This document shows positions 1 through 49,634 of a stretch of DNA of 49,634 nucleotides, piece by piece (positions within the stretch are counted from its first letter, which is position 1; the number at the start of each line of letters is the position of its first letter). A model generated the notes under the pieces. It was given only the letters and a program-made list of their open reading frames with translations. It did no database searches and was not told where the DNA came from. The stretch comes from Acidimicrobiia bacterium (GTDB lineage: Bacteria > Actinomycetota > Acidimicrobiia > Spongiisociales > Spongiisociaceae), in the NCBI GenBank assembly GCA_021296345.1, contig JAGWAN010000010.1, positions 1 to 49,634 of the forward strand, read 5' to 3'. The translations under genes were made by a program, and so were the position numbers.

Positions 1-937
1 TCTCGGTCGCGGTGGATTGTGTGGTGGTGGTCGGTTCGGCAGCCTGCGTCGTTTGCGTGCTCGCAGGCTGCGTGGTCGAGGCGGTCTCAGCCGACTCGGT
101 GGTCTCGGTCGTGGCTGGGACGGTCCCGGTCGTGGCGGTGGTCCCGACCGCTTCTTCGGGATCCGTGGGCAGAAACTCCGGTACGGTGGTCCCGGCCGCT
201 TCGTTGGTGTCGGTGGGCAGGAAGTCCGGGACGGTGGTGTCGGAGACGCCTTCCACCGTAGGGGTTGCGGCGGGCGCCGGTACCGGTGATGCGGTGGGGA
301 GCGTCACCTGCTCCCGTCCGACCGCAGCCGACTGGGTCCGATTACCGAGGTAGCGGCCGAGCAACACCTCACCCACCGACACGACCACGGCAGCCACCGC
401 CGCGGCTAGGAAGGCGCGTCGCGATCCGGCGACGGCGACGGCGCCGGGCGCGGGCCTAGCGGGGCCCGCCAAGAGATAGCGGAGCCCCAGCAGCACGCCG
501 ATGCCCATGCCCGCCGCGGCTACGGCAGCTACCAGCGTGAGAACCGCGCCTGCCAGCGGATCGGTCAGCCCAGCCACGAACCCCACCGCGCCGAACACAA
601 CGAAGCCTGCTGCGGCCATTCCCGGACGGTCTCTGGCCAGGAGGCCGAGAAAAGCGCCGATCCCGAGCGAGACCAGGACGATCCCGACTACCAGCACCAA
701 CTTGTCGTTGGCGCCGAACATCGCGATGGCCCAATCCACGACGGGCACGGGGGTGATGTCGATGACCCGCTGTCCGATGGTGCGTACCAGCGACGGGGCG
801 GACAGGAAGATACCGGCCACCAGTTCGGAGACCGCGAGAGCGGCACCGACAGCTACCACCCCGAGGAGTGCGAAGTCAAGCCATGGCCGGGACGAGGGGG
901 CCTGACCGGGTTGGGTAGCGGAGGGATGGTGTCCCAT
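1..937 (-). CDS. Sulfite-oxidase-like molybdopterin oxidoreductase, N-terminal part
   Basis: Only the first 312 codons are in the window and no stop is reached. The product starts MGHHPSATQPGQ and shows several hydrophobic segments. Between them is a loop with VIDITPVPVVDWAIAMFGAN, typical of the membrane anchor of actinobacterial sulfite-oxidase-like (YedY/SUOX-type) enzymes. A long Thr/Pro/Glu-rich linker follows, containing a near-duplicated unit built around TTVPEFLPTD. The molybdenum domain itself would lie beyond position 1 and is not seen, so the enzyme assignment rests on the anchor alone. The ATG is 6 nt after a TAGCCT -10 box, which supports this start. Confidence 0.6.
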   Translation of the reverse strand, partial: MGHHPSATQPGQAPSSRPWLDFALLGVVAVGAALAVSELVAGIFLSAPSLVRTIGQRVIDITPVPVVDWAIAMFGANDKLVLVVGIVLVSLGIGAFLGLLARDRPGMAAAGFVVFGAVGFVAGLTDPLAGAVLTLVAAVAAAGMGIGVLLGLRYLLAGPARPAPGAVAVAGSRRAFLAAAVAAVVVSVGEVLLGRYLGNRTQSAAVGREQVTLPTASPVPAPAATPTVEGVSDTTVPDFLPTDTNEAAGTTVPEFLPTDPEEAVGTTATTGTVPATTETTESAETASTTQPASTQTTQAAEPTTTTQSTATE

Positions 938-943
938 ACCCTG

Positions 944-949
944 AGGCTA
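944..949 (-). promoter_or_regulatory. -10 box TAGCCT, leaderless start of the molybdoenzyme gene
   Basis: Read on the minus strand, TAGCCT is followed by 6 nt (CAGGGT) and then the ATG at 937. A transcript starting about 6-7 nt after the box would begin at the start codon. No Shine-Dalgarno sequence is present. Confidence 0.5.
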
Positions 950-1026
950 GAGTGGTTTGCAACCATCCGGCAGCTCTGTGCCGTGACCCCCGACCGGGTT
1001 GGCGGGAACCTCGCGCTCTTGCCCGG

Positions 1027-2457
1027 CTAAAGGGCGGTGGCGATCTCGGGAGGCAAGCGCTCACCCCAGCCGGTGGTCCGTTCCCACGCATGGGCCAGTT
1101 CCAAGACGGAGCGGTCGGCGCGATACCTGCCCACCAGCTGCAGGCCGACCGGTAGCCCGTCGGGTGTGAAGCCACCCGGGACAGAGATGGCGGGATGGGT
1201 CGTCACCGTGATGTCGCTGCACGCGCGCATCCAGTCAATGTAGGTCTCCATCGGTGACCCGTCGATCTCGGTGGGATACTCCACATCCACATGGAACGGG
1301 GGCACCTGCGTGACCGGCGCGGCCAGGAAGTCGAATCCTCCCCGCTTGGGCCTCATGAAGTCATGAACGCGAGCGACCAGTTGGCGATGCCGGCGGCAGG
1401 TCTCGGCGTAGTCGGCGATCGTCATCTCCAGGCCGGCCTCGATATTCCAGATCACGGTCGTTTTCATCAGGTCCCGGTGTCGGGCCAGCAGCGGGCCGAA
1501 GCCGACCGCGAACAACCATGCCCTCCGGGCCTGGAAGATCTCGGCTGCGCCAGACAGATCCGGCCAGGTCTCGACGACCTCGCAACCCAGGTCGGCAAGC
1601 AGGTCGGGAGCGTCTTGGAGAGCCGTCCTGATGGCGGGATCTACCGGGAGCCCGCCCGCGTCGGGCGACCAGGCCACTCTGATGCCGGTCAGATCCCGTT
1701 CCAGCGAGCCGGCCAGGGCGTCCGGCGACTGGTCGATCGCGATCGGGGAACGAGGATCCGGGCCGGCCATGGCCCGGAGGTAGAGGGCGATGTCCGCCAC
1801 GGTCCGGGCCAGCGGGCCCTCTACCGGGAGGGGAGACCACGGATCGTGGGCGGTGATGGACGGTACGCGACCGGGCGACGGGCGGAACCCGACGATGTTG
1901 CAGAAGGCGGCGGGATTGCGAAGCGACCCGCCCAGATCGGTCCCGTCGCATAGCGGAAGCATCCGGGCCGCCAGCGCGGCGGCTGCACCTCCACTGCTGC
2001 CTCCCGGTGTCCGGCTGAGCGCGTAGGGGTTGCGGGTGGGGCCGAAGACGGGATTGAAAGTGTGGGATCCGGCGCCGAACTCGGGCGTATTGGTCTTGCC
2101 CACCATCACAGCGCCGGCCCGGCGCTGGCGCTCCACGATCAGCGAGTCGGACGGCGGGAGGAAGTCGGAGAAGATGGGTGAGCCGAAAGTGGTGCGGATG
2201 CCGGCCGTGGCCAACAGGTCCTTATGAGCCACCGGCAAGCCGTGCAGTGGTCCCAGCGATTCCCCCCGGGCGTGCGCTTCGTCCGCGGCTGTTGCGCGTT
2301 CCAGAGCCAGTTCGGGCGTCGGGGTCACCAGGGCGTTGATGATCGGGTTGAGCGCTTCGATCCGGTCCAGGTGGGCGTCGAGCAGCTCACGGGCGCTGAG
2401 CTGCCCCCCGGCGAGGAGCGACGCCATCTCGGTGGCTGTGAGCAAGCAGAGATCCAT
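1027..2457 (-). CDS. Amidase-signature family amidase
   Basis: A 476-residue protein starting MDLCLLTATEMASLL. It carries the amidase signature: Lys79 in VAHKD, the GGSSGG loop at about 152-157 with the cis-serine, and the nucleophile serine near 178 in GTDLGGS. The family hydrolyses amide bonds. The position as a lone gene and the lack of gatB or gatC argue against GatA, so the substrate is unknown. The open frame continues upstream without similarity. A second in-frame ATG lies at 2475, and neither start has a good ribosome site or a -10 box at leaderless distance, so the start is uncertain by six codons. Confidence 0.85.
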   Translation of the reverse strand: MDLCLLTATEMASLLAGGQLSARELLDAHLDRIEALNPIINALVTPTPELALERATAADEAHARGESLGPLHGLPVAHKDLLATAGIRTTFGSPIFSDFLPPSDSLIVERQRRAGAVMVGKTNTPEFGAGSHTFNPVFGPTRNPYALSRTPGGSSGGAAAALAARMLPLCDGTDLGGSLRNPAAFCNIVGFRPSPGRVPSITAHDPWSPLPVEGPLARTVADIALYLRAMAGPDPRSPIAIDQSPDALAGSLERDLTGIRVAWSPDAGGLPVDPAIRTALQDAPDLLADLGCEVVETWPDLSGAAEIFQARRAWLFAVGFGPLLARHRDLMKTTVIWNIEAGLEMTIADYAETCRRHRQLVARVHDFMRPKRGGFDFLAAPVTQVPPFHVDVEYPTEIDGSPMETYIDWMRACSDITVTTHPAISVPGGFTPDGLPVGLQLVGRYRADRSVLELAHAWERTTGWGERLPPEIATAL

Positions 2458-2547
2458 GAGCCCATTTGACCACATCCGGCCCGGGTCGGTTCCCGTTACC
2501 CTCCCGGGCTGGAATCCTGTATCCGAACAACACTCCCGAGGCGTGCT

Positions 2548-3261
2548 GTGAGAATTTTCCCGGCTATAGATGTGCTTGATGGCGGTGTGGTCCGCCTCTT
2601 CCAGGGTGACTACGGGCAGGTCACCCGATACGGGAAGTCGATTGGTGACCAGTTGGAGGCCTGGAAGGAGGCCGGGTCCGGATGGGTGCACGTCATCGAC
2701 CTCGATGGGGCCAGGTCGGGACAGCCCGACCCGTCCCTTTGGCGCCAGGTAGCCGGCCGGGGGGTGCGGGTCCAACTCGGCGGGGGTATCCGGAGTGCCG
2801 ATGACGCGGTCGAAGCACTCGGGTGCGGCATAGACCGGGTGATCATGGGCACCAGCGCGGTCTGGTCGCCGGGCATTCTCGCATCGATGATCGAGCGAGT
2901 TTCGCGCGATCGGGTGGTGGCGGCGGTCGACGTCAGGGACGGGCGGGCCGGAGGCCAGGGCTGGCTGGACGAGGGCCGGGACTTCGAGCAGGTGGTCGCG
3001 GGTGCTCTGGATGCGGGGGTGTCGAGGTTCCTGGTAACCGCCATCGCTCGCGACGGCGCTATGAGCGGTCCCGACCTGGAGCTACTAGAAGCGGTCCGCC
3101 GCCGGGCGCCGGATGCCGAGCTGATGGCCGCCGGAGGCATAGCGACTATGGACGACCTGCGCGAGCTGGCGGCCAGAGGCATCGACGGGGCGGTGGTAGG
3201 ACGTGCCCTCTACGAAGGTGGGATCCACCTGACCGAAGCGCTAGGAGAGTTCCCCGGCTAA
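2548..3261 (+). CDS. hisA: HisA, phosphoribosylformimino-AICAR phosphate isomerase
   Basis: A 237-residue (beta-alpha)8 barrel of normal family length. It starts with GTG and reads MRIFPAIDVLDGG, with the catalytic aspartate in AIDV. The phosphate-binding strands QLGGGIRS and AAGGIATMDDL and the second catalytic aspartate in TAIARDGAMSGPD are present. It catalyses the fourth step of histidine synthesis. In many actinobacteria the homologue PriA also serves as TrpF, and that cannot be decided here. A GAGG site lies about 8 nt before the GTG. It stands alone, without other his genes, divergent from the amidase and convergent with the GCS2 gene. Confidence 0.93.
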   Translation: MRIFPAIDVLDGGVVRLFQGDYGQVTRYGKSIGDQLEAWKEAGSGWVHVIDLDGARSGQPDPSLWRQVAGRGVRVQLGGGIRSADDAVEALGCGIDRVIMGTSAVWSPGILASMIERVSRDRVVAAVDVRDGRAGGQGWLDEGRDFEQVVAGALDAGVSRFLVTAIARDGAMSGPDLELLEAVRRRAPDAELMAAGGIATMDDLRELAARGIDGAVVGRALYEGGIHLTEALGEFPG

Positions 3262-3321
3262 CGGTCCGCCGACCCGGCAACTCCGGCGTGTGCGCAACTG
3301 CCCGGTACGCAATGGCTTCTA

Positions 3322-3374
3322 GCGTTCTCAGGGAAGGGTGGCATGCGGTGCTGCGATAGGCGTCCCGAGAACGC
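3322..3374. terminator. Hairpin between convergent hisA and the GCS2 ligase gene
   Basis: GCGTTCTC at 3322-3329 pairs perfectly with GAGAACGC at 3367-3374. The helix continues with GGG (3331-3333) and CCC (3364-3366) after a bulged A. The loop is about 30 nt and there is no T-tract on either side. The place between two converging genes suggests a bidirectional terminator, but this is inference. Confidence 0.35.
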
Positions 3375-3394
3375 GGCGTGGTGTCGCCTGACTC

Positions 3395-4540
3395 CTATTC
3401 CCGGACGTCGGGAGGTGCCAACGAGTCGCTCACCAGGCGATCCACCACCGCCCGTAGCGCCTCCCTCTCGTCGGCGCCCGACTCCAATGCCGCCCGATAC
3501 ACGGCCAGCTGGATGTCGGCGGAGGTGCCCCGCTCGAGGATGGTCCGGGTATGTTCCACTTCGGCCACGCAGCCGAGCGCTTCGGCATCGGGCCGCACCA
3601 GTTCGATCATCTCTTCCATCAGCTCGGGGAAGGGCACCAGGATGCCCTTGCCGAAGTCGACCAGGCTGCCGGCGATCCCGTATCGCTGGGCCCGCCAGAG
3701 GTTCTCCCCGACCAGGAAATTGGCGTAGCTCCTCCAGCGTTGGTTCTCCATGCGCAGCCTCCAGAGCATGCGCAGCAGGCACACGTAGAGGGCGGCGAGC
3801 GTGATGGAGTCCTCCATCTTGGTGGGCAGGTCGGTGATCCTCATCTCCAGGGTGGGGTAGCGGCACGACGGACGGACGTCCCACCAGAGCTTCGAGGCGT
3901 CCTCGATCAGGCCGGCGTTCACCAGAACCTCCACATGCCGTTCGTACTCCGCCCATGACTCGAACCTCTCGGGCAGACCGGTGCGGGGAATGGCGCCGAA
4001 GATGGCCGGCCGGTAGCTCTTGAGGCCGGTGTCTCGGCCCTGCCAGAACGGCGAGGAGGTCGACAGGGCCAGGAGGTGGGGAAGGAAGTAGGAGACTTGT
4101 CCCATCAGGTCGATACGGAGGTCCGGCTCCTCGATTCCCACATGAACGTGGAGGCCGGAGATCACAAGTTGCCGGGCGGTGCCTTGGAGGTCGTCGGCGA
4201 GTTGGCGGTAGCGATCTCCGTCAGTTACCTGCTGAGTCTCCCAGCGGGTGAACGGATGGGTTGAGGCGGCGATCGGGGCTAGGCCGTAGTCGTCAGCGGC
4301 CTCCGCGACGGCGATGCGCAACAGCCCGATCTCGGCCCGCAGGTCCTTGAGGTTCTCGCAGACCGGCGTCCCGATCTCGATCTGGCAGCTGAACAACTCG
4401 GGGCTCACCAACCCGTGGCGCAGGGCCTTGACCTTCTCGATCAGACCCTCGGGCTGGTAGGACACGAGCGCCCCCGTTTCGCGCTCTACCAGGAGATACT
4501 CCTCCTCGATCCCCATTGTCCAGGAAGGTTCGGCAATCAT
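3395..4540 (-). CDS. Carboxylate-amine ligase, glutamate-cysteine ligase type 2 family
   Basis: A 381-residue protein starting MIAEPSWTMGIEEEYLLVE. The MGIEEEYLLV opening, the SGLHVHVGI segment and the SCRYPTLEMRITDLP segment are hallmarks of the GCS2/YbdK family, which makes an ATP-dependent amide bond between a glutamate-type carboxylate and an amine. Related actinobacterial enzymes make gamma-glutamylcysteine, including EgtA of ergothioneine synthesis, but no thiol-pathway gene is adjacent, so the substrate is not fixed. The ATG lies 6 nt after a TAAACT -10 box. Confidence 0.85.
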   Translation of the reverse strand: MIAEPSWTMGIEEEYLLVERETGALVSYQPEGLIEKVKALRHGLVSPELFSCQIEIGTPVCENLKDLRAEIGLLRIAVAEAADDYGLAPIAASTHPFTRWETQQVTDGDRYRQLADDLQGTARQLVISGLHVHVGIEEPDLRIDLMGQVSYFLPHLLALSTSSPFWQGRDTGLKSYRPAIFGAIPRTGLPERFESWAEYERHVEVLVNAGLIEDASKLWWDVRPSCRYPTLEMRITDLPTKMEDSITLAALYVCLLRMLWRLRMENQRWRSYANFLVGENLWRAQRYGIAGSLVDFGKGILVPFPELMEEMIELVRPDAEALGCVAEVEHTRTILERGTSADIQLAVYRAALESGADEREALRAVVDRLVSDSLAPPDVRE

Positions 4541-4546
4541 GAGGTG

Positions 4547-4552
4547 AGTTTA
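4547..4552 (-). promoter_or_regulatory. -10 box TAAACT, leaderless start of the GCS2 ligase gene
   Basis: Minus-strand TAAACT, then 6 nt (CACCTC), then ATG at 4540. There is no purine-rich ribosome site in this gap. The upstream 60 bp is unusually AT-rich for the window. Confidence 0.5.
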
Positions 4553-4706
4553 GTGTTCTGCTTCTGTCCTTATTTTAACATTGGGTTACGAAAATATGAA
4601 TAGACAAACGGAGTTGTGTCGAGATCCGAACCCGTATCCTTCCGAAACCCTCTCCATTGCGGAAGGATTCCGCATCCGCCACGGTGGGCACGCATCTGAT
4701 TTCCAT

Positions 4707-5507
4707 CTAAAGGGGTCTGGATTTGCGCTGGCGGAGGGCTTCGAAGAGGACCAGGGCGGCGGCGGTTGCGGCGTTGAGGGAGTCGGCCGAGCCGCTCATG
4801 GGGATACGGGCCATGGGGAAGCGTCCGTCCAGCCAGGTCTTGCTGAGCCCGTACTGCTCGGATCCGACCACTACGGCTACAGCCCCCGAGTAATCCGCGT
4901 TCCAGTAGAGGTCCCGGGTGGACGGGGTGGTGACTAGGGCCCTTATCCCGTGTCCGGCCATCCACCTCATGGCGTCGCCTGCGGTCGAAACCGCAACCGG
5001 CACGGTGAACAGGCAACCGAGCGAGGCCCGCACCACGTTGGGGTTGAACGGATCGGTGGTGGGATCGGCCACGATGACCGCGCTTACGCCGGCGGCATCG
5101 GCCGTACGCAGCATGGTTCCCAGGTTGCCCGGCTTCTCGATGCTTTCCATCACCAGCAGGAGCGGGTCGGTTGGGAGCCTGATCCGCTCCAACCCGGTGT
5201 CGAACTGGGGGGCTACGGCCAGGAGCCCTTCAGGCCGTTCCCGGTAGGCGGCCTTCCGGAAAGGATCGGGCGCCAACCGGTGGCGCCGGGCTCCTGACGC
5301 CACGATCCGGTCGACCAGGTCCGGCTCGTTGGTCCCGAGGAAGAGGCGATCGCACACGTAGATCTCCTCGATACGGACACCGGTCGCCTCCGCCCTCGCG
5401 ATCTCGCGGTAACCCTCGATCAGGAACGAGCCCTCGCTATCTCGATGGCGCCGGCTCCGGAGCCGCACCAGGCGCTTCACCTTCGGGTTGGTCGGAGAGG
5501 TGATCAT
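4707..5507 (-). CDS. TrmH/SpoU-family RNA 2'-O-methyltransferase
   Basis: A 266-residue SPOUT methyltransferase. The N-terminal substrate-binding part begins MITSPTNPKVKRL and includes GSFLIEGYREI. The knotted C-terminal domain shows motif 1 as NLGTMLRTADAAG (about 128-140), motif 2 as VVVGSEQYGLS and motif 3 as IPMSGSADSLNAATAAAL. It transfers a methyl group from SAM to the ribose of an rRNA or tRNA nucleotide. The exact target cannot be read from the sequence. The start overlaps the end of the nitroreductase gene by ATGA, so the two genes are probably co-translated. Confidence 0.88.
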   Translation of the reverse strand: MITSPTNPKVKRLVRLRSRRHRDSEGSFLIEGYREIARAEATGVRIEEIYVCDRLFLGTNEPDLVDRIVASGARRHRLAPDPFRKAAYRERPEGLLAVAPQFDTGLERIRLPTDPLLLVMESIEKPGNLGTMLRTADAAGVSAVIVADPTTDPFNPNVVRASLGCLFTVPVAVSTAGDAMRWMAGHGIRALVTTPSTRDLYWNADYSGAVAVVVGSEQYGLSKTWLDGRFPMARIPMSGSADSLNAATAAALVLFEALRQRKSRPL

Positions 5508-6112
5508 CCGGATCGGTCCGCGGGTGACCAGCGATCCCGGTGGATGACGTCCCGGACGGGTCGCCGGCCTCTACTCAACGAACCCGACCTTCGATCTGGG
5601 GCTGGATGGCCGATGGTGACCACCCCGATAGGCGAGTATTCCTCGGGGATGTCCAGCAGGGCGGCCAGTCCGGACATGGCATGGCAACCGAGGAAGCCGG
5701 CCGCCAGTCCCTCGTCCACCGCCGCCAGGAGGATGTTCTGCAGGGCGGCCCCCACGTCTATCCACCAGTAGGGAACCGGCCATTCGACCTCTTTCCCGTC
5801 GGGTGATTTGTCGGGTTCCCGGTAGCGACGCCGGTAGGCGGCTTCCGAGGTGCAGACGATCACGTGGGCCGGCGCTCGGCTGATCCACGGATCGAACCCG
5901 GCTTCGACGTAGCCGGCCTCTCCCGCCAGGTCTGCGATCGCCGCACGGTCGGCCCGGTCGGTCACCAGGACGAAAGCCTGTCCCTGGGAGAACCCGGCAC
6001 TCGGGGCTCTCCGTCCGGCATCGACTATCCGTTCCAGTACCGCCGGATCCACGGGACTGGCGGTGTAGTTGCGCACCATCCGTCGCCGGGCGATCACTTC
6101 TCGGAACTCCAT
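5504..6112 (-). CDS. Nitroreductase family protein
   Basis: A 202-residue protein starting MEFREVIARRRMVRNYT, the usual FMN-binding opening of the family. APSAGFSQGQAFVLV and a central VDVGAALQNILLAAVDEGLAAGFLG-type helix follow (seen here from IDVGAALQN onward). These enzymes reduce nitro, quinone or flavin-like substrates with NAD(P)H. It heads a two-gene unit with the TrmH-type methyltransferase. A TACCGT -10 box 8 nt upstream suggests it has its own promoter and is not simply the tail of the pnt operon that ends 53 bp upstream. Confidence 0.87.
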   Translation of the reverse strand: MEFREVIARRRMVRNYTASPVDPAVLERIVDAGRRAPSAGFSQGQAFVLVTDRADRAAIADLAGEAGYVEAGFDPWISRAPAHVIVCTSEAAYRRRYREPDKSPDGKEVEWPVPYWWIDVGAALQNILLAAVDEGLAAGFLGCHAMSGLAALLDIPEEYSPIGVVTIGHPAPDRRSGSLSRGRRPVRDVIHRDRWSPADRSG

Positions 6113-6120
6113 GGCTTAGT

Positions 6121-6126
6121 ACGGTA
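6121..6126 (-). promoter_or_regulatory. -10 box TACCGT before the nitroreductase gene
   Basis: Minus-strand TACCGT is followed by 8 nt (ACTAAGCC) and the ATG at 6112, fitting the TANNNT-N5-8-start pattern seen repeatedly in this window. Confidence 0.4.
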
Positions 6127-6165
6127 GTTCTACGACCTGTCGGGATGGCGATGCGCTCGCCGGGG

Positions 6166-7536
6166 TCAGACCGTCGGGACCGCCCTGGCCAGACCTTCGA
6201 GGGCGGCCCTGGCGTCGGAGAACAGCATCAGGGTGGTATCACGGTAGAAGAGCGGATTGTCGATTCCCGCGAAACCGGGGGAGAGGCTGCGCTTGACGAC
6301 TATGACGGCGCCGGCCCGGTCCACGTCGAGGATCGGCATCCCGAAGATCGGCGACGAGGGGTCATCCCGCGCCGCGGGGTTCACCACATCGTTGGCGCCC
6401 ACCACCAGCGCTACGTCCGTACGCGGGAAATCATCGTTGATCTGGTCGAGGTCGAGCAGTTGCTCGTAGGGGACGTCCGCTTCTGCGAGGAGCACGTTCA
6501 TGTGCCCCGGCATCCGCCCTGCGACGGGGTGGATGGCGTAGCGCACCTCCACACCGCGATCGGCCAGCCGGTCGGTCAGGTCACGGGCGCCGTATTGGGC
6601 CTGGGAGACGGCGAGGCCATAGCCGGGAACCACGATCACGGAGCGGGCATAGGCGAGCGTCACGGCGGCATCGTCCATGGTTGCCCGGCGAACCGGTCCG
6701 CCTCCTGTGCCTTCGGGCGGCGATTCGCCGTCTCCCCCGAAAGCTGCGAACAGGACGTTGGCAAGGGAACGGTTCATGGCTCTCGACATGATGGCGGTCA
6801 GAACCAGGCCGGATGCGCCCACGAGCGCGCCGGAGATGATGAGGGCTTCGGAACCGATCACGAAGCCGGCGGAAGCCGCAGCGAGACCCGACATCGAGTT
6901 GAGGAAGGCGACGATCACCGGCATGTCGGCGCCACCGATCGGCAGGGTACGGGTCACGCCCAGCAAGGCGGCCAGGGCGATCAATAGCCATAGGGCGCTC
7001 CGGTTGCCCGAGGATGCCATCCTGATACCCGAACCCCCTACCGCGGCGGCCAGGGCCGAGTCGAAGATTATCTGTCCCCTGAACAGCAGGGGCCGGCCCG
7101 GGATCATCCCCTGGAGTTTCCCGAACGCCACGAAGCTACCGGTGATCGTGGCTATACCCAGGGCGCAGGAGAGGGGGACGGTGACCGCGATTTCCGTCGC
7201 CGACGATCCATCCGCCAGGAACTCGGCCGCCGCCACCATGCCCGAGGCGGCGCCGCCGAAGCCGTTGAAGGCCGCCACCAGCTGCGGGATTCCGGTCATT
7301 TCCACCCGCCTGGCCAGGATCGTGCCTGCAGTGCCGCCCACCAGGAAACCTGCGACTATCACCGTGTAGTCAACGATGCCCGATCGGAACAGCGTCACCA
7401 CTATCGCTATGAGCATCCCGACCGCGCCCATCAGGTTGCCTGATCGGGCCGTTACCGGCGAACTCAGCCGTTTGAGGCCCAGGATGAACAGTGACGCGGC
7501 GACCAGGTAGAGGAGGGTGGTGGCCGCCTCGCTCAA
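6166..7536 (-). CDS. pntB: NAD(P) transhydrogenase beta subunit
   Basis: A 456-residue protein with about nine hydrophobic membrane segments followed by a soluble NADP(H)-binding domain III. That domain contains VIVVPGYGLAVSQAQ, HPVAGRMPGHMNVLLAEADVPYEQL, ALVVGANDVVNPAA and VIVVKRSLSPGFAGIDNPLFY, all diagnostic for PntB. The enzyme uses the proton-motive force to make NADPH from NADH. The start overlaps the end of pntA2 by ATGA. It is the last gene of the ilv-leu-pnt transcription unit. Confidence 0.95.
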   Translation of the reverse strand: MSEAATTLLYLVAASLFILGLKRLSSPVTARSGNLMGAVGMLIAIVVTLFRSGIVDYTVIVAGFLVGGTAGTILARRVEMTGIPQLVAAFNGFGGAASGMVAAAEFLADGSSATEIAVTVPLSCALGIATITGSFVAFGKLQGMIPGRPLLFRGQIIFDSALAAAVGGSGIRMASSGNRSALWLLIALAALLGVTRTLPIGGADMPVIVAFLNSMSGLAAASAGFVIGSEALIISGALVGASGLVLTAIMSRAMNRSLANVLFAAFGGDGESPPEGTGGGPVRRATMDDAAVTLAYARSVIVVPGYGLAVSQAQYGARDLTDRLADRGVEVRYAIHPVAGRMPGHMNVLLAEADVPYEQLLDLDQINDDFPRTDVALVVGANDVVNPAARDDPSSPIFGMPILDVDRAGAVIVVKRSLSPGFAGIDNPLFYRDTTLMLFSDARAALEGLARAVPTV

Positions 7537-7832
7537 CGCCCGTCCCTCCGGGACAGGCGCCGGCGCGTGCCGAACATCTCCAGCATGCGGTCGGTCACCA
7601 GGAAACCGCCGACCACGTTGATCGTGGCGAAGGTCACGGCCAGGAACCCGAGGATGCCGGAAAGGAGATCGCCCCGTCCCGCCACCAGGAGGGCCCCCAC
7701 CAGGGTAATCCCGGAGATAGCGTTGGATCCGGACATGAGGGGGGTGTGCAGCTGGGGGGGAACCTTCGTGATGACCTCGAAACCGATGAAGGCGGCGAGG
7801 ACGAACACGGTGATCCCGATGGCGAGGGTCAT
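7533..7832 (-). CDS. pntAB: NAD(P) transhydrogenase alpha subunit, membrane part
   Basis: A 99-residue protein made almost entirely of three hydrophobic segments, with the conserved stretch HTPLMSGSNAISGITLVGAL. This is the small membrane subunit that is fused to the NAD-binding part in E. coli PntA but separate in many bacteria. It overlaps pntA1 upstream and pntB downstream by four bases each, a tightly coupled three-gene set. Confidence 0.95.
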   Translation of the reverse strand: MTLAIGITVFVLAAFIGFEVITKVPPQLHTPLMSGSNAISGITLVGALLVAGRGDLLSGILGFLAVTFATINVVGGFLVTDRMLEMFGTRRRLSRRDGR

Positions 7833-8947
7833 TGCCTAGCCTCGATCCGCTCCAGAACTTCGGGATGCACCACCCGGCCGCCGCGGGTGATCGTCACACC
7901 TGCCCGGATCTCGTCGTCGGCGCCGGCAGTCGCAGGGTCGTTTAGATAGCTGAAGAGCTCGTAGGCGTTGCGGGCTAGGGTCCTCGACGCATCGGCGGCC
8001 GGCCGCGCCTCGAGGCCGGTTGGTCCCACCACCGTGACGTCTCCCACCCGCACCACCTCATCCGGCACCGTCAGCACGCAGTTCCCTCCCCGTTCCGCGG
8101 CGCCGTCGACGATCACCGACCCGGGTCGCATGCCGGCGACAGCCTCCGCGCTGATCAGGATGGGAGCGGGCCTCCCCGGAATGGCCGCGGCCGACATGAC
8201 CACGTCGGCCGCCGCCAGGTGCGGCGCCAGGCCTTCGAGCAGGCGCCTGCCGTCGCCGCCGGAGAGCGGGCGGGCGTACCCGCCCGAAGCGGAGGAATCC
8301 TGCGGTGTCACGTCCAGATCGATGAAGGAAGCGCCAAGGCTTCGAACCTGTTCCGCGGCGCTCGCCCGCACATCGTATCCCCTGACCACCGCTCCCAGGC
8401 GTCGAGCGGTGGCGATGGCTTGGAGGCCGGCCACACCGCATCCGAGCACCAGCACCGTCGCGGGACGGATCGTTCCCGCGGCGGTCACCATCATGGGGAA
8501 TATGCGGGGGAGACGAGAAGCGGCTTCCAGCACCATCTCGTAGCCGGCGAGCGTGGCCTGGGACGACAGGGCATCCATCGACTGGGCCCGGGTGGTCCTG
8601 GGCAGGGTCTCGAACGCGATGGCTGTCACGTCCGCCTCGGCGAGGACCCGCATGGCGTGCGGCTCATCGAGCGGGCGCAGGAGGCCCAGCAGCCAGGCGC
8701 CCGGTGCCATCCGGGAGAGCTCGGCATCACCGGGAGGTCCGACCGTCACCACCACGTCGGCTTCCCATGCCGAGCCGACCATCTCGCAACCGGCTTCGCG
8801 GAAGGCCTCGTCCGGCAGGCCGGCGGCCTCACCGGCGCCGTGCTCCACCTGGACCGGATGACCGTCCTCCAGGTATCGCTCGGCGATCTCGGGGGTGATC
8901 CCGACGCGACGTTCGGGGCTTGGCCGGCGCGGCGCTCCGATGTTCAT
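7829..8947 (-). CDS. pntAA: NAD(P) transhydrogenase alpha subunit, NAD-binding part
   Basis: A 372-residue protein starting MNIGAPRRPSPERRVGITPE. It has the alanine-dehydrogenase/PntA fold: an N-terminal RRVGITPE opening, a DALSSQATLAGYEMVLEA helix, a Rossmann motif VLVLGCGVAGLQAIATARRLGA and the motif IVDGAAERGGNC. It binds NAD(H) as domain I of the transhydrogenase. The open frame extends upstream inside leuB but without family similarity, so the ATG at 8947 is chosen. The gap to leuB is 50 nt with the same orientation. Confidence 0.93.
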   Translation of the reverse strand: MNIGAPRRPSPERRVGITPEIAERYLEDGHPVQVEHGAGEAAGLPDEAFREAGCEMVGSAWEADVVVTVGPPGDAELSRMAPGAWLLGLLRPLDEPHAMRVLAEADVTAIAFETLPRTTRAQSMDALSSQATLAGYEMVLEAASRLPRIFPMMVTAAGTIRPATVLVLGCGVAGLQAIATARRLGAVVRGYDVRASAAEQVRSLGASFIDLDVTPQDSSASGGYARPLSGGDGRRLLEGLAPHLAAADVVMSAAAIPGRPAPILISAEAVAGMRPGSVIVDGAAERGGNCVLTVPDEVVRVGDVTVVGPTGLEARPAADASRTLARNAYELFSYLNDPATAGADDEIRAGVTITRGGRVVHPEVLERIEARQ

Positions 8948-8997
8948 GCGGTCATCTGGTCCGGTAGAGGGCCCTTCGACGAAGGGATTCCAAGTTA

Positions 8998-10065
8998 TCA
9001 GGCTTCCGCCACGGCAGCGGCGATCCGGCTTCCCAGCTGGTCGGTGGTGGCTCCCATGTCGGGTCCTCCCATCGATCTCATGGTGGGTAGCACCGCGCCG
9101 ACCGCATCTTCTATGATCGACGCCGCCCTGTGCTCGCCCAGGTGCGATAGGCACATGGCCGCTGACAGCACCGCGGCGACCGGGTTGGCCCATCCTCGTC
9201 CCACGATATCGGGCGCCGAACCGTGCACCGGCTCGAACAGGGACGGGTAGCCACCCTCGGGATTGATATTGCCGCTCGCGGCCAGACCCATGCCGCCCTG
9301 CACGGCTGCGCCGAGGTCGGTGATGATGTCGCCGAAGAGGTTGTCGGTGACGATGACGTCGAAACGCTCCGGTTGGGTCACCAGATGCAGGCACAGGGCG
9401 TCCACGTGTGCGTATTCCACCTCTACGCCGGGGTAGTGCTCGGCGATCTCGTAGACGGTCCGGTGCCAGAGTCCTCCCGAGTAGGTGAGGACGTTGGTCT
9501 TGTGTCCCAGGGTCAGGTGCTGCCGCCGTCCCATGGCCTGTTCGAACGCGAAGCGGACGATCCGCTCGACACCGAAGCGGGTGTTGAGCGACTCCTCGAC
9601 GGCCACCTCTGCGGGCGTGCCCTCGCGGAGCACGCCGCCCGACCCGACATACGGGCCCTCCGTGTTCTCCCTGAGGACCAGCATGTCGCAACGCTCGGGT
9701 GTGAGACCCGCGATGGGGGTGGTTACTCCGGGAAGCAGCTTGATGGGCCTCAGGTTCACGTAGAGCTCGAAGTTGAATCTCAGCCTGAGGAGCAGGCCTC
9801 GTTCGAGGATTCCAGGCGGCACGTCAGGGGTGCCTACGGCTCCGATCAGCATCGCGTCGAAGCCGGCGAGCTCCTGCTCCACCGAGTCGGGCAGGACCTC
9901 GCCGGTCGTGAGGTACCGGTGCCCGCCCAGATCGTAGTCCTCGGTCTCGACGGCAAAACCGCACCGCTCGCCCGCCGCTTCCACGGCCTTTAGGGCCTGG
10001 ACGATCACCTCGGGTCCGATTCCATCTCCGGCGATTACCGCCAGCCGGTACCGTCGTTCGCTCAT
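8998..10065 (-). CDS. leuB: 3-isopropylmalate dehydrogenase
   Basis: A 355-residue beta-decarboxylating dehydrogenase starting [20 protein letters not shown]. Characteristic parts are [23 protein letters not shown], the metal-binding stretch [20 protein letters not shown] and [11 protein letters not shown]. It oxidises 3-isopropylmalate with NAD in leucine synthesis. Homologous tartrate or isocitrate enzymes share the fold, but the adjacent leuA makes LeuB the best reading. No leuC or leuD is in the window. Confidence 0.92.
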
Positions 10066-10108
10066 CAGCCGTTGATCTTAACCGTGCATCAGAAGGTTGT
10101 AGTGATCC

Positions 10109-11641
10109 TCATGTCGGGGTTCTGTCGCCCGCATTCAGCACCCGGTTCAGGGCCTCGACGAAGGCATGGCCGGAACCTTCAACCACATCTGTAGAGATTG
10201 CTCGCCCGCTCCGGGACATGCCGTCGAGCTGGATCACCACGTTCACCTCGGCCATGGCGTCGGCGCCGGACGTGACCGGCACCACCCGGTAGTCCAGAAG
10301 GTGAGGCTCCAGCCCTGACGCCTTCTTGAGCGCGGCGAACGTTGCGTCGACCATTCCACCTCCGGTGCCGGTGAACTCCTCGGTCTCCGATCCCTCTCCT
10401 CGCGCCACCACTACCGTGGCGGTGGGCTCCACATCGGTACCCCCTCGCACCCGCATCGACACGATCCGTATCGCGTCCGGGGCGCGGCGTTGTCCGTGGC
10501 GGATGATGGCCCGCAGCTCGTGCTCGTTGATTTCCACCTTCCGATCGGCCATCTCCTTGAAGGCGACGAAAGCATCGTTGAACTGGTCATCCTCCAGCAC
10601 GATGTCGAGCTTGCCCAGCGCGTCGGCGAATCCGGCGCGTCCGGAGTGCTTCCCAAGCACGATCTGGCTGGTCGCTCCCACCGACTCGGCATCCATGATC
10701 TCGTAGGTTTGCCGGTCTCGGAGCACCCCGTGCTGATGGATGCCGGACTCGTGGGCGAAGGCGTTACGTCCCACCACCGCCTTGTTGAACTGGATGGGAT
10801 ACCCGGTGAGGCGGGAAACCAGCCGGCTCGTGGGCACGATCTCGGCGGTGTTGGCGCCGACTTCCACCCCGAAATGATCCTGGCGGGTGGTGACTGCCAT
10901 GATCACCTCTTCGGTGGAGGTGTTCCCGGCCCGTTCGCCGATCCCGTTGATAGCGCCCTCGATCTGGCGGGCGCCCGCGTGGATGGCGGTCAACGAGTTG
11001 GCGACGGCCAGTCCCAGGTCGTTGTGGCAATGGGTCGACACGATGACATCGTCCCTGCCCTCGAGTACTTCGTCGTACACCCGCCGCAGCAACTCGACAT
11101 AGTCCTGGGGGGTGGCGAAGCCCACCGTGTCGGGGATGTTGATGGTGGTAGCGCCCTCCCGGACCGCCGCCTTGCAGGTGGCGATCATGAAGTCCGGATC
11201 CGAGCGGGTGGCGTCCTGGGGCGAGAACTCGACATCCTCCGTGTAGCGCCGGGCCCGGCGGACCGACTCGATGATCGACTGCATCACCTCGGCGGGGGTC
11301 TTGCGGAGCATCCGTTCCATGTGGATGGCGGAGGTGCTCTGGAAGACGTGGATGCGGTGGCGTTCCGCATGGCGGACCGCGTCGTAGGCCCGATCGATGT
11401 CGTCGGGGGTGCAACGGGCCAGCGAGGCGATCACCGGTCCTTTGACCAGCTTCGCGATCTGGGAAACACCGTAGAAGTCGCCGTCGGAGGCGGCTGCGAA
11501 GCCGGCCTCGATGACGTCCACCCGTAGCCTGGCCAACTGCCGGGCGATCGTGAGTTTCTCGTCAGGGGTCAGGGCGATTCCTGGCGCCTGTTCCCCGTCT
11601 CGGAGGGTGGTGTCGAAGATGATCAGATGGTCCTGTGGCAT
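10109..11641 (-). CDS. leuA: 2-isopropylmalate synthase
   Basis: A 510-residue enzyme. The N-terminal TIM barrel begins MPQDHLIIFDTTLRDGEQAPG and contains VSTHCHNDLGLAVANSL and GIGERAGN, typical of the homocitrate synthase/isopropylmalate synthase family. A C-terminal regulatory domain of about 120 residues is present, as expected for leucine feedback control. It condenses acetyl-CoA with 2-ketoisovalerate. A GGAG site lies about 8-11 nt before the ATG. A Leu-rich small ORF and a 13-bp hairpin lie in the 177 nt between ilvC and this gene. Confidence 0.95.
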   Translation of the reverse strand: MPQDHLIIFDTTLRDGEQAPGIALTPDEKLTIARQLARLRVDVIEAGFAAASDGDFYGVSQIAKLVKGPVIASLARCTPDDIDRAYDAVRHAERHRIHVFQSTSAIHMERMLRKTPAEVMQSIIESVRRARRYTEDVEFSPQDATRSDPDFMIATCKAAVREGATTINIPDTVGFATPQDYVELLRRVYDEVLEGRDDVIVSTHCHNDLGLAVANSLTAIHAGARQIEGAINGIGERAGNTSTEEVIMAVTTRQDHFGVEVGANTAEIVPTSRLVSRLTGYPIQFNKAVVGRNAFAHESGIHQHGVLRDRQTYEIMDAESVGATSQIVLGKHSGRAGFADALGKLDIVLEDDQFNDAFVAFKEMADRKVEINEHELRAIIRHGQRRAPDAIRIVSMRVRGGTDVEPTATVVVARGEGSETEEFTGTGGGMVDATFAALKKASGLEPHLLDYRVVPVTSGADAMAEVNVVIQLDGMSRSGRAISTDVVEGSGHAFVEALNRVLNAGDRTPT

Positions 11642-11702
11642 GACTGTCTACTCCGGTTGGATGAGGTAGGTGGTTGGGTTGGCTGTGATACCGGGAGGGG
11701 TT

Positions 11703-11734
11703 GCCTCCACGACCTTATGGCAGGTCGCGGAGGC
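11703..11734 (-). terminator. 13-bp hairpin in the leuA leader, possible attenuator
   Basis: In plus coordinates GCCTCCACGACCT (11703-11715) faces AGGTCGCGGAGGC (11722-11734) across a 6-nt loop, complementary except for one position that becomes a G-U pair in the minus-strand RNA. It has no T-tract after it. The stop codon TAA of the small Leu-rich ORF falls in the loop side of the stem, so a ribosome ending there would disrupt it. Confidence 0.45.
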
Positions 11735-11819
11735 CCGATAGCGCCAGAAGCCGCCGGAGCAGGAACCGGCCGGGATCGACCGGTCCGGGGGTGGGCGACG
11801 GATGTCCTGTGCGGACCAT
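11715..11819 (-). CDS. Candidate Leu-rich leader peptide before leuA
   Basis: A 34-codon ORF whose ATG overlaps the last base of the ilvC stop (TGATG). Its second half reads FLLRRLLALSGLRDLP, with seven leucines in the last 17 residues before TAA. The ORF ends inside the hairpin at 11703-11734. This is the layout expected of a leucine attenuation leader. The first half ([17 protein letters not shown]) is not Leu-rich and is longer than most leader peptides, so a chance ORF in GC-rich DNA remains possible. Confidence 0.4.
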   Translation of the reverse strand: MVRTGHPSPTPGPVDPGRFLLRRLLALSGLRDLP

Positions 11820-12826
11820 CAGTCGCTCGGAGTCTTGGGAACGAGGAAGGGCATGAGCTCGCGGAGGCCGGCCCCTACCTGCTCTACCTGGTGGCTGCGC
11901 TCCGCCGCCCGCCGCCTCAGGAGCTCGGGTGCGCCGGCCCGGGCTTCGGCCATCCACTCGCGGGCGAACCGTCCTGAACGAATGTCAGCCAGCACATCCT
12001 GCATGACCTGCCTGGTCTCGTCGGTGATGATCCGCGGGCCGGTGCTGTAGTCGCCCCATTCGGCGGTGTCCGAGACCGAGTATCTCATCCAGGAAAGCCC
12101 GCCCTCATACATCAGGTCGACGATCAGCTTCAACTCGTGGAGGGTTTCGAAGTAGGCCGACTCGGGTGCGTAACCCGCTTCCACCAGCGTTTCGAAGGAG
12201 GCCTTGACCAGCGCCGACAACCCACCGCAAAGGATGACCTGCTCCCCGAACAGGTCGGTCTCCGTCTCCTCGCGGAAGGTGGTCTCCAGCACGCCGGCCC
12301 TGGTGCCGCCGATACCCCACGCATAGGCCAGGCCGAGGGTGTGGGCGCCGCCGGTGGCGTCCTGGTGGATCGCGAGCAGGCACGGCACCCCCGAACCTTC
12401 CGTATAGGTGCGTCGCACGAGGTGTCCGGGACCCTTCGGCGCCACCATCAACACGTCGAGGCCCGATTCCGGCCTGATCTCGTCGAAGTGGATGTTGAAG
12501 CCGTGAGCGAACATCAGGGCGTCGCCATCCGCCAGATGGGGGGCGACTTCGGTGGCGTAGAGGTCGGCCATGTGCTGATCGGGCACCAGCATCATCACCA
12601 CGTTCGCCCAGCCGGCGACTTCCGCCACGGTACCAACCGTCAGGCCTTCGTCCTGGGCCTCGATGCGGCTCCGGGACGACTCCCTGAGACCGACCCTCAC
12701 CTCGACACCCGACTCCCGCAGGTTCAGGGCATGGGCGTGTCCCTGGCTTCCGTAGCCGATGACCGCCACCTTGCGTCCCGACACGGCGGCGGGATCGGCA
12801 TCGTCGTCATAGAAGATTGCAGCCAT
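11819..12826 (-). CDS. ilvC: Ketol-acid reductoisomerase, NADP-dependent
   Basis: A 335-residue class I reductoisomerase, the normal length. It starts [19 protein letters not shown] and has the Rossmann motif [21 protein letters not shown]. The following loop carries GLRESSRSR, whose serines and arginines are typical of NADPH binding. The C-terminal metal site includes [11 protein letters not shown]. It converts acetolactate or acetohydroxybutyrate to the dihydroxy acid. A GGAAGG site lies just upstream of the ATG. Confidence 0.96.
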
Positions 12827-12884
12827 GTCTACCTTCCGGGGCTCGCTGACCGGTCGGGAATCGTGACGGGGCGACGGCGGAACG

Positions 12885-13388
12885 TCATCCCACCGCCCTG
12901 AGTTTCCGGGCCTTGGGTTCGCGATTCATGGCGATCCGCCCGGATTTCACCAGGTCCATGAGTCCGAACGGGCGGATCAGCTCCAGCAGATCGTTCAGCT
13001 TGGTGGGGGAGCCGGTGACCATGAACGTGATGGAGTCGACGCCCACGTCAACCGGAGTCGCCCTGAAGATGGCGGCCAGTTGGAGGACCTCGGAGCGTTG
13101 CCTGGCGCCGGCCCTCACCCTGATCAGCATGATCTCGCGCTCGATCGAGGACCCGGCGTTCATCTCGGTGATCTTCACCACGTTCACCAGCTTGTGGAGT
13201 TGCTTCTTGACCTGTTCCAGTTCCGGCGCCTCCACAACAATGGTCATCTTGGACAACCCCGGGTCGGCGGTCGGCCCCACCGCGAGGGAGTGGATGTTGA
13301 ATCCCCGCCGGGCGAACAGCGACGATATTCTCGCCAGGACACCCGGCTTGTCCTCAACCAGGACGCTCAATACCTGCTGCTCGGTCAC
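12885..13388 (-). CDS. ilvN: Acetolactate synthase regulatory subunit
   Basis: A 167-residue small subunit with an N-terminal ACT domain ([26 protein letters not shown]). A C-terminal ALS_ss domain contains [10 protein letters not shown] and [19 protein letters not shown]. It binds valine-type effectors and controls IlvB. Its start overlaps the ilvB stop by ATGA, consistent with a stoichiometric complex. Confidence 0.95.
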
Positions 13389-15085
13389 AGATCCTCCGGT
13401 CCGTTGAGAACGATGTCGTTGGATCCGCCGGCGGGCACCATCGGGAAGACCATCTCGTCACGGTCCACCACGAACTCGGCCACCACCGGCCGGTCGTCGA
13501 TCTCGAGCATGGTCTCGATCGCCTGGTCCACCTCGTCCACCCGGGTGGCGCGTAGCCCCGCGCAACCGAGGGACTCGGCCAGCTTCGGATAGTCCGGGAG
13601 TTGCTGCCCGAGGTCGGAGGCGGAGAACCGCTCGTTGTAGAAGAGGCGTTGCCACTGCCGGACCATGCCGTGCGCGGCGTTGTTGAAGAGGGCCACCTTG
13701 ATGGGGATCCGCTCATAGGCGGCGGTTATCAGTTCCTGGAAGGTCATCTGGAAGCAGCCGTCGCCGTCCACCGCGATCACCTGCTGATCGGGCATGCCGG
13801 CCTTGGCGCCGATGGCGGCCGGCACTGCGAACCCCATGGTTCCCAGCCCGCCGGAGTTGATCCAATGGCGGGGCTGGTCGAATCGCCAGTATTGGGAGGC
13901 CCACATCTGATGCTGTCCCACACCCGACACCACGATGGCGTCTCCGTCGGCCCGGTCCCGCAGGCGGCTGATCACATGCTGAGGTTTCAGCGGACCGTCG
14001 GAATGCTGGTCGAAGCGGAGCGGGTACCGTTCCTGCCAGGTCCTGATGGTGGTCCACCACTTCTCCAGTTCCGGGGTCGGTCTGTCTCCCCAGCGCTCGC
14101 ACATCGCCTCCAGTATCAGGCGGGCGTCACCGACGATCGGGACCTCCGGAACGCGCACCTTCCCGATCTCGGCCGGATCGATGTCGGCATGTATCACCTT
14201 GGCGAAAGGAGCGAATGCGTCGGGATCGCCGGTGACGCGGTCGTCGAAACGCACTCCGACGGCTACCAGCAGATCGGCCTTCTGCATGGCGGTGGTAGCG
14301 GCGTAGAGGCCATGCATCCCCGGCATTCCCAGGGTGTTGGGATGGTGATCGGAAATGGCGCCCCGACCCATGAGGGTGGTGATGACCGGCATGTTCGTCA
14401 TGCGGGCGAAGGCTGTCAGGGCTTCGCCCCCTCCCGCCTTGATGATGCCGCCCCCGACGTAGAGAACGGGGCGTTCCGCGCTCTCGATCAGCCGGATGGC
14501 CTGCCGTACCCGGCGGGGGTGGGGGGAGACGGTCGGGCGGTATCCCGGCATGGCCACCGGCTCGGGATCCTTCCACTGCACGCGGGCGTTGAGTACATCC
14601 TTCGGAACATCGACCAGCACCGGTCCGGGACGCCCGGTTGATGCCAGGTGGAAGGCCTCGGCGACGGTCTGGGCGATCTCCTCGGCGCGGGTCACGAAGT
14701 AGTTGTGCTTGGTGGCCGGCATGGTGATGCCGGTGGTGTGGGCCTCCTGGAAGGCGTCGTTACCGACGGCGTAGGTGGGCACCTGCCCGGTGATGGCCAC
14801 TATGGGCACCGAATCCATCAGTGCGTCCGCCAGTGGGGTGACCAGGTTGGTGGCGCCGGGACCCGAAGTGGCGATGGCCACGCCGACCTTCCCGGTAGCC
14901 CAGGCGTAGCCCTCGGCCATGTGGCCGGCGCCCTGCTCGTGGCGGGCGAGGACATGGCGGAACCCGGCGTCGAGCAACGGATCGTACGCGGGGAGGATGG
15001 CGCCGCCCGGAATGCCGAAGGCGGTATCCACCTCCTGGTATTCGAGTGCTTTGATCAGTACTTCTGCGCCCGTGATCATGGCCAT
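13385..15085 (-). CDS. ilvB: Acetolactate synthase catalytic subunit
   Basis: A 566-residue thiamine-diphosphate enzyme starting MAMITGAEVLIKALEYQEV. It shows the catalytic glutamate region FGIPGGAILPAYD, the FAD-binding middle domain, and the ThDP/Mg motif GDGCFQMTFQELITAA with a downstream NN. It makes acetolactate from pyruvate. The ATG at 15085 is preceded by AAGGAAGCAG, a good ribosome site, so upstream in-frame codons are excluded. A Val/Leu leader peptide and a terminator hairpin precede it. Confidence 0.96.
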   Translation of the reverse strand: MAMITGAEVLIKALEYQEVDTAFGIPGGAILPAYDPLLDAGFRHVLARHEQGAGHMAEGYAWATGKVGVAIATSGPGATNLVTPLADALMDSVPIVAITGQVPTYAVGNDAFQEAHTTGITMPATKHNYFVTRAEEIAQTVAEAFHLASTGRPGPVLVDVPKDVLNARVQWKDPEPVAMPGYRPTVSPHPRRVRQAIRLIESAERPVLYVGGGIIKAGGGEALTAFARMTNMPVITTLMGRGAISDHHPNTLGMPGMHGLYAATTAMQKADLLVAVGVRFDDRVTGDPDAFAPFAKVIHADIDPAEIGKVRVPEVPIVGDARLILEAMCERWGDRPTPELEKWWTTIRTWQERYPLRFDQHSDGPLKPQHVISRLRDRADGDAIVVSGVGQHQMWASQYWRFDQPRHWINSGGLGTMGFAVPAAIGAKAGMPDQQVIAVDGDGCFQMTFQELITAAYERIPIKVALFNNAAHGMVRQWQRLFYNERFSASDLGQQLPDYPKLAESLGCAGLRATRVDEVDQAIETMLEIDDRPVVAEFVVDRDEMVFPMVPAGGSNDIVLNGPEDL

Positions 15086-15133
15086 CTGCTTCCTTGCTGG
15101 TCTTTCGCTGGTTCCCCTGGTGCTCTCATACAA

Positions 15134-15155
15134 AAGCCCTCCGGAAGGAGGGCTT
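15134..15155 (-). terminator. Attenuator terminator hairpin before ilvB
   Basis: On the minus strand AAGCCCTCC and GGAGGGCTT form a perfect 9-bp stem around a TTCC loop, followed by a short run of T (GGGCTTTTG). It sits between the leader peptide and ilvB and resembles a rho-independent terminator, the expected output element of an attenuator. Confidence 0.75.
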
Positions 15156-15156
15156 G

Positions 15157-15186
15157 AGCGCACACGCCGCGTTGCTACGGTGCGCT
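15157..15186 (-). promoter_or_regulatory. Hairpin overlapping the ilv leader-peptide stop codon
   Basis: AGCGCAC, which includes the last two bases of the leader TAG, pairs perfectly with GTGCGCT (plus 15157-15163) across a 16-nt loop. It is one base away from the terminator hairpin. A ribosome at the leader stop would mask its 5' arm, so it may act as a pause or switching element. The competing antiterminator pairing was not resolved by eye. Confidence 0.5.
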
Positions 15187-15220
15187 ACATAAGTACTAGT
15201 ACGAGGCTGCGGCCGGTCAT
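15185..15220 (-). CDS. ilv operon leader peptide MTGRSLVLVLM
   Basis: An 11-residue ORF (ATG ACC GGC CGC AGC CTC GTA CTA GTA CTT ATG TAG) with five consecutive Leu/Val codons, the amino acids made by the operon. Its ATG lies 10 nt after a CATACT -10 box, so the transcript would have an almost absent 5' leader. A hairpin overlaps its stop codon and a terminator follows before ilvB. This is the classical arrangement for ribosome-mediated attenuation of branched-chain amino acid genes. Confidence 0.8.
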   Translation of the reverse strand: MTGRSLVLVLM

Positions 15221-15230
15221 GAGGTCCCGA

Positions 15231-15259
15231 AGTATGAAGCATGCGGGCCGTGATGTCAA
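15231..15259 (-). promoter_or_regulatory. Promoter of the ilv-leu-pnt operon
   Basis: On the minus strand a perfect -35 TTGACA (plus 15254-15259) and a -10 CATACT (plus 15231-15236) are separated by 17 bp. The predicted start lies a few bases before the leader-peptide ATG at 15220. Confidence 0.75.
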
Positions 15260-15283
15260 CATTTGTGCCGCCTTCATTCCACG

Positions 15284-15314
15284 TTGACACATCGGTCGGC
15301 TTCCTGCTTACGAT
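15284..15314 (+). promoter_or_regulatory. Leaderless promoter of the NYN-domain gene
   Basis: TTGACA at 15284-15289 and TACGAT at 15309-15314 (19-bp spacer, longer than ideal), then 5 nt, then the ATG at 15320. It is divergent from the ilv promoter 25 bp away. Confidence 0.5.
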
Positions 15315-15319
15315 TGGGT

Positions 15320-16561
15320 ATGCGCAAACAGGAACGCCGCCTCCTCCGCCAAGTGGTCGAGGTCGCCCGCGGAACCCTGAGGGATATGGAGTGGCGCGAC
15401 GTGCCCCGGTCGATGCATCAGGTAGCGCAAAGCACCGGGCAGCGGTTGCCCGCGCCCCTCGAGAAACGTCTCCTCAGCGAGATCGACGAGGACGAGTGGT
15501 TGCGCGAACAGGCCGCCGGGGACTTCGACGGTTCGGAGGAGAGCGACGATCCCTACGAGCGGGCGGCCGCACTCTTCCTGTTACGCCCGGACGGATGGGA
15601 GGATCGCCTGGAAGGGATCCGCCGTGACGTCCGCGACGCCTGGAACTCGGATCGGATCAGGCGCCTAGAGAGACGGATCCGCAACTTGGAGTCGGACCTG
15701 AAGAAGTGGAAGGGAGATGCCCGGCGAGCCCACAGGGATGCGGAGGAGGCCGGGCGCGAGGCCGAACGCCGGGTGGAACAGGCATGGGAGGAGGCTCGAT
15801 CCACGGTGGAACCCGAGCTCATCGATACCTGCGATCGACTCAGAAAGGACAATCGCCGGCTGGCCGGGGCACTCGAGGATACCGGCGCCGTGTTGGAGGA
15901 GACCCTGCTTCGCCTCGCTGAGACGCGCGCGGACTTGGAGAGGGAACGACGGATCGAGCATGCCCCGCCGTCGCGGCCCGGGAGGCTGAACGTGTGGGCG
16001 GACATGGACGCGGTGGAAGCGGCCCGGCAGCTCGACGAGGTGGTGCAGGCTTTCTTCCCGGGTCCGGAGCCCGTCGCTGTGGAGCCGGTTCCCGGCAGCG
16101 AGGAACCGCTCGTCCTCCCGGCGGGTGTGGCGCCGGACAGCCCGCAAGCCGTTGAATGGTTGATCGAGCTGGAGCGGCCCTTTGCCCTGCTGGTGGACGG
16201 CTACAACGTGACGGGCAAGATGTATCCGGCCGATCGGTTCAGCCGTCCCGAGATCCGGGATCGCCTGCAGAACGACCTCGCCAAGTTGAAGCTAAGGGCA
16301 AAGAGGAGCCCCCGGGTCACGGTGGTGTGGGACTCGGCCCGGGCAAGCAAGACGAGCTCCGAGACCCTGCCCAACGGGATCGAGGTCAGGTACACGCGGG
16401 AAGGATGGAAGGCCGACGACGAGCTGATTGACCTGGCCGGGGGCCTGGGCGCCTCGGCGGTGGTGTTCTCCAGCGATCGCGAGGTCAGAGAGGGAGCGCA
16501 GCGGGCCGGATCGCTGGGCCTGTGGAGCGAGGCCCTCGCCGCCTGGGCACTCAACGGCTGA
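15320..16561 (+). CDS. NYN-domain RNase-like protein with coiled-coil N-terminus
   Basis: A 413-residue protein. Residues 1-100 are charged and helical. Residues about 110-220 are a long heptad-rich coiled coil, with RIRRLERRIRNLESDLKKW near its start. The last 125 residues form an NYN/YacP-like domain: FALLVDGYNVTGKM at its start, DSARASK in the middle and ASAVVFSSDREVREGAQ near the end, giving the acidic residues of a PIN-like nuclease site. Relatives such as Rae1/YacP cut RNA, so an RNA endonuclease is likely but the target is unknown. The ATG at 15320 is chosen because the TACGAT box lies 5 nt before it. Confidence 0.8.
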   Translation: MRKQERRLLRQVVEVARGTLRDMEWRDVPRSMHQVAQSTGQRLPAPLEKRLLSEIDEDEWLREQAAGDFDGSEESDDPYERAAALFLLRPDGWEDRLEGIRRDVRDAWNSDRIRRLERRIRNLESDLKKWKGDARRAHRDAEEAGREAERRVEQAWEEARSTVEPELIDTCDRLRKDNRRLAGALEDTGAVLEETLLRLAETRADLERERRIEHAPPSRPGRLNVWADMDAVEAARQLDEVVQAFFPGPEPVAVEPVPGSEEPLVLPAGVAPDSPQAVEWLIELERPFALLVDGYNVTGKMYPADRFSRPEIRDRLQNDLAKLKLRAKRSPRVTVVWDSARASKTSSETLPNGIEVRYTREGWKADDELIDLAGGLGASAVVFSSDREVREGAQRAGSLGLWSEALAAWALNG

Positions 16562-16567
16562 CCCGTT

Positions 16568-16789
16568 CTACCCGCGAAAGAAGCGACCCACGAGGTTGAC
16601 CAAAAGGGTCAGCAGCAGGCTCACCACCAGCATCGACGTGAGCGGGATGAACACGACCGACCGGTCCCCGACCCGGCGGATATCACCCGGCAGGTTGCCG
16701 AACCAGGAAAGCAGTCCGAAGCGGGCCGCCAGGCCGGCCGCGATGGCGACCAAGCCCCCCAGTATCAAAAGATCGCTGACCCTTCGCAT
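16568..16789 (-). CDS. DUF2905 small membrane protein
   Basis: A 73-residue protein with two hydrophobic segments, one near residues 6-25 and one near 48-70, separated by the conserved GNLPGDIRRVGDRSVVFIPLT loop region that defines DUF2905. The function of the family is unknown. It converges on the NYN gene with only 6 bp between the stops. Confidence 0.8.
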   Translation of the reverse strand: MRRVSDLLILGGLVAIAAGLAARFGLLSWFGNLPGDIRRVGDRSVVFIPLTSMLVVSLLLTLLVNLVGRFFRG

Positions 16790-16856
16790 GCCACTGCCTA
16801 CGCTACCCGGGTAGGTCCTTTGCCCGGCGATTCGGCGCAGGCGGTTGCTGGATCCG

Positions 16857-17864
16857 TTATGCGGTCGGTTCTGCCAGCAGGTTGACGACGAGGCGTATCA
16901 TCAGGTCCTTGCTGCGTGGGGCGCTCTCAGCGATGAGCAGCGTGAGCGCGGTTAGGGCCTGGGGATTGAGCCGATGTTCTACCCCCTCCTGTTCGAGATA
17001 GACCAGGAATAGCAGCGAGCCGATGCGCTTGTTGCCGTCAGTGAAGGGATGGTCCTTCACCAGGAAGTAGAGAAGGTTCGCCGCCTTTTCCTCCCTGGAG
17101 CGGTAGAGCGGTTCCCCGAACATGGTCTGCTCGACGTTGCCAAGGATTCCTTCGAGTGAGTCACCACGCAGGGTGCCGAAGAGGGAGGTGGCCTCCCCAC
17201 GCACCATCAACTCCCTCTTGAATTCAACGATCGTCTCGACAGCGCGGTCGTATTCCAGCGCGGTATTGGCGGGTTTCGCGCCCGCCGGCGCCGCGAGCCG
17301 ATCCTCGTCGTACTCCAGGAGCAGATGCCATGTGTCGGCATAACGCGCGATGAGATCCAGAACGGCGCTCCCGGTGTCCTCGACCAGAGCTTGGTTCTGC
17401 AACGTCCGGGCCAGGAGATCCAGCGTCTCACGGGCCTCGGTTAACCCACGCTCGGCCAGCCGCCGCTCGCTGAGGGTGTAGCCTCGAACCAGGTGTTCGC
17501 GCAAGGTACGCGTGGCCCACTGACGAAAGCGCACAGCTTGGCGCGAGTTGACCCGGTAGCCCACCGAGATGATGGCGTCTAGGTCGTAGTGCCTGATGCG
17601 GCGCCTTACCTGTCTCCCGCCCTCAGATCGAACTAGTAAGAAATCCTTAACAGTTGCCTGCTCGTCCAGTTCGTCGTCGGCGAACACGTTCTGAAGATGC
17701 ATCAGCACGTTCTGGGGAGTGGTGTCGAACACGTCGGCCATCTGGCGCCGAGTCAGCCACACCGTCTCCCGGTCCAGCCGGACATCCACGCGCACGGCAC
17801 CGTCCGCAGCCCCGTAGACCACGACCTCTCCACCCGGGGACCGTTCAGCTGTTGCCTGGCTCAT
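16857..17864 (-). CDS. RhuM-family protein fused to a Doc/Fic domain
   Basis: A 335-residue protein. The N-terminal half is RhuM-like (VWLTRRQMADVFDTTPQNV, then RHYDLDAIISVGYRVNS and FRQWATRTLREHLVRGY). The C-terminal half is a Fic domain with HPFTDGNKRIGS near residue 272. The GNKR form matches Doc, a toxin that phosphorylates EF-Tu, rather than the GNGR of AMP-transferring Fic proteins. No antitoxin gene is adjacent. The ATG at 17864 is chosen because a TACGAT -10 box lies 7 nt upstream. The reading frame continues further up without similarity. Confidence 0.82.
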   Translation of the reverse strand: MSQATAERSPGGEVVVYGAADGAVRVDVRLDRETVWLTRRQMADVFDTTPQNVLMHLQNVFADDELDEQATVKDFLLVRSEGGRQVRRRIRHYDLDAIISVGYRVNSRQAVRFRQWATRTLREHLVRGYTLSERRLAERGLTEARETLDLLARTLQNQALVEDTGSAVLDLIARYADTWHLLLEYDEDRLAAPAGAKPANTALEYDRAVETIVEFKRELMVRGEATSLFGTLRGDSLEGILGNVEQTMFGEPLYRSREEKAANLLYFLVKDHPFTDGNKRIGSLLFLVYLEQEGVEHRLNPQALTALTLLIAESAPRSKDLMIRLVVNLLAEPTA

Positions 17865-17871
17865 AGCTCGC

Positions 17872-17877
17872 ATCGTA
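17872..17877 (-). promoter_or_regulatory. -10 box TACGAT, leaderless start of the RhuM-Doc gene
   Basis: Minus-strand TACGAT, 7 nt (GCGAGCT), then ATG at 17864. It overlaps an alternative in-frame ATG at 17873, making that start unlikely. Confidence 0.5.
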
Positions 17878-18060
17878 CCGCCAGGCTGTGACATATTTGC
17901 GCACAGGCGCCTTGGTTCCCCGCCCTCGCGCCGAGTGTCTACCCAGCCGCCATTGGTAGGTCGTTTCGCTGCGCTACCGTGGCTTTCCGGCCACTCTCCT
18001 GCGACTTCAGGTAGGTGGGGGATCGTGGCTCGGCAGAAGCTACCGGCCGCAGCGACCCGC

Positions 18061-18066
18061 AGGAGG
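18061..18066 (+). promoter_or_regulatory. Strong ribosome binding site AGGAGG
   Basis: Perfect AGGAGG, 5 nt before the ATG at 18072, which fixes the start of the VOC-family gene against the upstream in-frame start at 18015. Confidence 0.8.
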
Positions 18067-18071
18067 ATGCC

Positions 18072-18437
18072 ATGCCCAACCCCGTAGTCCATTTCGAGAT
18101 CCAGTCCACGGAGCCGGGGAAGAGCCAGGACTTCTTCAGGGAAGTGTTCGGATGGCAGGTCGATGTGGTGCCCGAGATGGGTTATGGCCTCGTGAACACC
18201 GGTGCCGAGTCAGGGATAAACGGCGGTATCGAGCCCTCGCCCACCGGGGAGAACCGGGTGATGATCTACATCGAGGTCGACGACATCCAGGGCTACCTCG
18301 ACCGGGCGGTGGCCGCCGGCGCCGGGGTCGTGATGCCGGTGACGGTCGTTCCCGGCGCCGTGACCTTTGCGCTGTTCTCGGATCCGGCCGGCGCGGTGGT
18401 CGGCATCGTGGATAGCGAGACGCCGCCCGCTGAGTAG
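18072..18437 (+). CDS. VOC/glyoxalase-like protein
   Basis: A 121-residue single-module vicinal-oxygen-chelate protein starting MPNPVVHFEIQSTEPGKSQ. It shows FFREVFGWQVD, VMIYIEVDDIQGYLDRA and FALFSDPAGAVVGIV, typical of the glyoxalase/bleomycin-resistance fold. It probably dimerises to form metal or ligand sites. The substrate cannot be predicted. Its TAG stop is the first triplet of a heptad repeat array. Confidence 0.88.
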   Translation: MPNPVVHFEIQSTEPGKSQDFFREVFGWQVDVVPEMGYGLVNTGAESGINGGIEPSPTGENRVMIYIEVDDIQGYLDRAVAAGAGVVMPVTVVPGAVTFALFSDPAGAVVGIVDSETPPAE

Positions 18438-18674
18438 TGGCCAGTGGCCAGTGGACAGTGAACGGCGGGTCCGTAGAATGACGATTGCCTGTCCGCTCGG
18501 TTAGTAGGCGCAAGCCGAATGGAACCGAAGTGCGGCGGCGACGGGGCCCCGGAACGCACGGGGTCCCATTCTTTGGGAGTCCTAACGACACCCCGGCGAC
18601 TCAAGTATCCCGCCTCCACAAATGTGGGTGACCGTTAGTCGCTGGCGAAACTGACCACTGGCCACTGACCACTA
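18435..18674. repeat. Heptad-repeat element with 25-bp inverted ends, between convergent genes
   Basis: Left end 18435-18459 and right end 18650-18674 are inverted copies with 2 mismatches in 25. Each is built of heptads close to CAGTGGC. The left array begins at the TAG stop of the VOC gene. The interior is not coding and holds a strong nested hairpin (18517-18571): GAATGGAACC pairs with GGTCCCATTC with one mismatch, then GTGCG pairs with CGCAC. It resembles a small non-autonomous or structured repeat. No transposase is present. Confidence 0.8.
18517..18571. other. Nested stem-loop inside the heptad element
   Basis: Ten positions with one mismatch (18517-18526 with 18562-18571), then a 3-nt bulge, then 5 perfect pairs (18530-18534 with 18555-18559), capped by a GC-rich tip containing GGGGCCCC. 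It could be a structured RNA or a bidirectional terminator. Confidence 0.55.
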
Positions 18675-18678
18675 ACTG

Positions 18679-20361
18679 TCAGGCGTCAGTGACGCACCCC
18701 GTGCTTGCTGTCGATACCGTCTTGATGTATTTGGCCAGGGTGCCCCGCGTGGCTTTCAACGGCGGGGGAGTCCAAGCCGCCCGACGGTCGGCCAGATCGG
18801 CTTCGGAGACGTCCAACGTGATGGTCCGGGCGACCGCGTCTATCGAGATCCGATCCCCGGGTTCCACCAGCGCGATCGGGCCGCCCTCCTGGGCTTCGGG
18901 GCAGGCGTGACCCATGATGAAGCCGTGCGAGCCACCGGAGAAGCGGCCGTCGGTAATGAGGGCTACGTCCTGTCCCAGACCGGCGCCCATGATGGCTGAG
19001 GTGGGGGTGAGCATCTCGGGCATGCCCGGCCCGCCCTTCGGGCCTTCGTAGCGGATGATGATTACCGAGCCGGGTCCGATCTCGCCCCGCTCCAGGGCGG
19101 CAAGCATGTCCTCTTCGCTGTCGTAGGGCAGGGCCGTGCCCGTGAAGGACAAGCCTTCCTTGCCGGTTATCTTGGCGACCGCTCCTTCGGGGGCCAGATT
19201 GCCGCGGAGGATCTGGATGTGGCCCGAGTCCTTAACCGGGTTGTCCCAGGGAGCGATCACCAGCTGCCCCTCCGCCAGTCCCGGCAGATCGGCGAGGTTC
19301 TCGGCCATGGTCCGGCCGGTCACGGTCAGGCAGTCGCCATCGATAGCGCCCCGTTCCAGCAGCATTCTCAGCACCGCCGGTGTCCCCCCCACCCCATGCA
19401 GATCCTCCATCACGTACCGGCCGGAGGGCTTGAGGTCGCCCAGGTAGGGGATGCGGTCGCTGACCGGCTGGAAGTCCTCGATGTCCAGATCGACCCCGGC
19501 CGAGTGGGCCATGGCCATCAGGTGCAGCACCGCGTTGGTGGAGCCGCCCAGCGCCATCGTGATGACCATGGCGTTTTCGAACGCCGCCCGGGTCATGATG
19601 TCACTGGGGCGGATGTCCTCCTCGAGAAGCCTGCGGATGGCGGTACCCGCAGCCCGGCACTCGGCCGCCTTGCCCGGGTCGGTCGCCGGGGTGGAAGAGC
19701 TGTAGGGGAGGCTCATCCCCAACGCCTCGATCGCCACGGCCATCGTGTTGGCCGTGTACATGCCCCCGCAGGCGCCGGCGCCCGGGCAGGCATTGCGAAC
19801 CACGTCGAGCCGATCATCCTCGCTCAGGCGGCCCGCGATCGCCTCGCCGTAGGACTGGAAGGCCGACACGATGTCGATCGGGTTGCCGTGACGGTTCACG
19901 CCGGCCCGGATGGTGCCCCCGTAGATCATCAGCGCCGGACGGTCAAGACGGGCCATCGCCATTACGGCTCCCGGCATGTTCTTGTCGCAGCCCGGGATCG
20001 AGATGTTGGCGTCGTACCACTGGGCGCTCATGACGGTTTCGATCGAGTCGGCGATGAGATCCCTCGACTGGAGCGAGAAGGACATACCGTCGGTCCCCAT
20101 CGACATCCCGTCCGACACGCCGATGGTGTTGAAACGCATCCCCACCAGGCCGGCCTCGGTGACCCCGAGCTTGGTCTCGGCCGCCAACTCGTCCAGGTGC
20201 ATGTTGCAGCTGTTGCCCTCGTACCACATCGAGGCGATCCCGACCTGGGCTTTCGACATGTCGCCGGGCGTGAGGCCGGCGGCGTAGAGCATGGCCTGCG
20301 AGCCGCCCTGCGAGCGTTGTTGGGTTATCCGTCTGCTGATGCGGTTGATGGCTGTTTCCAT
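18679..20361 (-). CDS. ilvD: Dihydroxy-acid dehydratase
   Basis: A 560-residue enzyme starting [15 protein letters not shown]. Cysteines near 52 (GNSCN), 125 (PGCDKN) and 198 ([14 protein letters not shown]) are the expected iron-sulfur ligands, and the spacing resembles the [2Fe-2S] form known from actinobacteria. [19 protein letters not shown] and TDGRFSGG are diagnostic. It makes the keto acids for valine and isoleucine. It is apart from the ilv-leu operon. The ATG is 8 nt after a TATGAT box, so a TTG three codons upstream is not chosen. Confidence 0.95.
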
Positions 20362-20369
20362 GCGCGCCA

Positions 20370-20375
20370 ATCATA
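20370..20375 (-). promoter_or_regulatory. -10 box TATGAT of ilvD
   Basis: Minus-strand TATGAT, 8 nt (TGGCGCGC), then ATG at 20361. A transcript would start at or 1-2 nt before the start codon. Confidence 0.55.
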
Positions 20376-20408
20376 GATTGGGCGCGGGTCCGATCCGGTA
20401 CGGACCAC

Positions 20409-20414
20409 TAGCCT
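20409..20414 (+). promoter_or_regulatory. -10 box TAGCCT before a leaderless upstream ORF
   Basis: TAGCCT, 7 nt, then ATG at 20422, which opens a 24-codon ORF in front of the metallophosphoesterase gene. Confidence 0.4.
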
Positions 20415-20421
20415 TGTCGCC

Positions 20422-20496
20422 ATGGTCCTCCTGCCCGATCGAAGGCTTCCGGCCGTCGGGCCGCAGGATGGCGATGATCGCGGTGGTCGGTGCTGA
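20422..20496 (+). CDS. Candidate leaderless upstream ORF, 24 codons
   Basis: It begins MVLLPDRRLPAVGPQDG and ends in Cys-TGA. The stop (20494-20496) follows the GTG start of the metallophosphoesterase (20490-20492) by two bases in another frame, so termination could feed re-initiation. No family similarity is expected for such a short peptide. Confidence 0.35.
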   Translation: MVLLPDRRLPAVGPQDGDDRGGRC

Positions 20497-21248
20497 TCGT
20501 CAGCGACGTGCATGGGGCCTTCACCGAGTTGGCCCGGGTTGCGTCGCGTGGAGGGCCCCTGCTGGTGCTCGGGGATCTCCTCAACTTCGTGGACTACCGC
20601 ACCGGGCGGGGTATCGCCGCCGACGTGTACGGCCCGGACTACGCCCGCGAGTTCATCCGTAACCGTAGGACCGGTGACTGGCCGGCTAACCGCCGGCTGT
20701 GGCGCCGTGTCCAGGACGGACGGGAGTCCGAGCTGGCCGAACACATCCGGGCCGAGGTACGCGGTCAGTACCGGGCCGCCCGCCGGGCCCTGATGCCTGC
20801 CGAGAAGGCCTACGTGATCCACGGCAACGTGGACTGGCCGGAGGAGATGGCGGCGGCATTGGCGGACGAGGTAGTGCTGGTGGACGGCGAGGTGGTTCAG
20901 ATCGATGGTTACTCGGTCGGGTTCGCCGGGGGAGGGGTGCCCACCCCGGCGAGGGCCCGGGGTGAGGTGTCGCACGAGGCCATGGCCGCCAAGCTGGACG
21001 CCTTGGGACGGGTGGACATCCTGTGCACTCATGTTGCGCCCGCGGTGGCTCCGCTCCGCCGGGACGTGGTGACGGGCATGCTGGAGCGGTCGTCTTCGGT
21101 GGTGCTGGACTACCTGCTCACCCACCGGCCTCGTTACCACTATTTCGGAGACATCCACCAGCCCCAGGCGCACGCGTGGCGGGTGGGACGCACCGTCTGC
21201 CGCAATGTCGGTTACTTCCGGGCCACGGCTCGCGCGGTGCGCCACTGA
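20490..21248 (+). CDS. Calcineurin-like metallophosphoesterase
   Basis: A 252-residue protein starting MLIVSDVHGAF. The metal-binding motifs appear in order: SDVHG, LVLGDLLNF, VIHGNVDWP, LCTHVAPAVAP and YFGDIHQPQAH. These are the D-x-H, GD, GN and H-x-H type blocks of the family. It hydrolyses a phosphoester of unknown identity. GTG at 20490 is the only start between the upstream in-frame TGA at 20475 and the first motif. Confidence 0.85.
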   Translation: MLIVSDVHGAFTELARVASRGGPLLVLGDLLNFVDYRTGRGIAADVYGPDYAREFIRNRRTGDWPANRRLWRRVQDGRESELAEHIRAEVRGQYRAARRALMPAEKAYVIHGNVDWPEEMAAALADEVVLVDGEVVQIDGYSVGFAGGGVPTPARARGEVSHEAMAAKLDALGRVDILCTHVAPAVAPLRRDVVTGMLERSSSVVLDYLLTHRPRYHYFGDIHQPQAHAWRVGRTVCRNVGYFRATARAVRH

Positions 21249-21266
21249 AGTGTCACGGTCCGGTGG

Positions 21267-21272
21267 TACGTT
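21267..21272 (+). promoter_or_regulatory. -10 box TACGTT, leaderless start of the helicase gene
   Basis: TACGTT, 6 nt (CTCGGC), then ATG at 21279. Confidence 0.5.
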
Positions 21273-21278
21273 CTCGGC

Positions 21279-23891
21279 ATGGTGTTCCCGGGGCCACGAC
21301 AGCTTGGGCGCGGGGTGGTCGTCAACCCCGGCGACCCCGATCCGGTCGACGGGCTGCCCAGGGTGCGCGTGGATCAGGACCTCCTGGATTCGCCCGAGTC
21401 GCTGGCCGCGACGGTGGACCGGCTGCATCGGGGCTGGTCGGCCCGAGAGCCCGTAACGGTTGAACTGGCTGTCGACCAGGAGGAGCTCCGACGACCGGTC
21501 ATGGAGGAGCGCCCGTTGTGGCGGCTCGGAACGGACTTCACCATCCTCAGGGAGCGGCTTCACTTCCTGGTCTGGGCCAACAACTGGGATTGCCGGACGG
21601 GCACCCCGGTGTGGTGGTGGGCCTCGAAGGCCGCCGGGCTGGGCGCCGGCGAGGGTGGTTCCGCCGACATAGTCCTTCGGAACGGTGAGCCGGCGTGGGT
21701 GGACGGAGGTCCACGGGAGCCGCTCGACCTGCCCGTGGTGCACGCCGAGTCGGTCGAAGCGGGTCGCCTCCGTCTAGCCGGTTCGCCGGCGGGGCTCGGC
21801 CCGGATCTGGATCCCGCCCAGCGGGCAGCCGTCAAAGCGGGCGGCGGGCCCGCGCGCATCATCGCCACCGCCGGATCGGGTAAGACACGAACCCTCCTGG
21901 CCCGGCTCGCTCACCTGGTCGATGACCGGAGGGTCGAGTCCGGCCTGGTGACAGCGGTCGCCTACAACAACCGGGCCGCCGCTCAGATGAGGGAGCGTCT
22001 GGGGAGGCGGGACCTCCACATCCGTACCATCCATTCGCTGGGCTGGGCGATCGTCAGGGAAGCCTTGCCCGACGCGCGCCTCCTTGACGAACGAGAGGTC
22101 CGGAGCCGGCTCCGGGGTCTCGTACCGAGCCGGCGCATTCTCAATAAGGACGTCATCGGTCCCTACGTGGAGGCGTTGTCGGACGCCCGCCTGGCCCTGC
22201 GGGATCCGGCCAAGGTGGAGGAGGGCCGCGACGACATCCCCGGCTTCGCGGAGGTCTTCAGGCGCTACCGCTACCGGCTCGAACGGCATGGCCTGGTGGA
22301 CTACGACGAGCAGATCTACCGAGCCGTCGAGCTGCTGCTCCGGGAACCCGACCTCCGGGCCCGGTGGCAGTCCCGATGCAGGCACCTGCTGGTCGACGAG
22401 TTCCAAGACCTCACGCCTGCCTACGTGCTGTTGCTCCGGGTGTTGTCATCGCCGCGCCTCAACGTGTTCGGGGTCGGGGACGACGATCAGACCATCTACG
22501 GGTATGCGGGGGCGGACCCACGCTTCCTGGTGGACTTCGACCGGTTCTTCCCGGGGGCGGCGGAGCACGCGTTGGAGGTGAACTACCGGTCGCCGGTCGC
22601 AGCGATCACAGCAGGAAACCATCTGCTCGCCCGCAACAGCGTCCGGGTGCCGAAGGCCGTCGGCCCGGCGCCCGGCTCGCCGGAGGGGACCGACCGCCTC
22701 CTGATCCTCGAGCGGCCCGATCCGGAAGTGACCGGGGCGGCGATCGATCGGGTTCGCACCTGGCTGGATGACGGGGTCCCTCCCGGCAAGGTGGCGGTGC
22801 TGGCCCGGGTCAATTCGGCCCTCCTTCCCGTGCTGGCCGGGTTGGACCAAGCCGGGTTTCCGTTGAACTCCAGGATCGAGCCCGGATTGCTCGACCGGTC
22901 GGTCATGAGATCGGTGCTGGCTTGGATACGTCTGGGTCTCCGGCCGGAGGAGATGGTGCGCCTGGACCTGCTCGAAGCGGTCCGCCGCCCCTCCCGGGGC
23001 CTGAACCGCCTGGCGGACCGGCGCCTCCAACGGAGCGTGTACTCCCTGGAGGATCTCCGGGAGTTGGCGGGGGGCTTGGAGGGTCGCCAGGCGGAGGCAT
23101 GGGTCACGTGGGTTCATGACATCGCCGGGCTGGCCGGCAAGGTAAGGAACGGAAGGGTCGGCCCCGTGCTCCGGCGGCTGATCGATGACATCGGTCTGGG
23201 ACGCTCGGCCCATCTGCTGGATCGGAACCGGACCCGGGTGGACAAGGCCGGCCACGCCGACGATCTGGTTGCGCTCCACCGAACCGCCTCCGTGTACAGC
23301 GAGGTGGGAACGTTCGAGGAGAACCTTCGGGCAGTGCTGGCGCGACATCGCGGTGCCGGAGAGGTCCGGGACGGCGTCACGCTCTCCACGGTCCACCGGG
23401 TCAAGGGCATGGAGTGGGACCGGGTGCTCGTCTTCGGGGCCGATCGGGGCCTGATGCCCCACGCGCTCTCGGAGAATGTGGAGGAGGAGCGCCGGATCCT
23501 CTACGTGGCCATCACCCGGGCTCGCCGTCAAGCAGTGGTGGTGGCGGACGCCGACCGTCCCTCGCGGTTCCTGGCCGAGATGCGAGGCCGACAGCCTCGG
23601 AAGGTTCCGGGCTCGACCTCCCGAACACCGGTGGCGGCGACGGGACCTGCGACGCCGGTGGAAGTCGATTCCGAGTTGTTCGAGCAGCTCAAGACCTGGC
23701 GTCGCGATCGATCCAGGGAACTAGATGTGCCGGCCTACATCCTGTTCTCGAACCGGACCCTCGAAGGGATAGCGGCCCGGCGCCCGCGGAACGAGCATGA
23801 ATTGCTCGCGGTAAGCGGGGTCGGTCCTACTAAATTGGATCTGTTCGGGGAAGAGGTGCTGGAGATCGTTCGGGAGTGTTCTTCATCATGA
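21279..23891 (+). CDS. UvrD2-like ATP-dependent helicase with HRDC domain and N-terminal extension
   Basis: An 870-residue superfamily 1A helicase. The helicase core starts at about residue 177 with LDPAQRAAVKAG and Walker A ATAGSGKT (196-203). It continues with motif II VDEFQDL, motif III GVGDDDQTIYGYAGA, motif IV EVNYRSP, motif V STVHRVKGMEWDRV and motif VI RRILYVAITRARR. A C-terminal HRDC domain (RELDVPAYILFSNRTLEGIA onward, ending at GVGPTKLDLFGEE) matches the UvrD2 layout of mycobacteria. The first 175 residues are not part of any helicase domain I recognise; they are aromatic-rich (FLVWANNWDC, VWWWASKAAG). Confidence 0.9.
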   Translation: MVFPGPRQLGRGVVVNPGDPDPVDGLPRVRVDQDLLDSPESLAATVDRLHRGWSAREPVTVELAVDQEELRRPVMEERPLWRLGTDFTILRERLHFLVWANNWDCRTGTPVWWWASKAAGLGAGEGGSADIVLRNGEPAWVDGGPREPLDLPVVHAESVEAGRLRLAGSPAGLGPDLDPAQRAAVKAGGGPARIIATAGSGKTRTLLARLAHLVDDRRVESGLVTAVAYNNRAAAQMRERLGRRDLHIRTIHSLGWAIVREALPDARLLDEREVRSRLRGLVPSRRILNKDVIGPYVEALSDARLALRDPAKVEEGRDDIPGFAEVFRRYRYRLERHGLVDYDEQIYRAVELLLREPDLRARWQSRCRHLLVDEFQDLTPAYVLLLRVLSSPRLNVFGVGDDDQTIYGYAGADPRFLVDFDRFFPGAAEHALEVNYRSPVAAITAGNHLLARNSVRVPKAVGPAPGSPEGTDRLLILERPDPEVTGAAIDRVRTWLDDGVPPGKVAVLARVNSALLPVLAGLDQAGFPLNSRIEPGLLDRSVMRSVLAWIRLGLRPEEMVRLDLLEAVRRPSRGLNRLADRRLQRSVYSLEDLRELAGGLEGRQAEAWVTWVHDIAGLAGKVRNGRVGPVLRRLIDDIGLGRSAHLLDRNRTRVDKAGHADDLVALHRTASVYSEVGTFEENLRAVLARHRGAGEVRDGVTLSTVHRVKGMEWDRVLVFGADRGLMPHALSENVEEERRILYVAITRARRQAVVVADADRPSRFLAEMRGRQPRKVPGSTSRTPVAATGPATPVEVDSELFEQLKTWRRDRSRELDVPAYILFSNRTLEGIAARRPRNEHELLAVSGVGPTKLDLFGEEVLEIVRECSSS

Positions 23892-23976
23892 AGGCGCGAC
23901 CGTCCGTCGCCCCATCTCTCCTTAAACGAGGGGTAGTCGCCACGTCCCTGGCAGCTCGGAAGGATGGGGTTAGCGA

Positions 23977-24411
23977 GTGTCCGAATCGACTCTCCAAACC
24001 ATTGAGATAGACGCTCCACCCGCCAGGTGTTTCGAGGTGGCGGCCGACGTGGAGGCCTATCCGGAGTGGGCCGGTGGCGTGCGGGAGGTCTCGGTCCACG
24101 AGAAGGATGCCCATGGCCGGCCCGTCAGAGCCACCCTCGTGGTGGATGCCATGATCAGGCAGGTCGAGGTCACGTTCCGCTACACCTACGACCCGCCCCA
24201 TGCGATCAACTGGACGGCCGAGCCGGGGCGAGATGTCATCGAGCTGGACGGATCGTACGAGTTCCGCGAGCTCGGAGAGGGAACCAAGGCTGTCTACATG
24301 CTGAGGGTGGTGCCGGGTTTCGATATCCCCGGATACCTCCGTGGCCAGGCTGAGAAGCAGATCGTGGGCACGGCCCTGCGGGCGCTGCGGAGGCGGGCCG
24401 AGGGAAGCTGA
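23977..24411 (+). CDS. SRPBCC-fold (polyketide cyclase/CoxG-like) protein
   Basis: A 144-residue protein starting with GTG, reading MSESTLQTIEIDAPPARCFEVAADVEAYPEWAGGV. This is the opening of the START/Bet v1-like cyclase family, with a ligand cavity for hydrophobic molecules. FRYTYDPPHAINW and GSYEFREL continue the fold. The C-terminal helix ends QIVGTALRALRRRAEGS. The function is unknown. A purine-rich stretch (AAGGATGGGG) precedes the GTG. Confidence 0.82.
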   Translation: MSESTLQTIEIDAPPARCFEVAADVEAYPEWAGGVREVSVHEKDAHGRPVRATLVVDAMIRQVEVTFRYTYDPPHAINWTAEPGRDVIELDGSYEFRELGEGTKAVYMLRVVPGFDIPGYLRGQAEKQIVGTALRALRRRAEGS

Positions 24412-24503
24412 CCGATCCGCCGCGGGCCCGCTGCTCGACGGCGAAGACCTGGTCTGAACGGACGGCCGGTCCCCGTCCGCTTATCCGCCTCAGGCTCCGG
24501 ACG

Positions 24504-24541
24504 CGCCCGTTCCGGCGCGGGAGGGTGCGCCGGAACGGACG
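24504..24541. terminator. GC-rich hairpin between the SRPBCC and hsp20 genes
   Basis: CGCCCGTTCCGGCGC (24504-24518) pairs with GCGCCGGAACGGACG (24527-24541) with one mismatch and an 8-nt loop. It lies between converging genes and has no T-tract, so it is a candidate bidirectional terminator. Confidence 0.5.
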
Positions 24542-24583
24542 GGAGGGACACTCTGGTAGGGCTTCAGGTGTCGGACGCCGTGC

Positions 24584-25024
24584 TCAGGCAGCCTCGATCT
24601 GGATGGTCCTGGGAAGGATGTCGGGCTGCTTCTGGACCACTACCTCCAGGATGCCGTTGGCGAGGCGGGCGGAGACCTGATCGCTGTCCATGTTGTCGGC
24701 CAACGTGACGGAGCGGGAGAACCCGCCGTCCGCCAACTCACGGTGGCGGTAGGTGGCGCCATCCGCCAGGTCGTGGGCGCGGGAGCCCTTGACGGTCAGC
24801 ACGTTGTCCTCCACCGTGACCTCAAGGTCGCCCAACTCGAATCCGGGGAGCTCGAAGCGGGTCGTGATGTCGGTGCTGGACTCGATGATGTCCACTCGGG
24901 GCACCAGGGTCGGCGCCACCCGATCGCGGGTTCCCAAGAGATGGGTTCCGGCGATGGGGAAGCCCTCGAACAACGAGTCGATGTCCGAGACGAATTTGAA
25001 GGGTCGGGTGCGTACGAGCTGCAT
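24584..25024 (-). CDS. Small heat-shock protein, Hsp20 family
   Basis: A 146-residue protein starting MQLVRTRPFKFVSDIDSLF. The alpha-crystallin domain spans about residues 45-140: PRVDIIESSTDITTRFELPG, LEVTVEDNVLTVKGSR, SRSVTLADNMDSDQVSARLANGILEVVV. It is an ATP-independent chaperone. An AGGAG site lies about 12 nt before the ATG, and upstream in-frame codons lack similarity. The promoter region is strikingly AT-rich. No CIRCE or HAIR (HspR) operator was seen. Confidence 0.92.
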   Translation of the reverse strand: MQLVRTRPFKFVSDIDSLFEGFPIAGTHLLGTRDRVAPTLVPRVDIIESSTDITTRFELPGFELGDLEVTVEDNVLTVKGSRAHDLADGATYRHRELADGGFSRSVTLADNMDSDQVSARLANGILEVVVQKQPDILPRTIQIEAA

Positions 25025-25084
25025 ATGCGTGCTCTTTCTCCTCTGATTGTGGTGTCCGGCTCTCGGGCCGCCCACCTTCCTTGC

Positions 25085-25160
25085 TAGTCATATAATCTAA
25101 CATATATATGCTGAGATTTCTTCCCGATTACACCTAACTTTTTCCTGACTCATGCGAATG
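25085..25160. promoter_or_regulatory. AT-rich divergent control region of hsp20 and the ROK kinase gene
   Basis: This stretch has TATAAT (25091-25096), a palindromic CATATATATG core (25101-25110) and several T/A runs, in clear contrast to the GC-rich surroundings. It lies upstream of hsp20 on the minus strand. The palindrome could be an operator or part of the promoter melting region. The exact start site is not resolved. Confidence 0.5.
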
Positions 25161-25269
25161 GGGCGGAATATGCTGAGGTTGATGGACTGCCAACGGGACG
25201 GAGCGGTCCGGTATTCGTCTCCCGGCCGGCCGCCGCAGCAGTCGTCCCCGGGATGGGACGCCGAGCCCG

Positions 25270-25302
25270 TAATCTGTAGGAATGGCACGAGACCCGACGT
25301 GA
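25270..25302 (+). promoter_or_regulatory. -10 box TAATCT and six-codon leaderless upstream ORF
   Basis: TAATCT (25270-25275), 6 nt, then ATG GCA CGA GAC CCG ACG TGA (25282-25302), encoding MARDPT. The ROK kinase ATG follows 10 nt after the stop. Confidence 0.4.
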
Positions 25303-25312
25303 ACCGAGGCTG

Positions 25313-26254
25313 ATGACCGACCGAGTCGACCTGACCCTGGGTATCGATCTGGGTGGAACCAAGATGGCGTTCGCCCATGTCGACGCGCGCGGCGAGATCG
25401 TATCGCACCTGACGATGCCCCGACCTGCTACAGCCGCCGAGATGGAGGCGGTGCCGGTGGAGGTGGCGCGCTCGCTACTCAACCCCAGCATCAGAGCGAT
25501 CGGGATCGGCGCCGCCGGCCTAGTGGAAGCCGCGGAGGGGGTGCTGATCTGGGGTCCCAACGTGGAAGGCCGCGAGATTCGCTTCCGGCAGATCTTCGAG
25601 GCCGAGTTGGGCCTTCCCACCGTGGTCGACAACGACACCAACGTCTCCGGTCTGGCTGAGGCCCGGGTGGGTGCGGCCCGCGGCTACCGGCACGTCTGCA
25701 TGATCACCCTCGGAACCGGCATCGGCGGCGCATGGGTCATCGACGGCCACCCCTACCGGGGGCGCGGGTTCGCCGGAGAGGTGGGGCACATTACCGTGGA
25801 TGTCGGAGGGCCCCGGTGTACGTGCGGTCAGAGAGGATGCTGGGAAACCTTCGCCTCAGGCCGCCGGATCGATCAGATGGCCCGGGACCTGGCCGCGACG
25901 CGGCCCGGAGGGTTGGTCGCCAAGCTGGCCCGGGGAGGACCACCGGAGGGACAGCACCTCACCGGGGCCGCGATGGAAGGCGATCCTGACGCCATCGAAG
26001 CGCTCGAGGAGGTGGCATTGTGGTTGGGTATCGGCATTGCCGGGCTGGTAGCGGCGATGGATCCTGAGATCGTGGTGGTCGGCGGGGGCGTCTCGCAGGT
26101 CGGGGATCTGTTCCTGGATGCCACCCGCGAGTCATTCCGGAAGTCGCTGGAGGGATCTGACCACCGGGATCCGACACCGATAGTCTGTGCGGCGCTCAAG
26201 GAGGACGCCGGCGTGATCGGCGCCGGACTCCACGCCCGGGAGAGCCTGCTGTGA
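25313..26254 (+). CDS. ROK-family sugar kinase (glucokinase-like)
   Basis: A 313-residue protein with the ATP-binding motif LGIDLGGTKMAFA near the N-terminus, the catalytic aspartate in VVDNDTNVSGLAE, the GTGIGGAWVIDG loop, the conserved GEVGHITVDV and the zinc motif CTCGQRGCWE of ROK proteins. It phosphorylates glucose or a related sugar; the zinc motif and the lack of a DNA-binding domain favour kinase over repressor. Its stop overlaps the next gene's GTG start (GTGA). Confidence 0.9.
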   Translation: MTDRVDLTLGIDLGGTKMAFAHVDARGEIVSHLTMPRPATAAEMEAVPVEVARSLLNPSIRAIGIGAAGLVEAAEGVLIWGPNVEGREIRFRQIFEAELGLPTVVDNDTNVSGLAEARVGAARGYRHVCMITLGTGIGGAWVIDGHPYRGRGFAGEVGHITVDVGGPRCTCGQRGCWETFASGRRIDQMARDLAATRPGGLVAKLARGGPPEGQHLTGAAMEGDPDAIEALEEVALWLGIGIAGLVAAMDPEIVVVGGGVSQVGDLFLDATRESFRKSLEGSDHRDPTPIVCAALKEDAGVIGAGLHARESLL

Positions 26255-26661
26255 TTCGTGACTGGTTGGAGGGAAAGATGGCGGATGAGCGCACACGGGC
26301 GCTCCTTCGGGAGGTGGTCATGCTGGTGCCCAACCTGGGCAAGCTGGTCGCTCGCCTGGCCGGGGATCCCCGCGTACCGGCCCGGGCCAAGGTCTTTGCC
26401 GGGATAGCGGCGGTCTACGCCTTCTCACCGATCGATGTGGTACCTGACTTCATACCAGTGCTCGGCAAGACCGACGACATCCTGCTGATGGCGCTGGCGT
26501 TGCGGCACGTGATCGAGGAGGTGGGTGTGGCGGTGGTCAGGGAGCACTGGGACGGCCCCGATCAGGTACTCACCGTGATGATCGACCTGATCAGCGCCAT
26601 CGCCGACACCGTTCCGAGGCCGCTACGCATGGCCCTCAACCGCTTCCTGAGGTCCGGCTGA
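26251..26661 (+). CDS. DUF1232/YkvA-like membrane-associated protein
   Basis: A 136-residue protein whose core VYAFSPIDVVPDFIPVLG with a following DD defines the YkvA/DUF1232 family of unknown function. The core is amphipathic to hydrophobic and may associate with the membrane. Two starts are possible: GTG at 26251, which overlaps the ROK stop, or ATG at 26278, preceded by GGAGGGAAAG. The second has the better ribosome site and gives 127 residues. Confidence 0.8.
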   Translation: MIRDWLEGKMADERTRALLREVVMLVPNLGKLVARLAGDPRVPARAKVFAGIAAVYAFSPIDVVPDFIPVLGKTDDILLMALALRHVIEEVGVAVVREHWDGPDQVLTVMIDLISAIADTVPRPLRMALNRFLRSG

Positions 26662-26744
26662 ACCGACGCGGCCAGGTACCGGAAGCCGGCGTCGCCGGGC
26701 CGGCGCGGTAACCGTGGAGCGGAACGGCAGGTCGAAGATCAACA

Positions 26745-27677
26745 GTGAGGTACGCGGTTCTGTTTCCGGGCCAGGGAAGCCAGCGGGTCGGCATGGGCGC
26801 CGATCTCTTCGAGGCGCGGCCCGATCGGCTGGTCGACGTGTCGGACCGGGTCCTGGGATGGTCCCTCCGACAGGCGTGCCTGGACGGGCCCGAGGAAGAG
26901 CTGACCGCTACCGAACACGCCCAGCCGGCCCTCTACGCCCTGGCATACCAGCTCTGGATGGAGCTCAGCGAGCGGGTGGGCTACCCGCCGGTGGCTGCCG
27001 CCGGGCATTCGCTCGGGGAGTACACGGCGCTGGCGGCCGCCGGAGCCTTCTCGTTCGAGACCGGGCTCGGGCTGGTGGACCGGAGAGCCCGCGCCATGGC
27101 TGATGCGGTGGCTCGGGTGGATTCCGGAATGGCCGCTCTGCTCGGGGTTTCCGATGACGTAGCCCGCCGGGTAGCGGCGGACCGGAGGCGCGAGGGCGGC
27201 AGGCTCTGGGTGGCCAACCTCAACGCCCCCGGCCAGGTGGTGGCAGCCGGCGCGCTCGAAGATATCGGCTGGCTGGTCGGCAACGCTCGTGATCTGGGCA
27301 TCCGGCGAGCGATCGAACTCGACGTGGCGGGTGCCTTCCATACCCCGCTCATGGAACCGGCCAGGTCGCAGCTGGTCACCGCACTCGCCCGGGTGGGGAT
27401 CCACCCCCTCGACTTCCCCGTATGGGCCAATGTCACCGGCCGACCTATGGCGAGCGGAGAGGTCAAGGAGTTGCTGAGCCGCCAGATCACCGCCCCGGTT
27501 CGGTTCGGTGAGACACTCCGCGGTATGGCGGATGCTGGGATCGAAGCCTTCGTCCATGTCGGCCCCGGGGACGTGACGGCCGGCCTGGCCAGGCGGGCCG
27601 TCCGGGGATCCCGGGTTCTGGTCGTATCGTCGATCAAGGAGGTCGAGGAGGTCGCCGGCCGCCTCGGCCGTTCATGA
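26745..27677 (+). CDS. fabD: Malonyl-CoA:ACP transacylase
   Basis: A 310-residue protein starting MRYAVLFPGQGSQRVGMG (GTG start). The nucleophile Ser89 sits in GHSLGEY and the partner histidine near 199 in GAFHTPLM. It loads malonate onto acyl carrier protein and is the first gene of the type II fatty-acid synthesis cluster. Confidence 0.95.
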   Translation: MRYAVLFPGQGSQRVGMGADLFEARPDRLVDVSDRVLGWSLRQACLDGPEEELTATEHAQPALYALAYQLWMELSERVGYPPVAAAGHSLGEYTALAAAGAFSFETGLGLVDRRARAMADAVARVDSGMAALLGVSDDVARRVAADRRREGGRLWVANLNAPGQVVAAGALEDIGWLVGNARDLGIRRAIELDVAGAFHTPLMEPARSQLVTALARVGIHPLDFPVWANVTGRPMASGEVKELLSRQITAPVRFGETLRGMADAGIEAFVHVGPGDVTAGLARRAVRGSRVLVVSSIKEVEEVAGRLGRS

Positions 27678-27721
27678 TCCGCCACCGCCGGCCGCATCCC
27701 CCCCGCTCCCGCCCGGCCCGG

Positions 27722-27727
27722 TACGCT
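27722..27727 (+). promoter_or_regulatory. Possible -10 box TACGCT in the fabD-fabH gap
   Basis: The 193 nt between fabD and fabH is longer than any other gap in the cluster. It contains TACGCT, which fits TANNNT, about 145 nt before the fabH ATG. An internal promoter is possible. No other structure was recognised in the gap. Confidence 0.25.
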
Positions 27728-27870
27728 CTCCAGTGCCGTGTTTCCCGCCGCCGGTGTAAAGTTGCCTGCGCGAGGACCTGCCGGCCTGCCCATCCGTCCG
27801 AAGAAGGGGTTCCCCTGTCGCATCGATGCCTGCCTGCGAACCAGGCCGACCGCCACGAGAAGAGGGACGG

Positions 27871-28947
27871 ATGAGGTACGCCGAGATCACCGGTTGGGGC
27901 AAGGCACTTCCCCCGACCGTCCTCAGCAACGCCGACCTCGAGCAACTGGTCGATACCAGCGACCAGTGGATCACCTCTCGTAGCGGCATCAAGGAGCGGC
28001 GAATCTCCCACGTGGCCGCCAGCGACATGGCCGAGCTGGCCGGTCGCCGCGCCATAGCGGCAGCCGGTATCGAGATGGGGCAGATCGATCTCATCATCAA
28101 TGCCACTTGCACCCCCGAGTCGATCATTCCCGCCTCCGCCTCCTACGTGCAGGCCAAGCTGGGAGCGGTGAACGCCGGCGCCATGGACCTCAACGCCAAC
28201 TGTTCGGGCTTCGTTTATTCCTACGTGACCGCTGATGCGCTGGTCCGGGCCGGGATTGTCGACACGGTGTTGCTGGTCGGCGTGGAGCGGCTCAGCTGGG
28301 TGCTCGACTACACGGACCGCGTCACCTGCATCCTCTTCGGAGACGGAGCGGGCGCGGTCGTTCTCCAGCCGACCGATTCCGAGGCCGGGGTGTTCGGCTC
28401 CGAGCTGGGGGTAGACGGAACCTTGGCCGACCTCCTATCCGTGGATGGGGACGGGACCGTCCAACCCGGCTCGTCACTCATACCTCCGAGGATCGTGATG
28501 CAGGGGTCGGACGTATTCCGGCGGGCCGTGACCGCCATGGCGGACGCCTCGGAAGCGGTGGTAGGCCAGGCCGGATGGGATCTCGATGACATCGACCTCC
28601 TGGTGCCCCATCAAGCCAACCAGCGGATCATCGACGCCACATCCCGGCGGCTCAAGCTGGATCCCGCCCAGGTCTTCCTCAACATCCACGCATACGGGAA
28701 CACCAGCGCCGCCACCATTCCGATCGCGCTGACCGAGGCCATCGAGGCCAGGCGGGTTCCTCCCCGCGCCAATCTGGTATTCGCGGCCTTCGGCGGAGGT
28801 CTCACGTGGGCCGCCGCCGCGGTGCGGTTCGGCGAGCGGGTCACGCCCATCTGCGAGGTCGATGACGAACTCCCCGCTACCGATGATTCGGTGTGGGACC
28901 TGCTGGCGGCCAACTTCGAGTCCTTCGGCAGGCTTGAACTCGCATGA
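27871..28947 (+). CDS. fabH: Beta-ketoacyl-ACP synthase III
   Basis: A 358-residue condensing enzyme starting [20 protein letters not shown]. The catalytic triad is Cys111 (NANCSGF), His247 (VPHQANQR) and Asn277 (AYGNTSAAT). It starts fatty-acid synthesis by joining acyl-CoA to malonyl-ACP. The protein is about 30 residues longer than most FabH proteins because of an acidic C-terminal tail after [20 protein letters not shown] ribosome site lies just upstream of the ATG, so an upstream in-frame ATG at 27826 is not chosen. Confidence 0.94.
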
Positions 28948-29678
28948 GCAAGGTGGCCTTGGTGACAGGTGGCTCCCGAGGGATCGGGCGGGCCATCTCC
29001 CTGGACCTGGCCGGCCGGGGCTACACGGTGGCGGTGAATTACCGGAGCCGGTCCGGACCGGCGGGCGAAGTGGTGGAGAGCATCGGAGCGTCGGGTGGCG
29101 CGGCGGGCGCCTTCGCGGCGGATGTGAGTCGGGCCGGTGACGTGACCAGGCTGTTCTCGGAGGTGGAGGAGAGGTTCGGCCGTCCTGCCATCCTGGTCAA
29201 TAACGCCGGTACCACGGACGACAGCCTGCTGCTCCGTATGGAGGAGGCGGCCTGGGACCGGCTTCTCGAGACAAACCTGAAGTCCGTCTACCTGTGCAGC
29301 AAGGCCGTGCTGCGGGGAATGCTGCGGGCGAAGTGGGGGAGGATCGTGTCGATCGCATCCGTGGCGGGCCTGGTCGGCAATCCGGGCCAGACCAACTATG
29401 CCGCCTCCAAGGCAGGAGTGATCGCCTTCTCCAAGTCTCTCTCCAAGGAGGTGGGCTCCAGAGGGGTTACGGTAAACGCAGTCGCGCCCGGCTTTATCCG
29501 GACCGACCTGACCTCCGGTCTTCCGGACCAGGTCCTGGAGCAGGTACGCTCTACGACCAGCCTCCGCCGGATCGGCCGGCCCGAGGAGATAGCTTCGGCC
29601 GTGGCGTTTCTGGTCTCGGACGGCGCTTCGTACATAACCGGCCAAGTGTTGGTCGTCGACGGTGGGCTCGCTCTCTGA
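28944..29678 (+). CDS. fabG: 3-oxoacyl-ACP reductase
   Basis: A 244-residue short-chain dehydrogenase with the cofactor motif [14 protein letters not shown] at 86-89, and catalytic Ser139, Tyr152 and Lys156 (NYAASKAG). It reduces 3-oxoacyl-ACP with NADPH. It overlaps fabH by ATGA, so the two are translationally coupled. Confidence 0.94.
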
Positions 29679-29721
29679 GTCGGGACCTCGGAACGCAATC
29701 ACAGCAAGGAGACAAAGCAAC

Positions 29722-29967
29722 ATGGATCGCTCGCAAGTTCAGGCCAAGATGCGGGATTTGCTCGTTGACGAGTTGGGGCTCGATGCCGACAAGATCACTG
29801 ACGGGGCGACCTTCGAGGAGGACCTCGAGGTGGACTCGCTGGGAGTGGTCGAGCTACTGATGGCCCTCGAGGACGAGTTCGGCGTCAAGATTCCCGACGA
29901 GGAGGCCGAGAACATAACGGCGGTTGGCGAGGCGATCGATATGGTCGTCGCCAAGCTTTCCTCATAA
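29722..29967 (+). CDS. acpP: Acyl carrier protein
   Basis: An 81-residue acidic protein. Ser39 in EVDSLGVVEL is the phosphopantetheine site. The start at 29722 is chosen because AAGGAGA lies about 10 nt upstream and the product has the standard ACP length; upstream in-frame codons reach back into fabG. Confidence 0.97.
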   Translation: MDRSQVQAKMRDLLVDELGLDADKITDGATFEEDLEVDSLGVVELLMALEDEFGVKIPDEEAENITAVGEAIDMVVAKLSS

Positions 29968-29990
29968 GAGGACTGCTAGGGGATAAATCC

Positions 29991-31247
29991 ATGCGCGGGG
30001 AGTCCCGGAGGGTAGTGGTGACCGGTATGGGCGCCATCACCCCGCTCGGTCACACTGTCGAAGATACCTGGAAGGCGGCCCTCGCCGGCGAGTCCGGGAT
30101 CGGTCCGATCACCCAGTTCGATCCGTCCGGCGTGCAGACCAAATTCGCCGGTGAGGTTCGCGGCTGGGATCCGGAGCTGATCATCCCCAGGAGGGAGGCC
30201 CGCCGGCTCGACCGCTCGGCACAGTTCTTCATATGTGCCGCCCAGCAGGCCATGGACGAGTCCGGTCTCGACTTCGTAGCCGACACGTCGGATGCCGACC
30301 GGGCCGGGGTGATCGTCGGCTCCGGTCTCGGAGGGATGCTGTCCTTCGACAACCACATCAAGGTGATGCTCGACCGGGGGGCTTCCCGGATCAGCCCGCT
30401 GGCGGTCACCATGATCATTCCCAACGAGGCGGCCGGGTTGGCTTCCATCCGCTTCAACATGCGCGGGCCGGTGACCTGCGTGGTGACGGCGTGCGCGGCG
30501 TCCGCCAACGCCATCGGCGACGCCGCCGAGCTAATCCGGCGAGGTGCCGCCGATGTCATGCTGGCGGGCGGCGCCGAGGCCACTATCTGCGAATTCGGGA
30601 TCGGATCCTTCAACAGCAGCAAAGCGCTCAGCACCCGCAACGAGAATCCGACCCGCGCCTCCCGCCCGTTCGATGCGGATCGGGACGGCTTCGTCATGTC
30701 GGAGGGGGGTGTGTGCGTGATACTCGAGGATCGCGAGCGTGCTCTGGCCAGGGGTGCCCGGATACATGCCGAGGTGATCGGGTACGGGATGACCTCGGAC
30801 GCCCATCACGTCACCCTGCCCCGTCCGGGTGGGGATGGGGCGGCTCGGGCGATGGCAGCCGCGCTCCACTCGGCCGGACTCGAGCCGGAACAGCTGGGCT
30901 ACATCAACGCCCACGGCACCTCGACCAAGGCCAACGATGTCACCGAGACGCAAGCGATCAAGCTGGCCCTGGGGGAGAAGGCGGCCCGGGCCGTTCCGGT
31001 CTCGTCCACCAAGTCGATGACCGGACACCTGATGGGCGGCGCCGGCGCCGTGGAGTCGATCATCAGCATCGAGGCGATCAACAACGGGATCATCCCGCCC
31101 ACCATCAACTACACCACGCCCGATCCCGATTGTGACCTCGACTACGTTCCCAACGAGCCGCGTGAGGCGGAGGTGGAATACGCCATGACCAACTCATTCG
31201 GGTTCGGCGGGCACAACGTGGTGCTCATCTTCGGACCGGGAAGCTAG
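29991..31247 (+). CDS. fabF: Beta-ketoacyl-ACP synthase II
   Basis: A 418-residue elongating condensing enzyme. The catalytic Cys168 is in VTACAASANA, with the two histidines in INAHGTSTKAND and STKSMTGHLMGG. It is the last gene of the fab cluster, 23 nt after acpP. Its TAG stop is the first triplet of an AT-rich heptad repeat array. Confidence 0.95.
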   Translation: MRGESRRVVVTGMGAITPLGHTVEDTWKAALAGESGIGPITQFDPSGVQTKFAGEVRGWDPELIIPRREARRLDRSAQFFICAAQQAMDESGLDFVADTSDADRAGVIVGSGLGGMLSFDNHIKVMLDRGASRISPLAVTMIIPNEAAGLASIRFNMRGPVTCVVTACAASANAIGDAAELIRRGAADVMLAGGAEATICEFGIGSFNSSKALSTRNENPTRASRPFDADRDGFVMSEGGVCVILEDRERALARGARIHAEVIGYGMTSDAHHVTLPRPGGDGAARAMAAALHSAGLEPEQLGYINAHGTSTKANDVTETQAIKLALGEKAARAVPVSSTKSMTGHLMGGAGAVESIISIEAINNGIIPPTINYTTPDPDCDLDYVPNEPREAEVEYAMTNSFGFGGHNVVLIFGPGS

Positions 31248-31285
31248 TTAGTTGCTAGTTGTTAGTTGCTACAAACTAGAAACTA
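31245..31285. repeat. AT-rich heptad repeat bridging two stop codons
   Basis: Between fabF (TAG at 31245-31247) and the convergent membrane-protein gene (TAG read on the minus strand from 31285) lie exactly repeated heptads: TTAGTTG, CTAGTTG, TTAGTTG (31248-31268), then degenerate copies in inverted sense. The unit equals the CAGTGGC unit of the 18435 element with G/C to T/A changes. The whole junction consists of repeat. Confidence 0.85.
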
Positions 31286-31804
31286 CTTACTCCGGCGGAC
31301 GCGCAGGACGATGAGGGTGATCGCGAGGCCCACTGTGCCCACCAGCGCCAGCGCCGCCAGGGCAAGGAGCAGCCAGAGGACGAGGGGGATCCGTCCCATC
31401 AGGGCGCCTACACCGAGCGCCACCGCGCCCAGTACGAAGGTGGCGCCCCCTCCGACCACCAACCCCACCAGTGCCATATCCCGGAGGGAACCTCGCCGGT
31501 CGCTCTTGACAACGGTCCGCTCGCCATCCTCCGTCTCTCCGGCATCCTCGGTGGAGGAGATGTCGCTGCCGGGCATGTGGCTGCTTTCCGAGCGCCACTC
31601 CCTTAGGGATCGGTCGGTCAGCACCACCACGATCCCCACCCCGGCGGCGGCAACGAGGCCGGACACCGCCGAGACCATCAGGATGGACAGGCTGCTACAC
31701 GGGCCTTCGAGGCACCCCACGCGGGCAACGGTCCCGCCTATGAAGCCGCCGATCAGCAAGGCGAGGCCGACCGGCAATGCGAAGGTGTAGCGCAAGCGGG
31801 CCAT
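31283..31804 (-). CDS. Hypothetical four-segment membrane protein
   Basis: A 173-residue protein with two hydrophobic pairs: about residues 8-28 and 40-63, then 109-133 and 138-166. They are separated by an acidic, Ser/Glu-rich loop. No family was recognised. It lies 2 nt after the next membrane-protein gene, so the two probably form one operon and may act together at the membrane. Confidence 0.65.
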   Translation of the reverse strand: MARLRYTFALPVGLALLIGGFIGGTVARVGCLEGPCSSLSILMVSAVSGLVAAAGVGIVVVLTDRSLREWRSESSHMPGSDISSTEDAGETEDGERTVVKSDRRGSLRDMALVGLVVGGGATFVLGAVALGVGALMGRIPLVLWLLLALAALALVGTVGLAITLIVLRVRRSK

Positions 31805-31806
31805 CC

Positions 31807-32568
31807 TCAGTCGGGCTCTTCCAGGGGCCGGCCCGATCGGCTGTAACCGGCGGCCTCCATGAGCCCAGGCGGGGTTACCTCAGGAAGGATCGATACGGGC
31901 TTTCCCCGTCGCGGCCGCGGCGGTTCCGTGGCCATGCGGGCGTCCGGCGTCCACGCCAGGTAGGTGAGCACCGCGGTAGCCGCTAAGAGCACCGTCGCGG
32001 CCCAGGGGGCCAGCCCGAGCGAGGCCAGAATGCCCAGCGGTAAGAGGCCCAGCCGGACCACCCAGAGGGACCCGCTGACGGCCCGGGCGTAGGCCCATCC
32101 TGCCACCAGCCCGAACCCCACCAGGATCCAGCCGCCTGCCGTGACCTCAGGCGCCCCCAACCTGCCGGTGATGCCTGGTATCCACACCATCCCGAGCGTC
32201 AGCACCGTTGCCTTCGTCGGTACCCGGTCCGGCTTCACCGGATGGAACCACTCGTCGAGCGGGCGTGTCCAGGCCAGCCCCATTCCCGCCGCGCCGGTCG
32301 CCAGCGCCAGACCCCAGAGGAAGTTGATCGGTGTCAGAAGGGCCGTCAACGCCCACCCGGCTCCGATGGCGGTGAGCGCAATGCGGACCCAGCGTCCGGG
32401 CGACAGGAGCATGGCCACCACGAGCACCGCGGCCTCGATCACGAACCCCATGGTCACCAGGGAGGCGGCGCCGGCTTCCCAGGGTGACGTTCCGAACAGG
32501 ACCAGTGCGGCCCAGAGCAACCCGCTCAGGAGAATGAGGACCGCGGCCAGCGGCACCCTATACGGCAT
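31807..32568 (-). CDS. Hypothetical multi-pass membrane protein
   Basis: A 253-residue protein starting MPYRVPLAAVLILLSGLLWAAL, with about seven hydrophobic segments and a short charged C-terminus containing PRPRRGKPVSILPE. No conserved catalytic motif was recognised. ATG at 32568, preceded by a GGGG stretch, is preferred over a GTG six codons upstream. It is divergent from the Nudix gene and co-directional with the smaller membrane protein. Confidence 0.65.
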   Translation of the reverse strand: MPYRVPLAAVLILLSGLLWAALVLFGTSPWEAGAASLVTMGFVIEAAVLVVAMLLSPGRWVRIALTAIGAGWALTALLTPINFLWGLALATGAAGMGLAWTRPLDEWFHPVKPDRVPTKATVLTLGMVWIPGITGRLGAPEVTAGGWILVGFGLVAGWAYARAVSGSLWVVRLGLLPLGILASLGLAPWAATVLLAATAVLTYLAWTPDARMATEPPRPRRGKPVSILPEVTPPGLMEAAGYSRSGRPLEEPD

Positions 32569-32612
32569 GTCCCCATTCTGGCGCACCGGTCGCTCGAACA
32601 GAAGCCGACCGG

Positions 32613-32618
32613 TACGAT
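32613..32618 (+). promoter_or_regulatory. -10 box TACGAT that decides the Nudix start
   Basis: TACGAT overlaps an in-frame ATG at 32617, so that ATG cannot be the start of an mRNA made from this promoter. Seven nt after the box comes an in-frame GTG at 32626, which fits the leaderless pattern. Confidence 0.5.
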
Positions 32619-32625
32619 GGCCGGC

Positions 32626-33150
32626 GTGGTAGCTAGATACGAGGGCAGGTGGCCCGGAGAGGCTGTCTACTGCCCCGCTTGCGGCGCCAAACTCGACCGG
32701 GTCGAGATATACGGTCGGGAGCGGGGCATGTGCCCGGATTGTGGCCGCATAGACTTCCGGGCCCCGCAGCTGGCGGCCGCGGTGCTCCTACGGGACGAAG
32801 CCGGCCGGGTGCTGCTGGTCGAGCGGGGGCCGGACTCCACCCAATCCGGTCGGTGGTCGATTCCGGCCGGCTACGTGGATTACGGCGAGGACGTGCGCGA
32901 AGCGGCCGCCCGGGAGCTCCTCGAGGAGACCGGTCTGGTCGCGACCATAGGCTCTCCGGTGTTCGTAGCGACCAACTTCCACGATCCGGCCAAGGTGAGC
33001 GTATGCATATGGTTCGTAGGCACCGCCCGGGACGGAGAGGCGGTTGCCGGGTCGGACGCCTCCGACATCGGCTGGTTCGCGCTCGATGATCTGCCCGAGT
33101 TGGCGTTCGAGACGGATATCGCCCTGATCGAGCAACTCCGCGCTTTGTAG
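32626..33150 (+). CDS. Nudix hydrolase with N-terminal zinc ribbon
   Basis: A 174-residue protein. A zinc ribbon at about residues 15-41 has CPAC and CPDC pairs. The Nudix box runs from GYVDYGEDVREAAARELLEE on, with the REXXEE core. The arrangement resembles NudC/YjaD-like and ADP-ribose-type pyrophosphatases, which cleave nucleoside diphosphates linked to another group. The substrate is not fixed. GTG at 32626 is preferred to ATG at 32617 because of the -10 box. Its TAG stop opens a heptad repeat. Confidence 0.87.
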   Translation: MVARYEGRWPGEAVYCPACGAKLDRVEIYGRERGMCPDCGRIDFRAPQLAAAVLLRDEAGRVLLVERGPDSTQSGRWSIPAGYVDYGEDVREAAARELLEETGLVATIGSPVFVATNFHDPAKVSVCIWFVGTARDGEAVAGSDASDIGWFALDDLPELAFETDIALIEQLRAL

Positions 33151-33200
33151 TGTAGTTTGTTGCCAATAACAACTAGTCACTAACAATTGTCAACTACTCA
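33148..33200. repeat. Heptad repeat between the Nudix and phosphatase genes
   Basis: Read on the minus strand from the TGA stop (33200-33198), five successive heptads follow one base later: TAGTTGA, CAATTGT, TAGTGAC, TAGTTGT, TATTGGC (33196 to 33162). The plus-strand end begins at the Nudix TAG stop. The unit matches the other junction repeats in this window. The ends are partly complementary, so the RNA can fold. Confidence 0.8.
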
Positions 33201-33794
33201 TCCAGGCGGTACTCGAGAGGCCTGCCGCCACCCGGCGGATCGTGACAGGCCGATCACCTCGCAATGGCGAGGCTTGTCATGATGGAGCCGGTCCAGGTCC
33301 TGCCCGGTCAGCCGTAGCCGGGCAGCTTGGATCGGATCCTGGTGGGACACCACAACGACCTCCTGATCGGGGTGGCGATCGGCCAGCGCATCGACTGCTT
33401 TCCCGACCCGAAGGGCGAGCTGCGTCACCGACTCGGGAGCGAAGTCCAGATCAAGGGGGTCGTTCAGGTAGGCGGCCAATTCGCCGGGGAAATGGATGTC
33501 CAGATCCGCCCAGGGCACGCCGGCCCACCTGCTCATCAAAGCCCACTCGGTTACCTCCGGCAGCACGAGCGGCTCGAGCCCATGCGGGAGGGCGATGACG
33601 CGCGCGGTATCCCGGGCTCGATCAAGTGGGGAGGCGTAGACCGCACTGATCGGATGGGCGGCCAAGTGGGTACCCGCCCACGTCGCCTGGCGCCGGCCCC
33701 GTTCGCTCAACCGGAAGCCTGTCAGGTCGGCATACACGACTCCGGCGGGGTTCTCGACCTCTCCGTGCCTGACCAGGTGAACAACCGATGCCAT
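33198..33794 (-). CDS. Histidine phosphatase (phosphoglycerate mutase-like)
   Basis: A 198-residue protein with the phosphohistidine motif LVRHGE (Arg9-His10-Gly11), a SPLDRARDTARVIA segment with the second arginine, a general acid region around VTEWALMSRWAG, and the second histidine in VVVSHQDPIQA. It removes phosphate from an unknown substrate; a mutase role is unlikely at this length. The ATG is 7 nt after a TACGCT box. Confidence 0.85.
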   Translation of the reverse strand: MASVVHLVRHGEVENPAGVVYADLTGFRLSERGRRQATWAGTHLAAHPISAVYASPLDRARDTARVIALPHGLEPLVLPEVTEWALMSRWAGVPWADLDIHFPGELAAYLNDPLDLDFAPESVTQLALRVGKAVDALADRHPDQEVVVVSHQDPIQAARLRLTGQDLDRLHHDKPRHCEVIGLSRSAGWRQASRVPPG

Positions 33795-33801
33795 CCCACT
33801 C

Positions 33802-33807
33802 AGCGTA
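33802..33807 (-). promoter_or_regulatory. -10 box TACGCT, leaderless start of the phosphatase gene
   Basis: Minus-strand TACGCT, 7 nt (GAGTGGG), then ATG at 33794. Confidence 0.5.
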
Positions 33808-33910
33808 CCGTCCGATCAGCACAGGACGGGTGGCTACCGGGAGGTTCGCTCCGCGAACATAGTGGGAAACTCGGCCCGGCTCGTCGGCTACGCAGCGATT
33901 CGGGCTTGCG

Positions 33911-33960
33911 TATACTGCAGGGCGATGGACACGGACCGGAGCTTCGATGCCATTGAATGA
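33911..33960 (+). promoter_or_regulatory. -10 box TATACT and leaderless upstream ORF overlapping the DUF3040 gene
   Basis: TATACT (33911-33916), 8 nt, then ATG at 33925 opening the 11-residue ORF MDTDRSFDAIE, which stops at TGA 33958-33960. It overlaps the first codons of the DUF3040 gene (ATG 33947) in another frame. Confidence 0.45.
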
Positions 33961-34279
33961 GCGGGAGCAGCAGATCCTCGACGAGATCGAGCGCCAGTTT
34001 CGAACCGAAGACCCGGAATTTACCAAACGCACTTCCTCGTTGAACCGCATTCCCCAGTGGTATCTACGCGTAGCGGTTGCCGGAGTCGTGGTCGGATCAC
34101 TCGTCCTGCTCGTCACGTTCTCCTTCAACACCGTGGTGGCGGTGGGGGGATTCTGCGTGCTGTTGCTGTCGACGGCGACTCTGATTCGCATCCTCCGGCT
34201 CACGACCCGGGTGCCGGGTCAGCCGGTGCGGGATTTTCTGCCGGATGGCCGAAACTCCCGGTGGCCATTTGGGCGCTGA
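33947..34279 (+). CDS. DUF3040 membrane protein
   Basis: A 110-residue protein starting MPLNEREQQILDEIERQF, the signature opening of DUF3040, an actinobacterial family of unknown function. Two hydrophobic segments follow (about 42-60 and 64-82), and then a basic tail. The ribosome site GGAG lies about 7 nt before the ATG and overlaps the short upstream ORF. It lies a few genes upstream of the division cluster. Confidence 0.85.
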   Translation: MPLNEREQQILDEIERQFRTEDPEFTKRTSSLNRIPQWYLRVAVAGVVVGSLVLLVTFSFNTVVAVGGFCVLLLSTATLIRILRLTTRVPGQPVRDFLPDGRNSRWPFGR

Positions 34280-34433
34280 GCGCTCGCGCAGATTAGGATT
34301 CGCGACTCCTGGCGGCGGAGGCTTCAACCAGTTGAGCTTGATATCGCATATGCAGCGCCAGGGTGTGGGCACGGTCGGAAACGGCTTGAAAGACTCGGGT
34401 TGCCATGGTGGCCCGGAGTTCTAGGGAGATAAG

Positions 34434-34925
34434 TTGTTGCAAGAAGGCTTCAATTCCGAGCATGCCTCGAGACTGACCGGAGCCACCCAATCCCAACTTC
34501 GATACTGGGACAAATTGCGCCTGGTTCAGCCCTCCATCCAGGGCACGGACGGTCGTCCGGGAAAGCAAAGGATGTATTCGTTCCGAGATTTGGTGATGCT
34601 GCGGGTGGTCGTCACGCTCAAGGCCAACGGTTTGTCGCTCCAGCGGATCGGGCGGGCTTGGAACTACCTACAGCGCCAGGGTGTCGATCCGCGGGACGTG
34701 AAGCTCGTGACCGACGGCGAATCCGTGTACTCCGTGGAGGATGACAACCTGCTGGATCTTCTTCGCGATGGCCAACTGTCCTTCTTCCTGGAGTTGGAAC
34801 AACTGGCTGGCAACGTAGCGAGGGACGAGACCCTGTTCGAGCTGAACCGGGACCAGTTCCTGCGCCACGTCAAGAAGAGCCGCAAGTCCGTCCAGACCCA
34901 GCTCGAAGGGGCTGTCGGGACTTGA
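34434..34925 (+). CDS. MerR-like transcriptional regulator
   Basis: A 163-residue protein. Residues about 8-75 form a MerR-type winged helix-turn-helix (HASRLTGATQSQLRYWDKL, then RMYSFRDLVMLRVVVTLKAN and GLSLQRI). The C-terminal half is a mixed helical region without metal-binding cysteines, so the effector is unknown. The start is TTG at 34434, with AGGGAG 5 nt upstream. The stop overlaps the next small gene (TTGA). Confidence 0.78.
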   Translation: MLQEGFNSEHASRLTGATQSQLRYWDKLRLVQPSIQGTDGRPGKQRMYSFRDLVMLRVVVTLKANGLSLQRIGRAWNYLQRQGVDPRDVKLVTDGESVYSVEDDNLLDLLRDGQLSFFLELEQLAGNVARDETLFELNRDQFLRHVKKSRKSVQTQLEGAVGT

Positions 34926-35200
34926 GGGGTGCGCCTGACAGCTACCTGTCCGGGCGCATGGGCACCGTATTCGTGAGGGTGGTGGTCCGCCATCCGTCGC
35001 TTTCCTGGGAGGCGATCCGGTTGGCTGCGGCCACAGCCGCTCCCGACTGGTTCAGGAAGGCTCCGTTCGTGCCCCGTCCGGAGCCGCGTTATCGGGACTG
35101 GCGCCTGATGACCGCCTACGGCCGGCCCGATGCCACCCCGACGGTGAGAGAAGTGGAGGAGTTCCTCCGCTGGCGCCGAAACCTGCGCCGCGTTGACTGA
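34922..35200 (+). CDS. Small protein of unknown function coupled to the MerR-like regulator
   Basis: A 92-residue basic protein without a recognised family. Tryptophan- and arginine-rich parts (WEAIRLAAATAAPDWFRKAP, RYRDWRLMTAYGRPD, EEFLRWRRNLRR) look conserved in style rather than random. The start TTG overlaps the MerR stop by four bases; an ATG at 34958 is an alternative. Co-translation suggests a role with the regulator. Confidence 0.55.
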   Translation: MRGAPDSYLSGRMGTVFVRVVVRHPSLSWEAIRLAAATAAPDWFRKAPFVPRPEPRYRDWRLMTAYGRPDATPTVREVEEFLRWRRNLRRVD

Positions 35201-35312
35201 GTAGCCAGTGTTCCATTCACGCTCTCGCGTGAGCCCAGCTGTCGGTGATCCACGACAACTGGCCTCTGGCCTTCATGGCCTCCGTTCACAGGCCACTGAC
35301 CACCGGCCACTA
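35198..35312. repeat. Heptad repeat element, second GC-rich copy
   Basis: Read on the minus strand from the TAG stop of the thioredoxin-like gene (35312), heptads TAGTGGC, CGGTGGT, CAGTGGC, CTGTGAA follow. This 30-nt stretch matches the left end of the 18435 element with four differences, including the GTGAACGG that ends both. The other edge (TGAGTAGCCAGTG) is degenerate. The middle contains a perfect small hairpin, TCACGC with GCGTGA around TCTC. Confidence 0.78.
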
Positions 35313-35882
35313 GGTAGGTTCGTTACCCGGCTTCCATTTTATGGAGCATCCGATGGAGGGATACTGATTATCGGTTACGGGCCGGTCGTAGAGGACGGCG
35401 TCCAGGGCGGCTCGCAAGTCCTCCCCGGTCACCGGCACGCCCGAACCCGGCCGTGACCTGTCGAACTGTCCTCGATAGACAAGGGTCCGCTCCGGGCCGA
35501 ACAGGAAGAAGTCCGGAGTGCACGTGGCCGTATAGCTCCTGGCTACTTCCTGGGTCTCGTCATACAGCACCGGGAACAGGTAGCCTCGCCGGCGCGCCAC
35601 CCTCCCGAGAAGGTCGGGCGCATCGTCCGGATAGTTTTCGGCGTCGTTGGCGCTGATGCCGACGATCGCCACATCGGCCCCGGAGTAGTCCCGGCCGAAC
35701 TGGACGAGTCCCTCCTGGATGTGGACCACGTACGGGCAGTGGTTACAGATGAACATCACCACCAGCGCCTTGCTACCGGCAAGATCATGGATGCTGAGCC
35801 GGTCACCGCTCACGGTATCCGGAAGGTCGAAGCCGGGAGCCGGGGTTCCCAGCGCGAGCATTGTGGACGTTGCAGCGGGCAT
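35310..35882 (-). CDS. Thioredoxin-like (AhpC/TSA-type) protein
   Basis: A 190-residue protein with the thioredoxin fold: FDLPDTVSGDRLSIHDLAG, then ALVVMFICNHCPYVVHIQ with cysteines 46 and 49 in a CNHC arrangement. ATCTPDFFLFGPERTLVYRGQ carries the cis-proline region. A C-terminal SIGCSIKWKPG is shared by a subfamily of peroxiredoxin-like proteins of unknown role. No signal peptide is visible, so it is probably cytoplasmic. A GAGG site precedes the ATG. Confidence 0.87.
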   Translation of the reverse strand: MPAATSTMLALGTPAPGFDLPDTVSGDRLSIHDLAGSKALVVMFICNHCPYVVHIQEGLVQFGRDYSGADVAIVGISANDAENYPDDAPDLLGRVARRRGYLFPVLYDETQEVARSYTATCTPDFFLFGPERTLVYRGQFDRSRPGSGVPVTGEDLRAALDAVLYDRPVTDNQYPSIGCSIKWKPGNEPT

Positions 35883-35946
35883 GTCGGTTACCTCGATGTC
35901 AAAGGTCGGTCAGGTTATCACGGGCGCGGAACGCCACCGGGCGCCG

Positions 35947-36483
35947 TCAGGCCGGTTCGGCTAGGAGATAGGGGATCCACTCAGGTTCCCGAGTCTTGCT
36001 CAGGGCGGCGTACAGCCATCCCTGATAGCTCGGTGTGACCGGGGTCCGGTTTAGCTTGAGGCCGGCCTGTTCGGGCAGCCGGCTTCCCTTCCGGACGTTA
36101 CAGCGACGGCAGCAAGCTACCACGTTCTCCCACGTATGCTTGCCCCCCCGCGCCTTCGGAACCACATGATCGAGGCTCTCGGCGGGCGAGCGGCAGTACT
36201 GGCACCGGTGGTGGTCACGGGCAAAGACCGCAGTCCGGGTGAGCGGGACGCGGCGGTGGTAGGGAACCTTCACGTAGTCTCGCAACCGGACCACGGAGGG
36301 AACCTCGAACTTATGGTCCGCGCTCCTCCATACCAGGTCGGTGGCGGCCACTGTGTCCGCCTTGGAGCGCAGTACCAGCACTATGGCGCGCCGGGCGCTC
36401 ACGATCGAAAGCGGCTCATAAGTTGCATTCAGAACCAGTGCTCGCTCGGCCAACCGGACGCCTTTTCCGCTCGGGCTAACCAT
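35947..36483 (-). CDS. HNH endonuclease
   Basis: A 178-residue protein starting at MVSPSGKGVRLAERALVLNATYEPLSIV. It carries the zinc-bound HNH module CQYCRSPAESLDHVVPKARGG and then VACCRRCNVRKG. The LNATYEPL opening is common in small actinobacterial HNH proteins. Its biological role is unknown; it is not in a phage or restriction context here. The longer open frame upstream shows no similarity. Confidence 0.82.
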   Translation of the reverse strand: MVSPSGKGVRLAERALVLNATYEPLSIVSARRAIVLVLRSKADTVAATDLVWRSADHKFEVPSVVRLRDYVKVPYHRRVPLTRTAVFARDHHRCQYCRSPAESLDHVVPKARGGKHTWENVVACCRRCNVRKGSRLPEQAGLKLNRTPVTPSYQGWLYAALSKTREPEWIPYLLAEPA

Positions 36484-36607
36484 ACCAAGCCGGCGGGATC
36501 GCTCCGGAACCTGATTCGTGCCGCGAGGGTGGCACGGCACCCCCGCCGAGCCATAGACGAGTAGTTCCGGGGGATCGGGCCACTGCTTGTGGCCGGGTGG
36601 ATTGTGG

Positions 36608-37078
36608 TCAGCCCCCCGACCCGGCGCTGCTTCCGGCCCCGGCGCAGGAGGCGCATACGCCATCGATCTCGAAGGAATGGTTGGCGGCTATGAATCCCTT
36701 TTCCTCGGCCGCAGCCGACACCAGCGCATCGATCGTGGACTCGGTGTGCTTGGCCAACTCGATGTCGTCGATGGTTCCGCAGGACCGACATGTCAGGTGG
36801 TGGTGGTGTCCCATCAGCCACTCCGCCAGTTCGTAGCGAATACTCCCGCCCGTGCCATGGTGGGGGACCAGGATGCCGAGATCCGTCATGGTCGTGAGGG
36901 TGCGGTATATGGAGGACAGAGGAACCGCCTCCTCCAGATCCTTGTGCAGATCTCGGGCCGAGCGGGGGCCGTCGGATCGCTGCAAGGCTTGGACGAGGAG
37001 ACGCCGCCCCTTGGTGTAGCGGACTTCGGCCGAACTGAGATGCAACATCACCTGCTGCTCGATCTGTGAGGTGGCCAT
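36608..37078 (-). CDS. Fur-family transcriptional regulator
   Basis: A 156-residue protein starting MATSQIEQQVMLHLSSAEV. It has the winged-helix part (TKGRRLLVQALQRSD, LSSIYRTLTTMTDLGIL) and the metal-binding part (HHHHLTCRSCG, a C-terminal CASC pair). The two CxxC motifs form the structural zinc site. The metal sensed (iron, zinc or other) cannot be told from sequence. GAGGG lies 4 nt before the chosen ATG. It is divergent from mraZ. Confidence 0.9.
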   Translation of the reverse strand: MATSQIEQQVMLHLSSAEVRYTKGRRLLVQALQRSDGPRSARDLHKDLEEAVPLSSIYRTLTTMTDLGILVPHHGTGGSIRYELAEWLMGHHHHLTCRSCGTIDDIELAKHTESTIDALVSAAAEEKGFIAANHSFEIDGVCASCAGAGSSAGSGG

Positions 37079-37258
37079 GGGACCCTCAGGAATATTGCCA
37101 GCCGGTACTTTTTGGGGTGGTGCCAAGCCGGAGCGACCGTCGTTCCTCCGGGACCTTGATACGGGTTCTCATCATAGCCCTAGGGGGAGCTTCGACCCCG
37201 CTCCGGCACATCCGCCACGCCGACCGGAAGTCCCGCTCAGTAGGCCCATCGGAGGTAA

Positions 37259-37297
37259 ATGACCCACCAGATTGTCGGCTGGTGTCATATTGTGTAA
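37259..37297 (+). CDS. Possible 12-codon ORF before mraZ
   Basis: ATG with GGAGG 3 nt upstream encodes MTHQIVGWCHIV and stops at TAA. It overlaps the first copies of the GTG repeat array, so it lies upstream of the proposed mraZ start site and would need another promoter. It may be chance. Confidence 0.2.
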   Translation: MTHQIVGWCHIV

Positions 37298-37328
37298 GAA
37301 TAGTGTCGTCAGGTGTCAAGAAGTGGTA
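37282..37328 (+). promoter_or_regulatory. Probable MraZ operator, five GTG repeats at 10-11 bp spacing
   Basis: GTGTCA, GTGTAA, GTGTCG, GTGTCA and GTGGTA begin at 37282, 37292, 37303, 37313 and 37323, one helical turn apart. The last copy runs into the -10 box TAGACT (37327-37332). MraZ proteins bind direct repeats of a GTG-containing pentamer spaced by about 10 bp upstream of their own gene, so this is a fitting autorepression site. Confidence 0.7.
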
Positions 37329-37383
37329 GACTCCTGACTCCCAGTTCCCCTGATCGGCAGCGGACGGTACTACGAGCGGAGTG

Positions 37384-37821
37384 ATGAAGGAACGGCGCCA
37401 GGAGTTTCTAGGCGAGCTGTCGCGGAAGGTGGACCCCAAGGGTCGTGTGGTGCTTCCGGCCGAATACCGCGATCTGCTCGACGGCGACTTCTACGTGACC
37501 AGGGGTCGGGACCGCTGCCTGTATGTGTTTCCGTGGGAGGTGTGGCAGAAGAGAAAGAAAGCGATCGGGGAACTCGACGAGGCGAGCGCCGCGGGTCGGG
37601 CCGAGGTCCGGGCCTTCTTCTCGGGCGCCACCCGGCCCGAACTGGACTCGGCCGGTCGGGTACAGCTCTCGTTCCGGTTGCGCGAGTATGCCGGGCTCTC
37701 GCAGGATGTGATCTTCGTCGGCGCCGGCGAGTACGCGGAGATATGGGCCGCGGAGTCGTGGGCCCGTTACCAACCATCGGCCATGGCGGCCTATTCCGGA
37801 GGACAGGAGGATTCACCGTAG
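37384..37821 (+). CDS. mraZ: Transcriptional regulator MraZ
   Basis: About 145 residues with two AbrB-like SpoVT halves. The first contains GELSRKVDPKGRVVLPAEYR and the second RPELDSAGRVQLSFRLREYAG, both with the D-x-x-GR core. It binds DNA and controls the division and wall cluster. GTG at 37381 or ATG at 37384 could start it; GGAG lies directly upstream. It is the first gene of the dcw cluster. Confidence 0.94.
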   Translation: MKERRQEFLGELSRKVDPKGRVVLPAEYRDLLDGDFYVTRGRDRCLYVFPWEVWQKRKKAIGELDEASAAGRAEVRAFFSGATRPELDSAGRVQLSFRLREYAGLSQDVIFVGAGEYAEIWAAESWARYQPSAMAAYSGGQEDSP

Positions 37822-37867
37822 GCACACGACTGATACAAGACGACCCCACCGGCGCGATGACCTGCTC

Positions 37868-37950
37868 ATTGCCAGCCCTCCGGACACCCAATGGATTGTC
37901 CCTACTCCGCCCGCAGTCCTTAGGTAAGAAAGAATCGGAGGGCTGGCAAT
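37868..37950 (+). ncRNA. Structured element between mraZ and rsmH
   Basis: ATTGCCAGCCCTCCG (37868-37882) is perfectly complementary to CGGAGGGCTGGCAAT (37936-37950), with further pairing outside (CCTG at 37861 with CAGG at 37955). The enclosed 53 nt contains a small CAATGGATTG hairpin. There is no T-tract. The position, directly upstream of rsmH (mraW) in an actinobacterium, is that of the known mraW RNA motif, but the consensus could not be compared. Confidence 0.55.
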
Positions 37951-37977
37951 GGGTCAGGAACCAGGAAAGAGACGCCG

Positions 37978-38886
37978 GTGAGCGGGAGGCCGTTCCATGT
38001 ACCCGTGATGCCGGAGGAGGTTGTGAGCTTGTTCTCGCCCATACAGGACGGGGTGATCGTTGATGCGACCCTTGGCGGGGGCGGTCACACCGCGGCTCTT
38101 CTCGCTAGGCTCGACAACTCGGTCAGCGTGCTCGGGATCGATCGTGATCCCGCAGCCATCGACCGCATGTTCGAGCACGACCGGCTCCGGCTCGTGGTGG
38201 GCAACTTCGGACACCTGGACCGGATCCTGGCGAGCCAGGGCTTGGATGAGATAGCCGGAGTCCTGCTCGATCTCGGTGTTTCTAGCCATCAACTCGACGA
38301 AGGAAAGCGCGGCTTCTCGTACCGTCATGAGGGTCCGCTCGATATGCGAATGGGTCCGGATGCCACCCGGACGGCCCACGACATCGTCAACGAAGCGTCT
38401 CTCAACGAGCTCGTGCGGATCATCCGCACGTTGGGGGAGGAGCGGTTCGCCAGGCGTATCGCCGGAAGGATCGTAGAGCATCGGCCCATCGGGACGACTG
38501 CTCAACTGGCGGAGGTGGTTCGCCAGGCCATACCGGCCGCCACCCGGCGATCGGGTGGGCATCCGGCACGCCGAACCTTCCAGGCGGTGCGGATGGCCGT
38601 GAACGAGGAGTTGAGCGCTCTGTCAGCGGCGCTGGATTCGGGTATCGAAGCACTCCGTCCGGGGGGTCGATGCGTGGCGATTTCCTATCACTCGCTCGAG
38701 GATCGGATCGTCAAGCGCCGGTTCCGGCGAGGGGAGGGCCGGGCCCCCGGCCCTGTTCTTCCTGTCGCTCCTCCGGTCGAGCTGACGGCTCTCGCTCGCA
38801 AGGTCGTCAAGCCCGGTGAGGAGGAAGTGCACCGCAACCCCAGGGCGCGGAGCGCCCGTCTCCGTGCAGTGGAGAAGGTGGCGTGA
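37978..38886 (+). CDS. rsmH: 16S rRNA m4C1402 methyltransferase
   Basis: A 302-residue protein (GTG start) with HVPVMPEEVV, the SAM site DATLGGGGHTAALL, the LLDLGVSSHQLD motif, RGFSYRHEGPLDMRM and ISYHSLEDRIVKRRF. It methylates N4 of C1402 in 16S rRNA. It overlaps ftsL by GTGA. It is separated from mraZ by 156 nt containing the inverted repeat. Confidence 0.95.
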   Translation: MSGRPFHVPVMPEEVVSLFSPIQDGVIVDATLGGGGHTAALLARLDNSVSVLGIDRDPAAIDRMFEHDRLRLVVGNFGHLDRILASQGLDEIAGVLLDLGVSSHQLDEGKRGFSYRHEGPLDMRMGPDATRTAHDIVNEASLNELVRIIRTLGEERFARRIAGRIVEHRPIGTTAQLAEVVRQAIPAATRRSGGHPARRTFQAVRMAVNEELSALSAALDSGIEALRPGGRCVAISYHSLEDRIVKRRFRRGEGRAPGPVLPVAPPVELTALARKVVKPGEEEVHRNPRARSARLRAVEKVA

Positions 38887-39272
38887 CCGCTCGCCCGCAA
38901 CCGGTTCCAACTCCTGCTCCAGCCGGACTCCGGGTCCTGTCCGGGGGTGGAGAAACATGGTGGCGCCCGCTCACCTGGGTGATCTACACCGTGGTGGCGG
39001 TGGCAGCATTTCTGGCGTTCATATTCCTGCGAACCGCGGTGGACGAGGTCGTGTACGAGATCAGCAATACGCAAGCGCAGATACAGGTGGAGCTGGAGCG
39101 AAAGGCCCGGCTCGAGGAGGAGAAGAGAGCCCTCCAGTCTCCCTGGGAGATCGTGCCGATCGCAGAGAGGATGCTCGGGATGGTGCTGCCCGACGACGTA
39201 ATCCCGGTGTCCGCGCCAGGTCCTGCACCGGTCGGAGACGGCGGAGCCTCGACGCAGACCGTTGAAGGCTGA
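38883..39272 (+). CDS. ftsL: FtsL-like cell division protein
   Basis: A 129-residue bitopic membrane protein: a short cytoplasmic part, one hydrophobic segment (about 30-50) and a coiled-coil region (NTQAQIQVELERKARLEEEK). A segment with LQSPWEIVPIAERMLGM follows, typical of FtsL/DivIC-type proteins. It is expected to join FtsQ and FtsB and to activate FtsWI. Assignment rests on topology and gene order as much as on sequence. Confidence 0.8.
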   Translation: MTARPQPVPTPAPAGLRVLSGGGETWWRPLTWVIYTVVAVAAFLAFIFLRTAVDEVVYEISNTQAQIQVELERKARLEEEKRALQSPWEIVPIAERMLGMVLPDDVIPVSAPGPAPVGDGGASTQTVEG

Positions 39273-39277
39273 GGCCA

Positions 39278-41032
39278 ATGGCGACCAAAAAGCCGCGACG
39301 CCTCGTTAAGCAGTCGACCGACGTGCGCTTGCTGTCGATAGCGCTGGTCTTCGTCGGGTGCTGGCTGTTCATCGGCTACCAGCTATACCAGGTTCAAGTC
39401 GTGGACGCAGCCGTTTACCGGGAAGCCGCCGACCGCCAGCTCATCCGGGTGGAGGAGACAGCGGCGGTTCGTGGAACCGTATTCGACCGGCAGAACCGGG
39501 AGTTGGCGATCACTTCCCAGTCCCGCACCATCTATGCGGACCCGCGCCAGATCGAAGATCCCTCCGGAACGGCGTCCGTCTTGAGCAAGTTGCTCGATAT
39601 CGACATCCAAGCGCTCCGGGACAAGCTCTACTCGGACACAACCTTCCAGTTCATCGCCCGCCAGGTCGATACCGACACCGCGGCCAGGGTGGAGGCTCTC
39701 GAGCTTCCCGGGATACACTTCCTGCCCGAGCCCAAGCGGGTATACCCCTACGGTCCGCTGGCTGCCCACGTGGTGGGGTTCGTCAACACCGACTCGGAGG
39801 GTATCGAGGGCATCGAGGCCGAGTACGACGATCTTCTTACCGGCATTCCCGGGCGGGTGTTGGCCGAGCGGGCGGCGAGAGGGCAGCTGATCCCGCAGGG
39901 CCGTACCGAGATAGAGCCTGCCGTGGCGGGCGCCGATCTGGTCCTGGCCATCGACCGCGAGATCCAATTCATGGCCTACCGGGAGTGCGTGGAGACGTTG
40001 GTGGTTGCCCAGGCCAAGCGGTGCATCGCGGTGGCCATGGATCCCAGCACCTTCGAGGTGATGGCCATGGCGGTGGCGCCGGCGTTCGACCCGGCCACCA
40101 GAACCCAGGACGATATCGAATCGGGTCGCCTCATCAACGTGGCTGTCCGCTCCGTCTACGAGCCCGGCTCCACCCAAAAGGCGGTGACGGTGGCGGCCGC
40201 TCTCAACGAGGGAGTGGTCGATTGGGACACCCAGTACCTGGTGCAGGACGAGTACGAGGTCGTAGAGGGCACCTGTTCGGGCGACGGCGATCAGGGGTTC
40301 GGCTGCTACCGGGACTTCAGCCCGCATGAACCGGTGGTGATGACGGTCAGGGAATGCGTTCGCCTATCCTCGAACGTATGCATGGTGAAGATCGGTCGTG
40401 ATCTCGGCGTAGACAAACTGCGCTCGTATCTGGAAGCGTTCGGTTACGGTCAGGTCACCGGCATCGACTATCCCGGCGAAGCCGAGGGAGCGGTCAACCT
40501 TCCCCACGGCTGCCCGACCTGCCCGTCCTCTGCCTCGATCGGCTACTCCCTGTCGGTCACCGCCCTGCAGATGGCCTCGGTGTACAGCACCATCGCCAAC
40601 GGTGGCGTCCGTATGGAACCAAGGCTGATGATCGGCTGGGCGGATGGGGACGGCCTCCGGCAAACCGAGCCGTCAACCGGGACCAGGGTGATAACCGAAG
40701 ACACCGCCCGCACGGTGCGTCTCTTGCTCAAGTCGGTGGTGGACAGCGGTACCGGTACCAATGCGGCCGTGACCGGGTACACCGTGGCCGGCAAGACCGG
40801 TACGACCCGGAGGTTCGATGTCGACATCGGGGCGTATACCACGGATTACGTATCCAGCTTCGTGGGAATGGCGCCGGTCGACGATCCCCGCCTGGTGATC
40901 GTGGTGGTGGTGGATTCCCCCCAGGTGGGTTCGACCGTTGCCGAGCGGACCGGCGGCGCGGTGGCTGCTCCCGCGTTCTCAAGGATCATGGAGGCGTCTC
41001 TCCATCAAATGGGGGTGCGACCGGATGCTTGA
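39278..41032 (+). CDS. ftsI: Penicillin-binding protein FtsI (PBP3 type)
   Basis: A 584-residue class B PBP. It has an N-terminal membrane anchor (about 18-38), a dimerisation domain starting at VRGTVFDRQNRELA, and a transpeptidase domain with STQK (Ser298 and Lys301), SSN (364-366) and KTG (506-508). It cross-links septal peptidoglycan. Six cysteines lie in the extracytoplasmic part (about 333, 343, 360, 368, 412 and 415). It overlaps murE by 8 bp. Confidence 0.95.
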   Translation: MATKKPRRLVKQSTDVRLLSIALVFVGCWLFIGYQLYQVQVVDAAVYREAADRQLIRVEETAAVRGTVFDRQNRELAITSQSRTIYADPRQIEDPSGTASVLSKLLDIDIQALRDKLYSDTTFQFIARQVDTDTAARVEALELPGIHFLPEPKRVYPYGPLAAHVVGFVNTDSEGIEGIEAEYDDLLTGIPGRVLAERAARGQLIPQGRTEIEPAVAGADLVLAIDREIQFMAYRECVETLVVAQAKRCIAVAMDPSTFEVMAMAVAPAFDPATRTQDDIESGRLINVAVRSVYEPGSTQKAVTVAAALNEGVVDWDTQYLVQDEYEVVEGTCSGDGDQGFGCYRDFSPHEPVVMTVRECVRLSSNVCMVKIGRDLGVDKLRSYLEAFGYGQVTGIDYPGEAEGAVNLPHGCPTCPSSASIGYSLSVTALQMASVYSTIANGGVRMEPRLMIGWADGDGLRQTEPSTGTRVITEDTARTVRLLLKSVVDSGTGTNAAVTGYTVAGKTGTTRRFDVDIGAYTTDYVSSFVGMAPVDDPRLVIVVVVDSPQVGSTVAERTGGAVAAPAFSRIMEASLHQMGVRPDA

Positions 41033-42485
41033 CAATCCGTTCACACTCGCCCACCTCGCCGGCCGCCTCGGCGGTGAGCTGAGGGGTGACGGATCGATCC
41101 CGATCGATGACGTGACCCACGACAGCCGCGAGGCCGGCCCGGGGTTCCTGTTCGTGGCGGTACCCGGCCGGATCATGGATGGGCACCGATTCCTGGAGGA
41201 TGCCGCCCGGCGGGGAGCGGCCGCCGTTCTGGTCCAGGATTGGGTTACTTCGATCGAGATTCCCCAGATCCGCGTACCCGACACCCGCCGGGTGCTCGGC
41301 CTGGCCGCCTCCATGGTCCATGGCGAGCCCTCCCGCGGCCTGGAGATCATCGGGGTGACCGGTACCAACGGAAAGACGACGGTCACGGTCATGCTGGAGG
41401 CGATTGCCCGCGCCGCAGGTCGATCGGTCGGGAAGATCGGAACGCTGGGCGTCACGCTAGGTGGGGTCGATGAGAGCCTCTCTCACACGACTCCGGAGGG
41501 CGCCGACCTGCAGCGTCTGCTTCGAAGAATGGTGGACAGAGGGGTCTCGATGGTGGCGATGGAAGTGTCCTCGCATGCTCTGACCCTCAGTCGCGTAGAG
41601 GGCACCACGTTCAGCGTGGCCGCCTTCACCAACCTGTCCCAGGACCACCTCGACTTCCACGGCAATATGGAGGATTACTACCTGGCCAAGGCCAGCCTGT
41701 TCGACGGGCGCGCCTCGGTTCATGTCATCGATGTGAGCACCACTGCCGGACGCCGCCTGGCCGGCTCGGCTACCAGACCGGTGGTTACGGTCGGCCGCGG
41801 ACCCGGCCACGATGTGTCGATCCACTCTCCTGACCCGGACCTGTCCCAAGCACGCTTCCGGTGCCGGTTCGGGGGTCGGGACGTGACCCTGAAAGTGCGT
41901 CCCGGCGGTCTTCACAACATTCACAATGCGGCCGTGGCGGCCGCTTGCGCCCGGCAGGTGGGTATCGGTTCCGGCGCCATCAGGGCGGGTCTGGCGGCCA
42001 TGGCCGGCGTAAGGGGTCGGCTCGATCCGGTCGATATGGGTCAACCATTCCAGGTGCTGATCGACTATGCCCACAGCCCCGAGGCGGTGGAGTCCGTGGT
42101 TCGAACCGCCCGCGCCAACAGCAGCGGTTCGGTGATCGTGGTGGTCGGAGGCGCCGGGGATCGGGACGCCACGAAGCGCCCTCTCCTGGGAGCGGCAGCG
42201 GCCCGGGCCGACCTGGCGGTGATCACCTCCGACAATCCTCGTAGCGAGGATCCGGCCTCGCTGGTCGACCAGGTGGTGGCGGGCACTCGCGATGGTCGAG
42301 CCCGCGTGCTGGCGGAGGTGGACAGGGATGCGGCCATCCGGCTCGCGATCGACCGCGCCTCTCCCGGTGATGTGGTGCTGATCCTCGGCAAGGGCCATGA
42401 GACTTACCAGGACTTCGGAACGCGGGTAGTGCCGTTCGACGACCGGGAAGTGGCCGCTGCCTGGCTAGCGGCCCGGCCGGGATAG
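41025..42485 (+). CDS. murE: UDP-MurNAc-tripeptide synthetase
   Basis: A 486-residue Mur ligase. The ATP loop is GVTGTNGKTTV (about 111-119), then EVSSHALTLSRVEG, NLSQDHLDFHG and the C-terminal SDNPRSEDP. The DNPR motif marks enzymes that add meso-diaminopimelate rather than lysine. ATG at 41025 is chosen because the protein then starts MLDNPFTLAHLAG at the usual position. The next gene is mraY, not murF. Confidence 0.95.
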   Translation: MLDNPFTLAHLAGRLGGELRGDGSIPIDDVTHDSREAGPGFLFVAVPGRIMDGHRFLEDAARRGAAAVLVQDWVTSIEIPQIRVPDTRRVLGLAASMVHGEPSRGLEIIGVTGTNGKTTVTVMLEAIARAAGRSVGKIGTLGVTLGGVDESLSHTTPEGADLQRLLRRMVDRGVSMVAMEVSSHALTLSRVEGTTFSVAAFTNLSQDHLDFHGNMEDYYLAKASLFDGRASVHVIDVSTTAGRRLAGSATRPVVTVGRGPGHDVSIHSPDPDLSQARFRCRFGGRDVTLKVRPGGLHNIHNAAVAAACARQVGIGSGAIRAGLAAMAGVRGRLDPVDMGQPFQVLIDYAHSPEAVESVVRTARANSSGSVIVVVGGAGDRDATKRPLLGAAAARADLAVITSDNPRSEDPASLVDQVVAGTRDGRARVLAEVDRDAAIRLAIDRASPGDVVLILGKGHETYQDFGTRVVPFDDREVAAAWLAARPG

Positions 42486-42522
42486 CGGTCATGCCAGGGG
42501 ACGGGCTCGCGGGTGGCTTCCG

Positions 42523-43584
42523 ATGATCGCCATGCTCACCGCCGGCACGGTGGCCTTCGCGGTGGCCATCTTCGGTACCGCCTACGCCATCCGCCTGTTC
42601 AGGGCGTGGAACATCGGCCAGTTCATCCAGCAGGAACTGGAAGGACATATGCACAAGTCGGGCACGCCGACGATGGGCGGCATCATCATCATCGCGGCCA
42701 TCCTGTGCGGCTATACGGTGTCGCAGTTCCGGGTCAGGTTCGATGACCGGGGAATCAATCTGGCCGATACCGGCTTCGAAACCTCCGGACTGCTCGTGAT
42801 CGGAGCCATCGTCGGCATGGGTGTGGTCGGTTTCATCGACGATTACCAAAAGCTCTCCAGGTTCCGCAACAAGGGTCTCGGCATCTCGGCCAAGCTGATC
42901 GGGCAGTTGGCGGTGGCCGGGCTCTTCACCTGGGGCGCGGTGGTAGGCGGCACATCCACAGCCCTTGCCTTCACCCGGCCCACGGCGCTCGATCTGGGAG
43001 CGGCGGCGTTCGCCATCTGGGTGCTCCTTTTACTCACCGGCTTCGCGAACGCGGTCAACTTCACCGACGGCCTGGACGGGCTGGCCTCCGGATCGGTGGC
43101 TCTGGTGGCGGCCTCCTACATGATCATCGCCTTCTGGATTTTTCGGCACCCCGAGACATATCACGTGGAGGGAAGCCTGGGTCTGGCGACCGTGGCGTCC
43201 GCGATCATGGGCGCTTCGCTCGGCTTTCTCTGGTGGAACGCCTGTCCTGCCCGGATAATCATGGGAGATGTCGGCTCCCAGGCCCTAGGGGGCGGGATCA
43301 CCGCTATCGCGTTGCTGACCAACACCCACCTGCTCCTCGTGATCCTGGGCGGCCTTTTCGTTATCGAAGCCCTGTCGGTGATCATCCAGGTGGCGGGGTT
43401 CCGGTGGTTCGGGGGGCGAAGGGTATTCCGGATGGCGCCGATCCATCATCACTTCGAAATGAAGGAATGGCCCGAGACCACCATCATCACCCGCTTCTGG
43501 ATCATTGCCGCCATCGGCGTGGCGCTCGGTCTGGGGATCTTCTACGGGGACTTCCTCGCGGTGGCACGGACGGGGGGGTCCTGA
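42523..43584 (+). CDS. mraY: Phospho-MurNAc-pentapeptide translocase
   Basis: A 353-residue integral membrane enzyme with about ten hydrophobic segments. Signatures are GTPTMGG, GFIDDYQKLS with the two catalytic aspartates, NFTDGLDGLASG, and RMAPIHHHFEMKEWPE. It transfers phospho-MurNAc-pentapeptide to undecaprenyl phosphate to make lipid I. The third aspartate sits in MGDVGSQALGG, where most members have MGDTGSLALGG. Confidence 0.95.
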   Translation: MIAMLTAGTVAFAVAIFGTAYAIRLFRAWNIGQFIQQELEGHMHKSGTPTMGGIIIIAAILCGYTVSQFRVRFDDRGINLADTGFETSGLLVIGAIVGMGVVGFIDDYQKLSRFRNKGLGISAKLIGQLAVAGLFTWGAVVGGTSTALAFTRPTALDLGAAAFAIWVLLLLTGFANAVNFTDGLDGLASGSVALVAASYMIIAFWIFRHPETYHVEGSLGLATVASAIMGASLGFLWWNACPARIIMGDVGSQALGGGITAIALLTNTHLLLVILGGLFVIEALSVIIQVAGFRWFGGRRVFRMAPIHHHFEMKEWPETTIITRFWIIAAIGVALGLGIFYGDFLAVARTGGS

Positions 43585-44933
43585 TGCGGGCCCTGGTGCT
43601 GGGTGCAGGTATCTCAGGCCAGGCTGCGTCGCGCCTGCTGACCCGGATCGGGATGGAGCACCTGCTCTACGACCGGCGCGCCGACGCTCTCGAGGATGCT
43701 CCGACGGGGGCGGAGACCGCCGGCGGCGAGTGGGATCCCTCAATGCTGGCAGGAGTTTCGCTGGTGGTGACCAGCCCGGGGTTCATGCCCCATCTGGCGC
43801 CCCTGACCGATGTCCGGGCGGCGGGGCTACCGATCTGGAGCGAGGTCGAGCTTGCCGCACGGCATCTCGACTGCCCGGTGATCGCGATCACCGGTACCAA
43901 CGGCAAGACCACCGTGTGCCGCCAGACCACCGAGATGTTGCAGGAGTCGGGCATCCGAGCGGTGGCGGCCGGCAATATCGGGGTTCCGGTCAGCGATGTC
44001 CTACCGGGAACCTGCGAGGTGGTGGTCCTCGAGATCTCCAGCTTCCAGCTCCACTACACCTACTCGCTGTCGCCGCGGGTGTCGGTGCTGATGAACGTCG
44101 CGGACGACCATGTGGACTGGCATCGATCGCTGGTAGCGTACCGGCTGGCCAAGGATCGTATTTCCCGCCATCTCACCGACCAAGACCTGCTGGTCCACGA
44201 CATCGGGGATCCCGGTGCGGTCGCCCATGCGTTGGGAGCTCCCGGCCGCAAGGCGCCGGTGACCGGTGCCGAGCCAAGCCCGGGCTCGGAGGGGCCGTTC
44301 GGGTTTTCCGCGGACGGCCTGGTGCTCCCTGCCGGTCTGGTTCCCATCCGGGACATGCCTGATCTCGACTACTCCTTCCGTGTGAACCTGGCGGCCTCGG
44401 CCGTTGCCGCCGTCGAACTGGGGGCCGACCCGGCTGCGGTGGCCAGGGTGGTGTCCCGCTTCCGCCACCGGCACCATCGACGGACCGTGGTGGGCTCGCT
44501 CGGCGACGTGACGTGGGTGGACGACTCCAAGGCCACCAACCCGCATGCTGCTATGGCGGCTATCCGCTCCTATCCGTCAGTGGTGCTCATCGCGGGCGGA
44601 GTGAGGAAGGGCCTCGACCTTTCCCCCCTGGTCCGGGCGCCGAATGTTCGTTACATGGTGGCGATCGGGGAGTGTGCGCCCGATCTGGTGGAGATGGCCT
44701 CGGATCTGCCTACCGCCCTCGCAGGATCGATGGAAGAGGCGGTGCGGATGGCCTCCGACCAGGCTCGGGCCGGGGATACCGTCCTGCTCTCGCCGGGCAC
44801 CACCGGATTCGACATGTTCACCTGCTACGAGCACCGGGGGAACGTCTTCATCCGGCACGTCGACGAATACCTGGGTCGGGCCCGGGACAGGCGGGACCCG
44901 CGAGCACCAGCATCTGCGGCGGTGCCGGAATGA
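43584..44933 (+). CDS. murD: UDP-MurNAc-L-Ala-D-Glu ligase
   Basis: A 449-residue Mur ligase starting MRALVLGAGISGQAASRLL. It has AITGTNGKTTV (about 101-111), LEISSFQLHY, VADDHVDWH and DDSKATNPHAA. It adds D-glutamate. The start overlaps the mraY stop by one base (TGATG). Upstream in-frame codons run inside mraY and are not part of the gene. Confidence 0.94.
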   Translation: MRALVLGAGISGQAASRLLTRIGMEHLLYDRRADALEDAPTGAETAGGEWDPSMLAGVSLVVTSPGFMPHLAPLTDVRAAGLPIWSEVELAARHLDCPVIAITGTNGKTTVCRQTTEMLQESGIRAVAAGNIGVPVSDVLPGTCEVVVLEISSFQLHYTYSLSPRVSVLMNVADDHVDWHRSLVAYRLAKDRISRHLTDQDLLVHDIGDPGAVAHALGAPGRKAPVTGAEPSPGSEGPFGFSADGLVLPAGLVPIRDMPDLDYSFRVNLAASAVAAVELGADPAAVARVVSRFRHRHHRRTVVGSLGDVTWVDDSKATNPHAAMAAIRSYPSVVLIAGGVRKGLDLSPLVRAPNVRYMVAIGECAPDLVEMASDLPTALAGSMEEAVRMASDQARAGDTVLLSPGTTGFDMFTCYEHRGNVFIRHVDEYLGRARDRRDPRAPASAAVPE

Positions 44934-46117
44934 GCAACCGGCTGTCGTCGATCGCGGACCTCCGGTCCTGGGCCCGCCGCCGGGACCAGATAGCTCTCTC
45001 TCGATCCAGGGTGGTGGTGTTCGTTCTGGTGCTGGCCGCCTGCCTGCTGGTGATCGGCCTAGGGGCCACCCTTTCGGCTTCGTCGGCGTCCGGGATCATC
45101 CAGGAGTCGGATCGGTTGGCGGTCTTCAAGAGGCAGATGCAGTGGGTGATCGTCGGTCTCTGTGCGATGGTGATCATGGCCATGGTCCCCTACAACTGGT
45201 ACCGCCGGATCGCCCCATATGCCCTCGCCGTGTCCTTCATCGGTCTGCTGGTGACCCTGATGGTCGGTGTGAGGAGGGGTGGCGCCAACCGGTGGCTGGA
45301 ATTCGGCGATCTGACCGTCCAGGTCTCCGAGTTCTCCAAATTGGCCGTGATCGTCTTCCTGGCCGCTGTACTCGCCCGCCGGAGAGATCGCCTCGACGAG
45401 ACGCGCCAATGGATGGGTCCGATGGTGTTCGCAGTGGGCGGGACCTGCACCCTGATCGTCTGGCAGCCCGACCTGGGGACCGCCATCATAGTGGCGGGAG
45501 CGGCCGGGCTCATGATGGTGGCGGCCGGGGTGCCGTTCCGGTATATCGCCGGCATCGGTGCCACGGGGTTGGCGGTGATCGGGTATGCCACGTACTCGCT
45601 GGAGTACCGCCGCCAGCGGTTCCTGTGCTTCCTGGACCCTCTGTCCGACCCGAGCGACGCCTGTTTCCAGATGATCCAAAGCCTCATAGCCCTCGGGAGC
45701 GGCCACTGGTTGGGCGTCGGGTTGGGCGCCTCCCGGGCCCGCTGGTCAAACCTGCCCAATCCCTACACCGACTTCATCTTCACCATCATCGGCGAGGAGA
45801 CCGGGTTCGTCGGGGCGGGTGCTTTGCTGGTAGCCCTGGCCGGCCTCTCGTTGGTCGGGGTGTGGGTTGCCTACCGGACCAGCGACATGTTCGCCCGCCT
45901 CCTGGCCAGCGGTATCGCCGCCTGGCTGGGCGTCCAGTCGCTGGTCAACGTAGGGGGTGCGGTGGGCGCCATTCCTGTTACCGGCCTGGCCCTGCCCCTG
46001 GTGTCGGTCGGTGGTAGCGCAATGCTGGTGGCCATGGCAGGCGTCGGGATCCTGGTGAACGTGGCGCGCAACGCCCCGCATGTCCCCGATCCGGCGCGGG
46101 AACGGAAAAAACGGTGA
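44930..46117 (+). CDS. ftsW: Lipid II polymerase FtsW (SEDS family)
   Basis: A 395-residue protein with about ten membrane segments. SEDS hallmarks include RRGGANRWLEFGDLTVQVSE, QPDLGTAIIV, NPYTDFIFTIIGEETGF and GLALPLVSVGGSAML. It polymerises septal glycan together with FtsI. It overlaps murD by ATGA and murG by GTGA. Confidence 0.94.
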   Translation: MSNRLSSIADLRSWARRRDQIALSRSRVVVFVLVLAACLLVIGLGATLSASSASGIIQESDRLAVFKRQMQWVIVGLCAMVIMAMVPYNWYRRIAPYALAVSFIGLLVTLMVGVRRGGANRWLEFGDLTVQVSEFSKLAVIVFLAAVLARRRDRLDETRQWMGPMVFAVGGTCTLIVWQPDLGTAIIVAGAAGLMMVAAGVPFRYIAGIGATGLAVIGYATYSLEYRRQRFLCFLDPLSDPSDACFQMIQSLIALGSGHWLGVGLGASRARWSNLPNPYTDFIFTIIGEETGFVGAGALLVALAGLSLVGVWVAYRTSDMFARLLASGIAAWLGVQSLVNVGGAVGAIPVTGLALPLVSVGGSAMLVAMAGVGILVNVARNAPHVPDPARERKKR

Positions 46118-47199
46118 GGTTCGCCATCGCCGCGGCAGGTACCGGTGGGCATATCTTTCCCGGCCTGGCGGTGGCCGAGCAGTTGGTCGCCTCGGGAGTC
46201 GGCAGGGAGCACGTCCTGTTCATCGGAGGAGACCGGATGGAGGTGGACTTGATCCCGAAGGAGGGTTATCCCCTGCTACGGATCCGGATACACGGCCTGG
46301 AGAGGCGCCTGTCGGCCCGCAACCTCCGCATCCCACAGCTGGTCTGGAATGCCGCCCGGACCGTGGCGCGGGAACTCCGGGAGCGCCGGGTCGGGGCCGT
46401 GCTGTGCATGGGAAGCTACGTGACGGTTCCGGTCGCCATCGCGGCCCGGCGGGCCGGCGTGCCGCTGTACATCCACGAACAGAACGCCGGGGCCGGGCTG
46501 GCGAATCGCCTTGCCGGCCGCTGGGCAGACCGGTCCCTGGTGTCGTTTCCCGATACCAGGGGGCTGGCCGGGGAGGTTGTCGGCTACCCGCTGAGGTCGG
46601 CACTCACCACGCTCGACAAGGCTGCCGTCCGACCGCAGGCGCTGGCCCGGTACGGACTGGAAGCGGGCCTGGACACCGTCGGTGTGATGGGAGGGAGCCT
46701 CGGTGCCGGCTCGATCAACGAGGCGGTCACCACCCTGGCGGCAGGTTGGAAGGGGGAACCCATCCAGATCGTCCACCTCGCAGGCGCCCGGAACCGGGCT
46801 CAGGTATCGGCCGCCGGAGACTCCCCTTCGGTGACGAGGCGGGTGCTGGGTTTCGAGGACCGGATGGACCTCTTCTACGGCGTTTCGGACGTGGTGATCG
46901 CCCGGGCCGGGGGAGGCCTGATGGAGGCGGCTGTCACCGGCACGCCCAGCGTCCTCGTACCCGGTTTGTTCGCCGGGCGCCATCAGCTCGGCAACGCCAG
47001 GTCCATGGTCGAAGCAGGCGCCGCGGTGTTGGTGGAGGAGGCCGGGCTTGGCTCTATGGGCGGGATCCTGGAGGACTTGCTGGCCGACCCGGAGCGGCGC
47101 GACCGGATGCGCCGGGCCGCAATTGACACAGCCAGACCGGGTGCTGCTGCCACCATTGCCACCATGATGATGGATGGCGCGGATGTCGCGGCTCGATGA
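46114..47199 (+). CDS. murG: GlcNAc transferase MurG
   Basis: A 361-residue GT28 glycosyltransferase (GTG start) with AAAGTGGHIFPGLAVAE, the membrane-facing GLERRLSARN, IHEQNAGAGLANRLA, VMGGSLGAGSINEAV and ARAGGGLMEAAVTGTPSVL. It adds GlcNAc to lipid I on the cytoplasmic face to make lipid II. Confidence 0.95.
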   Translation: MRFAIAAAGTGGHIFPGLAVAEQLVASGVGREHVLFIGGDRMEVDLIPKEGYPLLRIRIHGLERRLSARNLRIPQLVWNAARTVARELRERRVGAVLCMGSYVTVPVAIAARRAGVPLYIHEQNAGAGLANRLAGRWADRSLVSFPDTRGLAGEVVGYPLRSALTTLDKAAVRPQALARYGLEAGLDTVGVMGGSLGAGSINEAVTTLAAGWKGEPIQIVHLAGARNRAQVSAAGDSPSVTRRVLGFEDRMDLFYGVSDVVIARAGGGLMEAAVTGTPSVLVPGLFAGRHQLGNARSMVEAGAAVLVEEAGLGSMGGILEDLLADPERRDRMRRAAIDTARPGAAATIATMMMDGADVAAR

Positions 47200-48544
47200 G
47201 GGCATACGAATCCACCTCGTTGGAGCGGGGGGTGCCGGGATCGGCCCGCTCGCCAAGTTGCTGTCGGCGATGGGTCACGTCGTGTCGGGCTCCGACCAGG
47301 TTGGGGGCGCCGGCCTCGAAGGACTGGACAGCCACCGCGTAGAGACGTGGGTGGGAAGCCGGCCCGACCGGATGGCCGAGTGCGACTTGGTGGTGGCTTC
47401 ATCCGCCGTACCCGCCTCGGACCCGGAGCTGGTGGCGGCGGGTGAGACCGGGGTCACGGTGTGGGAGCGTCCGCGCCTGCTCCGTGAGATTACCACTCGA
47501 ATACCGACCCTCGGTTTCACCGGCACGCACGGTAAAACCACTTCTACGGCCCTGGCGGTGGCAGCCACGAGAGCTCTGGGGATCGACGCGTCCTTCATCG
47601 TGGGTGGTGACCTGGTGGGTTGCGGTACCAATGCCCACCTCGGTGGGGCGGACCTGCTGGTTCTCGAGGCCGATGAGGCCTTCGGAACCTTCGCCCATCT
47701 GGTGTTGGCCGGACTCGTGGTAACCAATGTCGATTCCGACCACCTGGATCACTACGGGACGCAGCAGCACCTGGAGGATGCCTTTCGAGATGTGGTTGAC
47801 CGGGTGGACGGTCCCGTCGTGGTAGGGGTGGACGATCCGGGTGGTCGTCGCCTGGCTGAGCGGACCGCGCGGCCGGGATACGGCACGTCCCCGGAGGCAG
47901 TTTGGAGAATCTCGGATATCGAGCCGGGACCCGCATCGGTGTCCTTCCGGCTCGGCGGCCGGTTCCCTCCCGGATCGGTGAAGGTGGGAAGGCCTGGCCT
48001 GCATACCGCCCGGAACGCCTGTGGAGTGCTCGCCCTGCTGTCCGAACTGGGGTACGACCTGGCAGCGGCGATCGAGAGCCTGGCAACCTTCGAAGGGGTA
48101 CGCCGGCGGCTCGAACATCGGGCCACGGTCGGCGAGGTGACCATCATCGACAGCTATGCCCACCATCCTGCCGAGGTGGCGGCCGACATTGAGGCCCTGG
48201 CCTCAGTGGATCGGAACCGGCTCTGGGTAGTGTTCCAACCCCATCTCTATTCGAGGACGGTGGCGCTGGCCTCCGAGTTCGGTGAGGCTCTGGCCGGGGC
48301 GGACCGGGTGGTGGTGACCGACATCTACGGCGCTCGTGAGGCGGCCCCCCCGGGAGTCACCGGGGAACTGGTGGCGGACTCGGTCAGTGACCGGCACGCG
48401 GTGGTTCGCTACGTCGCGGGCCTGGAGGAGGCGGCGGATCTGGTCGCCGGGGAGGTCCGGTCGGATGACTTGGTTCTCACGTTGGGCGCCGGCGACATCA
48501 CCACCCTGGCGGACCGCTTGGTCGACCGGCTGGCCGGGCACTGA
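47174..48544 (+). CDS. murC: UDP-MurNAc-L-Ala ligase
   Basis: A 456-residue Mur ligase with HLVGAGGAGIGPLAKLL, the ATP loop GFTGTHGKTTS (about 114-124), LVLEADEAFGTF and a C-terminal VFQPHLYSRT. It adds L-alanine to UDP-MurNAc. It overlaps murG by 26 bp if ATG 47174 is used; ATG 47183 is an alternative that shortens the overlap. Confidence 0.94.
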   Translation: MARMSRLDEGIRIHLVGAGGAGIGPLAKLLSAMGHVVSGSDQVGGAGLEGLDSHRVETWVGSRPDRMAECDLVVASSAVPASDPELVAAGETGVTVWERPRLLREITTRIPTLGFTGTHGKTTSTALAVAATRALGIDASFIVGGDLVGCGTNAHLGGADLLVLEADEAFGTFAHLVLAGLVVTNVDSDHLDHYGTQQHLEDAFRDVVDRVDGPVVVGVDDPGGRRLAERTARPGYGTSPEAVWRISDIEPGPASVSFRLGGRFPPGSVKVGRPGLHTARNACGVLALLSELGYDLAAAIESLATFEGVRRRLEHRATVGEVTIIDSYAHHPAEVAADIEALASVDRNRLWVVFQPHLYSRTVALASEFGEALAGADRVVVTDIYGAREAAPPGVTGELVADSVSDRHAVVRYVAGLEEAADLVAGEVRSDDLVLTLGAGDITTLADRLVDRLAGH

Positions 48545-49485
48545 TGAAGGGCTGGGATGGACTCGTAGCCGGTGGCCTTGTCCGGGCCGGGGTGGAGCTC
48601 TCCCGGCTCACCACGTACAAGCTGGGCGGGCGGGCCCGATGGTTCTGCGAGCCCCGTGCCCTGGAGGACTTGCGGTCGGTGTCGCTTGCGGCCCGGGCAC
48701 GCGGGATCGAGATGGTCGTCATGGGACGGGGAAGCAACCTGGTGATCTCCGACGAGGGATACCCCGGTCTTGTGATCCGGCTCGGCGCCGGGTTCAGGAA
48801 GGTGGGAGTGGATCGGGAGGCCCGGATCGTCAGGGCGGGAGCGGCCGTCAGCCTGCCAGTGCTTGCCCGCCGGATGGCCGACGAATCCTGGTCCGGGCTG
48901 GAGTTCTATGTCGGAATACCCGGTTCGGTGGGAGGGGCGGTTCGCATGAACGCCGGCTTCTTCGGTGTTGAGACCGTTGACGTGATCAGGTCGGCCTCGA
49001 TCTTGGATACCGGCTCGGGATCGGTGATCGAACGGGATGCCGACGAACTCGGTCTTGGCTACCGGACCAGCAACCTGGGTCCTGGTGAGGTCGTGCTGGA
49101 TGCTTCATATTCGGTCCGTGAAGGTGATCGGGAGCGGATCGGGGCGCTGATGCGGAAAGCGATCCGCTGGCGGCGCGATCACCAGCCTGGTGGAACCCTC
49201 AACGCCGGTAGCGTGTTCCGCAACCCACCAGGAGACAGCGCCGGTCGTATCATCGACGCGCTGGGGCTGAAGGGGATGCGCCGCGGAGGCGCTCACGTCT
49301 CCCCGAAGCACGCCAACTTCTTCGTGGTGGATCCGGGCGGGACCGCGCAGGATGTATTCGAACTGGTCCAGGACGTGTGGCAACTGGTGCTCGACAGAAC
49401 GGGAATCCTGCTGGAACCCGAGGTGAGGTTCGTAGGGTTTCCGCGGGATGGAGTGAGGCAGCCGCTAAGAGGAAATCAGGATTGA
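48544..49485 (+). CDS. murB: UDP-N-acetylenolpyruvoylglucosamine reductase
   Basis: A 313-residue FAD enzyme with TTYKLGGRARWF, MGRGSNLVISDEG, GIPGSVGGAVRMNAGFFG and the proton-donor serine in NAGSVFRNP. The length and the GSVFRNP form fit the type II class. It makes UDP-MurNAc with NADPH. Its ATG shares a base with the murC stop. Confidence 0.95.
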   Translation: MKGWDGLVAGGLVRAGVELSRLTTYKLGGRARWFCEPRALEDLRSVSLAARARGIEMVVMGRGSNLVISDEGYPGLVIRLGAGFRKVGVDREARIVRAGAAVSLPVLARRMADESWSGLEFYVGIPGSVGGAVRMNAGFFGVETVDVIRSASILDTGSGSVIERDADELGLGYRTSNLGPGEVVLDASYSVREGDRERIGALMRKAIRWRRDHQPGGTLNAGSVFRNPPGDSAGRIIDALGLKGMRRGGAHVSPKHANFFVVDPGGTAQDVFELVQDVWQLVLDRTGILLEPEVRFVGFPRDGVRQPLRGNQD

Positions 49486-49634
49486 CCATCGAGCCCCTTA
49501 TCAAACGTCGGCGGCAGGAGGTCGCCGAACAGCAGGCTAGGGCTCGCATCCGGAGGTCCATGTGGATGCTGGTCATCCTCGCCTGTGCCGGTGGTGTGGC
49601 CTGGTTCCTAGTGTCCCCGTTCATGAGTGTTGAC
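49482..49634 (+). CDS. ftsQ: Cell division protein FtsQ, N-terminal part
   Basis: 51 codons reach the end of the window. The start is TTG (TTGA overlap with the murB stop). A basic cytoplasmic part (LIKRRRQEVAEQQARARIRR) is followed by one membrane segment and SPFMSVD, the junction into the POTRA domain. Gene order after murB supports FtsQ. Confidence 0.8.
   Translation, partial: MTIEPLIKRRRQEVAEQQARARIRRSMWMLVILACAGGVAWFLVSPFMSVD

Follow-up and report, generated by a model that had tools for sequence, protein, structure and literature searches.

Spacing of a rare GUA codon, a hairpin and the terminator in ilvB leader-peptide attenuators of Acidimicrobiia and other Actinomycetota

We found that the ilvB operon of an Acidimicrobiia bacterium is almost certainly preceded by a ribosome-mediated leader-peptide attenuator. 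Judged by its sequence, the element in the window (the whole stretch of DNA that was analysed, 49,634 nt) is a genuine attenuator that adds a new member to the ilvB group of actinobacteria. What appears to be new is a spacing rule, in which a rare GUA valine codon lies 10-12 nt before the base of the first hairpin (P1) and P1 ends 0-1 nt before the intrinsic terminator. The reading that we tentatively favor, at somewhat less than an even chance, is that the leader senses charged Val, Leu and Ile tRNA, chiefly at the rare GUA, by means of abutting hairpins. Comparison among leaders supplies the leader itself, its control codons, and the spacings from codon to P1 and from P1 to terminator, and shows that no antiterminator sharing bases with the terminator is conserved; the response to starvation, its sign (taken from homologues) and a blocking step in space are what we infer.

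The leader and its operon in the window

The leader and the genes that follow it all lie on the minus strand (genes assigned by Pfam):

15259-15254, minus: -35 hexamer TTGACA
15236-15231, minus: -10 hexamer CATACT, after a 17-bp spacer from the -35
15220-15185, minus: leader ORF of 11 codons, MTGRSLVLVLM*, with its ATG at 15220, 10 nt 3' of the -10
15202-15200, minus: first GTA valine codon
15196-15194, minus: last GTA valine codon, its first base 10 nt before the P1 base
15186-15157, minus: P1 hairpin, 30 nt, AGCGCAC..GTGCGCT, its 5' end formed by the final two stop-codon bases
15155-15134, minus: intrinsic terminator hairpin, AAGCCCTCC-TTCC-GGAGGGCTT, 9 bp, GCCCTCC/GGAGGGC
15135-15132, minus: T-run, of just four T in this genome
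13385-15085, minus: ilvB, acetolactate synthase large subunit
12885-13388, minus: ilvN
11819-12826, minus: ilvC
10109-11641, minus: leuA
8998-10065, minus: leuB
6166-8965, minus: NAD(P) transhydrogenase genes (pntA-like, pntB), directly 3' of leuB; putative members of the transcription unit

These features confirm what the initial annotation had described: a TTGACA and a CATACT 17 bp apart, an ATG 10 nt further on, the peptide MTGRSLVLVLM with five consecutive Leu/Val codons (CTC GTA CTA GTA CTT), and a 9-bp terminator with a T-run before ilvB. The proposed hairpin that includes the stop codon is also there, in that P1 takes up the last two stop bases. The same TTGACA occurs in all 13 closest distinct relatives (L001-L013), and transcription probably starts a few bases before the leader ATG, which would make the transcript near-leaderless. 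P1 and the terminator are one base apart. The ilvB ATG at 15085 (with another in frame at 15079) follows the T-run after 46 nt.

RNA folding, which had been suggested as a check, returned P1 and the terminator together in a single fold, and the folding energy of the whole leader was by itself unremarkable (z -1.09); the case against chance is a comparative one. The palindrome GTACTAGTAC in the control codons, which had been thought notable, reads GTA-CTA-GTA-C; it is absent from the more distant relatives L010, L011, L012 and L013, and is a mere by-product of GTA codon choice. A search of the window with the Rfam 15 covariance models yielded no family (T-box, riboswitches, leader families) at its gathering score, and ten loci searched against Rfam 15 at E up to 1 gave just two sub-threshold His_leader matches, both in L065. 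Model R1, used to seek copies within the window's own genome, found one copy.

Control by the leader, which the initial annotation had carried on to leuA, leuB and pnt, may reach these genes. The transhydrogenase genes that follow leuB may have a role in NADPH supply to IlvC. Divergent from the leader, about 100 nt from its start, lies a gene for a YacP-like NYN domain protein (window 15320-16561, plus strand; start codon provisional), and further on is a gene whose product has a RhuM-like domain at its N-terminus and a Fic domain at its C-terminus (window 16857-18092, minus strand). The closest relatives of IlvB in named genomes are from Acidimicrobiia, with up to 96% identity.

Conservation of the leader and position of its GUA codons

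We compared the DNA 5' of 110 Acidimicrobiia ilvB loci (L001-L110), 89 of which were distinct and long enough. Such a comparison with related genomes had also been suggested, and it bears out a near-leaderless Val/Leu leader peptide and terminator before ilvBNC-leuAB as conserved across the class sample: 86 of the 89 distinct upstream regions contain a short ORF in which a run of Ile/Leu/Val codons lies close to the stop (85 with the ORF picked by hand from a listing, plus L102 by eye). The upstream region of L016 is a masked run of N. Two loci, L068 and L075, are without a leader, and L068 retains a T-run 5' of ilvB; these may be cases of attenuator loss. An intrinsic terminator is present between the leader ORF and ilvB in 82/85 class leaders, all of which passed the automatic T-run rule; the remaining three have a hairpin with a poor T-run. 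The best-scoring -10 was placed 6-10 nt 5' of the start codon in 62/85 leaders, and thus a 5' leader of only a few bases is common.

Since MAFFT and RNAalifold kept only five pairs, the evidence for pairing comes from swap tests. Exchanging P1 arms among 35 non-redundant leaders cost a mean of 6.8 kcal/mol (z -14.8), such that native arms fit each other better. In the listed non-redundant leaders with a TGA or TAA stop, the last two stop bases are paired in P1 in 8/8 (partners TC or TT); among those listed with a TAG stop, the last two bases are in P1 in 6/21 (partner CT), and just the G is paired in 14 more.

Other features of the class sample deserve mention. The terminator 5' arm contains CCTCC in 81/82 Acidimicrobiia leaders, and in 13 the 3' arm is GGGGG, with a U.G pair; the 5' arm thus seems conserved beyond the need for pairing. 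The terminator background set available for CCTCC was too small, and some ilvB leaders were mis-sorted among its 20 'others'. Only 17 of 69 leaders of the second sample described below have CCTCC, and so it is a trait of the class sample and not of the phylum. In L028, L029, L030 and L063, as we read the sequences, the terminator 3' arm has two possible CCCTCC partners and could form either of two terminator hairpins. Finally, 6/6 sampled genomes of one family of the window's order (f8: G021, G028, G034, G041, G048, G053) have no good IlvB match (no hit, or hits at E 4e-6 or weaker); these genomes are 95-98% complete, and may be those of branched-chain amino acid auxotrophs.

The codon usage of the leaders is strongly skewed toward GTA. 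In the 35 non-redundant leaders, GTA accounts for 51/63 valine codons and is found in 35/35, compared to 4.8% of the 1902 valine codons in their ilvB genes; in the five genes of the window operon, GTA is 13/181 valine codons. When codon positions were counted from the P1 base (85 usable of 88 non-redundant leaders), the Ile/Leu/Val share was 90% at 7-9 nt 5' of the base, 96% at 10-12 nt and 94% at 13-15 nt, falling to 29% at 4-6 nt and 28% at 19-21 nt (12-29% at positions nearer than 7 nt). GTA peaks at 10-12 nt, where it makes up 53/81 codons. A translating ribosome melts helices some 11 nt away from the first base in its P site, and its footprint ends some 12 nt away from the first base in its A site. 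Given this geometry, a ribosome with the GUA in its A site would stop just short of P1 and leave P1 intact.

To see how far this arrangement extends, we examined a second, phylum-wide sample of 85 further loci, using an automatic rule that demanded an Ile/Leu/Val run and a terminator. Leader, P1 and terminator were found at 71/85 loci, 69 of them with GTA; L129 and L135, in which the control codon is not GTA, were left out of the 69, and L111 and L125, within the 69, belong to the window's own class. Five of the 14 loci missed by the automatic search (L117, L131, L132, L148, L171) carry a leader by eye, that of L132 without GTA. Among the 69 leaders, the distance from GTA to P1 has a median of 11 nt (IQR 10-11), with 10-11 nt in 48 and 9-12 nt in 58, and the gap between P1 and terminator is 0-1 nt in 65. 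Other features vary widely: the stop codon lies 9-45 nt 3' of the GTA, and P1 is 16-69 nt long.

The two distances together set the leaders apart from chance. A GTA-P1 distance of 9-12 nt jointly with a gap of 0-1 nt was found in 72.5% of the 69 leaders, compared to 3.0% of dinucleotide shuffles; in the 35 Acidimicrobiia leaders, the joint strict spacing was found in 20% (2.8% of shuffles), and with wider limits in 71% (5.9%). The gap alone is less telling: 0-1 nt was observed in 91% of the second sample compared to 54% of shuffles, and in the 35 Acidimicrobiia leaders the gap was not above shuffles (51% compared to 49%). Flushness by itself is weak evidence. We did not find the spacing rule, or a non-overlapping antiterminator, stated for these leaders in the literature on ilvB leaders, as far as the texts without their figures go, and a literature search found no paper on Acidimicrobiia ilvB leaders.

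The placement of the codons also bears on the idea that the peptide is incidental and that a protein or RNA factor binds P1 and the terminator, with no sensing of amino acids. Such a factor might explain why CCTCC is kept despite the GGGGG arms, and changes of leader codons in S. coelicolor were without effect, as reported in the text of PMC1262725. Against this idea, Ile/Leu/Val and GTA positions are locked to the P1 base, and codon changes do abolish the response elsewhere: changing LVVI to AAAA in M. tuberculosis removes the rise in expression caused by inhibition of IlvB1 (PMC13236596), and three Val to Ala changes in C. glutamicum remove the valine response (PMC11857589, reporting Morbach et al.). 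These accounts give experimental support to elements of this kind in C. glutamicum and M. tuberculosis, and we consider a factor without amino-acid sensing very improbable.

Search for an antiterminator and models of the switch

The initial annotation had remarked that the two hairpins do not overlap and that the usual antiterminator is not obvious; swap tests and folding tests in both samples support this remark and extend it. In the 35 class leaders, the P1 3' arm and the terminator 5' arm paired with each other (the exchange pairing) less strongly than in 300/300 swaps, and in 37 second-sample leaders less strongly than in 200/200. With swaps drawn with replacement, the result was less marked: native exchange pairing was weaker than in 1865/2000, and all 1190 chimeras refolded as P1 plus terminator.

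Candidate pairings elsewhere in the leader were rejected. Between the control codons and the bases 3' of the T-run (CUCGUAC and GUAUGAG in the genus), pairing showed no co-variation relative to swaps (S0-S5 z -0.2) and was no stronger than in synonymous re-draws; pairing of the control codons with the terminator 3' arm was also no stronger than in synonymous re-draws. The P1 loop paired with the terminator 3' arm no better than swaps (100/300 at least as strong) or shuffled loops (-6.05 compared to -6.47 kcal/mol). This last result speaks against a classical trp-type attenuator with an antiterminator that folding tests miss, such as a pseudoknot or loop pairing. An antiterminator between the P1 loop and the 3' shoulder of the terminator has been proposed for ilvB-II in the part of PMC10272879 available to us, and the P1 loops are C-rich; even so, we give an arrangement of this kind very little weight.

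The equilibrium probability of the terminator under ribosome masks stayed at a median of 1.000. It fell below 0.5 in 3/78 cases with the ribosome at codon -3 and 4/76 at codon -2, all in L028, L029, L030 and L063; in the free state, L103, L105 and L110 were below 0.5, and the minimum for a ribosome at the stop was 0.049. Since trp itself barely responds to this measure (0.78 at lowest), we replaced it by an arm-3 test, in which transcripts end before the terminator 3' arm and upstream pairing of the terminator 5' arm is assessed under ribosome masks. In seven E. coli attenuators, the mean arm-3 value over the control codons was 0.61-0.93 when the ribosome was stalled, and six of the seven gave a lower value when it stood at the stop. 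In the class sample, means were 0.06-0.24 at codons -6 to -2, 0.20 at -7 (n=17) and 0.38 at -1 (n=7), and the stalled mean in the second sample was 0.217. Individual values exceeded 0.5 in 2/78 stalled states at codon -3, 7/76 at -2, 3/7 at -1, and 10/69 in the second sample. With the ribosome at the stop, means were 0.290 (class) and 0.377 (second sample), both higher than the stalled values, and 18/82 class leaders exceeded 0.5; this trend is opposite to that in six of the seven E. coli leaders.

The most serious rival is a conventional attenuator in which P1 is an antiterminator that shares bases with the terminator, its lowest pairs branch-migrating into the first 1-3 terminator bases, as has been proposed for the fast attenuator of C. 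glutamicum. There, H2 and H3 share GCC and mutants fit terminator stability, according to the text of PMC11857589. How many of our leaders could work in this way depends upon the ribosome cover assumed. When P1 and terminator were folded separately with cover to A+8, sharing was possible in 10/35 and 17/69 leaders (at least 3 nt in 5/35 and 4/69); with cover only to A+5, it was possible in 18/35 and 35/69 (at least 3 nt in 10/35 and 21/69), and the first three bases of the terminator arm were paired upstream at >0.5 in 9/35 and 8/69. These counts at A+5 lower our estimate for abutment and raise that for base sharing. Set against them, outward extension of P1 from the joint fold stopped short of the terminator in 31/35 and 65/69 leaders and took in a single terminator base in all others; native exchange pairing falls below that of swaps in both samples; and in the window leader P1 and terminator share at most one base, and no trinucleotide overlap of the Corynebacterium GCC type was found. 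We regard base sharing as rather unlikely, and some leaders of the family may exchange edge bases as in C. glutamicum. A conserved base-sharing antiterminator, of the kind that defines the classical trp type, appears to be absent, though a minority could share edge bases, and the doubt about the antiterminator applies to most leaders of the phylum sample.

The favored reading, in which two abutting hairpins act on each other in space, would work as follows. With transcription starting near the ATG, the ribosome would closely trail RNA polymerase. A terminator has to close at its base several nucleotides deep in the exit channel of the polymerase. A ribosome waiting at the GUA would allow P1 to form just downstream of its leading edge, flush with the terminator; ribosome, P1, terminator and polymerase would then stand in a closed row, in which the lower pairs of the terminator could not close in the exit channel, resulting in read-through. 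When Val and Leu are plentiful, the ribosome would reach the stop codon and melt P1, easing the crowding, and the terminator would close. Where there is no overlap, the two hairpins would compete for space. This crowding step depends upon general knowledge of polymerase and ribosome geometry. Loss of the leader start codon in C. glutamicum results in 80% lower expression (text of PMC11857589, reporting Morbach et al.), which fits a need for the ribosome itself.

That loss of expression also fits a model in which P1, a pause hairpin, serves just to synchronize polymerase and ribosome. The stalled ribosome would then influence RNA polymerase through direct contact or NusG coupling, with P1 doing no more than shorten the RNA between the two. 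About 30 nt are looped out by P1 (median 31-32 nt), which would bring a stalled ribosome close to the polymerase. Such a model does not by itself require the tight junction between P1 and terminator, and we think it improbable, less so than a hidden trp-type antiterminator. Returning to the abutting hairpins, it is conceivable, but less probable than this mechanism for the leader itself, that the ilvB leaders of Actinomycetota constitute a distinct 'abutment attenuator' class, in which the hairpins would exclude each other in space, not by alternative pairing, and GUA would be the last position that spares P1.

The textbook switch does not readily explain how expression is turned on where the hairpins touch, as in many related bacteria, with little or no sharing of bases. 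Later models of actinobacterial ilvB leaders assume mutually exclusive hairpins, and the spacing rule together with the avoidance of exchange pairing makes the question directly testable. If abutment is true, an entire class escapes attenuator finders that insist on overlap between helices.

Comparison with known attenuators

The ilvB attenuators of Streptomyces, Mycobacterium and Corynebacterium are the nearest known systems. As the available text of PMC1262725, PMC8079986 and PMC13236596 describes them, they likewise have a short, often leaderless Ile/Leu/Val ORF, a hairpin and an intrinsic terminator before an ilvB operon. In 2005, the mode of ilvB regulation was called unclear in the text of PMC1262725, partly owing to the lack of effect of the S. 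coelicolor codon changes. In the M. tuberculosis account, GUA is named as the regulatory codon, and the model has mutually exclusive hairpins; this comparison is by description alone. Among our loci, L126 carries the published Streptomyces peptide MRTRILVLGKRVG (as given in the text of PMC8079986) with a similar layout of codon, P1 and terminator. The P1 base marks the end of the ORF in the class to which the window belongs, whereas L126 and L127 have the stop codon within P1.

The C. glutamicum ilvBNC three-hairpin leader and the Corynebacterium ilvB-II motif (described in the available parts of PMC11857589 and PMC10272879) are also similar, with a leader peptide one base from the transcription start, the codons CUU and GUA, and H2 adjoining the terminator H3. 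The C. glutamicum authors place the antiterminator beside the terminator with a 3-nt overlap, and in one mutant its effective contribution was -1.5 kcal/mol, far below the calculated -6.8 (text of PMC11857589). In contrast to the window, where P1 and terminator share at most one base, H2 and H3 reportedly share GCC there, and the beginning of the ORF is shielded by H1. The LEU element belongs to a different gene, leuA, and its leucine codons pair with a downstream Shine-Dalgarno site, according to the text of PMC1262725. Like the trp, his, leu, thr, phe and ilv attenuators of E. coli, the leaders described here encode a peptide rich in the regulated amino acids and have a terminator before a biosynthetic operon; the E. 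coli attenuators sequester the terminator 5' arm upon stalling, whereas the leaders of our two samples hardly do.
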